From contig KQ965768.1 in assembly GCA_001574975.1 (NCBI GenBank), positions 302,548 through 366,342 on the forward strand: 63,795 bases of DNA. The letters are read 5' to 3'. Position 1 is the stretch's first letter; each line of letters starts with the position of its first letter. Below, piece by piece: positions 1-63,795 of this stretch. This DNA comes from Gonapodya prolifera JEL478. Its lineage: Eukaryota; Monoblepharomycota; Monoblepharidomycetes; Monoblepharidales; Gonapodyaceae. The notes under the pieces were generated by a model that saw only the letters and a program-made list of their open reading frames with translations, searched no databases and had not been told where the DNA came from. Both the position numbers and the translations under genes were made by a program.

Positions 1-871
1 TGCAGACCCCACGTGAGATGCTAATAGCAATCGCTCGTCTCCCACCATCTGCACCAAGCCATCTTCAAAACAATTTCAGTACGAAAGAACTTATCGACAT
101 GCTCAAAGATCCAATGATGCACCTTTATGCACTCACCACGGGCGCTTGCGTTCTCCCACAAACTGGATTAAATTATTTCCTCGTGAGTATCATTGGACGA
201 GTTCGGCCGTCAAAACTTTGCACGATTCCGGCCTTACCTTTCATTCAAATAGTTCACTACTTTCAGTGCGATGGGGTGGACGGGAGTTTTTGCAAATTTG
301 ATGAGCGCCTTTCCCACGTGAGTCACATATAAGCTGCACAAACGGATGATTCCTTTCAATAAAATCTGCTTCGCAAGTCTTTTTGGCTTCATACTTGAAG
401 TCACTGTGGGATATCATATGGAATATCGGAAGGAGCGCCTTTTCCATGTAGTGATTTCGGTGAGGATCTCCTTGTGTGTCCATCTGGAGCCACACAACAG
501 GCCATTACTCATGCTGTTTATTCCACACTATGCTTGTTCGACTTACAAAGTCGGTTATCTCAATGCTCGGCTTTATTCTTCTGACCGTCTCTGGCCCTCT
601 TGGATGGAACATTGGTGTTCGCTACTTCTTCACGTTCGTCACAGGAGCTGCCTCTGTTGGTAAGTAAGAACAGATCTTGGAGATTTAGATACACCATCCT
701 TATTGAATACAATCTTGCAGTTGCTCCTGGTTTGCTCGCGTGGCAAACTAGCATGATTATAGGCGCTACGGCAAACGCATTCTCTGTTGGTAAGTGGAAG
801 CCCCTCATCACTTTTGTACCGTGCTTTGACGTCTTTTAGCCCTTCACAGCGTATATTGGTGCATTCTTTAA
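1..871 (+). CDS. MFS transporter, 3' part only (Dal5/anion:cation symporter-like)
   Basis: This is the C-terminal part of a multi-exon membrane transporter cut by the left window edge. Exons can be chained with canonical splice sites: about 79-182, 253-317, roughly 375-460, an exon ending near 660 (donor GTAAGT), 720-790 and a last exon from 840 with stop TAA at 869-871. The pieces read KELIDMLKDPMMHLYAL, FTTFSAMGWTGVFANLM, GWNIGVRYFFTFVTGAASV and LLAWQTSMIIGATANAF. The order (an acidic loop before a helix, several hydrophobic helices, then a W-x-TSxxxGATANA segment) resembles the second half of allantoate/nicotinate-type major facilitator permeases. The family call is by pattern memory, not alignment. 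The exact ends of the third and fourth exons are uncertain. The substrate cannot be inferred. Confidence 0.5.
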
Positions 872-1551
872 CATTGGGGGGAAATGCAAGATTGCATTGT
901 TTGCAAATACATACATAGCGCGTACCAGATACTTGCCTATGTTGCAATATGTCCCCCTGACGACGAATAAAAGAATGGAGAAGGTTAAGGGAAAAGTGAT
1001 GGATTTGCGGTGTTGTTGCAAAAGGGACTGTACGACGATTGAAGAAAGGCGAAGTCGAAGTAAGTCTGGCGGGTTTGAGGGAGGCAGGACTTGTGGAGTT
1101 TGGGGGAGTGCGCGAGTGGCGATGTGGCGATGGTGTCTTCTTCGTGTCCAGTGGAGTTGCAAGAGCACAAAGTTCAGTAGTGTTTCTCAATGATTCTTGT
1201 TGTGGAATGTGGAACCCACTGAGACGGGACCACATCTGCAACTTCACCCCCCCAACGCGCGTGCTCTTGCAGCAATCATGATTTGATGCGTGACTTGTGC
1301 CCTCGTGCACTTCTGTTCGTGTGGAATTGATCAGCTCCTGTGGAACATCGTCAGCACCGATTCCGCCCATCGCGTCGAGCCATCCATCGCACGCAACCTG
1401 GTTGCAGTATCACGCCATCTGCCAAATCATGCGCACAAAAGAGCTTCAAGAGCTTTGTCGATGAAGCGCGGATAAACCCCACCACGGCCCTTCAACCCTT
1501 TTCTCTATCCTTTCTCACCGAGGACCGACTCTCCGGGCGGCATCCATTGCG
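872..1551. other. intergenic region, 3' UTR of MFS gene and promoter of permease
   Basis: I see no convincing coding exon here. Open frames on both strands lack family resemblance and conserved splice context. The stretch presumably carries the transporter 3' UTR and the promoter of the amino-acid permease. Confidence 0.4.
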
Positions 1552-4519
1552 ATGCTGCATTCGCGCTCCATGGGCAAGGGTCCGTCGACGGAGCTCGAGC
1601 TGATGATCACAATCACGGAGGATGAGCTGCGGTTGGCGCGTGTGCGTGTTGAGGATCTTCGCCTTCTGGATCCGCAATTGAAAATATCTAATGCCTGGCC
1701 CCAATCATTGTATGTACTCAAAAGATGGGTTACCATCAAGGTATGTAAATGGGTGCAAGGTCGCCCGAGTGGCCGTCACGTCACCTAAATGTCAATTCAA
1801 TATATTGTCACCCGCCACCAATTTAGAGTTCCGCAGGTCGTTCAAGTGGATGTACGTCCCCTTCAAAGCATCTTCGTCGATAAACTTACCTGCTTACACC
1901 TCCTTCCCCAAAGACACAACTTCGGCTTTTCGCTCTCCCACCTGTGCCCTCTTGTCATGACTCTTTTCTACCCCTCGGCGGTCCACTACGGTGGACCAGG
2001 CGGAGCGATCTACACGTGGATTGTGGCCAGCGTGTTCCACCTGTGTGGTGAGTGGGTGGGGAGGGACGGGATTGGGTGATCGCGGTCTGAACGCATCCTG
2101 CAGTCTCCTTCTCCCTCGCCGAAATATGCTCCGCGTGGCCCTCGTCGGGTGGACTCTACTACTGGAGTGCAAAACTTGGGGGACGCCGACACGGTCCCAT
2201 CCTCTCGTACGTCACAACCTCTTCTCCTCCCCCTCCCTTCCCTCTCACCTGGTTGTCACTTGTCATGTGCCAGTTGGTTTACAGCCTACATGAACCTCGT
2301 GGGCGAAATCAGTTCTATTGCGGGGTATGCCTTCGGGCTCTCTCTAATCATATTCTCGTGCATAGCATGTGCGTCTCTGTAATCCGCTGTTCTGATGGTG
2401 AACTCTCCCGGTAAACTCCGTTTTTTTTGTCCTGCTCTACTTGTGCTGCACGCGTAGTCTACGTCCCCGGCTACGAATGCTCACCTTGGCAACCAGGCCT
2501 TCTCGCAATCGTGTTTGTTGTGCTTTGGGGCATCATCAACAGCACAAATGATATTGTTTTGGCGAGGACAATGGAGCTGGGTAAGTCCACCATCCCCCTC
2601 GATGTCCGCCTTGGCCGAATATCTAATAACTTGCATTTTGTATCGTCGGCATAGCCATTGCAAGCCAAGTGCTGGGCTCTGTGAGTATCCACCCTCTTCA
2701 GCCGCCAGAACAAGCAATCACACACTCACGGCTCTTCCACCCTCCTGAAGATCGCCGTAATCGTAATACTCCTCACCTGCGCACCCGTCCGGAAGGTATG
2801 CCCCCCCTGTCCTTCCTTCCCACTGCCTACACTGAAACCACCTATACTCCCTCTCATCCAGTCGGCATCCTTCATCTTCACCACCTTCGAGCCCCAAACC
2901 CACCACCACCACTCGCCTCTGTATTCGGGCTTCATTAGCGTGACGTTCCCTTCGTGGGTCTGGATTGGCTATGACTCATCGGCGCATATATCTGAAGGTG
3001 AGTAAAGCTGCGTCCTCGATCAGACATTCCCCTTTTTTACTCATTGACTTGATCTTTGCCCTATTTCAGAAACGGTCAACGCATACAAAGGCGTTTCCAA
3101 AAGCCTCATCTACTCCATTCTCCTCAATTCCGTTCTTGGATTTCTCCTCATTGTCGGTGCGTTATTGTGCTCTGGGGTTTTTGCTCCCTTTTCCTCTCTT
3201 CATCACCCTGACCCTCACAGCGCTGAGCCTCACAACCCAGTCGCTCAATCTGTTTCAGGACGAAAATCTGTTTATTTACACTCCCGTGATGTCGTTTCAC
3301 GGTACGTTTACACCGAAATGTCTTGCACTGAACCTTCACAAACGTCGTCCCCGACCCCAATAACCAGACGCGACACAGAGCGAGACAGTGGCCCTAATTT
3401 TAACTTCTCTCGTTGCGTTGGCTCTGTTCTTCGGCGGGTTGTCTGTCAATACCGTGTGTGTACCTGCCATCAGCGCTTCCATACCCTCGGCTTCATTAAT
3501 AACTCTCCCGTCACGTCCTCGATAGCAACTCCCGCATGAGTAAGTGTCCGCTTTTTGATCCTTCCGCTCATCTCAGCTGAATGTACGCAACCTGTTCTCC
3601 CCAACTTTAGTTTTTGCGTTCGCCCGTGACGACGGGTTCGGGCGCTACGTATCCTCCAAGCTGCGATACATGCATGCAAAGACACGCGTTCCCTTGCACG
3701 CGTTATGGACGAGCTCTTGCCTCACGATTGTCATTCTGGTGTTGTCCTTTGGCTTGCCTTCGGGAGGGCAACAAGGCGCAATCTCTTTTGCGACAGCGTC
3801 GTTACTGTCAGCGGTGGGTTGAAATGACTCCTGTACATTACCCAGCGTGTTTTTTGGATATTGATAGCGCTGGCGATTTGAAGTACACCTTACCGATTTT
3901 CGCAAAAGTGGCGATTAAGAGCCGGGAGTACATGGTGAGATGCTCCGGGCTTGGACCCCGATTTCTGTGAGACTGATGTCAAAACACTGTCCTGTCGCGC
4001 TATGTCCGTCTCGTAGCCCGGAGAATTCTCGCTGGGATCATTATCGACCTTCATTGGGTGGACTTCTGTCGTATGGGTGTCATTTATCATCGTGGTCTTG
4101 TGTTTCCCCTCGTGAGCTGCTAGCCGTCGACAAAGCGAACGTGGACAATGTGCTTACTTTGTGCGTTTTCGCAGCGAATTCCCTCTGACTCTTGAAAACT
4201 TCAATTACTCGAGTATTCTTCTTGCGGTGGTGCTTTTGATCATCGTAAGTGCTTTTCAGAATCCACAACCATCGGGCAATGGCAAAGAACACTCACACGT
4301 GACACCACAACCTCAACTTTGCCTTTATTACCACAGTCTGCCGTCTGGATCATCAGCGCACGCCACTGGTACACCGGGCCCATTCGTCGCATCGACGAGT
4401 ATGACGTAGCGAGAATGGAACGGAGCATCATTGCGGCGAAGGACGCGCTGGCGGAAATAGGTGCCTTATCTGCCGTGACGCTGGGAGACGGGGTGGCATC
4501 GTACGCACGTATGTCGTGA
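1552..4519 (+). CDS. APC-family amino acid permease (GABA/choline permease-like)
   Basis: A plasma-membrane or vacuolar amino-acid/polyamine transporter of the APC superfamily. The start at 1552 opens a hydrophilic N-terminus leading to DELRLAR. Two tiny exons (1725-1740 and 1827-1851) add MGYHQ and EFRRSFKW before the first helix IHNFGFSLS, giving the family N-terminal signature. Later exons carry the transmembrane signature SLAEICSAWPSSGGLYYWSA, then WFTAYMNLVGEISS, YTPVMSFH, the loop FARDDGFGRYVSSKL and HAKTRVPLHALW. Near the end come the helix LLAVVLLII and HWYTGPIR, followed by a cytosolic tail and stop at 4517-4519. About a dozen exons are present and all splice sites I placed are GT-AG. 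The substrate is unknown; resemblance is closest to fungal GABA/choline-type permeases. The gene appears intact. Confidence 0.88.
1725..1740 (+). other. 16-nt coding microexon of the permease
   Basis: The first exon ends in phase 0 after Arg (donor GTGCGT at 1642). The segment ATGGGTTACCATCAAG is preceded by AG (1723-1724) and followed by GTATGT (1741). Inserting it gives MGYHQ plus the first base of Glu, completed by the next exon. This restores the family's conserved L-G-Y-K-Q-type motif that would otherwise be missing. Confidence 0.75.
1827..1851 (+). other. 25-nt coding microexon of the permease
   Basis: This exon lies between AG at 1825-1826 and donor GTACGT at 1852. It supplies EFRRSFKW and two bases of the next codon. 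Joining to 1914 (acceptor AAAG) gives Ile-His-Asn-Phe-Gly, the expected start of the first transmembrane helix. Confidence 0.75.
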
Positions 4520-4865
4520 GTTGTACCGACTTATGCAATGGCACAATCCTTTGTGCTGTGTATTATTTTGTAATTCTTTGTCCATTGTACAATGTATCAG
4601 GAACTTTTTTTGTAATATTTTGGAAAATGAAAAACGAACGTTGTATGATGTGATTAGATATCTGACTGGTGCTTTGTATCTTTTGTGAAATATCACATTG
4701 CGTGGCGCGAACCTTCACAGGCGATACGGAGCTCATGTGGGAATGCACATTGTAACTTTCGGATAGCAAAAAGAGTGTCCTTCCGTTTGGACCGAAGTAG
4801 GCCACAGCTCATCATCTAATTGTGCGCCGGCCGCTCGTCACTCGCATCTCGGCTGCTTGTTTTCG

Positions 4866-6655
4866 ATGGATGGCGATACCGTTTCACAGACGCTGCCCTG
4901 GCGGAAACACGTGTCCAGATTCGATCCTGATGCGCTCACGAAAGACCCAATCGGTGAGGCATCGCAACTGTACACGATGCTCGAACTCGGCCATCTCTCT
5001 GCTGAAAACAAGTGAGGTCCCATTACACCACGCATGCCTCCAGCGTGCCTCACTCTCCCCCACCTTCCGAAAAGACACGACACACCTCCCACCTCACCCC
5101 CACAGCCGCACACCCAAATCCCATTCGAGCTCGAAATCTCCCTGATGCGGCAGGACATCCTCACCACGCTCCTCTTCGATGCATTTGTCGACGCCTTCGA
5201 GCACGGGTTCGATCCCCAGGGGTGCGTGGCTTGGGTTGATGTTGTTCGCCGAGTGCACGAAACGTTTATTCGTGAGTGCCGCTTGTGCGGGGCTCCGAGG
5301 CCACGCTGGACTCGTACAGCCATGCAGCTGACACGGAGTTTCTGCTAGACTACGTCCGCCTCCGGAAAGCCAGATCGGACTCCTCCACGCTTGAGACGTT
5401 GGAGGAGTACAAGAAGGCGCTGCTGGACATCACGCGCAACGCCATTCTCGATGAGCTGCATACACCGTCTCGCTCGACGGCTGGAGGATTAGTCGGCGCA
5501 AGTGAGGCTCAACTACAAAGTTCAAGGAATGGCGGAGCAGTGGGGACCGGTGAAGGGAAGAGTGCAGGCACGGGGGGATTAGATGCTGCTGGCAGCGGTG
5601 CAGGTGGCGCGCAGGCAAAAAGTCCAAGCAGTGTTGGACCTTTTGGCACCGCTGAGGCGCAACCAAAGACTGCAACGAAGGGCGGACTGGTCGGCGCCGA
5701 GCAAGTCCAATCGCTCGTCGAAACTTTCACGTCGAGGTTTGTTCTGCCTTTCACCTCTCCCCCACGCCATTTCCCTGAAGCGTTCTTCCCTCCTCTCTCG
5801 CCAACGCAGCTACCTAACCCACCACGCCCTCATTTCCACCACATTCACATCGCCCCCACCGCTCGCCCACATTCCCCTGACCCTTCCACTCTCCCAACCG
5901 CCACGGGCGCTCCCACCACTTGCAGCCGGGTTCACGACCGACGCATGGGCGGCAAAAATCAAGGCCGAGGCGGATGAACGGGAGAAAATGGAACGGGAGA
6001 AGAGGGAGGAGGAGGAGCGGAGGCGGAGGAAGGAGGAGGAGGAGAGGGTATGGGGCGCGGAGGCTGTTGCGGCGCGTGAGTGTTTGCGGCGAATGGGGTT
6101 TGGGGTTTTGGCGGTGGATGGGGGAGTGGTGGTCTTGTGACGTAACGCCGTTTTTGGTTGATACTTGTAGGAGCCGCAGCACTCCTTGCCTCCACTCCTG
6201 CGCCGCCCATGCCCGCGTTCTCCTTGCCGCCACTTGACATCACACCGCCACCACCCCTGGACTCTTCTTCTACGGCTCCCACACCTGCACTGGACCCTGC
6301 CACCACCACTCCCACCACCGTTTCCACACCCGCAACCACCACCTTACCCAACCCCACCACCCTGCCCGCCGACACCGACGCCTCTATTCCACCTTACCAC
6401 CCCTCGCTCACGCCCCTTCGGTCCCACATCGAGCACATCGTACGCGACATCGCCGTGCCCTTACTCTCCGCGCACGTCGAAAAGGTGGCTGAGGTGAAGG
6501 CGGCGGGGGTTGCGGCAAAGGTGGAGAAGATTGGCGAAGTGGCGGCTGGTGCTTCGGGGGGCGTGGCGGGTGGAGGGGCAGGTACAGTTGGAGTGGGGGT
6601 GGGGGGAAAGGCGGACGCGAAAGATGGGAAGAAGGGGAACAGGTCGGCAAAGTGA
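4866..6655 (+). CDS. hypothetical protein, Ala/Gly/Pro-rich with charged coiled segment
   Basis: I do not recognise this gene. Exon 1 starts MDGDTVSQTLPWRKHVSRFD and ends HLSAENK at a GTGAGG donor. The next exon gives FELEISLMRQDILTTLLFDA and HGFDPQGCVAWVDVVRR; a further exon starts after ACAG near 5321 and holds DTEFLLDYVRLRK and LEEYKKALLDITRN. Then come Gly/Ala-rich repeats with QxxxGGLVGAxxxQ spacing, a segment dense in Glu/Arg (KAEADEREKMEREKREEEER) likely to form a helix or coiled coil, a Pro/Thr-rich stretch, and a final amphipathic part, LRSHIEHIVRDIAVPLLSAH, with a Gly/Lys-rich tail. No signal peptide or membrane segment is evident. It is probably a soluble eukaryotic protein with a folded N-terminal half and a disordered C-terminal half. 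Exon borders around 5740-5930 are uncertain. Confidence 0.6.
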
Positions 6656-6925
6656 AATTCGTGTATATTTGTGTGGGGGCGGCAAAAGCGTGTTAGGCTT
6701 CAACATGTTGCTGTGACATATGCTGCATGTCGAGTAAGATGAGCCACGTTCCCATGGTCGCGCAAAGCCGTGAGTGCTTATTGTCCGTCGCGCCGGATGG
6801 CACAAAAGAAAAGAAGCTCCGACGTTTGCGCTTCATGTATTGTTGGATGAAAGGAGATGCTGGAGCTCCTTCGGTCAGGCAGGCATACTGCTGTGGGCAC
6901 TCTCCGCACAGTGTCCTTCACCGAA

Positions 6926-9455
6926 ATGTCGCACTCCGCTCTGCCGCCCGTGCTTCTTCTTCCCTCCGAGCTGCTCACCCACGTCTTCGCCCTCGTCGAC
7001 GACATCTCCGCGTTTTCGTCCGTGTGCTCCTCCTTCCGTCTCATTGCGCACGACAAGCAATGCATCCTCGCGTGGGTCGGGCAAAGGTAAACCACAACTC
7101 GCGATTGCGTCTGCTGCTCGATGCTTTCCGCCATCCGGCTGATCTGGTTGCCTCCACACTCGCCCAACTACAGGGGAAAGAAGCACGCTCTCACCCTACT
7201 TGTCGCTCGAATACCCAATTTCCTCGCGCAAACGAAAATCGCGAGGGCCGTACTGGCCGTGAAAGGTCTCGTCTATCCTCGTTTTCTGGTCCAGCACGTT
7301 CGCCTGCTCCCCGACACGGCCATCCATCGAGACATCAGAAAAGCGATCCTCGAAGGCGCGGACGCCTACTACAAACTTAATGTGAGTGTACACGTAACGA
7401 TGATGGAGATACGTGGTTGTCTGACAACGGTGTTGACAGGATCCACTCGGTGAAACTTTCCTCGGCGACGACTACGAGTATGCAGTGGGCTTCCGTCATT
7501 CCACAGGCGCTCGCTTCTTGACGTTCGTGACAAAGTATCATTTTGTGCCCCTACCTCTGCCAAAGTGAGGACCCATCTTTACTCAGATATCAGTCGGTCC
7601 GAACGGTGCTCACAGTTCCCTCAACCTACGCAGCTCTTCGCTCAGCACAGGTCTGATCCCGAGCATTACTGTGATTGCCTTGGACTGCCCCGACGTTCTC
7701 GCCATCTGGAAGTCCATGGGCCTCGACCTTCAAACGACACCACTCCGACGCATCGCAGGCGGGATCCTCGCCTTAAGCCGCTCTATTCGCACAACCGGCT
7801 CAGCCGCCGAAGCCCACGATTCGCGCCGCAGCTTCATTTTCGAAAAAGTCCGCGCCGCAATCGCTGCCGGGATTCCGTTGGGCCCTGACGACCTCTTCTG
7901 CCGGTCCACGTGGACTCGCGCTGCGAACCCCGTGGACGAGCTCTCCGTGTGCATCGAAGCACTGTCCCTGTATTTCAGCGAGCGGGAGGCAACTGCTGCG
8001 GTGGTCCGAGCAATACTGGACCCAGATCGCACGCCGCGGAGCCAACTTGCGGTGTTTGTAACCTTTGTCATGGAACGGTGGCCGCGGCTCGTGCACAAGC
8101 ACGCAGAACGGATCCTCGCGCGTTTTGCAGACCCAAATGACGTGACATTGTCCGCTGAGGATTGTGCCTTCACCACCTGGCTTCTGCGCGCCACGTCGCC
8201 ACCAAGCCTCCCCGCGCTCGCACATCAAGTGTCTTCCTTGCTCGGCACCGTTGCCAGGGACTTATCCTCGAAGGCACAGTGCGGCCCAGAACCTGCGCTT
8301 CTTGGCTACGCGCAGGACCTCCACTCCGCTGCAATCCACCGCCTTCCTGCGCACCACCGGCCCGATCTCCTCTCCCACTGCGCGTGTGCCCTCATCCACG
8401 CCGCGGCGGCGTGTTGGTCGACCAACCCGACTTCGGTCCACAAAGCCGCGGCGTTCCTGCTCGACCTCGTCGCAGCGCTTCCCCCGAACAGCGCCGCACG
8501 CCACGCCACGGCAGACGACCTCCTGGTGCTATTGCGCGCGGCGATTGCTGGAGCCGTGGATACAACTCGGACCGGCGACTCTCGCGCGCCGTGGGATCTA
8601 CGGTGGTCCAGTGATGCGGCAGTGGAGTTGGTGAGGGAGCTCTTGCGTGCTGCTACGGGTGTGCAGTGGAGTAATTTGACGGGACTTGCGAGTGTGGACG
8701 TCGAGGCGGACACGGAGGACCAGAGGACTGTTGTGGACGGTGATTGTGGGCCCAACCCGAGCTCGCCGAAACGTGAAACCACGAGAAATGAACCGCATGG
8801 GAAGTCTGCATCTGATCGCCCGCTCCAAAATCTCTTTCGCTCCGGCGTACTTACCCAAACCTCTGGATATCTGCACCTGACCATCTCGGCGCTCATTCTC
8901 GTCGCTGCGGCTCGCGCGTCCGCTACGGCGGCTACACACTTGCCCCAGCACCAACACCCGGGCGCGGCAACAGTTTCCGACGACGAGCAAGAGCTGCTGG
9001 ACTGGGCTGCTGCACTCAGCCATGGCGTGTGGTTCACGCCTGCGCATGTTCGGGCGGTGATGGCTGTGGAGATGGATCTTGTTTCAGAGCGGGGGTCACG
9101 ACAGTACCGGGTTGGCCCTCGTGTTGCCAAGCAGGTGTTCGAGCTCGCGTGGGCAACCTGGTTGCGGCTAGGCTCGGTGGAGCGAGAGACGGTGGGAGAT
9201 AAGGGAGCTGGGTTTCTGGCTGCGGTTGATCCCGAGTGGGGAGCGCTTGGAAGCGAGTGGTCTGGCGACGTTGGTATCTTGGTGCGAACGGTGTGGAAAG
9301 ATGTGTATGAGGAGCTGCTCGAGCATGTTGAGCAGCGTGGGATGAGGGGATCGTATTTGCAGGAACAGTTGCGGGCCTTTGTGAAGTGCCTTAGCGAGGT
9401 ATGTATGTCACAATCTGTTCTTACCCAAAAAAAGTATGGGTATGTAGTGTGGTGA
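6926..9455 (+). CDS. F-box-like domain protein
   Basis: The N-terminus reads LLPSELLTHVFALVDDISAF followed by SSVCSSFRLIAHD, the typical F-box pattern (L-P-x-E-L-L-x-x-[IV]-F, then a Cys/Ser-containing second helix). Such proteins recruit Skp1 and present substrates to SCF ubiquitin ligases; the F-box assignment is by motif. After three small introns (donors near 7086, 7381 and 7564) a long exon from about 7630 gives a roughly 600-residue alpha-helical region, rich in Ala/Leu/Arg, with no recognisable repeat. ATG 6926 was chosen over the in-frame ATG at 6857 because it sits just before the F-box. The end is uncertain: a GTATGT at 9399 could be a splice donor rather than coding, so the reported stop at 9453-9455 is provisional. 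The substrate is unknown. Confidence 0.65.
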
Positions 9456-9618
9456 ATGGGCTGGAAACTGTCCCGACAAAAGCAGGGAGGTTCAATAATG
9501 TTCCTTTTCTCATGAATCTGGGTGTATGGTGAGAAGCAGGTCCCCCGGCCTGGTGTTTCTCACGACAACTGGTGCTGTGATCGACCACAGACTACCACCA
9601 ACTAAACCTGTTTCCTCG

Positions 9619-10898
9619 ATGGCCAAGTCCAAGTACGAATACGTCCGCGCCTTCGAGCTTCCCGACGCAATCCTTCCCTCCACCTTCATCTTGGTGCGCG
9701 TGGATGGCCGTAACTTCTCCACTTTCACAAAGAAGCACAACTTCTCAAAACCACTCGACTTTCGCGGCGTCGCGATCATGGAGCGCGCGGCGCAGACCGT
9801 GATGAAGGAGTTTTCGGGTGACATCGTATTGGCGTTCGGGCAGGTGGGGTCGGGCACCTCTTTCGTCGTGGTGTCACTCACTGTGGTGCATTATTTTTGT
9901 GTATGCACCCACGATTGAGGTTAGTCGGACGAATTCTCGTTCCTCCTCAAGAAATCGTCCAACCTGTACAATCGCCGCGCGTCCAAACTCGTCTCCTCCG
10001 TCGTGTCGCTCTTCACCTCGGCATACGTATTTTGGTGGGACAGCGTCTTGTCGCCAGTCACCAACGATGCTGCACCTGCGCGTGCTTCTGCTACTGTTTC
10101 TGTCCCTTCTATTATGATCCCCGTGACACCAAACGCCGCCTCGCCACGTCTCGACGTGACATCCTCTACCACGGTGGTACCCCCTTGGCCCTTGTATCCG
10201 CCTTCTTTTGACGGCCGGGCGGTGTGCTATCCCACGGAAAAAGAAGTCAAGGACTACTTTCGGTGGCGGCAAGTGGGTCATGTCTCGGGGGGGGGGGGGG
10301 GAGGCGAGACGGAACGAACGATGGGAAGCCGAATGAAGTGGAGTCGAGCCCCGCGAGCGCAGCGACCCCGCGGCGTAAGTGTGAAGCGCTGACCGAGGCT
10401 GTCAAGCGACGCGAGTGCGCTTCGAAGCGGAATACTCTTGCCAACGCAGCGAGCCCGAGGCATAACGGCGATTCATCTCCACTTCGCGTCCCATACTAAC
10501 ACCTTTCTCACCTCCACACCCATTCCAAGGCGGACACCCACATCAACTGCCTCTATAACACATGCTACCACCACCTCACATCACGCCCCGCCAACCCCGA
10601 ATTCCAACTCCCTTCCATGCCCACGTTCCTTCCCTCCCCTCCACGCCCCCTGACGCCCTCCGAAGCCGAAGTTCTCCTCTCACGGACGGACTCGTCAATG
10701 AAGAATGAGTTGTTGTTCAAGGGTTTCGGCGTCAACTACAACGCCCTGCCGCCGGCGGCGAGAAAGGGGTCGGTTCTGCGGTGGGGAAAAGTGGAGGACC
10801 AGAACGGCCGGATGAGGACGCAGGCTGTGGTGGAGTACGTTGATTTGATTAGTGAGGCGTTTTGGGAGGAAAGGGGCCTGTTACAGCAGCAGGTCTAA
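9619..10898 (+). CDS. THG1: tRNA(His) guanylyltransferase
   Basis: Thg1 adds G-1 to the 5' end of tRNA-His, the identity element for histidyl-tRNA synthetase. The start MAKSKYEYVRAFE is canonical. VRVDGRNFSTFTKKHNFSKP carries the first metal-binding Asp, and GDIVLAFGQ|SDEFSFLL the second, split by an intron (9844-9924). The next exon holds LYNRRASKLVSSVVSLFTSA, then a Ser/Ala/Pro/Thr-rich insertion of about 45 residues not usual in the family, then YPPSFDGRAV and YFRWRQ. After the long intron 10273-10529 come ADTHINCLYNTCYHHL and FKGFGVNYNALP-x-RKGS. Exons 9619-9843, 9925-10272 and 10530-10898 sum to 942 nt (313 codons plus stop), all phase 0. The usual HINN motif reads HINC here. It is otherwise intact and a confident call. 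Confidence 0.93.
10287..10480 (+). repeat. GC-rich intronic element, copy A (introner-like candidate)
   Basis: This fills most of the 257-nt second intron of THG1. It opens with 15 consecutive G (10287-10301) followed by GAGGCGAGA (10301-10309), then blocks of GAGC/CGAAGC-type words. It contains GCGCTGACCGAGGCTGT (10386-10402) and AGCGAGCCCGAGGC (10448-10461). The same three blocks occur in the same order on the minus strand at 57103-56907 inside a PEX6 intron, the last two exactly 62 nt apart in both copies. Both copies point the same way relative to host-gene transcription. The outer boundaries are not defined. Confidence 0.7.
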
Positions 10899-11394
10899 TG
10901 TACCGTCAGGTGACAGGACGGGACGGCACTGTGCTTGTGGGCTTTGCGGTCCGCGAAAGGGAGTCGGAGCTAGCAAAGAGCTTATGTGCCACCCTGGCAG
11001 TTTGCACGGGCGTGGGCATGGATCTGCATGAATGGACAGTGTATAGGTCAACATCGAAGATTGGAATCCTCACCTGGGCTTACATTCTGACGCCGCGCTT
11101 GACAACTGCGTTTTGCGAATGTCGTGCGGTCACATAACTACTTCGAGAATGTGCGGGTCAATCCTGGAGGACCAATGAGGTTTAAACTTGAAGTGCGTCT
11201 CAGTAATGTGAGGGGGCGGTTTTGTATGAGAGTTGAAAAAGGAGAGGCAGGAAAGAATAGAATATTGCCGTGAAATGAGCTCAAGGAGGATGCTAAGCGT
11301 TAAAATTGGCGAGAATTGCAGGTAAAACGATGTCTAAAAACAGGCAAATGAAATCACACTTCCAGTTTCCTCCGGCCCTCAGCTCCTCCATTTC
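10899..11394. other. intergenic region between THG1 and SET gene
   Basis: No coding exon is convincing. The 91-codon open frame at 10862-11137 starts inside the THG1 coding region, in another frame, and matches no family I know. The rest is presumably the THG1 3' UTR and the next gene's promoter. Confidence 0.4.
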
Positions 11395-13088
11395 ATGCCT
11401 GTCACATATCCCCCATGTTCATGCCAAGCGCCGCACACCATCGCTTCCAAAGTTCCACCTCTCCGCGTCGCCGTTACGCCGGATAAGGGCCGCTGTTTCG
11501 TCGCGGCCCGTAACATTGCGCCAGGAGAGCTCTTGCTCGAATGCGAGGCGTACGGAGGCGCAGTCATTGTCGATTCCACTGCGCGCAAGTATTTTTGTGC
11601 CAGTGCCGAGTGTGGCAAGTTCCTCGGCCGTGAATCGAACGGGAACGGCGAACAGTCAGAGGTGAGGAGAGCAAATCTGCTGTTTTTTCTGGCCACCTTC
11701 GAGAAACATTATTTTCTATACTGCAATGAAACAAATATGACGCCGAACAGACGGATTCAGAAGGGAAAGGCGGTCATAGTCGCGATTGCAGAGCTACCCT
11801 GGAGCCTCTTCCTTTCGGTTGCGCTCGCGGGTGTGGCACTGTGGCTTACTGCTCGAAACACTGCTCTGAGCGCGACTGGAACGACTTTCACTCGTATGAG
11901 TGCGAATTTCTCGCGAAACAGGTCCTTCCTTATTGCGGGCCTCACGCCAACCTCGTTAACATACCTCCGTCCCCGCTCACCAACGGCTCCACGGGAAACG
12001 GTCATACACCGGAATCCCAGAATGGGTTTAAGGAGGATAAGTTGGGAGCCCTGCCTCTGACATCGACTTTGCGAAACCCATATGTTCACGACTACCTCCG
12101 CCTGCTCGTGCGCGTTCTCACTGCGCGCTTCAAAGAACTCCGTGGCCAGCCGGATGACGTGCCGGTGAATGGACACTCCAACACCCCATATTCCGCGCTG
12201 CGGAGCGTTCCGTGCTGGGCCGACGTTCTTTCAATGACCTCAAACATCAAGGAGTTTTCCGAGGATAGGGTCAGTGGCGAGTTTCAGGTCGTTGCAAGCA
12301 AGCTCAGGGAGTACGCGGAACACTGGTTGGGTGTTGATCAAGCACAGCTCTTTGGTGAAAAGCTGGACTCACAAGTGAGTGCGAAGTGCGACAACGGACA
12401 GGGGATTATGTGAGATAAGCGAAATCACCAATTCTCCTAGGATCCTTACTTGCTTCTCGTAGCTCGCGAGGAATGTAATTCGTTTGGTCTCTACACTCAT
12501 TCGATCACAATGCCAGAAGCAGAGCGGAGCACAGAACCTCTGGCAACGCAAACCCAACCTTCCAGTCGGCAATCCTACGGTCTCACCATATACCCCACCG
12601 CCGCATTCTTCAATCATTCCTGCGCTCCAAACGCTGTGCACTTGTCATATCCTCAACCATCCAATCGAGCCGGTACTGACTCGCCACCAGCCACCCCTCG
12701 AATGCTCTTCTTTGCCCTCCCCAGAAGAGAGATTCTTGCCGGCGATGAGATTTGCATATCTTACACGGCCCCGGCGCATCTCGTCGCTGCGGAGAGATCT
12801 CAGAACGCCGCCGTAACTCGACGCTCCGAGCTCCAGAAATGGTTCTTGTTCGAATGCGGATGCAGCCGCTGTGTTTCGGAGGTGGAGGGTAAACCGCTGC
12901 CGAAAGAGGTGGAGGCTGCCCTCGTTGGTGGACTGTGTGATCCGAAGGGAACAGTTTGCTCGGGTCGTTGGGTGCCAGGACGGTCTGTTGACAAAGTCCA
13001 AATTCAGTGTTCTAAGGAGGAGAAGCTGGCGTGTGGTGATAGTTTTGGGGACTGGAGATGTGAGGCCTGCATGAGGCCAATGACATGA
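11395..13088 (+). CDS. MYND-finger SET-domain lysine methyltransferase (SMYD-like)
   Basis: This is a split-SET protein methyltransferase. Start ATG 11395. The N-terminal SET half shows KGRCFVAARNIAPGELLLEC. A MYND zinc finger is interrupted by an intron: CASAECGKF in exon 1, then GCARGCGTVAYCSKHCSERD and HSYECEF with the expected Cys and His spacing. A helical linker (FKELRGQPDDV) is followed by the catalytic SET half after a second intron (about 12376-12440): EECNSFGLY, AAFFNHSCAPNAV (the S-adenosylmethionine-binding NHSC motif), GDEICISYT, and the post-SET cysteines FECGCSRC. The end at 13088 follows two more Cys (WRCEACMRP). Family members methylate histone or non-histone lysines; the target here is unknown. 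Near-complete and apparently functional. Confidence 0.85.
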
Positions 13089-13155
13089 ATACTAGTTTTG
13101 TAATCATCACAATTCTAGAAATGTAGCCCCCGAGCCGATCCCACACTCGATCGCG

Positions 13156-13930
13156 ATGCCAGCAACATGGTTACCTTCCGATTTTGAACCTTTGCTGCAG
13201 AAAATTGCCCAAAAGTTGATTGCTCGAAAGGAAACTGTCGCTGTAGCGGAAAGTGTAAGTCCGGGAACGTTGAACATCACCGCAGACTCATTGAATACAT
13301 CACGACCACTTCTCATAGACTACAGGAGGGTGAGTTTACCCCTACATACTCACCGCGGCTCGGTAAAGAATCACCAGTCCTCGTCGTGGTGCACCAACAG
13401 TCTCCTCTCAGCATCACTTCTTTCCGTGGCGGGAGCCTCCGCGTATTACCGCGGTGGTGCCGTACTCTACACGCTGCCTAGTCGGAAGAGCTGGGCAGAA
13501 TGGACTGACGAAATGGCAAAGGTGGAAACATGTGATGACTTTCTGCGAGGGGACGTTTGTCATTGCGTTCCACTTTTAGAACTACAAAGGAACGACTCCC
13601 GAATTAATGCAGCACACAGCAGAGAGTGTTCGGAAGGTGCGTCCAACTGAGCGAATGCGGTCATCGGGCAAACTATGAACACGTCAAACCATGTAGCAAC
13701 TCGATGCGACATGGTGCATTGGAGAAAGCGGCATTGCGGGACCGAAAGGTTTCGGCCCGACGAGACCAGCAGGCCTCACCGTTGTCTCCATCGTGGGTCC
13801 CGTTTCAAAGACAGCAACGATTAAGACCGGTCTCGAGGACCGACCACAGAACATGGAGGAATTCGCTCGTAGGGCACTGGGACTGTTCGTCGAAGCCTTG
13901 GAAGAGGCTGACGGGCGCAAAGCACCGTGA
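13156..13930 (+). CDS. CinA C-terminal family amidohydrolase (nicotinamide-nucleotide amidase-like)
   Basis: The fold is that of the CinA C-terminal domain, which in bacteria deamidates nicotinamide mononucleotide in pyridine-nucleotide recycling. Five exons (13156-13254, 13319-13329, 13401-13521, 13580-13636, 13697-13930) sum to 522 nt, a closed frame of 173 codons plus stop. The joined sequence gives AVAES, then TTGG from an 11-nt microexon, then LLSASLLSVAGASAYYRGG, matching the AES-x-T-G-G-L catalytic-loop pattern. Later parts are YTLPSRKSWAEWT, NYKGTTPELMQHTAESVRK and CIGESGIAGPKG-x-G, the second conserved loop. It lacks the N-terminal MoaB-like half of bacterial CinA, as is usual for stand-alone fungal versions. 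Whether it deamidates NMN in this organism is inference. Confidence 0.82.
13319..13329 (+). other. 11-nt coding microexon of the CinA-like gene
   Basis: ACTACAGGAGG lies between AG (13317-13318) and donor GTGAGT (13330). Exon 1 ends in phase 0 after AES. The microexon supplies Thr-Thr-Gly and two bases of Gly, completed by T at 13401. Without it both the reading frame and the conserved Gly-Gly loop are lost. Confidence 0.78.
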
Positions 13931-14112
13931 GTCACAAAGAGACTGTAACAAGTGGCGCCGAATTGATTTCCATCACCATTTTGAGATAGAGGAGGGCCAA
14001 AGAGAATGAAGTTAAAGCTGTGATGCCAACATTGTTCAAATAAATGGTTGCAAGTTGGTTGCAAGTACAATTCCCAGAGAACAAGTTCAATAAGTTACAT
14101 TATTTCCAAACG

Positions 14113-15183
14113 TCACATGCAAGTTGACAGTAGTATTGCAAAGAGGGTAACAAAAGCGAAAACACTTTTTCGGGAGGCACTACCCGTCTTGGTAGTGGAA
14201 CTAGTGGAGCCGGTTGACGCCGCTGGACCTGGGTCTCCCTGGGTGGGTGCCGCGACGGGAGCAGTAGTCCGTGAGGGGCTACCCGCCGTGGCCGTCACAT
14301 TGGAGGATGCTGCCGCTGTTACTGTCGCGCTGGCAGAAGGTGCACTGGCGGGTGCAGAAGCGGGGCCACCAGGCAGGCAAACTTGGTTTGGCTCCTCGGC
14401 GGGTGGGGGCTGTTGTGGACAAGGGTCCGCACGTCGAATCACATCTCCTCTGTCCAGACAGGTGGCGGGGTAGTCTTGGGTGCAGGAGTACAGCCCAGGA
14501 TTTGTGTTGTCGTACGTCAAGTAGCAATGACCCAGCTGTGCGGGCATTTTGGAGTCAACAGAGCCCGTGAGATTGTTCCGATAGAATTCGCCGTAGTCGA
14601 GCTTTGTTAAACCTCGCAAATCAGGAATCGGGCCTGTCAGATGACTGCGAAGGTTCAGGTGATGAGATTTGACTTGCCCTTGTCCTTGTCAAGCGGTGTT
14701 AAACTCACTTTGCATCCAGATACACTCGAACTAGATTCACAAGGGTAGATAGTGATGGCGGAATAGGACCTGTGAGGGAGCTAGCGGGAGGAAGGTGAGA
14801 TGCCGAGAGAGGCCAACGAATAGGAAACACATTTACTTATTCCAAAAAGAGATCCACTGAAGGTTCAGCATGCCAGTAAAGCTAGGAACAAATCCGGTAA
14901 GCTGGTTACTGTAGAGGTAAATCTGCTGCAGCTGGTCCAATCCTCGAATTTCAGGAATGCATCCTGTGAATCCTTGCATGGGCAAATAAGCCTGGACGAT
15001 ACGGCCAGCGTCATTGCAAGTGATGTGTCCGTCTCCAATGCCCGAGTCTGCGTTGCAACATTGACCGCGCGTCCACTTGAATGTCAACCCAGATTGATCG
15101 TATAGCTGCCTGTCAAACGGAATCGAGAAGTCGGGGAATCGCAGGACGATGATGAGCAAAAATAAAAGGTTATGAGAGGACAT
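14113..15183 (-). CDS. secreted LRR protein, probably GPI-anchored
   Basis: The start MSSHNLLFLLIIVLRFPDFS is a signal peptide. It is followed by a cysteine cap (WTRGQCCNADSGIGDGHITC) and plant-type leucine-rich repeats: GRIVQAYLPMQGFTGCIPEI, LDQLQQIYLYSNQLTGFVPS, a short exon with GPIPPSLSTLVNLVRVYLDA, then SHLTGPIPDLRGLTKLDYGE. The C-terminal cap reads CYLTYDNTNPGLYSCTQDYP. A Ser/Thr/Ala-rich stalk with PCPQQPPPAEE follows, and the protein ends in a hydrophobic stretch (SVFAFVTLFAILLSTCM), suiting GPI anchoring or a C-terminal membrane tail. Introns lie near 14830-14765 and 14707-14657. It shares the Cys caps with the LRR gene at 19721. It is likely a cell-surface protein, perhaps recognising a ligand. 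Confidence 0.8.
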
Positions 15184-15588
15184 AAGAGGAAAAGGAGTTG
15201 CTGAATCTCTCTCACTCGAAAACGGCGCAATCTTTTGCCGTGTCTTGTGCGGTGGAGCCAGTGGGGATGCACGTCAGCGACCACAACAAGGCGACCCCCA
15301 CAGAAGCAAGATGTCTCCTTGAGAAAGTGCGCTGGACCATCGATGTCGAACAGAAGGCGGAAATGGGCGGAGAATTGAGCCCCCTTTTGGACTTGGCAGG
15401 CTGCGGACGGAGAATTGAACGCCAAAAGCCACAGATTTTTGGTATTCAGCTCTTCATGAAATATCGCCATTGAGTACGGAGGAACATCCCTTTTACGAAA
15501 AGTGTTCGATAGAGAAGTCATTTTCATCCTGTTCTAACTTGAGTTCCACCCCTCGCTCACCGACACACTGTTTCAGGACGGCAAAGCA
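15184..15588. other. divergent intergenic region
   Basis: This lies between the divergently transcribed LRR gene (-) and the hypothetical gene (+). The open frames crossing it (for example a minus-strand frame up to 15527 continuing into the LRR start) show no family resemblance. I read it as promoter sequence. Confidence 0.4.
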
Positions 15589-17174
15589 ATGTTTCATGTC
15601 TCAAATTTGTACGCTCTGTCACCTGGGCGATTTTTAGATATGATGTTTGTCGGACTGGCAGGTTGCACCCCATCAGATTTATCCGTGGAGATCAATTTAC
15701 TCACGAATTACTACAGGGCTCTTGCCGAGCTGGCGAAAAATCTGAACGCAACGCACGACTGTGACACTTCCGCCAAGAAAGTGTCCAGATGCCCCAAGGT
15801 TTGTTGCAATCATGTCCTTGCTCAAACTTTGCGGAGAGCACATTTTTGATACCTTTTTTCATCAAGCTGTCGTCACAAAATTTAAAGCTTTGGTAGACGG
15901 TAAGAGTGGGCCAGCCATCGCTCTTCCACGCTGTTCTCCTCGTCTCAGAGTTGATGTCTCGGTTCAACGTCGAAACCGGAAACCTTTTCCTTTCCTTCCT
16001 TCACGTCACAGTTGTACGCATAGGCATATCTCTGGACAGATCAAGCCTTGTGAATCCAGGTGCGGAGAGCTCTAAGTTAGGATTGCCTTGTTTGGTCATG
16101 TCACAGGACCGCCCTCCGACAGAGCTCCTCGAGCAGCTAAGAGAACTTCGCCTCCAATGCATAAAGCTCCTCTCTCCTACTCCCCAACTTTTGGAAGGTG
16201 AGTCCCGTATCTATTCGTTGTTCCTGGTAGACGGAGATAGCTCACGACGAATATCCTGAAGATGTGTTGGCTTCGAAGGGCAAATTTGATGACGCTACAA
16301 GCCTGCCCCCTCTTCCCGCCAATATTGCAGGTCTCCTTGGCGGGGAGCTTGGTGCAGAGCAGCTTCGGAGTGTGTGGGAAGGCGCAGCCCACGCCACCTT
16401 GCTCTTGAATGCGACCGAGGATGCGTTTGGAGAGATTAAAGGACTCAAGGAAGGCATTCTGTTCCGTAAGGAGCAACTCCAACGCGTATCGGCGAGAATT
16501 GCGAATCTGCGCCCTCCACAGAAGAAGCATCAGTGTGGGTGGCTTTCGAAGTTGTTCTGACGTTTCGTTCTCTGAGCGCCTCGATTTGGAACCCACAGTA
16601 AATGCGTTTGTGTCAATTATTACCGCGATCTACATCGAACTTGTGGAGGTTTACGAATTCCTCACTGCTCTATGCGACGCACTAGAAGCAAATTTAACCC
16701 ACAGCAAGAAGAAGAAAGGCCAACTCGCTGGACTTTGCGTGTTAGGGTACGTTCCCGCCGTTTTGGTCTCCCCGCTGAACGAATACCATCACCCCTGCCA
16801 TTCCCAGAGTCGTTGGGCTCGTAGCCGGTGGCGTCGCATTCACAATCGCAGCTAAAGGCGCCTTGGTCGCCTCTGCAGTCTCGTCCACCATGGCAGCCAC
16901 AACGACCTCTGGCGCCGCCAGCCTTGCCAGCGTCGCATCCATTGGCATTTCTGCAGGAACCGCGTGCGCCGGCGCCGCGAGCACCGCCATTACGAGCATC
17001 GCGATCGCGTGGACGCGCAAGCAGCTCGTGAGCCTCGCCGCGATGAAGCGAGACGTCAGGGATGTCGCCACGCGAATCATGGATGCAATTGAGGAGCTCG
17101 AGGAAGTTGTGGGCAGAGCGTTGGTCAAGGAGAAGGAGCCAAGGCGCGGCTGGATGCGAAAGATCAAGGCGTAA
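15589..17174 (+). CDS. hypothetical membrane-associated protein
   Basis: I do not recognise this family. The first exon may begin MFHVSNLYALSPGRF, though the start is uncertain, and continues SVEINLLTNYYRALAELAKN. Further pieces joined by GT-AG introns are GEHIFDTFFHQAVVTKFKA, LMSRFNVETGNLFLSFLHV, PPTELLEQLRELRLQCIKLL, VWEGAAHATLLLNATEDAFG, LTALCDALEANLTHSKKKK and a last exon with a strongly hydrophobic Ala/Ser/Gly-rich stretch (VVGLVAGGVAFTIAAKGALV and SIGISAGTACAGAASTAITS). After that comes a charged helix (MKRDVRDVATRIMDAIEELE) and stop at 17172-17174. The layout, a long helical domain then an Ala/Gly-rich membrane-active segment then a basic tail, recalls fungal coiled-coil membrane proteins of unknown role. 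No function is assigned. Confidence 0.55.
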
Positions 17175-17374
17175 CGTCACCCAAGATCCGAGCACTTTTT
17201 TTCACTCTTCTTTTAATGTTTCAAAGCGTTTTCCTGTCATCTGTTTATTCTGTCGTCGTGTGATTCAAGTGTGTTGAAGTGTCAAACCAAGTACCAACCC
17301 CCGTCATCACCCAAACTATATCCAAACATAAAATAAATATTCATGTTGTTGTGTTTTGCATACACTGGTTCAGC

Positions 17375-19353
17375 TTAAAGACGCCCCTTTGTGACATTTT
17401 TCGCCCGCGCCTTCTCGACACACTCGACCAGACTCGCGGCGAGCTCCATTCCACGTTCGTCCCATCCGGGCTCTATCAGATTCATGACGTACGCGGAGGC
17501 GACGCGGTTGGTAAGGTCCCACTGCAGATACAGATCGGTGTGCGAGTTTTTGTATCGAAGAGAAAAACACAAAATAAACAATAAACAGGTCTTACCTGAA
17601 AATGCGACCCGCCCGTGCCCATCCATCCCGTCCAGCTCCACCCATCACCCTTCCATTCCGGACGATCGCGCGGAACGACGGTGGGGACCTTGTACTTTAG
17701 ACGACTCGAAGTGAATAATGAGAGCGAATAAATGAATGCAACGATCAACGTACGCCGGGAAGGCTGTTTGACCACGAAGCGCCGCCGCGACATGTGCGGG
17801 TGGGAAGGTCGGTGAACAGGTCTGGGGGGTGGGGGGGGGGGGAGGTGGAGTGGGCGGGAACGAATGTGGTGTGACGACAGAAAACGTCACACTTCTGGTT
17901 CACACACTCACCGACAACACCGTCCATTTCTGGATCAACAGCGCAAGAGTCGCGCAGAGTTTTCTCGTCAATGAACGTGAAGCCATCGAGCGAACCACCC
18001 ATGCTTGCCAACGTGGCGAGTTTTCCAAGCTAATGGTACCAGCGACATCTTCGATCACCAACGTAAGGGGCATGAAAAGAGACCGGCAGCACTCACCGAT
18101 CTCGCGTTTGTAACCGTGAACGCCGAGGGTATTTCACTCTTGCGAATCTCTGGGTCATTTGCTTCAGTTCTCGGCGGCCCCGAGCGAGCCACAAGCAGCT
18201 TCAACGATCCCTTCTTCGGCGGGGAGGCCGCTGCACATGCATACACACTTGAGATATAGCGTCATGTGAGGCGCAGAGCAAGAGCAGCTTCCACCCACCT
18301 AAAGCCTTCATGAACTTCTCTGACGGGACGATCTCCGCGTACCGCTCCTCCATGCGCGGGTCCGTTACGTCGAACCCTGCGAAAACATCGATGCCAAGCG
18401 CGGGGTTCACGAGTTGCCGAAGGAGCTGGCCGTGGGTGAGACCACCCGTGACGCGGCGGATGATTTCGTTGAGGTACTTCATCGTCCCGATGGGAATTGC
18501 TCAGGTGTACCATCCCCAGGACCTCCACTTCCCCAGCCTGGTGAACTCACCCACCCCTGCGTCGTCGCGTGGTACACTTTGGTCTTCTTACCGCCATGGC
18601 TGTGGCTCTGGCGGGCCAGCTTCGCCGCGACGCCCGCCACGTCCCCGGAGAGGTGGTCCCGGGGGGAGACCAGGTTCGCGTCGTCGAGGTACGGGACGCC
18701 CGCGGCGTGTTGGCACAGGTCGCGGACCTGGTCCGGTCCGGTACCGGGAGATTGCAGGGCGCGGGGTTGGCAGGTTGGAGGGAGCGAGGGCATTGGTTCG
18801 TTTGGCACACAGGACGTACCGTGACGTGCTCCTTTCCCCCCGCTGCAAATTCCGGCCAGTATTTGGCAACCGGCGCGTCGTACTCCAGGAGCCCCCGGGA
18901 CACGAGATGCGCGACCGTCATTCCTTGCTGTTCTGGGTCGTCGTGCCCGTAAGCCAATCACGGAGCTCAGAACGGTCTCAATCCATCACGCGGGACGCAC
19001 CACAGCTTTTCCACACGAGTACACGACCGTGACGGTGTCGCCGCTGAAGGGCTTTGTCCGGGCTCGATTCGCCCATCCGCCAGCGAGGTCCACGACGACA
19101 ACGCCGTCCACTATTTTTCCGTGTGAGAGGGAGTTTTGTGGGATTTTAATCAGTGATGCAGAGGAATTCGCCGTGGGATGGCGAGCTTACCGGATGCAAA
19201 ATAGCCGGCACCGAGCTCCCTGCCATCGGCGAAATGCTTGGCGAAGAGATCGCGCACGGGCTCAAATCCGGGTGCTACGAATCCGCTCAGGGGGATGGAA
19301 GACAGAGTGGCCATGGATTGCTTGCTCCCTTTCCCACCAGTTGCTGCGGCCAT
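17375..19353 (-). CDS. beta-lactamase-fold serine hydrolase (class C / EstB-LACTB type)
   Basis: A serine hydrolase of the penicillin-binding-protein/class C beta-lactamase superfamily; in eukaryotes such proteins act as esterases or peptidases, not antibiotic resistance enzymes. Start ATG 19353 (MAAATGGKG). Exons give [37 protein letters not shown], then VVYSCGKAV with the catalytic S-x-x-K, then [20 protein letters not shown] and [17 protein letters not shown]. Later parts are [23 protein letters not shown] (the Tyr of the Y-x-[NA] motif) and [20 protein letters not shown]. The C-terminal exons hold GTGGSHFQ (in place of H/K-T-G) and [20 protein letters not shown], ending at 17375. About ten exons are needed. 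A run of C on the coding strand (17822-17844) forms the polypyrimidine tract of one intron. No obvious signal peptide. Confidence 0.78.
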
Positions 19354-19720
19354 GCTTTTTGTCAAATATAATTATAAATAACACAGCACAAGCCGCCTCC
19401 CGCCTTTCATGTGACACAAATAGACGGCATCGTGCATTTTTGTCAACAAAACGTCGACGAAATGCGATGCAAGAAATTAAAGTGAGAATTGCAACTAACT
19501 TGTACTCCCTGTGTAGCCGTTGAGTGGCTATAGGTGACGAAAAGAAGGTTTCGCCAACATGTGGATGTAAGAAATGTCTGGTTTCAGCAGCTTGTTTACC
19601 CAACCACGCTTAAATTTTGGTCTCTGCGGCAGTTCGCGATGAGGGCGGCGATGCCTCTCTCCCTGGCGATCTCCGCTACAAGCCCCCATTTTGCACGAGA
19701 TTCATGCGCTGAGACTCCCG
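19354..19720. other. divergent intergenic region
   Basis: This lies between the hydrolase (-) and the LRR receptor (+). No exon is supported, so it is read as a shared promoter region. It is more AT-rich than the neighbouring coding DNA. Confidence 0.4.
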
Positions 19721-21458
19721 ATGCGACTGCTCCGCGTCCGCTGGGCATCCGCGCTGCTCAATCTCGCCCTCTGCGCCCTCTCGCTCGGGGGTCCGTCCGC
19801 GGCAGCAGCTGATTGTCACATCTTCGAATCTTTGTTCAACCAATCCGCAGTCTGGCCAAAGTGGCCATCGGGACAATGCTGCACCGCGGGAAACCTGTTC
19901 AACTGCAACGGCAACGGCCGCGTCACGGCAGCGAGACTGGCCGGCTTGTCGCTGTCGGGGGTCCTCCCAGACCTGTCATCCGTCAATGAACTCGCGGCAC
20001 TAGCGATCGATGGCAACGGGCTCTGGGGGGACGTCGACGGACGATTGCCCAGATCGCTTAATTTCTGTTCGCTGACAAAGGGATCCACGAATGTCGGCTT
20101 GTACAGTTGCGGAGGGTTCGTGCCAAGTGCGTGCACTGCAGCCATCGACGGGGCACCCCAGTACTTTTTCACTACGTGCCAGGACGCGTCCACCAACGCT
20201 GGAATCGCTCCGCAAACAGTCGGAGGAGGAGCAGCAGGAGGGCAACAGCAAACCAGCACGGCAGCGGGTGCAACCTCGACACAAGCCCCATCAAACACTT
20301 CGCCTGTTGGCTCGCCTCCACCGGTTGCTTCCGTGAGTTCAACATCTGTGGAAGCTGTAACCGTGTCGCAGCCCACAACTCCACCTCCGCCTCCGCCTCC
20401 ACCTCCACCTCCACCTCAGCCCAATCCCCCTCCGCCTGCAAATCCCGCTCCACCCCCTCCAACACCTCCTCCTCCAACCCCGCCGCCGCCACCACCACCA
20501 CCTCCTCCACCTGCACCCGCACCTACACTTGATCCTTCACCCTCATTCGTATCTCCAGCGGCATTGCAACCAGCCGCAACTACGATGCAACCCGCACAAA
20601 CCATGACGTCCTCTGCCCGCTCAGGATCGCCTTCGACGATAAACATGAACAACCCCCGTTCCACCACCGGCTCACGCCCCACAGCCACGTCATCCACGAC
20701 CGGGGAAATATCGTCGCAATCTCTGATGCCCAAATCAAACGGCAGCTCGGGAGATGAAGATGCGGCGCCTCAAAGCGGCCCTGCTTTATCCAAGGGCGCC
20801 ATTGCGGGGATCATTGGCGGTGGACTTGCCGGGGTGTTGCTCGTGGCCGCGTTCATTCAGCGGCGCATGAGTCAGGGCAAATTCTTCCAAAAAGCGCCTT
20901 CCCCAACCGAGGGTGAGTTTGCACTCTCTCACACAACGTTTCACTACACCCACCTAACCCACACACCTACAACCAGACCGCGATCTTGCACCCCCCTTCG
21001 TGGTCACTTCTCCCACCGACTCCTCAGGCCGCCCCAGCGTCGACCCGTTCGCACGAGCCAACCCGCCGTCACTGGGCATGCTTGCACCGGGCATGACCTT
21101 TGCGGGCCCACCCCTTCCTCACACGACCTCCTCGCTCTCACAACGCAACCCGCGATCCGACAGCGTTTCCAGTCGCGGGCGAGGACCGTTGAGCCCGCCC
21201 ATGGCCCTCGCCGGAGGGTCCACCTCCCTGACTCTCTCGACCACGCTGTCCACGAGCAGCAGCGTGTGGACGACCGACTCGGAAATGTCGTACGGCTCCG
21301 ACGCCGGGTTCCCGGGGACGTCCGAGATGACTGCGGGAACGGTCCCCGGTGGCAAAGTACCCCCTCCGAAACCCGGCGGGCAGCATCCGTTGGCGCAGCA
21401 GACCGGCTGGGACGGTCGCAAGCGCAAACCAGGGTGGATGAAAAGAGGATCAGGATAA
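19721..21458 (+). CDS. single-pass LRR cell-surface protein with proline-rich stalk
   Basis: MRLLRVRWASALLNLALCAL is a signal peptide; ATG 19721 was preferred over the in-frame ATG at 19691 because it sits next to the hydrophobic core. The ectodomain has the same cysteine cap as the gene at 14113 (WPKWPSGQCC...NLFNCNGNG) and a short LRR stretch (GRVTAARLAGLSLSGVLPDL). The C-terminal cap is CSLTKGSTNVGLYSCGGFVP. A Ser/Thr-rich region and a long Pro-rich stalk (about 20380-20525) follow. A transmembrane helix (GAIAGIIGGGLAGVLLVAAF) is followed by the basic stop-transfer QRRM. After one intron (about 20912-20975) comes a cytoplasmic tail of about 160 residues, rich in Ser/Pro and ending in basic residues. 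No kinase domain. It is likely a sensor or wall-anchored adhesin-like protein. Confidence 0.8.
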
Positions 21459-21508
21459 CACGAAAATGTCTGTCGTCGTACATCATGTAAATCGTACTCG
21501 TTGGATTA

Positions 21509-21752
21509 TTTTTTCTCTGTGAGAAAAGAGTGGTTATGAAAGTAACATATGAATCATTTGTAATTTTTGAAAACAATCTCATGCATAACAAAGAGTGAGT
21601 CAGGTTTGGTGCAATTCTGTTGCATTCCCGCTGGCTTATATTTCTGCGAGAGAAAAGCATGGTTACGAAAGTAACATATGAATCATTGCATATTTTTGAA
21701 AACTATTTTGTTCGAAAGTAGAGTGAAGTTCGGTGCGATTCCGTTCCTTTCC
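21509..21752 (+). repeat. diverged tandem duplication upstream of the CSL gene
   Basis: Two units of roughly 115-120 nt, offset by about 129 nt, share AGTAACATATGAATCATT (21541 and 21670), TTTTTGAAAAC, and a 3' part TTCGGTGCGATTCCGTT (unit 2) against TTTGGTGCAATTCTGTT (unit 1), each followed by a CCCG-containing end. The units lie between the LRR gene 3' end and the CSL start, so they may affect the CSL promoter or the LRR 3' UTR. Several differences are transitions at CpG/TpG. Confidence 0.75.
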
Positions 21753-21954
21753 CGGACGAGAAAAAGGGCCCCACGTGATGTCCCGTCTCGGTCATAAAAA
21801 CGTTTTCGAGATTATAAGCCTAAGAATTCCGTTCTTCTTCTTGCTGGACGAAAGGGGAAGAAGATTTTCTCGTTGCCACTTCCCTTTTTTCCCGGCTGAA
21901 CTTTGTGCTCAGCCTGTGTGAAAATTGGACCATTACCCTATCCTTCTTCCCGCG

Positions 21955-24900
21955 ATGGCAGTCCCACGGGACGATGTCGGCGACAGCGCCATGAGCACGG
22001 AAGCTGACGACCCTGTGACATTTGGGAGTCCGCCCTCCGGGGCTTCACAAATGGGTAGTGAGAAAAGCATACCCATTACCAACAAAGAGAGAGGGAGCCA
22101 CGTGGGTGGCGCCATCGGACCGCATCGGGCAAATGGAACTCAGCGCGGCGACTCTTTGGCGGGAAACGCGAAAGGAGGCTCAATCACCGGCTCGACGGAA
22201 AATGGAGGAGGAACTCTTTGCAGTGGCCTCGAGGGTGTTTCCGCTCAGCGAGATTTGGAACCGTCCGCGGCGAACGGAAACCGGGGCGGACTGGAAGCAA
22301 CCGCAATCAAACTGGGAATGGCCCAAGGCGGGGCGGGACCGGCGGGCGATGGAGCTGGCAATGGAACGTCTTCGCAAGTTGCGGGAACACCCGCTGCACC
22401 GGACTCGCTTCTCGCTGCGCTCGAATCCAGACTGGAAACGATTGAGCGCTCGTTTGCGCGGATTGCAGGACTGCAAAATGTGGCAGATGAGCCGTCGAAG
22501 GGCATGAACGATGCCAACACGACGAGCGTATCGTCGCACGCAACCAACTCCATCCCCGCTCCGGCGTCTGAGACAGTGGACGGAATTTCGCTGTCGAAGG
22601 CTATTGCAGATGTTTTTCACCGGTCCAGCCAGATGCGAAACACTTCTGTGCTCCACCCCACCGCACTTCGCACTCCCCTCCCTGTCACTCTCACCATCCC
22701 TGCCCCGGACCCCAGAGATGCCGAGTTGCAACGTCTTCGGGAAGAACTGTCGAACGCGCACCGCCAACTATCACAAAGAACCCAAAATCAAGGTCACCAG
22801 CACACTGGATCCACCTCTTCTTCAACGCACAGTACTGCCCTGGTTGTTGCCGAAACTCTCACCGAGTCTCAGCGGGGTGCTCAGCTCCAACTCGAAATCG
22901 ACCTTCGTCGCCACCGCATCGACCTCGCTGACGCCCTGGACCGTTGTGTGACGCTGGAGATGACCCTCGCGTCTGCACTCGACGAACGCGCCACATCCGA
23001 AGCACAGAACGAAGTGCTCCGTGGGGATTTACGTGACTACAATACCCTTCGGCTTGAGCATGTCCACCTTCTGGACCGTGTTGCAGGGTTGGAAGAAGAG
23101 TTGAGGCAGGGGCGCGCTGAGAAGGCGAGGCAGGAAATGACAATTCGTAGGCTTTCCTCCACGGCGACAGCGAACGTGAAGGCTCCCTTAACGAGGCAGG
23201 ATCAGGAGAAGCATGACGAGGCAATGGTTGACAGCATTTTCGCAAGAGGACTGCACAATCTCGACGCATTCGCTGAACTCGGTGAGTGGTTTCAACTTGT
23301 CTCCGGAATTTTCAGGTCTCTAGCTATCAATTCCTTTCTCCACCGACCAGTCACTTCCCGCCCTCCAACACGACCCTCCACCCCTCCCCCTCCACCAAAC
23401 CCGATTCCATCGTTCCAGAACCTTCGCAGTGCTTCGACTTCTGCGCCGTCTCGCCAGATCACCCAAAGGCTTGATGTAAAGGCGACAACTTCATCCAAAG
23501 AGAGAGAGAAAGAGGCGCTGGCCCGTGCTCGACGGAAGGAGCCTGTTCGGCGGAAGAGTCCATCAGTGTCGCCTGAGGAGTCTGCTACTAATAGCGACAG
23601 CGATGCAACGGATAGCGAGGCGAATTCAGACGATGAATCTGGGTCTGAACTCTCGGACGAAACTTACTCGGAACCCAAAAAAGTTATACCAGGTAGCGGT
23701 ACACGTCGATCAGGGAGGAACCCGAACGCTGTTCCGAGGAAGAAAGAAGAAGACCCCGTCAAACGCATCGCCAAGGCAAAAGATAAAGAGCCTCCCTCAA
23801 GGCCACCATCTACGAGGGGGCAACCACCAAAAGCGGGGTCGGCACCTGCTCTGCCTGTCGTTGATCCACATCAACAAATTAGGAAACGGAAAAATAGTTT
23901 GGACCAATCTTCTTCTCTTCCTTCTGCAAAGCGAGTGAAGGAGGACGAGTCTTCAGTCAGCCCATCTGCGAAACCGGCGCCTCCTGCTGTGTCATCGATT
24001 CCAGGAGTGTCCACTTCGCCGAACAAACTTGCCCCAGAACGTACGCCACAACCTGGCGAAAAGCGTAAAGCAGACAGCCCGCCTACTACAAGTTCCCGGC
24101 CTCCGAACAACAGTCAATTTGCGCAATCGCTTCCGAGCGTAGAGTTGCTGAATGCGGACATAACAGTGCCTCCTCCTACCATTGACGATGGGGAGGAAAC
24201 GTTAACCGGTGGAATAGGGCCACTGATTGACAATGCTGCTGCAGCGTGAGCACTGCGAATCGATTGACTCTTTCGTTGTGGGGAGCTTAAAACTCTTTCT
24301 AACAGGAAAATTGTCAATCAATACCTCGAGGACGCAAACTTCACAAGCTATTTGACCGTAGCGACCCCTGTTGTAGCGCAAAAGAGTTATGGTACCGAAA
24401 AAAGGTAGGGGCGGTCATGGTTCACCGTGAAGACCGAACGTCAATCTCTTACTGCAAGCTACCGCCGCAGATTCCTCGTACCGCCGCCCAAAATTCATAT
24501 CGGAGGCCCGTATTGGGAACTTCAGCCTGACAATCCCCCGCCTCTTACTCTCTCTGGACGTCTGGTGACCTATTCTGCAGCGACAAATGAAGTCTCCGAC
24601 ATCGCACCTACCAAGAAAGCCAAAGTGGAGAAAGACGAAGACAGGATACCAAGCCGGATTCAGTGTACAGATTGGGTGATTGCGGACGTTCATGCACCGG
24701 GCAAGCCGGAGTTTGAGGCCATAGGTGTACTCAAAGGCCTCCATTTCGGTCATGAGCAAATCGGGGAAATTTGCGCTCGGATGGCTGTGAGTTTCCAGTT
24801 CTGGTTGCAGAATGCGCTTTTCGCCAATAATTTGGTCCAGATTAAGACAAACACGGGTCGAGTCCTCGCCATGGCGAATTCCGCACCCATCCGTGTCGTG

Positions 24901-26184
24901 CGTAGAGTTTGTCGTTCTCGAATCAATGTCTTCTCTAACTTTGGCCTTGCAGATCTCGAAGCCTTCCAAGCATGCCGGTTCTGATGTAAAGAGTGAGTGA
25001 TTGACTTTGCCTTCTTAACAATTCAGACAGAAAATCACGTAATCTTGTGCTTGTCAGACTCTGTGTTTCCTCGCACTCCCGTGTGTTTGTTCAATCGAAC
25101 AAAGTCTCAGACCGCCAACACTCGATATCTGACGGGCTCCGATGATACCGAAGACTTTATTGCTGCTGCTGATACATGGGATAAATGGCTTGTACTCCCT
25201 GCGGAATGGTTGAACCCTCCCTCTGGCAGCCCGCAGTTTCCACCACCGCCCAAGGGAGACATGGTTGCCGACGAACGCCTGCGGTCTTATAGCTACACCG
25301 TCCCGAAAGGCGAGCGCATTCCGCTACAATACAACACGAAAGTCGTTTTGCGGCATACCGATTACCGTCTCACTTCTGTGAGGTTCAATCTTCGGATCGT
25401 GGAGGGGAAGTCGTTCGTTCAGGATAGGAACTGGCAAGGCCGACGTAGTCAAAACGGTCCACCAGGTTCCGGTGGCCTCCCTGGAAGTGATTCGGATGTG
25501 GAGGAGCCCGAAGATGGGGAGAAGGACGAGAGAAGCCTTAGGCCGCCCCGTAAAGCACCGTCGGCGGTGTCTAAACCAGCAATGGGGTCCAGGAGCAGTC
25601 TTGAATGGGTCTCAGAACTTCACCGAGTTGCTTTTGAAGTGGACGGACGGGATGGTTTTTTCATGACAAATACCGACCAAGGAATCAAAATCATCCAATC
25701 TAAACGAGTCAAGAGTGATCTCCAATATTGGGACATCGGAGAATCTGCCGCGTGGAGCATCACTACAGTCGGTGAGACTAATGTGCAAACACCGGTTGAC
25801 TGAGATGATTGACTCACATATTTTCGGGTACCACTAGCATCCCTTACCTACGGCTTCTACCTTCGCAAGGAGCTTTTGATAGCAGACCCACCCGTCAACC
25901 CTTTCTTCCCGCGTCCCATGTTTTACAAGAAACTCATGTTGAATGGCCATCTCCTTACCATTCACGGGGAGAATTTCAACCTCCATCATTCTTTGCGAAT
26001 ATACTTTGGCACAACGCAAGCAACACAGGCACAAATACGAAGTGGAAACCTGATCATTGCGAGGATGCCACCCCAGGTGCTGATCAAGAGGGAAAACAGA
26101 AAGGGTCAAGAAGTGGACGATCACATGGAAGTTGTTATCGTCCGCGGCGATGGTGTTGTATTCCCAACTGGTGTCTCCGTGTAA
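21955..26184 (+). CDS. CSL-family (RBP-J/Suppressor of Hairless-like) transcription factor
   Basis: CSL proteins bind GTGGGAA-type DNA with an RHR-N domain and a beta-trefoil. Exons 21955-24245, 24306-24404, 24471-24897, 24953-24992, 25031-25771 and 25838-26184 sum to 3945 nt, a closed frame of 1314 codons plus stop. The apparent stop TGA at 24247 is part of the splice donor GTGAGC. Residues 1-760 are low-complexity: Gly/Ser-rich, a coiled coil (AELQRLREELSNAHRQLSQR), then Ser/Lys/Pro-rich nuclear-type sequence. The conserved core starts YLEDANFTSYLTVATPVVAQ, then KSYGTEKR|FLVPPP (DNA-contacting region), SAPIRV|ISKPSK, VCLFNRTKSQTANTRYL, the trefoil with IIQSKRVKSDLQYWD and ESAAWSITTV, and a C-terminal Ig-like part (LLTIHGENFNLHHSLRIYFG). 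Intron 24993-25030 is only 38 nt and its sites could shift. An in-frame intron 23282-23350 is possible. Confidence 0.88.
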
Positions 26185-26372
26185 TCAAAATTGTATAATA
26201 ATTTCGATTGATGTTGCAACATAATTTTTGAAAATATTTTGAATAAGTAAATAAGTAGTACGTATGAGTGCCTTCACGGGGAAAACAGCAGTAAAACGGA
26301 TGCGATATGACCTTCGATTACCATAATTAGGTGTGCGGTGGTGTGTGCGGGACAAGGCCCACGGTGCTTCCA

Positions 26373-29300
26373 TTAGCCGTTTCCTGCGTTCCTGAAGTAA
26401 CATGGGACAGGGATGTAGCGGGGCGAAGCATTTGCCTCGGCACAGTTAATGGACGATAGGACGGTAGGAGGCCGGGTACAACAAGCTGCGACAGCAAGAG
26501 CGATAAGCAACAAATCTGATGAAATCAAAGCAACCATACGAACTCCATAAATATTTGTTTCAGGGTAGTAATCTCCGGTTTGGTTGATCCGATCTTGCTG
26601 AAGTGCACTCATTTGCAAAGCCCATTGCTTGGGGTCCCGCTTCATGCCCTTTGATAATCGCTGCTTGAGACGCTTGTACTCTCTGGCGCGTTCGCAATGA
26701 AGAATAAACTCAACGCGACCAGGAAGGTGACGAGGAGTCTCCTCCGCAGGAACGTAGGTTGGATCCGCTCCAACAACGGGTACGTACGGGTTTTCTGGTG
26801 CAACAGACAGTGCAGGCAGCTCTGTAATTTCACACCAGTTCCTAATCAAACTTTGAGCATGAGTGACGGTCAGGCAAATCGAGGTGAGGAGAATGGTTTA
26901 CCTATGTCTCAAGAGCTTTCTTTTGCCGACACGCTTCAAGTGTGCTTTATCCCGGAAACCAATCTTGTCTCCAGTTCCACTCCCCGCCTTTGCACCCCAG
27001 CTGCGGCGTGATCCGTGAACCTCTTCGGACCAGATCTTCTGAAGCTAAAGTTCGGGAATGCAGCGCTTGGTTTTCTATCAAATTCGATAGGACCGCTCCT
27101 CCTCACCTCACGGAATCGAACCAATCCCTCCTGCACTCTCCCAACAACGATTTCATCCCCGGGCAAGTGGACTACGCGTCCATTTTTGTTCTTGTGCGTG
27201 AAGACTCCTCGTGGTGGGCGGTCGGTTCCTTCGAACATCCAGTTCACAACAACGGCCGGTGGAGGATCATTGCAGATTGCGCTGCATATGAGCTGGTTCC
27301 CAGTGGTTCAGTTCAAAAGGGGAAATGAGAATGGAGAGTGGATGGGTATGTTTTGTGGAACTCACCTGATAGATCGTCTGGAGAACGAATTCAAAAAGAG
27401 TAGCTTCGCGAGTCGTGCGAAAAGATAGCGAGATAGCTCTGCTTACCTTGTGGTCACTGGCCTCCTGATCTCGAGTCTTCACACCCTGGCTCCGCAGTCG
27501 TCCAACTCCGGCACAGTGAACGTCCCCCGCGAGTACGGTCACTCGAGCACTGTTCATTTTGGCAAAGGTTGCCAGATCGCGCAAGATGACGTTGCGCTCG
27601 ACGATGTGCAGTTTTGAGGTCCAGTGATCCTGCGTGCAAAGGCATTAGAAACATTTTACGCGTAGGATGGCCTTTTCGCGTCAAGACCCACGACACAGTC
27701 ATCCAGGAATTGCGGCTAAACAAGCGACAAGTGGTGAGCACGGCAGCTTGGACAGTTGGTACGTCTGTCCAACATACCTCCCCAAACTTTAGTGTCTCCA
27801 GCCTCCAGAGTCTGGTGAATGAGCGACGAGGTTGAGTTGCGTGGAAAATTTCATCAGGCAACAAAGGCACACACACCCGAGTTTGTCAACAACGCGATGC
27901 AGCCAAGTGTTGCTGTTCAGGGCGTTACTCATCCACTCCATAATTCCCTCAACACTGCCTATATCGCCGAAGCTTTGGAGAAGGGTGAACAAGGAAACGT
28001 AACAAACGTAAAGCAAGCATTCTTACATCATCGGAACCGCTATAAACCGATCACAAAGCGTTATAGAGTGGCGGTTCTCTATCCGAAATCAAAGAGGGAC
28101 TCACGGTTCACAAACAACAGATGCTCCATTCCAACTCTTCCCTCATATTCCATCGCATTCCTTACCAACGCCCACGAGTCGTCCTTGAAAACCTTCTCCT
28201 TGGACCTCTCCGACCTCGAATCCACCGCGACGAGCACGACACGCGCGCTAAGCCGGACGACCAAGTTGAACCCGGTGGCGAATCGACCGTCCGGGGTCGG
28301 GTTGACGGGGAAGAACCCGTCATCGCGCGCACGTGGGATCGTCGTGTGTTGTTGGAACAGGAGGTAGTTGCGGAACGCCACGCGGCCGATGCCTTGGAAG
28401 ACGGGAGAGTTCTGAAGAGAGTCGGGGTAGGATCCGAAGCCGTCAAAGAGGTCGTGGTCGTCTAGGGTGACGTGATGTCATGGGTGATGTCATGGGTGAT
28501 GTCATGGGGCGAACTTGGATCTCGAACTGCACCACATACCGCATGTGAAGATGTAGGGAATTGAACGTAATGCGTCCTCAAAAGGAGACGTCAAGAAGTG
28601 CACTAGACGACAGGGGTTAACAAAAACGGACAACAGTATGGACATAATCTCGCCAGGTACGCACTGCAATAATTCCTGAAATAAAACCCTCGCGCAAACT
28701 CCTCCATCTCCTGCGTCCACGGCGCGGTCTCGCGCTCGAGCTTCCCGGGCAAGTTCATCCACCTGTTGATGGGCTGTTCCGGGAAGTTGAAGATGTCGTC
28801 GTTGTAAATCTGCGCAGGGAGGCCGACGTGTTGGGGGGTGAAGAATCGCCAAGCGACGTGCGAGACACGGGGGACTTGCCTGGTCGCCGCCTCCAATCAG
28901 GAAGTGGAACGGTTCTACGGTGTGTACGCGAAGGACGTCACTCCTGGATGGGATGGGTTATGTGGAAACAGTCAGGTTTGGCCGCGCAATAAACCGTCGT
29001 ATGCGTGTACAAACCACATGGTCGGGATGCCCGTCCCCTCGCCTGCGTTCTTGGTTGTGGCCTGCACGAAATGTTCAAAACCACCAAAACCAACCATGAA
29101 AACGTAACCCCGTAAACTTACCTCGAACCCATTACACGTAAAGAACGCCGCCCTCACACGCGTGTCCCTTCCCGGAACATGGAACGACGCCCAGTTCTTC
29201 CAATCGTGGAACTCCAGCTCGTCCCCGTCTTCAAAGATGCGCATCGGGCCCGGTCGGTGCTCGCCAATGTCCTTGGGGCGCAGCTTGGACTGAGCTTCGG

Positions 29301-30332
29301 GAAATACCATCCGGTAGCGGACTTTCTTGGTGTTCGTGGCATCCTGTGAGGGTTTTGCCAGTGGGTAAGGGGGAGGAAAACGAGGAAAAACGCGAGCGAA
29401 CACACCTGGTCGACGGTCAAGTCGAACCGCCAGACCGAAAATCCAAAGAGATTCATTTCCAAAAGCTCGGGCTCTACAGCTCGCTCGCCTGCTTGTCCAG
29501 TCCTGACCCAAGCGTCATCGGATGGGGCTGCTTCTGTTTCTGGGAGCGTTGCGGATGAAGCTGAAGTTGCGGGGGGATTGTCTGCGCTTGTGGTGTACAA
29601 GGTCTCTTTGAGAATAAGAACTGGTCGAAGGGACGGTTTATTGGAGAAGATTGTGCCGTTGCGCGGTACGCTGCTAAATGTGCCAAAGGAAGATTGGCCC
29701 GAAGACGTCGCGGCGCTATCTGACCTCGAGGGAGGGAACCTCGAGAAGGCGCCGGCTGGTCCGGGCGCAGATTTGTCCATGTTCATCTCTTTCAACTTGG
29801 ACTCGGCCAGGTGACCCAAAACGCTGTCTTTACTCGGGTTTCTCGCAACAGAGCTGTGCCCATCCTTGGAGTCCCGGTAGTGCTTATGTCGATGCTTGCT
29901 GGAGAAGCGGTCGAAAAAGGATTTGCCCCCCGAGTGGTTCAACGATTCCTCTTCACCACTGTCCTCAAAGACCACGTGTGGTGAAATAAGCGAGCCGTCC
30001 CAGTTTGTCCGCACCAGGACCAGCGCCGATCCCTTCCAGACGCCCTTCTCGATGTCTACGCCTCGAAAGCGGATGAAGGGCCCCACGACGTAGTAGGGAA
30101 TGTCGCGCAACCCCATTGCCCGATTGCGTCCGCCGCCCGCGCCATGGCGACTGTACTTTGAGTCCGACCTGTGCAGCTGCCAGGAGATGACCTCGCGCGT
30201 GAGGCGGGTCTCGCGCACAATCTCGTCCATTTCTGTGGATGGGCTCAGGCCTAGTCTTCGAATGAAGTGGGCGAGGCACTTCAGGACTTGCGGCCTAAGC
30301 AAGTGGCGCTTTTTTGCCAATCCCGTCTTCAT
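26373..30332 (-). CDS. PhoD-like metallophosphatase-domain protein (fungal YGR266W-type)
   Basis: This matches the large fungal PhoD-like family of poorly known role (membrane-linked in yeast); phosphatase activity is a family inference. Start ATG 30332. The N-terminal domain carries LRDIPYYVVGPFIRFRGVD and VWKGSALVLVRTNWDG, followed by a long Ser/His/Lys-rich insert. Middle exons give RMVFPEAQSKLRPKDIGEHR and FHVPGRDTRVRAAFFTCNGF, a presumed GGGDQ metal-site exon near 28890, IYNDDIFNFPEQPINRWMNL, and DDHDLFDGFGSYPDSLQNSP (the signature D-D-H-D). LLFVN, then RVTVLAGDVHCAGVGRL (second metal-binding signature G-D-V-H), and PPAVVNWMFEG follow. The tail exon (26849-26373, after acceptor ATTAG) reads WCEITELPALSVAPENPYVP and LPGRVEFILHCERAREYK and ends with a hydrophobic helix (MVALISSDLLLIALAVAACC). 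About ten exons; borders between 27700 and 29100 are approximate. Confidence 0.78.
28466..28506 (+). repeat. short tandem repeat in a phosphatase-gene intron
   Basis: Three direct copies of a GATGTCATGGGT-like 12-mer occur in a row, preceded by TGACGT. They lie in what I read as an intron of the PhoD-like gene. Confidence 0.6.
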
Positions 30333-30842
30333 TGCATCATTGGTCCGAAAAATTCGCTGGTTATATTTTCTCGGGGTAGTTTTTCACCATTAAAACTCAC
30401 CTTCAGGACTGATATTGATCAGACTGGAGTGCACGAAGGTCAGTTGTCTGTGATATGTATTTGGCAAAGTGTTCGTGGACAACGCATTATCAGCCAGATT
30501 CTGAGCAGTGACTTTACTTTCCTTCGGTTGTGTCAGCATCCACGGACGATTTTTGCCGATGGGAGGTGCCAGTCCGTGGTGGCTGCGTGACTGCGCCACC
30601 AAATTAATTGCACCATCTTATTCCCCTTTCCTTCTGCCGTTCTCTCCAAACGCACCCACCGATTTGCTTCCGTGGTCATTCGGACTTTTACACTCTCAAT
30701 CCGCATCACCCCACACTCCGCAGCTCACGCAACCCGCTCTTTGCGCTGTCTGCTGATTCCTGCGGCTCATCGCCCTCCGACGCTTCACCTCGCTCGCGCT
30801 CTCCTCTCTCCTGCGCGTCCACTCCCAAACCGTCAACCAACA
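30333..30842. other. divergent promoter region of phosphatase and serine O-acyltransferase genes
   Basis: No supported exon. The region separates two divergently transcribed genes. Its right part is rich in C/T (pyrimidine-rich leader) leading to the context CAACAATGTC at 30838-30847. I saw no CACGTG-type sulfur-regulatory site in it. Confidence 0.45.
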
Positions 30843-32735
30843 ATGTCTTTCGCTCCTGCTCAACGATCCCTCTTCGCTCGCCTTCCTGCATTCGTTCCCG
30901 CGAATCCGTCATGCACTGCTCCGGTACAGAGGCAGATGCACTCGCTTGCAACACCGGCCTTGTCCTGCGCCAAGACGACTAGCGGGAGACCCAGAAAAAT
31001 GATGAAAATGGCCGCGAGTGAGACGATGCAATCCAAGAGGAGTGAGTACTCGAGGAAAAATGGGCCAGCACCGCGGATCAAGCAAGAGAGCAACCTCGGA
31101 TCGTTTGCGTGGACACGGACTGCATATACATCATCGCATTCGCACTATAGCTGTCTGCATACTGACCATCAAAAACTGTTGCATCGCAGGCTTCGTTACC
31201 CCGAACGGCCCCCAATTCGCCGTCGCTCTCCCCGAACCTAACCGCCAACAACCCTCCATCTCGAACCCCATTCCTCAACCCCAATCGTCCATTTCGCTTC
31301 CTCGAGGGTCAGGTCCCGAACCGCAATACGACCGCATCGTCTCGGGATACTCCGTGTTCCACTCGCCACAACCATTCCACCTCGTGCACGGTGGTGTGCT
31401 CCCCGAATTCGACATCGCGTACGAGACGTGGGGCCACCTCAACGCGGACCGCTCCAACGCAATTCTCCTCCACACGGGTCTCTCTGCATCCTCGCACGCC
31501 AAATCCCACGACAGGAACCGGAATCCCGGGTGGTGGGAGAAGTTTATCGGGCCGGGCATGCCTCTGGACACGAACAAGTTCTTTGTCATTTGCACCAACG
31601 TTATTGGAGGGTGCTACGGCTCGACGGGACCGAGCTCTATGAACCCCGCGACAGGCCGGCGATATGGATCCGATTTCCCAATCGTCACCGTCCACGATAT
31701 TATCAGAGCCCAGCTGCGGTTACTCGACTATCTTGGAATCGAAAAGCTGCACGCGAGTGTCGGTAGCAGCATGGGTGGAATGCAGGTTTGTGCATTTTCG
31801 TTGCATCGTTGTCTCAGGGACCCAAACTCAATACCTTGCACAACTACCTCTCTCTCGTAGTCCCTCTGCCTCGCCGCCGACGCCCCCCACCGCGTATCGC
31901 GACTCATTTCCATCTCCGCCTGTGCCCGCTCCCACCCCTACTCCATCGCCGTCCGACACACGCAACGCCAAGTGCTCATGGCCGACCCCAACTACGCCAA
32001 CGGCCATTACTACGAAGGTACGCCGCCGCACGTGGGGATGAAGCTCGCGCGCGAAATCGCCACCATCACGTACCGCTCGGGACCGGAATGGGAGAAGCGA
32101 TTTGGCCGCAAGCGTGCCAACCCGGCCGCACCCGTGGGGCTGTGCCCGGACTTTTTGGTCGAGACGTACTTGGATCACCAGGGCGAGCGGTTCTGCCTGA
32201 CCTACGACGCCAACTCGCTACTGTACATCTCCAAAGCGATGGACTTGTTCGACATGTCGCACCCGCCGCCCGTGGACCCCAACAAGGGCGGGCTCGCGCT
32301 CCGTGCGGCGTCGGGTCTGCCGCCCCCGGCCACGTCTGGGTTCCAGTGCGAGGAGCCCAGTCCTGAAGTCTTTGCGGCGTCGCTGAACGAGGAGACCGAC
32401 CCGGTCAGAGATACCGACAGGCTCGTGCAGGGGCTCAAGACCATCCGCCATCCTGTGCTGGTGCTTGGTGTTCAGAGCGATATTCTGTTCCCCGTGTGGC
32501 AGCAGAGGGAGGTTGCCGAGTGTTTGAGGAAAGGAGGTGAGATTTTGTGAATTATTCAGCTTGCGATTGAATAGAAGCTCATCTGCTGTTTCTTTCTTCT
32601 TGCGAACTAGGCAACAAAAACGTGACATACTACGAGCTTGACTCCATCTTTGGACACGACACGTTCCTCATCGAACTTCAATCCGTTGGCGGGGCTGTGA
32701 AGGGGCACCTGGAGAACCGGATCGGGTTCGATTGA
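30843..32735 (+). CDS. cysA: L-serine O-acetyl/succinyltransferase, CysA type (MetX alpha/beta-hydrolase family)
   Basis: This enzyme activates serine by O-acylation, giving the acceptor that reacts with sulfide to make cysteine. Exon 1 ([17 protein letters not shown]) is Arg/Ser-rich without acidic residues and suits a mitochondrial presequence. After an intron ending at about 31190 the enzyme proper reads [20 protein letters not shown] and [28 protein letters not shown] follows, then [19 protein letters not shown], the motif associated with serine- rather than homoserine-acylating MetX relatives. The nucleophile elbow is VGSSMGGMQ (intron directly after), with [20 protein letters not shown] in the lid. 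The catalytic Asp is in GVQSDILFP and the catalytic His, after a last intron, in SIFGHDTFL. The end is [10 protein letters not shown]. It stands 385 nt upstream of a siroheme-pathway gene on the same strand. The acyl donor (acetyl or succinyl) is not decided. Confidence 0.88.
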
Positions 32736-33120
32736 GACCGAGAACCGTGAAATGGAACCGGGAGGGTGTGGGGCATTCTTTGGATGTAAATGAAGTTGTA
32801 CATTTTTCACCGTTGACATAATTCTGAAAACATGATGTGCTTGAATGTAATGAAAATGAAACACGCGAAAAGTAAAATCATTTTATGCAATCTTTTCGCC
32901 TCGGATTGTGGTTTTTTTGAAGAGATGTTTCAGGTGAAGACCGGGTGAAGACAACTGTGGCGAAGACGGGGTAATTACGCGATTTCAAATGTTCCTCAAC
33001 GCACGTTTTTCCTGATGCCCACCCATTAACCTTGATAAGCAACCGACCTGTGACGAAAAAGACCACAGAACAGGTTCATCAGAGTTGAACGGACTGACCT
33101 CACACGAGCTGGACCTGGAC
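32736..33120. other. intergenic region between the two sulfur-assimilation genes
   Basis: This is probably the 3' UTR of the serine O-acyltransferase and the promoter of the next gene. An open frame continues upstream of the ATG at 33121 to about 33031 without an ATG, so a small upstream exon of the methyltransferase gene cannot be excluded. Confidence 0.4.
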
Positions 33121-34656
33121 ATGGAGCTTGATTGGCGACAAGCGTTACCTGCAGCAGATGACTCGACACTGGCACCGGCACCGTCTCGATCGCCCGACGG
33201 AGAGCCACCCGTGACCGACCACGACAGCGCCCTGCGGCGGATTGTGGAATCCCTCCCGCGAAGCATGCTGGAGAGTTTGGTGCTTTGTTCCTTGCAGCGG
33301 GGTGCGCCCATCACACCGGACCTTGTGCGCAATTGGCCCCGGGCGGACGTGAAGTTGGGAAAATGCGGACTTGAGACTGAACGTGGCTACTTGGACTCGC
33401 CGGACGGCTCGTTGGGGGACTCCTTTTCGGACACGACGTCCATTGCCGACACTCTCGCTCCACCCCAACCCCCACACCTGCCTGCGTCAACGACGCTGAC
33501 CAGTTTGAGCTCACCACTTCGGCGAAGATTGAAAGACTTGAAGCCCTTGGAGCTGGATTGTCCCCGCACCAGCGCGCCACTCCCACAGCTTTCTCCCATC
33601 CTTCCCTCCTCCCTCCTTCCCGCACTCCCGCCGGGTCCCTGCATGATGCTCGTTGGAGCGGGACCGGGGGACCCATCGCTACTTACCCTTGCGGCGTATG
33701 GGGCCATTATGGGAGCAGAGGCGGTCGTTTGTGATGGTCTTGTGAGTGAGGTGAGAATCCCGAAGCGGTGCGTTTGCAACATCAGGCAACAGCTGAACAC
33801 GGCTTTCGTTTGAAGGAGATTCGGCGGTTAATACCGGCGCATGTCCCCTTTCACATTGCCAGCAAAACTTGCGGAAAGCAAGCTGCAGTTCAGGTGAGGG
33901 CGAACAAGCCTGCTGATGACTTTTTCTGTCGCTCACGCTCGGTTACTCCTCCAGGCTGACCTCAACTCGATATCACTTCACCATCTTACGCTCTCTCGCC
34001 GCGTTGTTCGTTTGAAAGGCGGTGACCCCTTCGTCTTCGGTCGTGGACTCGAAGAAGCACTTTTGTACACTCGCGGGAACCCTTCACCTGGGGCGCCTAA
34101 CCACGACCCCGCCTACCCTCCCTTTGATCCCGTTCCTGTCTTTGTCTTGCCTGGCGTTTCATCTGCCTTGGCGGGGCCTGCGGCCGCGGGGATTCCAGTC
34201 ACGCATCGTGGTGTTGCCCGCGATGTATGCGTGGTGACGGCCAAGATTGAGCACGGAACACATGGACTTCCCAACGCTGTGATGCCAGGCTATGCAGCGG
34301 GTGGCCGAACGGTTGTTGTGATGATGGGCGTGAAGGAGATACAGGCAGTTGTGCGAGGATTTGTCAAGCACAGCCTGGAGCCATGGCCCGTCGACACTCC
34401 CGTGGCGCTCGTGGAGAAAGCTACCACTCCAAATCAGCGAGTGTTGCGAGGGACACTGGGGGACATTGCAGATGTGGTGACACGGTCATCGCCGATTGTA
34501 ACAAATCAGAGTGTGATAGTCGTTGGTGGGGTCGTGGAGAAGTCGTGGGAGCTTCGGCGGGGTGTGGAACGTGGGGAAACGGACCTTGGGGGGGTCGTCG
34601 ATTGGGCGAGCGGTATGGTATCCATGACCCCTCGCCGGAACATACGAAAGGACTAG
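33121..34656 (+). CDS. MET1: uroporphyrinogen-III C-methyltransferase (SUMT, Met1-like)
   Basis: SUMT methylates uroporphyrinogen III twice to precorrin-2, the precursor of siroheme, which sulfite reductase needs. The first ATG in the open frame is 33121 (MELDWRQALP). About 170 poorly conserved residues precede the catalytic domain, which starts LVGAGPGDPSLLTLAAYGAI. After two introns (about 33751-33814 and 33895-33955) come IPAHVPFHIASKTCGKQ, then VVRLKGGDPFVFGRGLEE, VLPGVSSALAGPAAAGIPVT and HRGVARDV, all classic SUMT motifs, and VVVMMGVKEI, VALVEKATTPNQRVLRGTL and VIVVGGVV. Stop at 34654-34656. The N-terminus does not resemble the Met8-like dehydrogenase, so precorrin-2 oxidation is probably done elsewhere. 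Its neighbour upstream makes the sulfide acceptor, placing two steps of sulfur assimilation side by side. Confidence 0.9.
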
Positions 34657-34719
34657 ACTGCACTCTGAACCTGATTTACACCTAGACTTGACAGAATGTA
34701 TTACTCCGCACATGTACGA

Positions 34720-36332
34720 TTATTGCACAGTAATTTTTGTTCCCGCGTCATTCAACCTTTTCACCAGAACGTCGCCAAAAGTGCTTGCGGGGGTGAGAAT
34801 GCCGCCACCAAACTGTTTCACACCCGGTAGTTCAGACCTTTGGAACACCAAAGCAAGCGCACATTCCGCCACGTATTTCGGAGTCTCGGAGTAGCCCGGG
34901 TCCCCGGGTCCGTCAAAAGTAACTTTTGACTTTTTACCCGAAACATCTGTTGCAACAGCCGCAATCTTGACATGCAGACCGTCTTTCGTCGCAAAGTATG
35001 CTGTTCCCGGAGCTGGAGCAAGGTATCGTCGAAAGAACCACCGCGTGGGTGGGAATCCAAGGAGCAACGTCATCCAAAACATCGCGCTGAGGGCTATAAG
35101 CGCAGCGAAGAGATTTGGCACAGACATTGTCTCTGAGTAAACGTAGCGGCCGAGTGAGTGACCGAGAAGAGCATTAGTTCGGCGTACGACAGGGGCATCT
35201 AGATGCATCATCGGTTGTTGTGAGAAACATCAAATCTATGAGCTTTCTTGTTGACTTTACTCACTAGCGAGAGCCATAATATTGGGAATTTGCCAGCGAC
35301 CAAGATCCCAGCTGAAAAAGAGCAGAGGGAAGGGGAACGGCTTGTCCTTCCCCGTCAAACCTTGGAGTTCGCAAAACGCCATTTAGATCCCGAAAAGTGC
35401 CAGAAACGAAATCTTCATACCGCCTTGCGGGTTCAAATAGAACGGATTGCGCACAAGGTCCAGTTGACCGGATAACGGATATTCGGAGAAGTTCATGATT
35501 GAGTCCAGAGTCCCTCTTGACACCCCACCGACTGCTGAGAGGACCGACACATTTACAGATACCGCAGGGGACGAGCATGCTCGCGCAGCCAAGTAGGCAG
35601 TCAAGTCGCTTCGGTGGCAGGGGGTTGGAGAGGGGGAAGAGGAAAAGGGAAAGAGACAGAAAACATACCTGGGAACCGAATCGAATCCACATGCAGGAAC
35701 CACCACCACTTGGCTCTTTCGAGCAGCGTCATGGTAGCGATCGATTATTTGTCGAATCCACCAAACCTCTCCCTTGGTAGCAGCGAGCGAAACTAATTAA
35801 CATCAGAGCAACTTCCCCGCTTTCTTTAAACGCACTGTGACATCCACGTAGTCCGTACCGTGCCGCACACAGGCGTCGACAACCGGCGTTCCGTGAATCG
35901 CATACGGCCCGACGCTTTCAAAAACAAGGATGTAGTAAAGGTACCTGAATGCACGTGGGCTCAACATACGCTGCTATGATAACCCTTGTCTGAAATACCA
36001 TAGTGTTAATGGATTCCTGTGCGTTACATGGTAGAAGATAGATCGCAAAGAAGTTGTGGTGAGAAGGTGGATCGCAAGGAACGCACTTGAACGACGTTGA
36101 ACCTCACCTGAGAATCGGACGTTGCCACCATGATTCCGATATCCTCCTTCTTCCAGCGACCCGACGATGCATCCAAAACCGTCTGTAGCGACGCTTCAAC
36201 TTTCTTCAGGGAGCGTCCAGCAACTGCCAGTCTCAAACCCGACGGTGAATTGTTCTCCACGAGATACTTGGTTATCCTCGATCCGGTGTATCCTGTGACG
36301 CCGTAAACAACGATGTCCCATTTTCGATCCAT
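34720..36332 (-). CDS. saccharopine dehydrogenase-like oxidoreductase (SCCPDH type)
   Basis: The protein starts MDRKWDIVVYGVTGYTGSRI, a Rossmann nucleotide-binding motif (G-x-T-G-x-T-G), followed by LRLAVAGRSLKKVEASLQ. Further exons give YAIHGTPVVDACVRHGTDYV, YHDAARKSQVVVVPACGFDS and LTAYLAARACSSPAVSVN. The last exons hold a hydrophobic stretch (LFAALIALSAMFWMTLLLGF), GTAYFATKDGLHVKI and the family C-terminus ALVFQRSELPGVKQFGGGIL followed by TPASTFGDVLVKRL. This is the fungal/animal SCCPDH-like family, associated with lipid droplets or mitochondria in other species; the reaction is unknown and it is not the lysine-pathway enzyme itself. The gene is convergent with the SUMT gene, 63 nt apart. 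About seven exons. Confidence 0.85.
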
Positions 36333-38260
<1,928 letters not shown>

Positions 38261-39105
38261 AGATAGTGAATACAGACTGTCCGAAGAATTTTCCTTTGTC
38301 AGAGACAATAATATTATTTCGCAATCTGGAATGTTTCTCGGGGCTGGTCTTCACTGATGATTGTAACGTGGCTTTTCGGCCACTGAAATAATGCGAAAAC
38401 AAGCAACTGTTTCGACCAAGGAATTTGAAGTTTTGCCCCCTTTTGGCGCATTATAAATTTCCTTGAATTCAGTCTTTTTGATGAGATAGTACAATCTCGA
38501 TTTTACATGCCATCGAATTGTGCGGGGCTCATCAGAAATGACCTCGGTTTGAAGTGCAACTGCGTCTTATCCGGCACGCCGCAGCTCGAAACTTCTTCCG
38601 TGCGTGGTGTAAGCTCCTCGCCGATCTTACTCGGCGGCCCGGGCCTCTCCGTCCTTCAGCATCGAGACCAAATCATTGTGCTCTGTTCGTTGTTCCCGTT
38701 GCGGGCAGACAGGAGGAGAACTCCAGAAGAGATATGGCCGACGATCTACGACTTAGTCTTTCCGCAATCTTCGTGAAGTGGTACTTCTGACGGGGGTTGT
38801 CTCCCTTGGCCGAAAAGTAAACACCTAAATATTTGGAAAACCGAAAGAGAGAAGTTTTCCAATTTCTCTCAAATCGCTAAAAAAAGGAAAACGGTGAAAG
38901 GCAAGAAAAGATGAAATCTAGCGAGATATTGCATGTAGACTTTTGCAAAATTTGCCTGGCCGAAAAGCATTGGGGCAGATGATGTCAACAAATATAAATT
39001 AGAGTTTGCAGGCACGTGGGTTTGTGCCCCTCCACGTGCCGTTCAATTTCAAATAACGAGATTCCGGAACCTTTCATTGAAAACCACGGCCCTCGCGACA
39101 ATTTG
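38261..39105. other. intergenic region
   Basis: I cannot support a gene here. A plus-strand frame at 38507-38776 and a short minus-strand stretch reading NDLVSMLKDGEARAAE before a GTAAGA donor (about 38685-38630) look mildly coding but link to nothing. The rest holds the monooxygenase 3' UTR and an AT-rich promoter. Confidence 0.4.
39011..39040. promoter_or_regulatory. inverted pair of E-box (CACGTG) sites
   Basis: GGCACGTGG (39011-39019) and CCACGTGCC (39032-39040) form perfect 9-bp inverted arms with a 12-nt loop, each holding CACGTG. They lie about 65-95 nt before the ATG at 39106. CACGTG is the core of basic helix-loop-helix (Cbf1/USF-like) sites; binding here is inference. Confidence 0.55.
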
Positions 39106-40085
39106 ATGCCCGCGGACTCTTCCACCCCCTCCGCTACACCCCAGCCTCCTCCAGTGGGCCGATGGATGGCTCTTTTGCGATGGTTGAATCTTGAGTGAGT
39201 GAAGGGAAAGCTCTCGACGAAACTGGGCTGCTGAACGACCTATCCCAGTGCGATTCTTCTCCCGATCCTTGGTTTTCTCATAGGTAAATCATGGTTCATC
39301 GGAGGATTGTCAGTAGTGTAAATCGTATTCTCTCCCCTGGCTACGCAAGGATCGCTCTTCACGGACTTGTCCGTTGACGCTCCGCTCTGGCGGCAGCCAC
39401 ACTCGTTCATACTCCGAGACTTCGCTGTTCAACGGGCGGGGACAATTTATTACTACACCAAAGTTACATCTGCGCCTGTGTGGTTTCAATCGATCACGCA
39501 AGTTGCTTTTTTGATTGTGGTTGGCTTGCTCCTGCTCGACTTTTGGAGGCGAGAGATACGAACGTACGCTGAGATGATTGCGCTTGGTGAGCTGCACTCC
39601 CCAGAATGGATATATAGGGAAGCATCGAACAAACTCTCAAAATTCTTTCCAGCGAGCATGTTCGTTGCTTACCGGTCATGGAATGAAAACATCGCACCGG
39701 TAAGTGATGTAAGCCTGTTTTCACTGGGAGTTTGCTGACCAGTATGGGGCACTCATAGAGTGTTGCTGTCCTTGCGGATCCTTCAATCTATGAAGCAGCA
39801 CTTGTGGAAGATGAATCGAAGTCCGTTGTTATCACAGACGCCCTCTTTTCATTTTCAGTTGGCAACTTCGCGGTTGTTGCCTCCCTTGGAGTCGTACTTG
39901 TCGTTCGAGCATACGAGTACATGGGAGGAACACTGTTCCAGACATGGGCAAAGCAGGCAGAGGTTCGTCGATTACAACAAAAGCGGGAGCAGCAAATGGG
40001 AGCGCGGGAGTTGGGTAACCGGATTGTCGGCGTGGAAACGGAAACCTTGGGCGAGGATGGAAAAGTTACAAAGAAGAAGAATTGA
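39106..40085 (+). CDS. hypothetical multi-pass membrane protein
   Basis: Not recognised. Exon 1 starts MPADSSTPSATPQPPPVGRW and ends LLRWLNLE at a GTGAGT donor (39194). Around 39240-39310 lies an exon with a hydrophobic run (ILLPILGFLI), then an exon with LSVDAPLWRQPHSFILRD, YYTKVTSAPVWFQSITQ and the helix VAFLIVVGLLLLDFWRRE. The last exon, after acceptor CATAG near 39759, gives SVAVLADPSIYEAALVEDES, a second hydrophobic segment (FAVVASLGVVLVVRAYEYMG) and a charged tail ending KKKN at 40085. Two or three membrane helices with a soluble loop between them suggest an organelle membrane protein. ATG 39106 was preferred over the in-frame ATG at 39016 because the E-box pair lies between them. Confidence 0.6.
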
Positions 40086-40167
40086 GTAATTGCGTTAACG
40101 AGCTTTTGGGAGGGATTGGACTACATGGTAAACGGAACACTAGAAGAATCTTCAAATGGATTGTAAT

Positions 40168-40357
40168 ATCACCTGCGGTGTATAATTATCACAGTGAAAT
40201 CTAATTCGTATGTGCCAAATGGAGACTTGGAACTACAGCACGGGTGGGGCGGCGGTGGAACGAAGAGCAGGAAGGAAGACCGAACCTTCTGATGAATGGT
40301 TACGTACTATCACCTGCAGTGTAATGATTATTACAGTGAAATCTAATGCTTATGCTC
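40168..40357 (+). repeat. diverged direct repeat pair in a convergent intergenic region
   Basis: The first copy (from 40168) and the second (from 40309) each run about 50 nt, sharing ATCACCTGC-G/A-GTGTA and CAGTGAAATCTAAT followed by TATG. They are offset by 141 nt, between the end of the membrane-protein gene and the end of VTC4. The second copy runs almost to the VTC4 stop codon (40375-40377). Confidence 0.65.
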
Positions 40358-40374
40358 TAAAATGCAACTCGAGG

Positions 40375-43242
40375 CTACAGCAAAAAGTGCCCACTAGTCA
40401 TCTTCATCCAAAAGTTGACAATGCTCGCAGCGACTAGGACGCCCACAATCGCTGTCGGACCCCACACTTCGTCGTATGGTCCCGCACCTCGTGCGCGAAT
40501 GTTTGTGGCACGCGCGCGGAAAATGACGGTGGCATAGAGCATGACCAACAACGAAATCAACGTGAAGAGAATTCCAGCGACACGTGCAGTGACATCTCCG
40601 AAATTGAGAAGGCCGAGAGACAATCCTCCGAGAGTGACGGACTGAAAAACAAAGGAAGAAAATCAGCTCTGAATCTCTGCCTGTTCCGTTAGAGGCACTT
40701 ACGAAGTTCAGCCAGCTTAAGAACGTTCTCTCGTTTGCGAAAAAGACTTTTGGCTCCACTCTTACAACAACACCGCCACCGCTAGTGCTTTTCGGGGCCG
40801 GCGCAACTTCGCGAGGCTTTGGCGCCGAGAACATATTGATGAATTGGTCAATGGGGGAAGGGTTCTTCTTCGAACCACCACCACCACCAAGCAAGGGAGT
40901 ACGTTCGTCCGTGACATCATCGTCATGTGACGGACTTGGTTGCTCAACCACCACTTGAATTTCTTCCGCTTGGGGGACGAGGGAGGCTCGTTTGACGACC
41001 GCCGCCTCCTGGTTCGCAATCTTGACTGCGGATGAGAGGCGAAGCGTTTCTGGGAGTTGATCCTCGGGGGGAGCTGGTCTGCGGATGTCACGTCCCATTT
41101 GAGGCAGCCAAAATGGCAAAAGGGAGACGCGATCATCAAATAGTGTCGCGATTCCGTGACAGAACTTTGAAAACTTCGGCACCTAAAGTGACCATGGCCA
41201 CATCAACAATCGAACCGAAGGGGATTATAGCTGTCGAAAGCTTACTTCTTCTACGAGATGAGATCCGATAAGGTCTCGGATCCACTGGGGAGCTTCTGCA
41301 CCCATTAAGGTCTGAAGTTTGACCTCAAGTACGGCATATGGAAAGAGTATTTTGTCATCCTGCAAATGGTGGGCAGAACAGCCAATGAGTGACGTTCACA
41401 TTTAACTTATGCGGCACGTCCTCACTTTTGCAACCTGATCGAAAGGGTGCTCCACACCGACATCCGTCCGCCTCCAGTTGTTGTTCAATCCTCTCCTCTT
41501 CACACCATCCTGGTCGTCTTCTCGAATCATCGCTAACTCTGTGTCCAGAGAAATTCGCACCCGAGCGTCCCCCGGCAATTGGAAGGCCGTCCTGTTGTAG
41601 AAAGTGCGCACCATTGGTACGAGTTTCTTTTCGAGCACTGTTTTCTGCACTTCCGTCGAAAGTTTGAGCATTTCGTCGAGCTCCTTTCCAGATTTGGCGC
41701 CTCGCTCTCGAAGTTTCGACACCACTTTACCATAATCGTAAGTACCGGCGAGGTACGCGTTGACGTGCTCTTCCTTGATGGAAAAGCGGGATTTCACCGA
41801 AGGTTCACCGGTCCAATCCTCATGGTGTGTTTTCCGCTCCACGAAAATTTCTGTCGTTCGGTCCGGACGACCGTACCAACGCAAGCGGATTGCTTGGGCG
41901 CCCTCCGATTTCTCAAGTCGCCCCGTGTAGAGGTCAAACTGCTCGTTGTCGAAATAGATGGAGGTGATAGCGGGGTCAGGTTCCACATTTGGATTTTGGA
42001 AGACAAGGACCGGCAGATGTTTTAGAATGACGCATTTGACGTCCGTGATGTTGTCTGGAAGTAGCAGGATAAGAGAAGGAATACTACTAAGAAGAGCCAG
42101 CATTCCAAACTCTGTCAGAATCTCACTCACCAGGGTGGACCCAGTATTTGACGGTTTTCCTGACGAAGTCCGTCTGCTTCCCTCCCGCGCTGGCAAGTTC
42201 CTCGTTTCTCTTCCCACCGAGACGTATCGCGTCGAAAAGTTTAGAAAGGCGAATAATGAGCGGATCCATATCCAGTTTGAAGAAGGGTCGGTGGTTGAGA
42301 CGGATACTGAATACTGGCTTGAGGAGTTTCCCGCCAGATACTTTGTCATGCTTCTTCAGGATCTAGAGTAGGACAAGGGCCACGAATGCTTAGTCTTCCT
42401 GTTCTACGTCAAACTGCAAACCCCGCGCAAATCCCATGACCTCCGTTCTCTGGGGGCACAAACCCTCACCTTCATGAAGCCGGTGAAGTTCAATCTCGCA
42501 TACTTGCTGAGCTCGCTAATCTCCCTCGCAATCTTGTCCATTTCTCGAGCCTGTGGGGCGTATCGCTCCTGGGAGAAACGCTCCGCGTCCACTCCCGGCG
42601 GCGGAGTCGCGCTTTGCGCCAGCATTCTATCAACAGTGTGTTCGAGCTCCAGAATATGTCGCTGCAGCTCATCGAACTTGAGCTGACGGAATGATACGAC
42701 CTTTCCAAGGGGAGGTAAGTTTCAGATGTGGACGGGAACCAAGCACACAGTAGAACAGCACAGTACCTTGTCCAGTTCTCGTTCCAGAGTTTCGACAAAA
42801 CGCTGCTCCTCCTGGTCCGAAATTCCTTCATTTCCCTTCGACGTCGCAGTCTTGAGCTGGGACTTGAGACGGTCGTAGTCCAGGTAGTAGTACTGAAAGT
42901 TTCAAGGGCCCATCACCAGGTAAGTAACATTGACAGAGAGTAGGGGAAGCTTCACGCCACGGACCTTCCATTCCGGAAACACGGAGGCTGCAAGCTGCTG
43001 CCCAAACTGAAGATGTTCAAGTGGTTTTCAACAAGGTGGGTTCACAAGGATCACGACAAGCAGAGACCGTTCCGTCGACGGATGCGAGCACGGCAAGGAG
43101 TAGTGCCGAGGTGAGAAAGATTAGAGTAATATTTGAAGTGAAAACGGGCGTTTAGGAAGGAAAAGCGGTATCAAGTTTGAATGACGGGGCGCTTGATGAG
43201 AAGGTCGATGGAGAACGGGGCAGAACCGAAGCGTACCTTCAT
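40375..43242 (-). CDS. VTC4: vacuolar transporter chaperone 4, polyphosphate polymerase (SPX-VTC-DUF202)
   Basis: VTC4 makes polyphosphate from ATP in the vacuolar membrane and is activated through its SPX domain by inositol pyrophosphates. The SPX domain starts [16 protein letters not shown], where the first exon has only six coding bases (43242-43237) before a 230-nt intron. SPX continues [18 protein letters not shown] and [17 protein letters not shown]. The catalytic tunnel domain shows IRLRWYG (two Arg), [20 protein letters not shown] and [53 protein letters not shown] and [12 protein letters not shown] (metal-binding Glu), so it is the catalytic subunit type rather than VTC2/3. A charged linker follows, then the DUF202 membrane part: [14 protein letters not shown], then [20 protein letters not shown] and a last helix [15 protein letters not shown]. 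Stop at 40375-40377. Confidence 0.93.
43237..43242 (-). other. coding part of VTC4 exon 1, six bases (Met-Lys)
   Basis: ATGAAG is followed directly by GTACGC (donor at 43236). The next exon starts at 43006 after CAG and reads FGQQLAAS, so the splice gives the invariant SPX start M-K-F-G. The 5' UTR part of this exon is not defined. Confidence 0.75.
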
Positions 43243-43575
43243 AGTTCCCGAGAAAAGAGGGGAAAGTGCTCGCGATGGCCGAAAGAAAGTCGAAGTGATG
43301 TTTCCCGGCACGCGTCAGGACTCGGGGCACGTGCTCGGGGCTCTCCCCGATAATCCTTTCCAAATTTGGCGAATAACTCACATCTGTTTTCTATTCTTGT
43401 GGTACCCGAGGAAAAGCTACATACAGCACAGTCTATGCATAGGTTACAATGCGCAAAGAAGGTTCGAAAATATTACATGTTTAAGTGATCGGGGAGTGCT
43501 CTCCCCGACTTCGGCTAACGCATACCAAACATAGCGTCTGATAAAGAGAAGAGTCCGAAAGTTCGTCCGAGAGGT

Positions 43576-44113
43576 CTATGCAGTCTTTCCTGGTACGAAG
43601 CCGCATTTCGTGCAGAGTTTCTCCACCAAGCTGTGATCCTGTTTACAAGCAGCGATACGTTCTTCCACTTTGGTAGGAAGGTGTATATCTGCAATGGAAG
43701 AGTGTTTTGTCAGTTATAAAGCAGTGCGTTGAGTTGCGTCTAGCTTTCAACTCACGTGAACCGTCGCAATATGGCAACCGACTGGAATATTTGCAAATGC
43801 ACATGGGCACGTAGATGCCCTTCGGTTTATGCTCCGGTCCCACTTCCGTTCCTGGTACGAGCCACTCCAGTGGGGTGAATCCAGTCCCCTCGTGAGAGTT
43901 GTCGCACCACGGTTGGGTCTTACTGAGACCGCAAGTGCAATACAGAAGCTTGATGGGACCCGGGGGATCCGTAGGCGGTGGGCATCGCACCGTTTTCAGA
44001 TGGTATCCGGCGACTGCCGGGTACAAACGCTCCGGCTCCTTTGCGGTATCTTCAATGTCGGGGATTCCGTTTGCCATGCAAGGGGGAACGGGCGAATCGC
44101 AAGGGGGATTCAT
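43576..44113 (-). CDS. double CDGSH iron-sulfur domain protein
   Basis: CDGSH proteins bind a redox-active 2Fe-2S cluster through three Cys and one His; two-domain versions (CISD3-like) sit in mitochondria. Exon 1 (44113-43756) and exon 2 (43688-43576) sum to 471 nt, 156 codons plus stop. The first motif is CTCGLSKTQPWCDNSH, with Asn where the family usually has Gly. The second is CICKYSSRLPYCDGS|H, where the His codon is made across the intron (C in exon 1, AT in exon 2). The C-terminus reads IHLPTKVEERIAACK and LCTKCGFVPGKTA, which adds a C-x-x-C pair. No clear presequence is visible. All cluster ligands are present, so it is probably functional. Confidence 0.88.
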
Positions 44114-44723
44114 TAGGCTGATGCGGTAATGATGCAGTGGTAATCTTCATTGTCGAGTGTTTATCTGCGGGACAACTGCCTCAGCAGCTTTTGCGAAGAT
44201 GCGAAATGGATGGACCGGAGTTGACAACAACAACCCGGAGGAGCAACTCCACCCGGATCCGGAGACAAAAGCCCTATAATATGATGCAAGAGATTGCCTT
44301 GGAAGCTGGTTCCTCAGTGGAAGGTGGGGCAGCTCAATAGGTGAGTCGCCTTGATTCGATCGCTATTCTGAGTTCCCTCCTGCCTGGTACTAAAGGGAGG
44401 TTGGTACTTGCATCGACGCACGAACGGGTATGATCTTGTGCGTGGGTAGATGCACAGAGGGAGGTGGAAGGTGGATGACAGGAGGCAGGGTGAAGAAGAT
44501 GGGGGGTAGACTTCACAGACTCCAAAGCGAGCCCCGGCATTTTGATCATTATCCTTTATCCACGTCGTTTTCTAAGTTCCAGATTATCGTCATGAACCAT
44601 ATTGCATCGGATGCGATGAGTTCATACCCGCCGGTATCCGGCTAAACTTCTGAAGGTGACTGTGGTCATATGTACAGCAAGAGTCACCGTCGCACTCAAT
44701 CGCCCACTCGCACTTGCATCGCC
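44114..44723. other. divergent promoter region
   Basis: This separates the CDGSH gene (-) from the acyl-CoA dehydrogenase (+). Small open frames on both strands show no family pattern. Nothing else is recognised. Confidence 0.45.
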
Positions 44724-46709
44724 ATGTTCTCGCGCGCCGCTCCCCTCCTTAGAAACGCTGCGGCGTCGGTGGCAAAGTCGCACCTCAGGTGAATCTTCAC
44801 GTGTGCAACTTCGGCAACACATCTTGCCGAATCTCCATTTTCCGAGCGCACTCAACCAAATCACCTGCATGGCTACACAGGCAACCCGTCCGAGCGTTTG
44901 CCAGCTCCAATTGCACCTTGGAACTCGCTCCGTCGCTTCCACCGTCCCTGCACACTTTCACCGAAGATGAGATGATGCTCAAGGAGAGCGTCGCGCGATT
45001 TGCCCGGGAGGTCGTAGCCCCAAGGGTCTCAGAAATGGACGAAAAGGAAAAGATGGACCCGGAAATCATCAAGGGACTGTTTGACAACGGGGTGTGTTTT
45101 CGTCATGTCACATTCTGTGCTCCCTTACATCGCCATCTCAAGCGCATCTCCCTGGATACCATAGTTCATGGCGATTGAAGCAGAGACTGACTACGGAGGT
45201 TCCCAGGCATCGTTCACGTCTGTCATCCTCGCTGTGGAAGAGCTCGCCAAGGTTGACCCTTCAGTCTCAGTCCTCATGGACGTTCAAAACACGGTGCGCC
45301 CAACCTCTGGGACCACACCAGTCGGAAACGTGACACTAATTGTGTTTGATTTTGATATCTCTGTGCTTCCTCCTCCCGATGAAGTTGGTCGGCATCCTGT
45401 TTAACAAGCTGGCGACCAAAGCGCAGAAGGAGAAGTACATCCCCCAGCTTGCATCCGGAAAACTGGGCTGCTTCTGCCTTTCCGAATCCGGCGCGGGGTC
45501 TGACGCCTTTGCGCTCTCGACACGGGCCGTGAAGGATGGTGACCACTATGTCATCAACGGATCCAAAATGTGGATCACCAACAGTGGCGAAGCCGAAATA
45601 TTCCTCGTGTTTGCCAATGTAGACCCTTCAAAGGGTCACCGGGGTATCACCTGGTTGGTACAAGTCCGCTTGCTTGCTGTAATCTGCGAGAATGAGTGGT
45701 TGAACATCACTCGTGGACAACAGTTTCATCGTCGAGAAGGACATGGGGGTCAAAATCGCCAAAAAGGAATCGAAGCTCGGTATCCGGGCTTCATCTACTT
45801 GCTCGCTCTCCTTTGACGACGTCGAGGTGCAGTTCCATTGGTCTCACAATGAAGTGTGTCGCGACTAATATATCGCCTCCGTCCCACTCTAGGTCCCAGC
45901 AGAGAATGTCTTGGGGGAGGTCGGCAAGGGGTACAAGTACGCCATCGAGATTTTGAACGAGGGTCGGATAGGGATCGCCGCACAGGTTGGTACCGCGGAA
46001 CTTGTGCACCATCCATTCGCTTACTAGCAATGCCAAAATGCACCTCTACAGATGATTGGACTCGCTCAGGGAGTCTTCGATCACACCCTTCCGTGAGTTG
46101 TACTGACCCNCCCCCGCGTCCCCCTGAATCAACAACGTAATGCTCTCCCCGCATCACTCTCCAGGTACCTCTTCCAAAGAAAGCAGTTCGGAAAGTACAT
46201 TGGGGAGTTCCAAGTGAGTGCAAAAATCGCCGTGGCGACCAGAGCCGAACCAAACTTGTTCCATTGAATGTTAGGGAATGCAATTCCAATATGCTCAGAT
46301 CGCGACCGAGATTGAAGCGGCGCGGTTGTTGACCTACAACGCGGCCCGGTTGAAAGACGAGGGCAAGCCGTTCATCAAGGAGGTGAGACTTCTCCTTTAG
46401 GAATCGTCGAGACATGTAGAAATCTTTCCCGACGCATTCTCAGGCCGCAATGGCAAAGCTGTACTCCTCACAGATTGCCGAGAAAGCCTCCAGTATGGCG
46501 GTCGAATGGATGGGTGGCGTCGGATTCACGCGAGACGTTCCGGTGAGTTGTGCTGATAGGGCGTTCATGTAATGGCAACATTGACATGTGGATTCTTGCC
46601 CCAGGTCGAGAAATTCTATCGGGATTCCAAGATCGGCGCTATTTACGAGGGTACGAGTAACATCCAACTGCAGACAATAGCGAAACTAATTCAGGAGCAA
46701 TACAAATGA
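44724..46709 (+). CDS. ACADSB: short/branched-chain acyl-CoA dehydrogenase, mitochondrial
   Basis: An FAD enzyme that introduces the alpha-beta double bond into short or branched acyl-CoA in fatty-acid or isoleucine breakdown. Exon 1 ([20 protein letters not shown]) is a typical mitochondrial presequence. Then come [60 protein letters not shown] and [18 protein letters not shown] with [20 protein letters not shown] (flavin and substrate site). [54 protein letters not shown], and finally [14 protein letters not shown] with [20 protein letters not shown] follow. The catalytic base Glu is in IYEGTSN. About ten exons; an undetermined base (N at 46090) lies in a C-run inside an intron. Stop at 46707-46709. 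ACADSB rather than SCAD is a pattern judgement. Confidence 0.87.
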
Positions 46710-46777
46710 GCTCGTTCATGATGTTGCTTATACACGATAGAGTTACAAGAATCGCTTCTGCTTCATTTTTCGCGCCA

Positions 46778-48209
46778 CTATGCAGTTTGTGTGAAGTCCC
46801 GGATCGCTTCCAAGAAGTATCGGACGTGTTCTGGATCGTGGTCTTAGTAGGGAAGGTCTATGAGGGTAAGTCAACCAATGTCCGACTGGACGGGATCTCA
46901 CCTGGATAGACGCCATGTCCCAAATTCGCGATCCACTTCTTCGTGCCGAATTGCGCAACAAGCGCTTGGACTCGTTCTCTTATGTAGTCCTTGCTCCCGT
47001 AGAGGACACTTGGGTCGATGTTGCCCTGAAGCGTCTTGCCGGGCAAAAGAGAACGGGCCACTTCGGGCTCCACTCCAAAGTCAATTGAAATCGCATCGTA
47101 GTCTGAGCTCGCAAACTCTTTCAGAGCACCGTGAGCGTTTCGCGGGAACGCAACGATGGGTACGTGGCCCAAGTTTTGGCTCCGCAGGGCGGTGTTCACT
47201 CTCGTCGGAATAGATAAAGTGTGCGGGAGAATAAATTGACGGTAATCGCTTGGGGAAAGTTCGCCTGCATTGGAGTCGAACACTTGGAGAATCTGACGAC
47301 GCGGATAGGTCATTGCTTGTTAACTGTCAATGCACCAAGACTCATCGACTCGACTCACTTGAGCACCCGCTTTCGCTTGGCCTACGAGGAAGTCCACCAC
47401 GACATCCGTTATCCTTTTCAAGAGCTCCTCACTTTCTTTTGGCCACTTGAACAACCAAGCTTTTGATTTTGCGAACGTCTTGCTTCCTCCACCCTCGATC
47501 ATGTAAGAGAACAGAGTCCAAGGAGCGCCCGCGAAGCCAAACAGTGGGACCCGTCCGCCGAGCTTTTCTCGAGTCAAAGTAATGGCATCAAAAACGTAAC
47601 CCAGTTCGGCAGAAACATCGACCTCCGACTTTAGCTTTGCAATGTCGGCTGGGTTCGTGAGCGGACTTGGGAAGTGCGGCCCTTCCTTTGGTAGCATCTG
47701 TGAACCCAACCCCCCATGTCAGATGTAAGGACCAGAGCTCTAACGATCCCTTCTACCTCGATCAGATGAGAATAGAACGCACCTCTACAACCATTCCCAT
47801 CGCTTGTGGGACCACGAGAATGTCCGAAAAGATGATGGACGCATCCAGTAACCCATCGTAACGGTCGATAGGTTGAAGTGTCACCTCGCACGCAAGTGAT
47901 GGCGTCCGACAGATGGTGAAGAAGTCGTTTTTACTCCGGGACTCGCGAAACTCTGTAATTCAAATGGGAGGAGCATTGGTTCAAGGAGAGCAGCTTTCAA
48001 GTCCTGGCATCAGTCTCATCACAACTGAGATTCCCGATGTTTCGGATCCGCGTGATGACGAGAGCCTCCGGATGGTCAGTGAGATGGCATTGCTTACCTG
48101 GAAGATACCTTCCCGCTTGTCTCATTATCCAGACAGGAACTTTGTCCACCGGCTCGCCTCTCACCGCCCGGAGTAATCTGTCATTCTTCAGTGGAGGGAA
48201 TTTGGACAT
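46778..48209 (-). CDS. HEM12: uroporphyrinogen decarboxylase
   Basis: Cytosolic heme-pathway enzyme turning uroporphyrinogen III into coproporphyrinogen III. Start ATG 48209 reads [20 protein letters not shown], then [19 protein letters not shown] with the substrate-binding Arg residues. The next exon has [20 protein letters not shown] and [20 protein letters not shown] (catalytic Asp in FSDI). Then [33 protein letters not shown] and [16 protein letters not shown] follow. The fourth exon holds [57 protein letters not shown] and [12 protein letters not shown] last small exon ends [21 protein letters not shown]. It is tail-to-tail with the acyl-CoA dehydrogenase, 68 nt apart. It shares its substrate with the siroheme gene at 33121. 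Confidence 0.94.
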
Positions 48210-48318
48210 CGGATGGCCAACGAAAGGTGAGAGTTGGCAGGTTCAGGATGTTTCCGGTCCCTTTTGTCCTTTCCAATTTTTGCAACAACGCAATACTTTA
48301 GTACAATTGTTTTTTCAA

Positions 48319-51300
48319 TTACGAAATGCTCAGAAGCTTCTTTAGCTTCACAATTGTCGCCCACTCGTCCTTAGAGACGTCATTACGGAAGCTGTCCTTC
48401 AAAACGTCTATAGATTGTCGTGTGATCGCAGAGATTATTGTGTCTTTCTCCAAGAAATGTCTGAAACAGGAGGTCCAGGAACATAAGATGTCTCTCTTCC
48501 GACAAGATGGCTGAAAAATCTCACCTTCCAATCAGCTTTGGGGCTTCATATGACGCTGATTCAATCTTTATGGCAACTGCGGGCTCGCCTTTCTTGACCA
48601 CATCTCGCGCTTTGTGATTCAGTTCAATACTGGTGACTTTCCCAATGAGAACAATGGAAGACTGTATTCGCACAGTCAGAATAGTGTGTAAATTTTGGTT
48701 GTTTCATGGTACTCACAGTGGGGCCAGTCACTGCTGCGAGAGGAGTACCAACTCGTAGTTGTCCTTCCACCACATCAACTCCCACGACTATAGGGTTTCT
48801 TTTGTTGAAAACAGCACCAGGGACTATGCGCAAAACGCACGGGAAAATGGCTTGTGGCGCTTGATCTTTGCGCTTTTGCTCCAAAATACCCTGAAAAGTG
48901 GGATGTCAGACATGCCGTCATGGATAGTGAAAACGCGATTGAAGGCTCACATCCATGTACTGTTTAAAGGCATCGAAAAGATGGTAAATAACGTCTGCTT
49001 TGAAGATCCTGACGCCGAGTGAGTCGGCTTCCAATTCAGCCTCCCGGTCGACCTTTACGTCAAACGCGAGAATTTGGGCGTATTCTCGAGATCGCTCCAA
49101 CATTACAGACGCTCGGGTAACGTCCTTTTTGTGCACGGTTCCCAAGTTGAATCCAGATACAGGGATCTTCATCTGTTTCAGGTATGTCATAAGCGCCTCC
49201 AGAGATCCCAGCGTGGATGCCTGCACACAAACTCCAACTCCCGACCGATCTATCGAAGCCATCAGCTGCGCAAGGTCCTCCATCACCTCCTCTCTGAGTT
49301 CATCTTCGTCATCGTCCGGCCCGACAACAAGAAGTCTGGATCCAGCAATAGCACCATCCAAATTGTTTGCCGAAATTTTGACACCCATTGCCGCTTTGAC
49401 TTGTTTGTGATGTACGTATGGAGACTTCACACGAATTTCACGCATTGGCTGTGGAGTCAATAAAGCACGGATGGATGTAACAATGGGACCCGACATCCCA
49501 CACAGAACGATTCGATCGCCTTCCTTTAAGATGCCATTAGAAAGGATAACATCGACAGTGGTACCCAATCCTTCCACAACTTTGACCTCCAGGACTGTCG
49601 CCTCGATTTCAGATAAGTACATGAGGTTCTTCGTCATGCGCTCCTGGGTGAGTTTCAACACAAGGTAGAGCAGATCCGGTATGCCTTCACCCGTCATGGC
49701 AGACGTGGGCACGATGGAGACGTTCCGAGCAAAACTCTCATTTTCGTAGTACATCTTGGAATTGAGCCCTTCCTCCGCAAGTTGGCCCATCACCCTACGT
49801 AACCGATCGTCAAACTCCTGCATGGTGCTCTTCGGTTGTATAGCAAACGAATCTCGAATTGCGCCACCAGGTGTTGACTTCCAGCCGTACAGCCTGTCCA
49901 CTTTATTGAGCGCAACAACAAATGGCGTTTTTCGCTGTCGCAGGAGCCCAATAGACTCGCGCGTTTGAGCCTCCAATCCGGAAAGAATGTCAACAACCAG
50001 AATTGCAATGTTGCAAAGGGACGAGCCTCTCGATCGCAAGTTGGAGAATGATTCGTGGCCAGGTGTGTCTATAATCAACAGACCTGGCACCTTGAACTCA
50101 AACCCAGAGTCGAGCGCCAGCTTCTCGGCCTTCTGTTGGATCGCATCGATGGGGAAGTAAGTGGCACCAATTTGTTGCGTGATGCCTCCTGCTTCACCCT
50201 CTTGGACGTTCGTCTGACGGATTTTGTCCAGGAGCTTCGTCTTCCCGGCGTCCACATGTCCCAGTACAACGCAAATAGGCGACCTCAGCTCTTTAGGTTT
50301 CTGTTGTAGCAAAAAATTAGTTCAAGGGAGGGGACTGTGTGACTTGAGGGATCGTTGCTCACTTCTTCTTCCTTCGCTGCCGCCTCCTCCCCATCACTCT
50401 CTTCCTCAGATTCATCCCCTTCGTCAACTTCTGCGTCCTGAGACTTGCTTCCATTCTGAGCGGGCGCAGAAGCTTTGTGAGAGATTACAGTTGCGTTGAG
50501 TGAAACGACATCAGGATCTGTGCGGTCGGAGGAAACAAACTCACCGACCACCGGTGTCTTTGCCTTATCATCCGCCGAAACCTTCTGCGGGGCTTCCTTC
50601 TTTGGCTTCTCTTCGTCCGATTCAGCATCCCAGCTGTCCTTCACCTTGTCATCATCGCTCTCGGCATCCCAACTATCTTTCACATTCTCATCATCTTTCG
50701 GTACATCAATCACCTCTTTCTTCGCAGTTGCGGTTTCCACCACGTGCTCGGGCGCCGCTGACGACGCGCGTGATTCCGGTCTCGACTGCGAGGGCGCTGC
50801 GTTGGAAGCAGATGCTCCACCCTTCTTCTTCTTCCCATACAGAGATGCGACGCCGCGTTTCTTGGGTGCCTCGTCGGCAGCTGGTTCCGACTCCGCATCT
50901 TTATCAACGAGCGCTGCGATGGTGACACCTTGCGCTTTGAGAAGTTGCTGGGTTCGCAATCGAGCCAACTCCAATTGTTCCTTCTGTTTCGCCGTCATGT
51001 ACTGTCCCTCACGCTTAAGCTGCTCCTTTTTCGCCTGAAAGTCAAACGATGTTGTTATCAAGTTTATCAAACGTACAACAGATAGACAATGACGCTCACC
51101 TTTTCCTTTTCCTTTTTGCGTTGTTTCGCTTCTTCCTTCTTCCTCTCTTCCTCTGCTATTCGCTCTTCCTCTTCCCGGATGCGCCGTTCCTCCTCCTCTT
51201 GCTTCCGACGCGCTTCCTCCTCGGCCTTCCTCTGAAGCTCAAGAAGCTCCTTGAGCGCCGCAACATTGGGTCCCTTCCGTTTTGGTGCAGGCGCTGGCAC

Positions 51301-52462
51301 CGGGGGTTCAGCAGCTGCTGGTTTCTTCTTTTTCTGTTGAACAAGGAAACAACGTTGAGTGGAAGGAGGGAACCAGAGAGAGAGAAGACATGCTGACCTT
51401 CTTCTTGTCCTTGCTGCCACCAGTCGCATTTGCACCGCCATCCTCTGGCTCACCTGCCTCATCCTCTTCGGGCTGTGGGGCAGGGGCTGGTGCCGTGGTT
51501 GCTGTCTCCTTCGGAACGGAAGAGGGCTGCGCAGATGCCGATGCCGACTCCTGCGGTGCCGAAGCACCTCCCTGACCTTGCTGTCCCTTTTTCGCCTGTT
51601 TCTGTCGCTCCTTCCGTTCCCGCTCCTTCTCCTTTTTGGACTTGATCCTGATCTCGGTGCCACCACCTTCTTCTGCCTCATCTGAATCGTTATCCACGGC
51701 TGCTTTTTCTGGCTTTGCAGGGACGGATGAGGACGGTCGAGATGCACCATTCACAGGGGTGGCACCTTGCTTCGTGGATTTGGCGTCTCCCTTGGCCTTT
51801 GACGATCCTTCCGAAACAACAGAACCAGGGCCATTCTTCTTGCCAGAAATGGCAGAGGGCTCGTCCGCCGTACTCTTTGCTCCAGCGGCTGAAGACGCCC
51901 GAATGGCAGCTGCTTCGCTCTCCTGCTCGTCTAATCGTGCCAGGATGGCGGCCGCGTCCTCCTCATCGTCATCGCCACGTCGATTCTTCTTGCCCTTTTT
52001 TCCACCGCCGCCGCCACCGTCTTTACGTGCGGCCTTGCTCACAAGGGCCATGAGTCCACCGAGGTCGTTCCCTTCCTCGTCAACATTGAACGAGTTTTGC
52101 GAGGCGGGCGCTTCGGGAGGTGCTGGGACATCGTCGAACTCTATTTCAACTTCCGCGCTGTAAATTCATGGCGCATGTGACATCCGAAAGGAAGGGATGG
52201 ATTTCGTGGGCGAGTGGGAGCATCGACGACCGGATTTTACGTGGTATCAAGGGATGAGCAGAGCATGATTGCATGCGGCATCCCATCACAGTGTTTCAGA
52301 TCGTTTCGTCAGTGGGAGCAGGATCCGCATGTGTTGGACCAGGTGTGATTCGAGTACAAGTGAGTTGGGTAAGAATGAACAGCATCAGGCCAACGTCGCA
52401 AACAAAACGCACGCTTTTCCCTTTGCCGCCGCCACCTTCTGCGCAGGCTTCTTCTTGACCAT
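48319..52462 (-). CDS. FUN12: translation initiation factor eIF5B (IF2 family GTPase)
   Basis: eIF5B joins the ribosomal subunits at the end of initiation, hydrolysing GTP. A short first exon (ATG 52462) reads [17 protein letters not shown]. The second begins [20 protein letters not shown] and then has [20 protein letters not shown]; the long N-terminal half is Lys/Glu/Ala-rich and disordered, as in the family. The GTPase shows G1 [37 protein letters not shown] (switch 1), G3 [18 protein letters not shown] and G4 NKVDRLYGW. Domain II has [20 protein letters not shown], domain [23 protein letters not shown] and domain IV, in the last exons, [20 protein letters not shown]. The end [17 protein letters not shown] binds eIF1A in other species. 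The stop lies at 48321-48319. Intact. Confidence 0.95.
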
Positions 52463-52591
52463 TTCGCCGCGGTGACAAGAGTTGCAAAGTGGGTTGCGAG
52501 AAGAAGGGTGCTTTGGTCGGATTGACCGCAGCCTCAACGTTTCAAGGTGGGCCGTCGGAATTGCAAATGAGTGATATAAGTGTGTGCTAAG

Positions 52592-55500
52592 CTATACATC
52601 ATCGGATGGTTCGCCAAAAGTTATTGTCCCGTGTTTGAATGCATCCTCGTCCGCCTCTTCCAATCCGTTTGCCTCCTTCGTGCCCTCTTCCACCCACCCT
52701 TTGGAACGTTCCTGCTCCTTTCGCTCCATTTCCTCCCGCTTTTTCCGCGCTTGCTCCCCCTCAAACTTCTCCCGCACCCGTTCGTACCGAAGAAGCTCAG
52801 ACATGGGCACACTCGGAACGAGCTCATCCAAGGCGAGCAGAAAATCTTCCTCCGTGACGTCAACTTGAACTTGCACAGGGGACGCAATGTTTTCGAGATA
52901 GTACTGTGGGGTCAGTGGGTGCGGTCGCCGTGTTCGTGTGTCCTCCTCCACAACACCTTTCGCTTTCCGACGTTCGGTATCCTCGTTCATCGAGGTGATT
53001 TGAAGGTCGATTTCCGAGATCTTGCGCACCATCGCTTTGAGCATAGCGTCCGAGCAGAGAGCGTAGAAGTCGGCCCCGGTAAAGTTGAATGGACACCGGT
53101 TGGCAATGGTTCGAAGGTTCAGCGAAGGATGAAGGCGGAACCTTAAACGAAAGTCTCGTTAAAATGAGAGTGAAGCGGGAAAATACTTGCGGCACTTACT
53201 TTCTTGTCAGCGCCTTTATTATTTGGTACTGTCTGTCATGATCCCGACTGACTCCAAGATAGAGAAGCTTATCAAAACTAGAAGTATCACCATATAAGTA
53301 CTGTGTCTCGTGACCATCTCGAACGAGTTTGATTTGCTCACCGGCCGGGACGCAATAAAGCGGGATCAAGGAGATCCGGCCTATTCGTCGCACCAATGAC
53401 GAACACGTCCCCCTTCCCCGAATTCATACCGTCCAGCTCAGCGAGTAACTGGGACACGATTCGGTCCATGACACCACCCGAGTCACCCTTCTCGCCTCTC
53501 TTAGGCGCCACCGAGTCCAACTCATCAAAGAAAACCACGCACGGTCGCGCATCCCGCGCCCGCTGGAACACTCGACGAACGTTACTTTCAGACTCTCCAA
53601 TGTACATGTTGAGAAGCTCCGGACCCTTGACCGAAAGGAAGTTCAATGACAGTGTGGTAGCGACAGCCTTGGCAATGAGCGTCTTGCCAGTACCAGGCGG
53701 GCCATACAGCAGGATCCCCGATCGTTGCTTCATTCCGCTGGCGAAGAGTTCCGGGTGCTGCAAGGGCAATTGAACTGTATCCAGAATTTCTTCGCGGACA
53801 TGCGCGAGTCCTCCGACGTCGTCCCACGTCACGGCTGGGATCTTGGGTGCCCCGATCGAGTCCGCGTGAGTTTGTCGCGCATGGTCAATCGCCACGCCAA
53901 TGTCTTGCGCGGTCACAATCACACCGGCTTGCGCAATGTCATCCTCACTCCGCGAGATTGCCAAGGGGCTTTTCATTTCAAGAAGAGTTGACGCAACCCG
54001 TTTGATTGACTGTGCTCCTGCTCTCGCTACCAAGTCACGAAGATCACGAGCGACCAAGGCAGCTGTTTGAAGTGCAATGTGCGACAGCGATACATCCGAC
54101 GATCGTGGTGTTGATGCAAATAGGAACTTAAGCATCGCTTTTCGGGCTTCTTCGCCAGGGGCCTGTGCAACACGTCGGGGAGTTGGTCCACATACATCAG
54201 TCTTGAACAGTACAATCCACTTGCCTCGCATTTGATCTCATGGCGAAAGCAACCTCGAACGGAAGTCGACAGTTTTTCCACGTCCGCACATGTCGCAACA
54301 ACCATCAACGGGTGACCTGTTTCCTTGATCGTTGTGGCAAGAGAATGGAACAAATCGTTGAGGACGTTAACAATGTGAGGTTCTGCAAGTACGAGAACAT
54401 ATGGACCCAAGAAAACACTCTTCGCGACACGAGTTGAACTCACGCTTGCCAGCGACTTCTTCTCCCTTGTCTACCTTACTCAACGCTTCGACGTGCGTTA
54501 ACAGGACAATGCACGGAGTATAATCGCTTGCCTCCTCGATCGCGTCGCGCAAGGCGTTTTCTGTTGCCTGTTCCGAGTCCTCTGCAAGGTCGAAGCAGTT
54601 GATTTCCTTCACATGGACTCCAAGAGCAACGCTGACTCTCGTCACCGCAGTCCGCTTGCCCACACCGCGGGCACCATGAATCAAGCACGTCAAGCTTAGA
54701 CCTAAAGTGGCGGCGGCAGGATGTAAAGTAGAAACGACGAGATCCTGGAGTTTGTAAGCAGCAGCGTCGCTGTCTTCTGTTGTCCGTGAAGGTAGATCTT
54801 TTGACAACCCAGGAACAACCTCTGGAATACCCATAAAGCCACGTAGTCCTACAGGGGTGGCTGAATGAGTGACACCCTTCTCGAGCAGACGAGTCTTGTC
54901 GGGGTCCACAATGTAAGTTCCATCCGGTGGAGCACTTGTTCCGGGTTCTGGTTGAGCGCTGACTATTTTAAAGTGCACCAAAATCTTCCCGGTTGCAGCT
55001 CGTCGCTTTGTAGGGCTGGACATTCAAAAGATGACAAATGGTGTGAGCCGAACCCTCATAGTGATATCAGGAGGCGACCCTACTCACCCAGACCGCACTG
55101 ATTTTGCAAAACCTTTGGGCTCTTGATCAGAGGATCCATATTTTGCTTTTGCAGCATCATCTAATGTCTGGAAGTGAATTGAGAACGCCGAGAGCTTCGC
55201 GAAGGCGACATACCATCAACGGCAACGCCAATGACAGTCCCCACCCCTACCACCCGTCTTCTTCGCGCAAACCACTTGCTGAGCTCTTCCACGGCGGAGT
55301 CGAAAATTCTCCGATCTGACGACTCGTCCGAAGCAATTCGAGACACCTCGATGTCATGCGCCACCGGCGGGCCTTCCACCACCGCCTTGGCGCCGCTATT
55401 CAGCAGCGGCTCCACTTGGTTGAATGCCAGCCGGATGAGTGATGGTGACGATAGAGAGTGATAAAGAGAAGGCGACATCCACGCGACTGGTGTGGAGTTC

Positions 55501-57735
55501 GGAGAATGTCTTACAAGCCTGGCAAGTCCATTGGTACGTCATGTTTTTGAAATTGAAATCCATTTCAAATCGCAAAACAGTAACTCACCGGTCTACATCT
55601 TCTGGAACATCGATGCCATACACTTTCACTTGTCTCTTCGTCTCTTCCTTCCCATTCATTCCGACACTAGAAGCAACGCACCAGTCCCCACTCAGGCAGT
55701 TCAGCTGAGTCAAATAACCCAAATTCACAAGAATGCGGCATTCTCCGTCCTCTGTTTTATCAGGTTGAGGTTGCAAAAGAGAGCGTGGATAGCGAGAAGA
55801 GAGTACCCTGGGCGCAAAAGTCACCGAGGATGACAAGACTTGAGCCAATTGATCGCTCCCAATTCCGGAAGTAGTCGACTCTGATGATTGGGCAGAGGTA
55901 TCCGAGGGGCTGTGTGGCAAGGGAAAGTGGAGATGAGCCTTGGAAAGGTGCTGTCGGTTCTGGTACGGAAGCTCGCGCGGGACAAGAGGATTTGGGGCTC
56001 GTCGGGGATACTGGAGAGTGGATTGTGAGATTTTGTTCGAGCCGCCGTTGGCCCTTCGTGCAGTGGTGTGAGTATGTGATGACGTGAACACCGACATGAT
56101 TATCTTTGTTGACCGGCCAACCACTCCCTGCATCACCGGCGAGCAGTTCAGAACGCGGAACTGAACCTTTGATGGCGCACGGGGGTGGTCACGAGTAGAG
56201 AGATGTTCTTCCGAAATACTCAGGAGGCATAGTTGTCGTAGAATAGTTGAAGAAGACCGTAAGTAGGTCGCAAAGGGCAACGAGTCTGGAACAATGATGC
56301 TGTTATTCGAACAGAGAGCAAGATTGCGACACGCTCATCTCTCACCATTTTGTGAAGCAAGCTCAAAAGCGTCCTTTGAGGTCGCTCCTAGAACAACTTC
56401 ATCGAGCTCTACGAGTGCTGTCGGCTGAATCCAGCCTTCCACGACAGGTCTCTGTGATGATACAGCTTGGAGAGAAAAGGGAGACGCTTCGTCGGGCGAG
56501 GGGAAAATATCCTCCAAAGCAAATCCGTTATCCAAAAGCCATTCATTGGCAAGATATACAATGGCGTCTGAAGACTGATTGTTTCCATCGGGGGACTGAC
56601 GCCGAACGACATGTGTCACCATTCGCCCGATAGCCGCTGGAGACATGGTGTTTTCTTCCTCGTCGTTCAAGAGTGATGGGGGTACCAAGGCACGATGCGC
56701 TCGCCGGTACGGAGCGGAGCCACCGTGTTCGGGGTGTTTCAGGTGAAGACACGCAGAGATCCTCTCCAACGCTGACGGAGCTGTGTGAAAGCAACGATGA
56801 GACAATACTGTTACACGAGGTTGGAAACCCATGCACACGGATTATTCGCCTCCGGCGGAGGAATATGCTCCGCGTGGGACAGTCGCCTCGATCGTATCGC
56901 ACCTAGGCCTCGGGTTCGCTCCGCGAGATGCTTCCGCTCCACACTGTATCGCTCGCCTCCGGCGCACAGCCTCGGTCAGCGCCTGGCGGCGCTTAGACCT
57001 CGGTGTCTTCGCTGCACTCGGACTTCTCGGACTTCCATGCTTCGCACTCCAGACCTCGCTTCGCGTCTCGCAACTCCGGCCTCTGGCCTCCGTTTCTCGC
57101 CTCGCCCCCGCCCCCCACCCACCCCCGAAAACAACGACCCCCGATAACGCTCACATAATTGCTGGGCCCGTCTTGTCCTTCCGTCATCCTTTCCCGGTCT
57201 CAGCTCTCCGGAAATCGACGGTGCAAACCTCGCTCCGGCATGGAGGAGCGTATCCCAAAGCGTTTCATTGACACCAATAGTGCCAGACGGGATCCCATCG
57301 CCTACTGAAGCTTGTGTAATCTTGACTGCAGTGAGACGGCGAACAAATGGTTGGCGAGGCTCTTCGGAGGATGAAGATGCAGATCCATTCCGAGCGTCCG
57401 AGTCCGGCGGGTGCGCGGAGCTTGGCTGTCTGCCAACCATCGGCGGTCCCATCGCAGGCAGCGACAATGGTGAAGTGTCGGGTCTGGATAGGGTTCCGAA
57501 TGGGCGTGGAAGGGTGGGCGAAATTGAGCCAATTGGATTTAGCCGGAGTCAACGGTGCCCCAAAAAATTCTGGTGGGTGTACGAGGCTGAAGACGGAATC
57601 AATGAAGTGCGCTCGAGGGATCTCGGAATCTGAGTTCGGTTTGGCTCCAACAAGGAAGGCAGTGAGGGAATACATCAACCCAACACGTGAGCGTCGATGT
57701 GCTATGTGTCGACCCTCAGCAAGACATTTCAACAT
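52592..57735 (-). CDS. PEX6: peroxisomal AAA ATPase Pex6
   Basis: Pex6 with Pex1 pulls ubiquitinated Pex5 off the peroxisome membrane. The second AAA domain is clear: [20 protein letters not shown], Walker [39 protein letters not shown], Walker [21 protein letters not shown], and [21 protein letters not shown] across an intron. The first AAA domain keeps a Walker A ([12 protein letters not shown]) but has LLTHVEA instead of an acidic Walker B, as usual in Pex6. N-domain exons (56780-55585 and 55478-55161) read [37 protein letters not shown] and [20 protein letters not shown]. The C-terminus is charged ([19 protein letters not shown]). The intron 57154-56781 (374 nt) holds element copy B. The first exon is uncertain: two overlapping frames (57735-57265 and 57467-57155) must be joined by a splice I could not place. 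Confidence 0.88.
56907..57122 (-). repeat. GC-rich intronic element, copy B (introner-like candidate)
   Basis: Read on the minus strand, the PEX6 sense strand, it opens with a G-rich run (57122 down to about 57104), then GAGGCGAGA (57103-57095), GCGCTGACCGAGGCTGT (56982-56966) and AGCGAACCCGAGGC (56920-56907). These match three blocks in THG1 intron copy A in order and orientation, with identical 62-nt spacing of the last two. The element lies wholly within intron 57154-56781. Its 3' limit beyond 56907 is unclear. Confidence 0.7.
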
Positions 57736-59128
57736 CGATTTCCTGGATTCTGAAATTTCTCGCGCTAATTTGGCTCTTGCCGCAGGGATTGGTCTCGGAG
57801 CTCATTATTTTGCAGTGCTAAAGACCGGAATTGGATGGAAACTAGTAGAGGTTGCCTTGGATTGAGAATTTGAGATGTGGAATTCAAAACTGACAATTCA
57901 ACCCACTTCAACCCCTCTCCCACGGCCACGATTGTGAGAGATCAAGTGTGCAACTACAGAAATTGCACTGGGCTTGCTTAGGGGAAGCATTGCAACTCGA
58001 TACCGTCAGTGCCATGTTTGGGACTTTGGATGGTGCCAGAACTTATGACTGTTGGAGCCAAAGTCAAACCCCACCCCTGGTAGGTTGCGAATCACCCTCC
58101 ACTACTGTGATTTCAATACAAAGAAATGCTCATGTGTATAGAGATGAGTGATGAGCTGTGACTTGCAAAGAATATGACAAGATACATTTGAGCTCACCAC
58201 TGTTGAGGCACATATGGCATGGAATATGTCCAAGGGTAGGATCAAGTGTATTGGTGTCCATGTATCCCATGGCATGTATGTCTCTACAGCACCATCAATC
58301 CTGACTGTTTCTACCTGTAACCTGCCTGCTAAGTCTTGAAAGCAGGACTCACATGAATCACAGAAAGAACTGTAAGGCTGAGGTGACAGTTCTGCCACTC
58401 AGTGTGCATGGACTCCGGTCTCCACAATGACCTGATGTGGGCAGGAATGCCAAGAAGGAAGAATGGTAAGGATTTTGATGTATGGTGAAATAGCCAAAGC
58501 CAGACACTCTGTGACCAAATTGAGGCTGTAGCAAGTGTTTTGTGAGAAAGGGCAAAATAAATTTGCTATCTTGAATGGCAGTCATTGTAAATCTGGTGTT
58601 ATGTCAACTGATCAAAATAGCTGCAATGCTTCAAATTGCACTTTATAGTGCAAACAAAGCAGCACAAAGCATTGAAATCTTGCACAGGGATGCAGTGATG
58701 GGAAACTCGGTTCAGACACAATTGGTTATGTAACACTACCAAGATGTCAAAAATCTCATACCCTAAAGAGCTATGGTGCTCCCAGTTGCTTTACATAGTA
58801 AAACATTGCTTCTCAAAGTACAGAAATAACAAACTGTGTTTGTAATATGTCAATATGCAATCTCAAGCTCAGGACTTTCGTTGTTCTTGACCAAAGAGCC
58901 CTCCTTTTTGCTACTATTAACACTTACTTGAACTTTGTCTTTACAATAAGAGATTGTCTCAAGCAAGGTCCCCTCTCCACAGACTTACACACCCTGCACC
59001 ACACCATTGGCAAAGCACCGAGCTTATAATTCATGGTGATCCGGATGTTGGAGTGCATTTGCAACCTTCTGGGCACGTTCCAGGTCAGGCTGGACTTCTA
59101 CTTTCTCAGTGTGCAAACGGCATAATGA

Positions 59129-59275
59129 GAACTGAGTACAGGAAAGCTTGCAGCTTTTGCAGGGAAAGCCCAGAAACCAAATAAAGTCACTATGGTGTAA
59201 TCATGCTTCATCTCCTGTTCAGGTGAGAGCATCCTTGGTAAACTGAGTACAGGAAAATTGTGCAGCTTTGACAGA
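59129..59275 (+). repeat. diverged direct repeat in the CpG-poor segment
   Basis: AACTGAGTACAGGAAA followed by a TTG-GCAGCTTT stretch occurs at about 59129 and again at about 59239. Each copy then shows similar CAG-rich and GCCC-containing sequence. They may be remnants of a tandem duplication. Confidence 0.55.
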
Positions 59276-60242
59276 TGAGCCCCTGGAAGCCAACCAGCAC
59301 ATTTCACTGTTGAAGGGCACAATTTGGCTCCTTTCATGTAGGGATGGGCTGTCAAAGCAGCAATGGTGATGGGTGCTGTTAAGGATAAATAGGAATCCAA
59401 CACTCTGCTCTTGTACAGGGTTTTGCCACTGTAGTTCAATTGGTTCATTGATCCTATTCCCCAGGGCCACAGGAGTCATTGTGGTGTGACTTCCTGGTGG
59501 ATTTCTTGCAGTTCTTGAGTGGAGGCAACTGACTGCTGGAATCAATCCCCAATTGCATTGGCAAATCAAACAATTGATCTGCCAGTTGTATTTTATGTGA
59601 AATGAGCGTTTCAATGCGCTATCAGGCATCCCAATACGTTGAGATTTGAGGAACTTACAGCCATTTTAGCAGTTTGGTAGTGAGAGGACCACCATTTCCA
59701 AAACCCTGAGCAAGATGCGATTCAAGCAATCAGAAGTGCTCTGTAACACAGTGTGACTGCTGCAAGTCAGTGACTTTGTGGATTTGAGCTGTTGATTGTT
59801 TCTGAGACCATGTGGGCTATATTAATTTCTTTAAAGAACAATGCCATGATATGTCCCTTAATCTTATGAAGACCTTGTGCTCCAACCCCTTCTGGGCTCC
59901 ACCCCACTTGAACTCCCCCTTCCCCCACTACTCCCATGTGAGATCCCACTTGCATTACCTCCCCCCCTCCCACTTGTAGATCCATGACCATGCCAGTTTG
60001 CCCCACGTGTTGGTGTATGGCGTGGACACTTTGGGTTAGGTTCTGGTCAAATAAAGACAGTAATAAGAGACCATGCAGTGAGTGTAGAAGTGAGAGGGTG
60101 TAGAAACCTGGGTCGGTCTTGTCTGTGCGCCAACAGGGGGCGCACCTGGCTGCAGGGAGGAGGTCTGGCATGGTGCAGTGGGGATTTAGGCTTTGGAGTC
60201 TCATCATACAATTAAACAAAGTCAAATAAGAACAGCTATGTC

Positions 60243-63200
60243 AAAGTAAACTAATGAACTTACTGTTGTATTTGCTCTCATCCTCATCATCCTTGCTGTC
60301 ACTCTTGTGATCATCCCCACCCTTGCCGGCACCTTGGTTGCCTTCATCTTCATCCCCATTGTCAATCATATCCTTGTCGGATGGGGTTTCTTCATTGGTG
60401 TCACTACCTAAAAAATAGTAGTTACATAGACCAAAACATACAAGTAACAACAGTTTGGATTCATACCTTTGGATTCCTCTTCACCTCCTTCAACATCAAG
60501 GAATGGATTGACATCTGTCAATCAGAACACAAGTGTGAACACAGAGTTGTGGTGGCTAACATGCAACAGTAAACTTACTTTGTGCACGGCGGTCATGACA
60601 ATGAGGAGAATTAAGTGTAGAGCCTGGTAAAGTAGATGTGCACTGAGTGAAAAAAAAGGGTTGATGCAAAGTACACTCATGAGTTTCAGTATGGGATGGA
60701 CAATGGACTTGGTCTGGAGAAAGTGTATTTGTTAGCATTAAAGTGCAAAAAATCAAAATCAAGACCAGACTTACCAGCAGAGGGGACTTCAATAAGTGGA
60801 TTCAGTGATGAGGGAGAGGAGGGGATTTTGGTGACTCTCTCAGCTGAGAGGTTACTGAGCTTGGCTGGCAGCAAGTCTATTGGGGCGCACAGAGTGGACA
60901 TGGTGTAACGTAGGAAGTCCTTGTCCTCAATAAATCTACCAGTATGGGTGTTAGGAAGTCAGAGACAGGTGATGTAAAGTACAAGCTATCACTCACCTTT
61001 CCAATATCTTCTCCGCATCATCCCATGCTATATTATTGATGTTGAGGAAATGCTTCTCAAGGTTGGTCCAGAAGTTGCTGTCAAAAATCCAAGCATAGCA
61101 AGTGTGCCTAGAAGAGTGCACGCCATTGCAGCGCTTCCTGTTCCTATGCTTGGCAAGATGACTCCATCACCTGGATTACTTACTAAGGTGATGAGCTCCA
61201 TCCAGAGTGCCAAGGGTACTTGCTGTGTAAAGAATGGGAGTTTCTTCTTGCCCTTCTTGGGTTGAGACAGGGTTACATATTTCTGCCAAACAGACATATG
61301 AGAATGGCAAATCAAATGTCATTCCAAAACATGGAACTCACCACAATATCCACATCTGGAACTGTACATGGCCCAAATAGATTTGAATTTGCCCATGAGC
61401 AACACCAATACAAACCTTTTGCCCAGTTGAGTGGCACAGGAGATCATGATGTGACTGCGTAGTGTGCAACGTTGTTGGTGGTGGCAAACAGTGTGCTGTT
61501 GTTGGGAAGGGTGCCTTTGGAGATGGGGGTGGACTGGAATGTGAAGTGGATGGTGGCCAAGGTGGGAGTGCTGGCAGTCTGGTAGTTGGACTTCATAGCT
61601 CCAAACTCAGCCATGTCAATTTGCTGATAAACATGTATCAGTTATGTGTGATAGTGCAAAAAAAGCAGACAACTTACCTCAATAAGTACCCTGCCTTGGG
61701 TCAGAATTTTGTTGAGAGCTAAGAGTCAGAGGCCATGAAGGTTTGCTTGGAATCTTGGTGCCAACAACTTTAAGAAAATTAGGGTGTGACAAGGAGAGCA
61801 GTCTTTCCACAGGACTCACCAAATGCTGTTTGTCCACATTGTTGTGACTTGGGAAGTTGATGATCACAACGGATGTGGTTGCATCTTGTTGTGATGCAAA
61901 GGCTGTAAGAGCTGCCTCCAACAAATCTGGCTTGACAATGTGGGTGTGAGCTTTCAAGTTGGACATTATTTCTAAAGACCAAATGGTGAGTACATCAGAT
62001 ACTACAAATGTACACATGAATCAATACATTTTGCATACCTTCTGTTTGGGGGTAGCCTTGCTCTCTTCTTTTGAGGATTTTGAAGCACCTTGTGCAATGT
62101 TGTCTTCCATGGGTTCAACTGTCATATTGAACTGTGGATATAGCCAATGAATGTTAGCAATGTTCAAATTAGCATACAACAGTTACTCACAGTTTCAGGG
62201 TCAGCATCCATGGCTGGCAAATTGGCAGATGCAGAGGGATTGCCTGGTATTGTGTGGCATGGTTTAGGTGAAGGGGGCACGTTGTGGGGCAGGGAGGATT
62301 CTCAAGCTGGATGGTGTAGAGTGATGCATTGTGTTAGTGCTTTGCAATGGAATCTCATGGGTAAGACATACCTTTCTCCTTTCCCTTGCCACCTGTAGAA
62401 CCTTTGCATGTGATTTCCAGCATGGTGGCCAACTCCGCAATCACTTCTGTGGACATGTGTTGTTCCAAGAATATTCCTGTCCAGAGACAAATGATTAAAT
62501 GAAGAGAGGAGACGTTACAACACAATCCACAAGCAAAGGTACCTTTGATAATCAATTTGCAGGCCTGTTCCTTCTTGTCATTCTGTCCATCCCTGTACAA
62601 CATTCAGATCATACACACTGTTGATCCATGGAATGTGGACCTTGCCCCATAGTTTTGCCATTTCCTTGACTTCCTTCATCTTTGCAGTTGTTGGTAACCC
62701 AGCAAGCCAGTATAAAAAGGTTTCCTGTGGATATTGAAAGCAATGTAAGACTCATTTGCAGTGTCTTAGCAACATGTGCAGTCAGAAACAAGTTGAACTT
62801 ACCACAAGGTCCAGGTTTTTGTCCACCAACTGCCCCTTCACCATGCCCTCTGCATAGACAACACTGATTGGTAGTCAATAGTTTGGGTGGTTGGTGACAG
62901 AGTCTGTGCAAAGGATTGAATCAAACTGCCAGTTGTGGTTAGAATAGGTGTAGAAAATATCAATGAAGCACTTACATTTGGTACAACACTATAGTATCTT
63001 GCAACAGCCAGCCAGCTGTTGATCTGCATGATAACATGTGGTGTCCCTTTGAAGCTGGTGACAATATCCGCATTGGTGAGCAGCTTGCCTTTGCTGTTGG
63101 TGAAGGTGATGGCCCAGCTCATTGAAACGTAGGTGTCGTACAGGGTCATGGGTATGTCTGATACATATGGAGGTGAGTAAAGGAAGACACATGCCAAAGG

Positions 63201-63579
63201 GTGTTGTACTCACTTGTCTCATTTGAGTAGTTGATCATGGACCCAATATGCCAGCAAACCTTGTCTGGTGTGTCTGCCTAGAGTGTGTACATCATGACTG
63301 AGGTTAAGATAAGCAGTGTCATGGTGAAAGTGATTAAAGACATACCCTAAGAACAATTGCTGTGACAGTCATTGTCCCATCCATAAGACCTGGGAGTGCG
63401 GGTATCTCCTCACCCTTCTCCTTGAGGCGGAAGACTGCAATCAGTCTGTGATTTCCATCTAAGACACTGAAGACTCCATTTCCCAAGTCAATGAGAATAA
63501 CAATGCTCATTGGGAGGAAGCCAAGCTTGGCTCTAGAGGGCAGTCCTGCACACATTGGAAAGGAATAGGTTGGTCCCAA
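60243..63579 (-). CDS. ParB/Srx-like domain fused to DNA-methyltransferase-like domain; partial or decaying
   Basis: A many-exon gene with canonical splice sites, lacking a defined 5' end. The first clear exon (from 63548, after acceptor GTGTGCAG) reads GLPSRAKLGFLPMSIVILID, then GVFSVLDGNHRLIAVFRL, matching the ParB/sulfiredoxin fold motif D-G-N-H-R. Further exons are ADTPDKVCWHIGSMINYSNE, NSWLAVARYYSVVPN, ETFLYWLAGLPTTAKMKEVK, NLKAHTHIVKPDLLEAALTA, SVVIINFPSHNNVD and WAKGLYWCCSWANSNLFGPC. Then comes PFFTQQVPLALWMELITLVS with NPGDGVILPSIGTGSAAMAC, resembling the C-terminal S-adenosylmethionine-site half of permuted DNA methyltransferases (usual form NPGD-x-V-L-D-x-F-x-G-x-G-T). Near 61105 the frame jumps by one base to IFDSNFWTNLEKHFLNI. 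The last exons are FLRYTMSTLCAPIDLLPAKL and an acidic tail (60408-60264). A further frame, 60225-59767, may be the end. Function is inferred only. Confidence 0.5.
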
Positions 63580-63692
63580 GTATGATGGAATTTGTCACAC
63601 TGACATTCACTAACATGGAGTATTTAGTGTAGTATGAGTGTTGGGTATTAGCTGCTGTGCCACTACTGTGGCCGCGGGTTTAGATGTGCACA

Positions 63693-63795
63693 CCTGCAGG
63701 ACGTGCCCTAAGTTTGGCATCACATTCCTGCAGGTGAGTTCTATGCACATTACGTCTTGCTATGTACATCTGATCATATATACATGTTCCTGCAG
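63693..63795 (+). repeat. three CCTGCAG words at the right edge
   Basis: CCTGCAG occurs at 63693-63699, 63727-63733 and 63789-63795, the last being the final bases of the window. The window also begins TGCAG. The cluster may be chance or splice-acceptor-like sequence in the upstream part of the ParB-like gene. Confidence 0.35.

What the first reader, a model, noticed from the sequence alone, without database searches (positions are those of the whole stretch)
10273..10529. Homologous GC-rich element shared by introns of two unrelated genes: introner candidate
Seen: the THG1 intron 10273-10529 carries three sequence blocks (GAGGCGAGA; GCGCTGACCGAGGCTGT; AGCGAGCCCGAGGC) that recur in the same order in a PEX6 intron (57103-56907, minus strand). 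The second block is identical over 17 nt, the third matches at 13 of 14, and their spacing is 62 nt in both. Both copies begin with a G-run and lie in the sense orientation of the host gene. Coding flanks are unrelated. Known: introner elements in some fungi and algae create introns by inserting copies of one sequence, usually sense-oriented. Inference: this genome holds a family of such elements, possibly still spreading.
Basis: partly seen in the sequence, partly recalled or inferred. Interest (0 to 1): 0.87.

Follow-up and report, generated by a model that had tools for sequence, protein, structure and literature searches.

The report
Intron-dwelling sense-oriented DNA hairpin repeat family
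A short GC-rich repeat built of tiny hairpins has spread through introns of a swimming-spore fungus, mostly pointing the same way as the gene, and in the gene families that could be tested it entered introns that already existed instead of creating new ones.

Summary
The THG1 intron (10273-10529) and PEX6 intron (57154-56781, minus) carry copies of one GC-rich repeat family: a 30-mer of the shared module has 204 genome hits at up to 3 mismatches, reversed control 0. Dynein and fungal transcription-factor genes point to a flagellated fungus. Of 70 loci, 63 have a donor-like site just upstream in sense (loose motif; antisense 31 of 70, random 23%). Strict GTRAGT: 42 of 70 sense, 0 of 70 antisense, 5.5% random. 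Of 20 chosen junctions sent to Pfam, 18 lie inside a domain. The introner reading fails two tests: similarity stops 25-212 nt before the acceptor, and at three occupied positions (MFS, permease) 12 paralogues have plain 58-111 nt introns at the same place and phase. THG1 and PEX6 themselves were not testable. Seven of nine hairpin types named by eye follow the rule of ultra-stable DNA mini-hairpins (C-G-closed GNA or GNNA loops). Recent gene duplicates differ in the element's 5' half, so the family changed recently. Copying via transcription-exposed single-stranded DNA is inference; selection alone and RNA-mediated copying remain rivals.

The parts
10273..10529 (+). THG1 spliceosomal intron carrying one element copy (GTGGGT donor, ACTAAC branch-like site, AAG acceptor, phase 0)
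   Evidence: Splicing restores YFRWRQ|ADTHINCLYNTC; downstream exon matches THG1 structures
10287..10301 (+). G-run with which the element begins, 14 nt from the donor's first base
   Evidence: a G-run is seen at the start of most THG1-like copies printed
10307..10380 (+). THG1-type 5' module (T5)
   Evidence: nhmmer with a profile of 32 hits, 66.0 bits, E 1.9e-19
10369..10465 (+). shared mini-hairpin module (M): holds GCGCTGACCGAGGCTGT and AGCGAGCCCGAGGC
   Evidence: nhmmer 46.0 bits, E 1.9e-13
10481..10529 (+). 3' part of the THG1 intron (branch-like site, pyrimidines, acceptor), outside the shared sequence
   Evidence: coverage by other loci ends at locus L001 position 1679, i.e. window 10465
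56781..57154 (-). PEX6 spliceosomal intron (374 nt; donor GTGAGC at 57154, acceptor ACACAG ending at 56781) carrying a second element copy
   Evidence: open frame joins across it ([14 protein letters not shown])
56990..57099 (-). PEX6-type 5' module (P5)
   Evidence: nhmmer 98.3 bits, E 1.1e-29
56901..57002 (-). shared mini-hairpin module (M) of the PEX6 copy
   Evidence: nhmmer 70.9 bits, E 3.6e-21; 1-mismatch hit of the 30-mer at G000:C38:359500-359529
56836..56859 (-). weak further module fragment at the 3' end of the PEX6 array
   Evidence: nhmmer 13.2 bits, E 0.003

Best explanation
Shown: this is a family of short (about 90-570 nt), GC-rich repeats without coding capacity seen, in a flagellated fungus. 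A copy consists of a G-run, one of two 5' modules (T5 or P5) and a variable string of mini-hairpin modules. Most copies examined lie in spliceosomal introns, on the sense strand, starting within about 45 nt downstream of the 5' splice site. Where tested with usable paralogues the host intron was there first, as a plain 58-111 nt intron, and the repeat enlarged it (189-512 nt in 17 supported cases). Inferred: copies move through transcribed genes, as DNA. The G-run and mini-hairpins let the displaced non-template strand fold into nuclease-resistant hairpins during transcription. Repair synthesis on such exposed strands, switching templates between copies, inserts or exchanges array segments in the sense direction. 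Exonic insertions are purged, and in short introns only the gap between donor and branch site tolerates them. That would account for the sense bias, the genic location, the different 5' starts, the variable module number, and the different 5' halves in two recent gene duplicates.
For: Family: (204 hits of one 30-mer, 107+/97-, reversed control 0). Introns and orientation: loose donor within 60 nt upstream in sense in 22 of 29 THG1-like, 21 of 21 PEX6-like (19 by script plus L036 and L040 read) and 20 of 20 pattern-picked loci, against 23% (1297 of 5600) at random places; strict GTRAGT 42 of 70 sense, 0 of 70 antisense, 5.5% (382 of 7000) at random. Of 20 joined exon pairs given to Pfam, 18 have a domain spanning the junction. 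Pre-existing introns: MFS position GRA|V has element-free introns in L071-L075, L079, L080 (64-111 nt) beside L040 (277 nt) and L081 (230 nt) with element; MFS position GR|A has them in L076-L078 (67-89 nt) beside L034; permease position IG|IFGY has them in L085, L086 (58 nt) beside L070, L084, L087. Recent change: L070 and L084 (71 of 71 residues identical before the intron) share the intron's first 13 nt and, with 2 differences, its last 27; the element's 5' half is T5 in one and P5 in the other. Hairpin grammar: 100 of 147 triloops are GNA and 131 of 147 are closed by C-G; at one module 65 of 86 tetraloops are GNNA, only 19 of the 65 GNRA, and 28 of 46 triloops are GNA. GNA/GNNA loops on G-C stems make exceptionally stable DNA hairpins (PMC4686876, passages read).
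Against: The copying mechanism is unobserved: no empty/filled pair recent enough to read a target-site duplication was found. With the loose donor motif the antisense side also exceeds random (31 of 70 against 23%); purine-rich complements of pyrimidine tracts may explain this, untested. Seven of 29 THG1-like loci lack a clear donor; L003 and L019 sit beside frames read on the other strand (by eye) and may be intergenic or antisense. L070 and L084 could also be two separate insertions into one intron. Whole-element folding as DNA is not better than shuffles (z +0.62 for the THG1 copy, -1.24 for a module typed by eye, -0.81 for its reverse complement). Loop counts are not independent, since copies are related, and two of nine hairpin types break the rule. 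Stem changes show only a weak strand asymmetry (G.U 120 against A.C 73; unpaired C>T 7.5%, G>A 6.0%), so retained RNA function is neither shown nor excluded. Selection against antisense copies could also give the sense bias. Two pairs among the 12 plain paralogues (L071/L072, L085/L086) are nearly identical, so they are fewer than 12 independent cases.
Confidence: 0.48

Rival explanations
1. Ordinary non-autonomous transposon (MITE- or SINE-like) that inserts anywhere; selection leaves copies mainly in the tolerant gap of short introns and removes antisense copies because they bring harmful splice signals.
For: Host introns are short (58-111 nt in the paralogues), so only the region just after the donor tolerates insertions; up to 7 of 29 THG1-like copies may lie outside sense introns.
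Against: Intergenic copies should be neutral and common in both orientations, yet 20 of 20 pattern-picked and 21 of 21 PEX6-like copies follow a sense donor. No Rfam match in 7 loci and no tRNA in the window; no terminal inverted repeat seen by eye. A coding partner was not looked for.
Confidence: 0.27
2. RNA-mediated copying: the element moves as part of intron RNA (for example reverse splicing or RNA-templated repair) and is converted into other introns.
For: Sense, genic location; fungal introners were read this way because they lack TSDs and TIRs (PMC9860276 section 8).
Against: Reverse splicing would move a whole intron with its splice sites; here the acceptor part is not shared. GNNA loops with pyrimidine at the third position (46 of 65) do not follow the RNA GNRA rule.
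Confidence: 0.15
3. True introners: each insertion created the intron, and copies later lost their 3' homology.
For: Sense orientation and closeness to the donor. P450 L016: of 7 other matches 6 run through the site (two of these with stops inside) and one, C8:263618, ends just at it and was not examined. Adaptin L056: all 3 other matches run through, one with a stop inside. DEAD-box L060: mixed.
Against: Plain introns at the same position and phase in paralogues of three occupied positions. Copies are still 70-94% alike in aligned parts while most of the paralogous introns show no likeness by eye beyond their ends, so the introns look older than the copies. Acceptor-side sequence is not shared.
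Confidence: 0.08

Closest known systems
Introners / introner-like elements (Micromonas, Dothideomycetes and others; PMC9860276, PMC4457414)
   Same: Many similar sequences in introns of unrelated genes, sense-oriented, strongly genic; no TSD or TIR seen by eye here
   Different: Similarity does not reach the 3' splice site; occupied introns have plain counterparts in paralogues; 5' halves differ between recent duplicates; in the passages read, Pezizomycotina are the only fungi named (supplementary tables not read)
Repetitive hairpin-forming / double-hairpin elements of mitochondrial DNA (sponges, fungi; PMC2800124 passages)
   Same: Short, GC-rich in some hosts, strings of small hairpins, tandem multi-repeat motifs, scattered copies
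   Different: Those are mitochondrial, in intergenic regions and genes; these are nuclear, in spliceosomal introns and stranded by gene direction
MITEs inserted in introns (general knowledge)
   Same: Short non-autonomous repeats that lengthen introns
   Different: No terminal inverted repeats noticed, orientation follows the gene, few candidates for intergenic copies in the samples
Extraordinarily stable DNA mini-hairpins d(GCGAAGC), GNA/GNNA loops (PMC4686876 passages)
   Same: Loop and closing-pair rule as in seven of nine hairpin types of the element
   Different: Known there as a physical and engineering motif; the one search that touched this (9 papers listed) showed no genomic repeat family built from it

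Membership tests
Introner | Many introns of unrelated genes share similar sequence | tested here: met
[quoted passage not shown]
   0-43 nt from the donor (median 9), but 25-212 nt (median 72) from the acceptor in 17 Pfam-supported introns; acceptor parts not shared
Introner | Insertion created the intron (empty site is an uninterrupted exon) | tested here: not met
   12 paralogues (two near-identical pairs among them) with plain 58-111 nt introns at three occupied positions; L083 lacks the intron, L082 not resolved. Inconclusive for P450, adaptin and DEAD-box hosts; not testable for THG1 and PEX6
Introner | Sense orientation relative to the gene | tested here: met
   strict donors 42 of 70 sense, 0 of 70 antisense; 7 of 29 THG1-like loci unclear
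MITE | Terminal inverted repeats and fixed-length TSD | tested here: inconclusive
   Ends vary from copy to copy and none was seen by eye; no program was run for it and no recent empty site was available
SINE | tRNA, 5S or 7SL-derived head with Pol III promoter | tested here: inconclusive
   No Rfam match up to E 0.1 in 7 loci; no tRNA in the window; promoter boxes not scanned
Mitochondrial hairpin elements | Located in mitochondrial DNA | tested here: not met
   Contigs up to 1.57 Mb and spliced nuclear genes
Ultra-stable DNA mini-hairpins | GNA or GNNA loop on a G-C stem | tested here: met
   seven of nine types named by eye, exceptions GGCC-AGA-GGCC and GTCC..GGAC with an 11-nt loop; stability itself not measured

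The most novel reading that the evidence does not exclude
A mobile element whose replicating form is single-stranded DNA exposed by transcription: arrays of GNA/GNNA mini-hairpins on the non-template strand copy themselves, without any encoded enzyme, only into transcribed DNA and only in the sense direction, so that introns become the natural home of the family.
Probability: 0.18. Interest if true: 0.88.

Novelty: new variant of a known kind. Interest (0 to 1): 0.62.

Why it matters
It separates two things usually seen together: sense-biased, intron-confined spread, and intron creation. The broad survey of Gozashti et al. was designed to exclude most repeats that lie inside older introns, so such families could go unreported. 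Introns here grow by stranded insertion next to the donor, giving a clean system to ask whether strand bias comes from how an element copies itself or from selection on splicing. The mini-hairpin grammar gives a testable physical hypothesis for a DNA-level, transcription-dependent copying route.

Tried and rejected
Codon-usage models trained on window and locus ORFs discriminated poorly in this GC-rich genome and were used only as a minor term in choosing splice sites. Automatic models gave none for L001, L003, L009, L019, L021, L036 and L068, and were wrong by eye for L040, L058 and the L033 donor.

RNA-level selection on stems: tested by G.U against A.C counts. Searches had wrong pair indices and one search showed two more; only one search is used. 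At its looser setting G.U 120, A.C 73; at the stricter one 68 and 34. Double changes at the looser setting: 30 seen, 22.8 expected if independent, 20 of the 30 Watson-Crick. The result is weak.

Folding energy, Rfam, tRNA and tandem-repeat scans gave nothing useful.

Paralogue tests on P450, adaptin and DEAD-box hosts were too remote to tell gain from loss. An exon-flanking duplication at L010 was considered as a long target duplication but stands alone.

For the last of these I lowered the best explanation from 0.50 to 0.48 and the novel case from 0.20 to 0.18.

Full report
What was claimed and what is there. The THG1 intron is 10273-10529: removing it joins YFRWRQ to ADTHINCLYNTC, and the downstream exon matches THG1 structures. 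In the window alone the shared 17-mer has a BLAST E of 0.004; the genome decides the matter.

Family size. The window lies in a 47.56-Mb, 207-contig genome. The THG1 element (10287-10480) has 44 matches, 41 at E 2.6e-12 or better, from 40 scored of 100 first-look candidates; the PEX6 element has 61 matches from 40 scored of 324. One 30-mer of the shared module occurs 204 times with up to 3 mismatches, 107 on one strand and 97 on the other; its reversed control occurs 0 times. These are lower bounds. By profile scan at E 0.01 the window holds just these two copies; the flanks of the fetched loci hold further copies in 9 loci (L006, L009, L013, L024, L028, L033, L038, L049, L068).

Host. Twenty-five exon matches of the dynein AAA_6 domain fall at about 12 places, and 45 matches of the fungal transcription-factor domain PF04082 were found. 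A fungus with many dynein heavy chains is, by general knowledge, a zoosporic one. The species is not known to me.

Anatomy. A full copy starts with a G-run, continues with a T5 module (GAGACGGAACGAACGAGGCGAAGCCGAGTGAAGTGGAGTCGAGCC..., THG1 type) or a P5 module (GGGTCGAGCAACGGAGGCC...GCGAGGTCTGGAGTGCGAAGCAC..., PEX6 type), and then a variable string of mini-hairpin modules. Many copies begin inside the P5 module, so 5' starts differ. In the element regions of 70 loci I counted 230 perfect hairpins with stems of at least 4 bp, against a mean of 151 in base-shuffled sequence; 147 have triloops, of which 100 are GNA and 131 are closed by C-G; the reverse-complement type TNC occurs once; 27 of 50 tetraloops are GNNA, 8 of those GNRA. 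In the AGCGC...GCGCT module, allowing imperfect arms, 65 of 86 tetraloops are GNNA with positions 2 and 3 variable, only 19 of those 65 are GNRA, and 28 of 46 triloops are GNA. Of nine hairpin types that I named by eye, seven obey c(GNA)g or c(GNNA)g; the exceptions are GGCC-AGA-GGCC and GTCC...GGAC with an 11-nt loop (sequences). PMC4686876 (passages read) describes GNA or GNNA loops with at least two G-C pairs as extraordinarily stable DNA mini-hairpins. Counts within a type are not independent, since copies are related, and global folding energy is not unusual.

Location and strand. I compared three sets: 29 THG1-like loci (L001-L030 without L015, a near-duplicate of L014; the 30 best of 40 places), 21 PEX6-like loci (PEX6 and L031-L050; the 21 best of 40), and 20 loci picked by hand from the first 40 listed places of the 30-mer, before their surroundings were seen (L051-L070). 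Eight others of those 40 places were already in the first two sets or their flanks, one of them L019; 12 were not fetched. A donor-like site within 60 nt upstream of the element on its own strand is present in 22 of 29, 21 of 21 and 20 of 20 (the script gave 19 of 21; the donors of L036 and L040 were hidden because the shared sequence begins upstream of them). The same loose motif gives 31 of 70 on the antisense side (16, 7 and 8) and 23% at random places. With the strict motif GTRAGT the figures are 42 of 70 sense, 0 of 70 antisense, and 5.5% at random. The seven THG1-like loci without a clear donor are L003, L008, L009, L011, L017, L019 and L026; L003 and L019 lie beside frames read on the other strand (by eye). 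Of the 9 loci with extra flank copies, 7 point like the main copy; the two that do not (L009, L038) follow donors of frames on their own strand; a donor was seen by eye before 7 of the 9 copies, not before those of L006 and L068. Of 20 spliced junctions given to Pfam, chosen because the proteins looked familiar, 18 lie within a matched domain: L006, L016, L020, L029-L031, L034, L042, L044, L051, L053, L055, L056, L058, L060, L066, L067, L070 (L016 and L058 below the curated cut-off); L038's domain lies only downstream, and L064 (upstream part only) matched nothing. In 17 of these introns (all but L058, whose model was wrong) the length is 189-512 nt (median 300), the element median 195, the donor gap 0-43 (median 9), the acceptor gap 25-212 (median 72) and the residual without the element 28-239 (median 89).

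The decisive test. L034 and L040 are MFS transporters. A protein search gave paralogues, of which I fetched 13. At the L040 position (GRA|V, phase 1), L071, L072, L073, L074, L075, L079 and L080 have plain introns of 64-111 nt; L040 has 277 nt and L081 230 nt, both with an element; L083 has no intron; L082 was not resolved at the site. At the L034 position (GR|A, phase 0), L076, L077 and L078 have plain introns of 67-89 nt. For the permease of L070 (IG|IFGY), L085 and L086 have plain 58-nt introns, while L084 and L087 carry elements. In total 12 paralogues, with two near-identical pairs among them (L071/L072, L085/L086), have plain introns at three occupied positions. Most of these introns show, by eye, no likeness to the element introns beyond their ends, while element copies are still 70-94% alike in aligned parts; so the introns look older than the insertions. 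Hosts with only remote paralogues do not decide: P450 L016 (6 of 7 other matches run through the site, two of them with stops inside; the seventh ends just at it and was not examined), adaptin L056 (3 of 3 run through), DEAD-box L060 (mixed).

Recent change. L070 and L084 are recent duplicates (71 of 71 residues identical before the intron). They share the intron's first 13 nt, its last 27 nt with 2 differences, and a similar 3' half of the element, but L070 has the T5 and L084 the P5 5' half. Either one copy exchanged the part between the G-run and the shared module after the duplication, or two elements entered the same intron; the equal junctions favour exchange. L084 also keeps 30 nt that L070 lacks next to a repeated TGTGTTGACG; with them, the flanks without the element would make an ordinary intron of about 66 nt (my reading).

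How it works. Shown: insertion into older introns where testable, sense direction, donor-proximal start, recent change of modules. Inferred: copying as DNA within transcribed genes. The freedom of the GNNA third position argues for DNA hairpins over RNA; the strand rule argues for the non-template strand. Selection alone could produce the donor-proximal position, because host introns are short, and perhaps the strand bias, but explains the scarcity of intergenic copies in the samples poorly. Retained RNA function is not supported: stem changes show little strand asymmetry.

Known work. I read the abstract and outline of PMC4457414; passages, section 4 part 1 of 2 and section 8 of PMC9860276; passages of PMC8476143, PMC2800124 and PMC4686876. 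Gozashti et al. require similarity up to near both splice boundaries, which excludes most repeats inside older introns. Full-text searches for introner alone (30 of 67 papers listed), with basidiomycete, chytrid or Gonapodya, for Gonapodya prolifera with intron (15 of 23 listed), for intron gain with zoosporic fungi, and two broader ones listed no paper whose title or abstract start describes such a family; they cover open-licence papers only.

Noticed in passing
L010 (G000:C74:173562-176676), around the element: About 90-100 nt of the upstream exon (GAGATGTGGAGCACC...GTCGGTGGG) recurs in similar form (by eye) right after the element, as if insertion had duplicated a long flank; the host looks TatD-like (recalled).
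   Followed up: partly
L070 (C44) and L084 (C32): Recently duplicated permease genes whose element has different 5' halves (T5 against P5) between nearly identical flanks.
   Followed up: yes
L040 and L081; L070/L084 and L087: The same old intron position has been occupied by elements more than once in paralogues.
   Followed up: partly
L014 (C23 end) and L015 (C22 end): Near-identical element loci close to contig ends: subtelomeric duplication or redundant assembly.
   Followed up: no
L011 (G000:C65:83950-86350): The G-run before the element is very long (dozens of G), suggesting slippage at the element's 5' end.
   Followed up: no
L060 intron (G000:C62): A second repeat (GAAGAGTGGGCAGAG...GAGATATTCTCTTGTGG) occurs twice inside the element intron.
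   Followed up: no
G000: About 12 places with dynein heavy-chain AAA_6 matches and 45 Fungal_trans matches: a flagellated fungus.
   Followed up: partly
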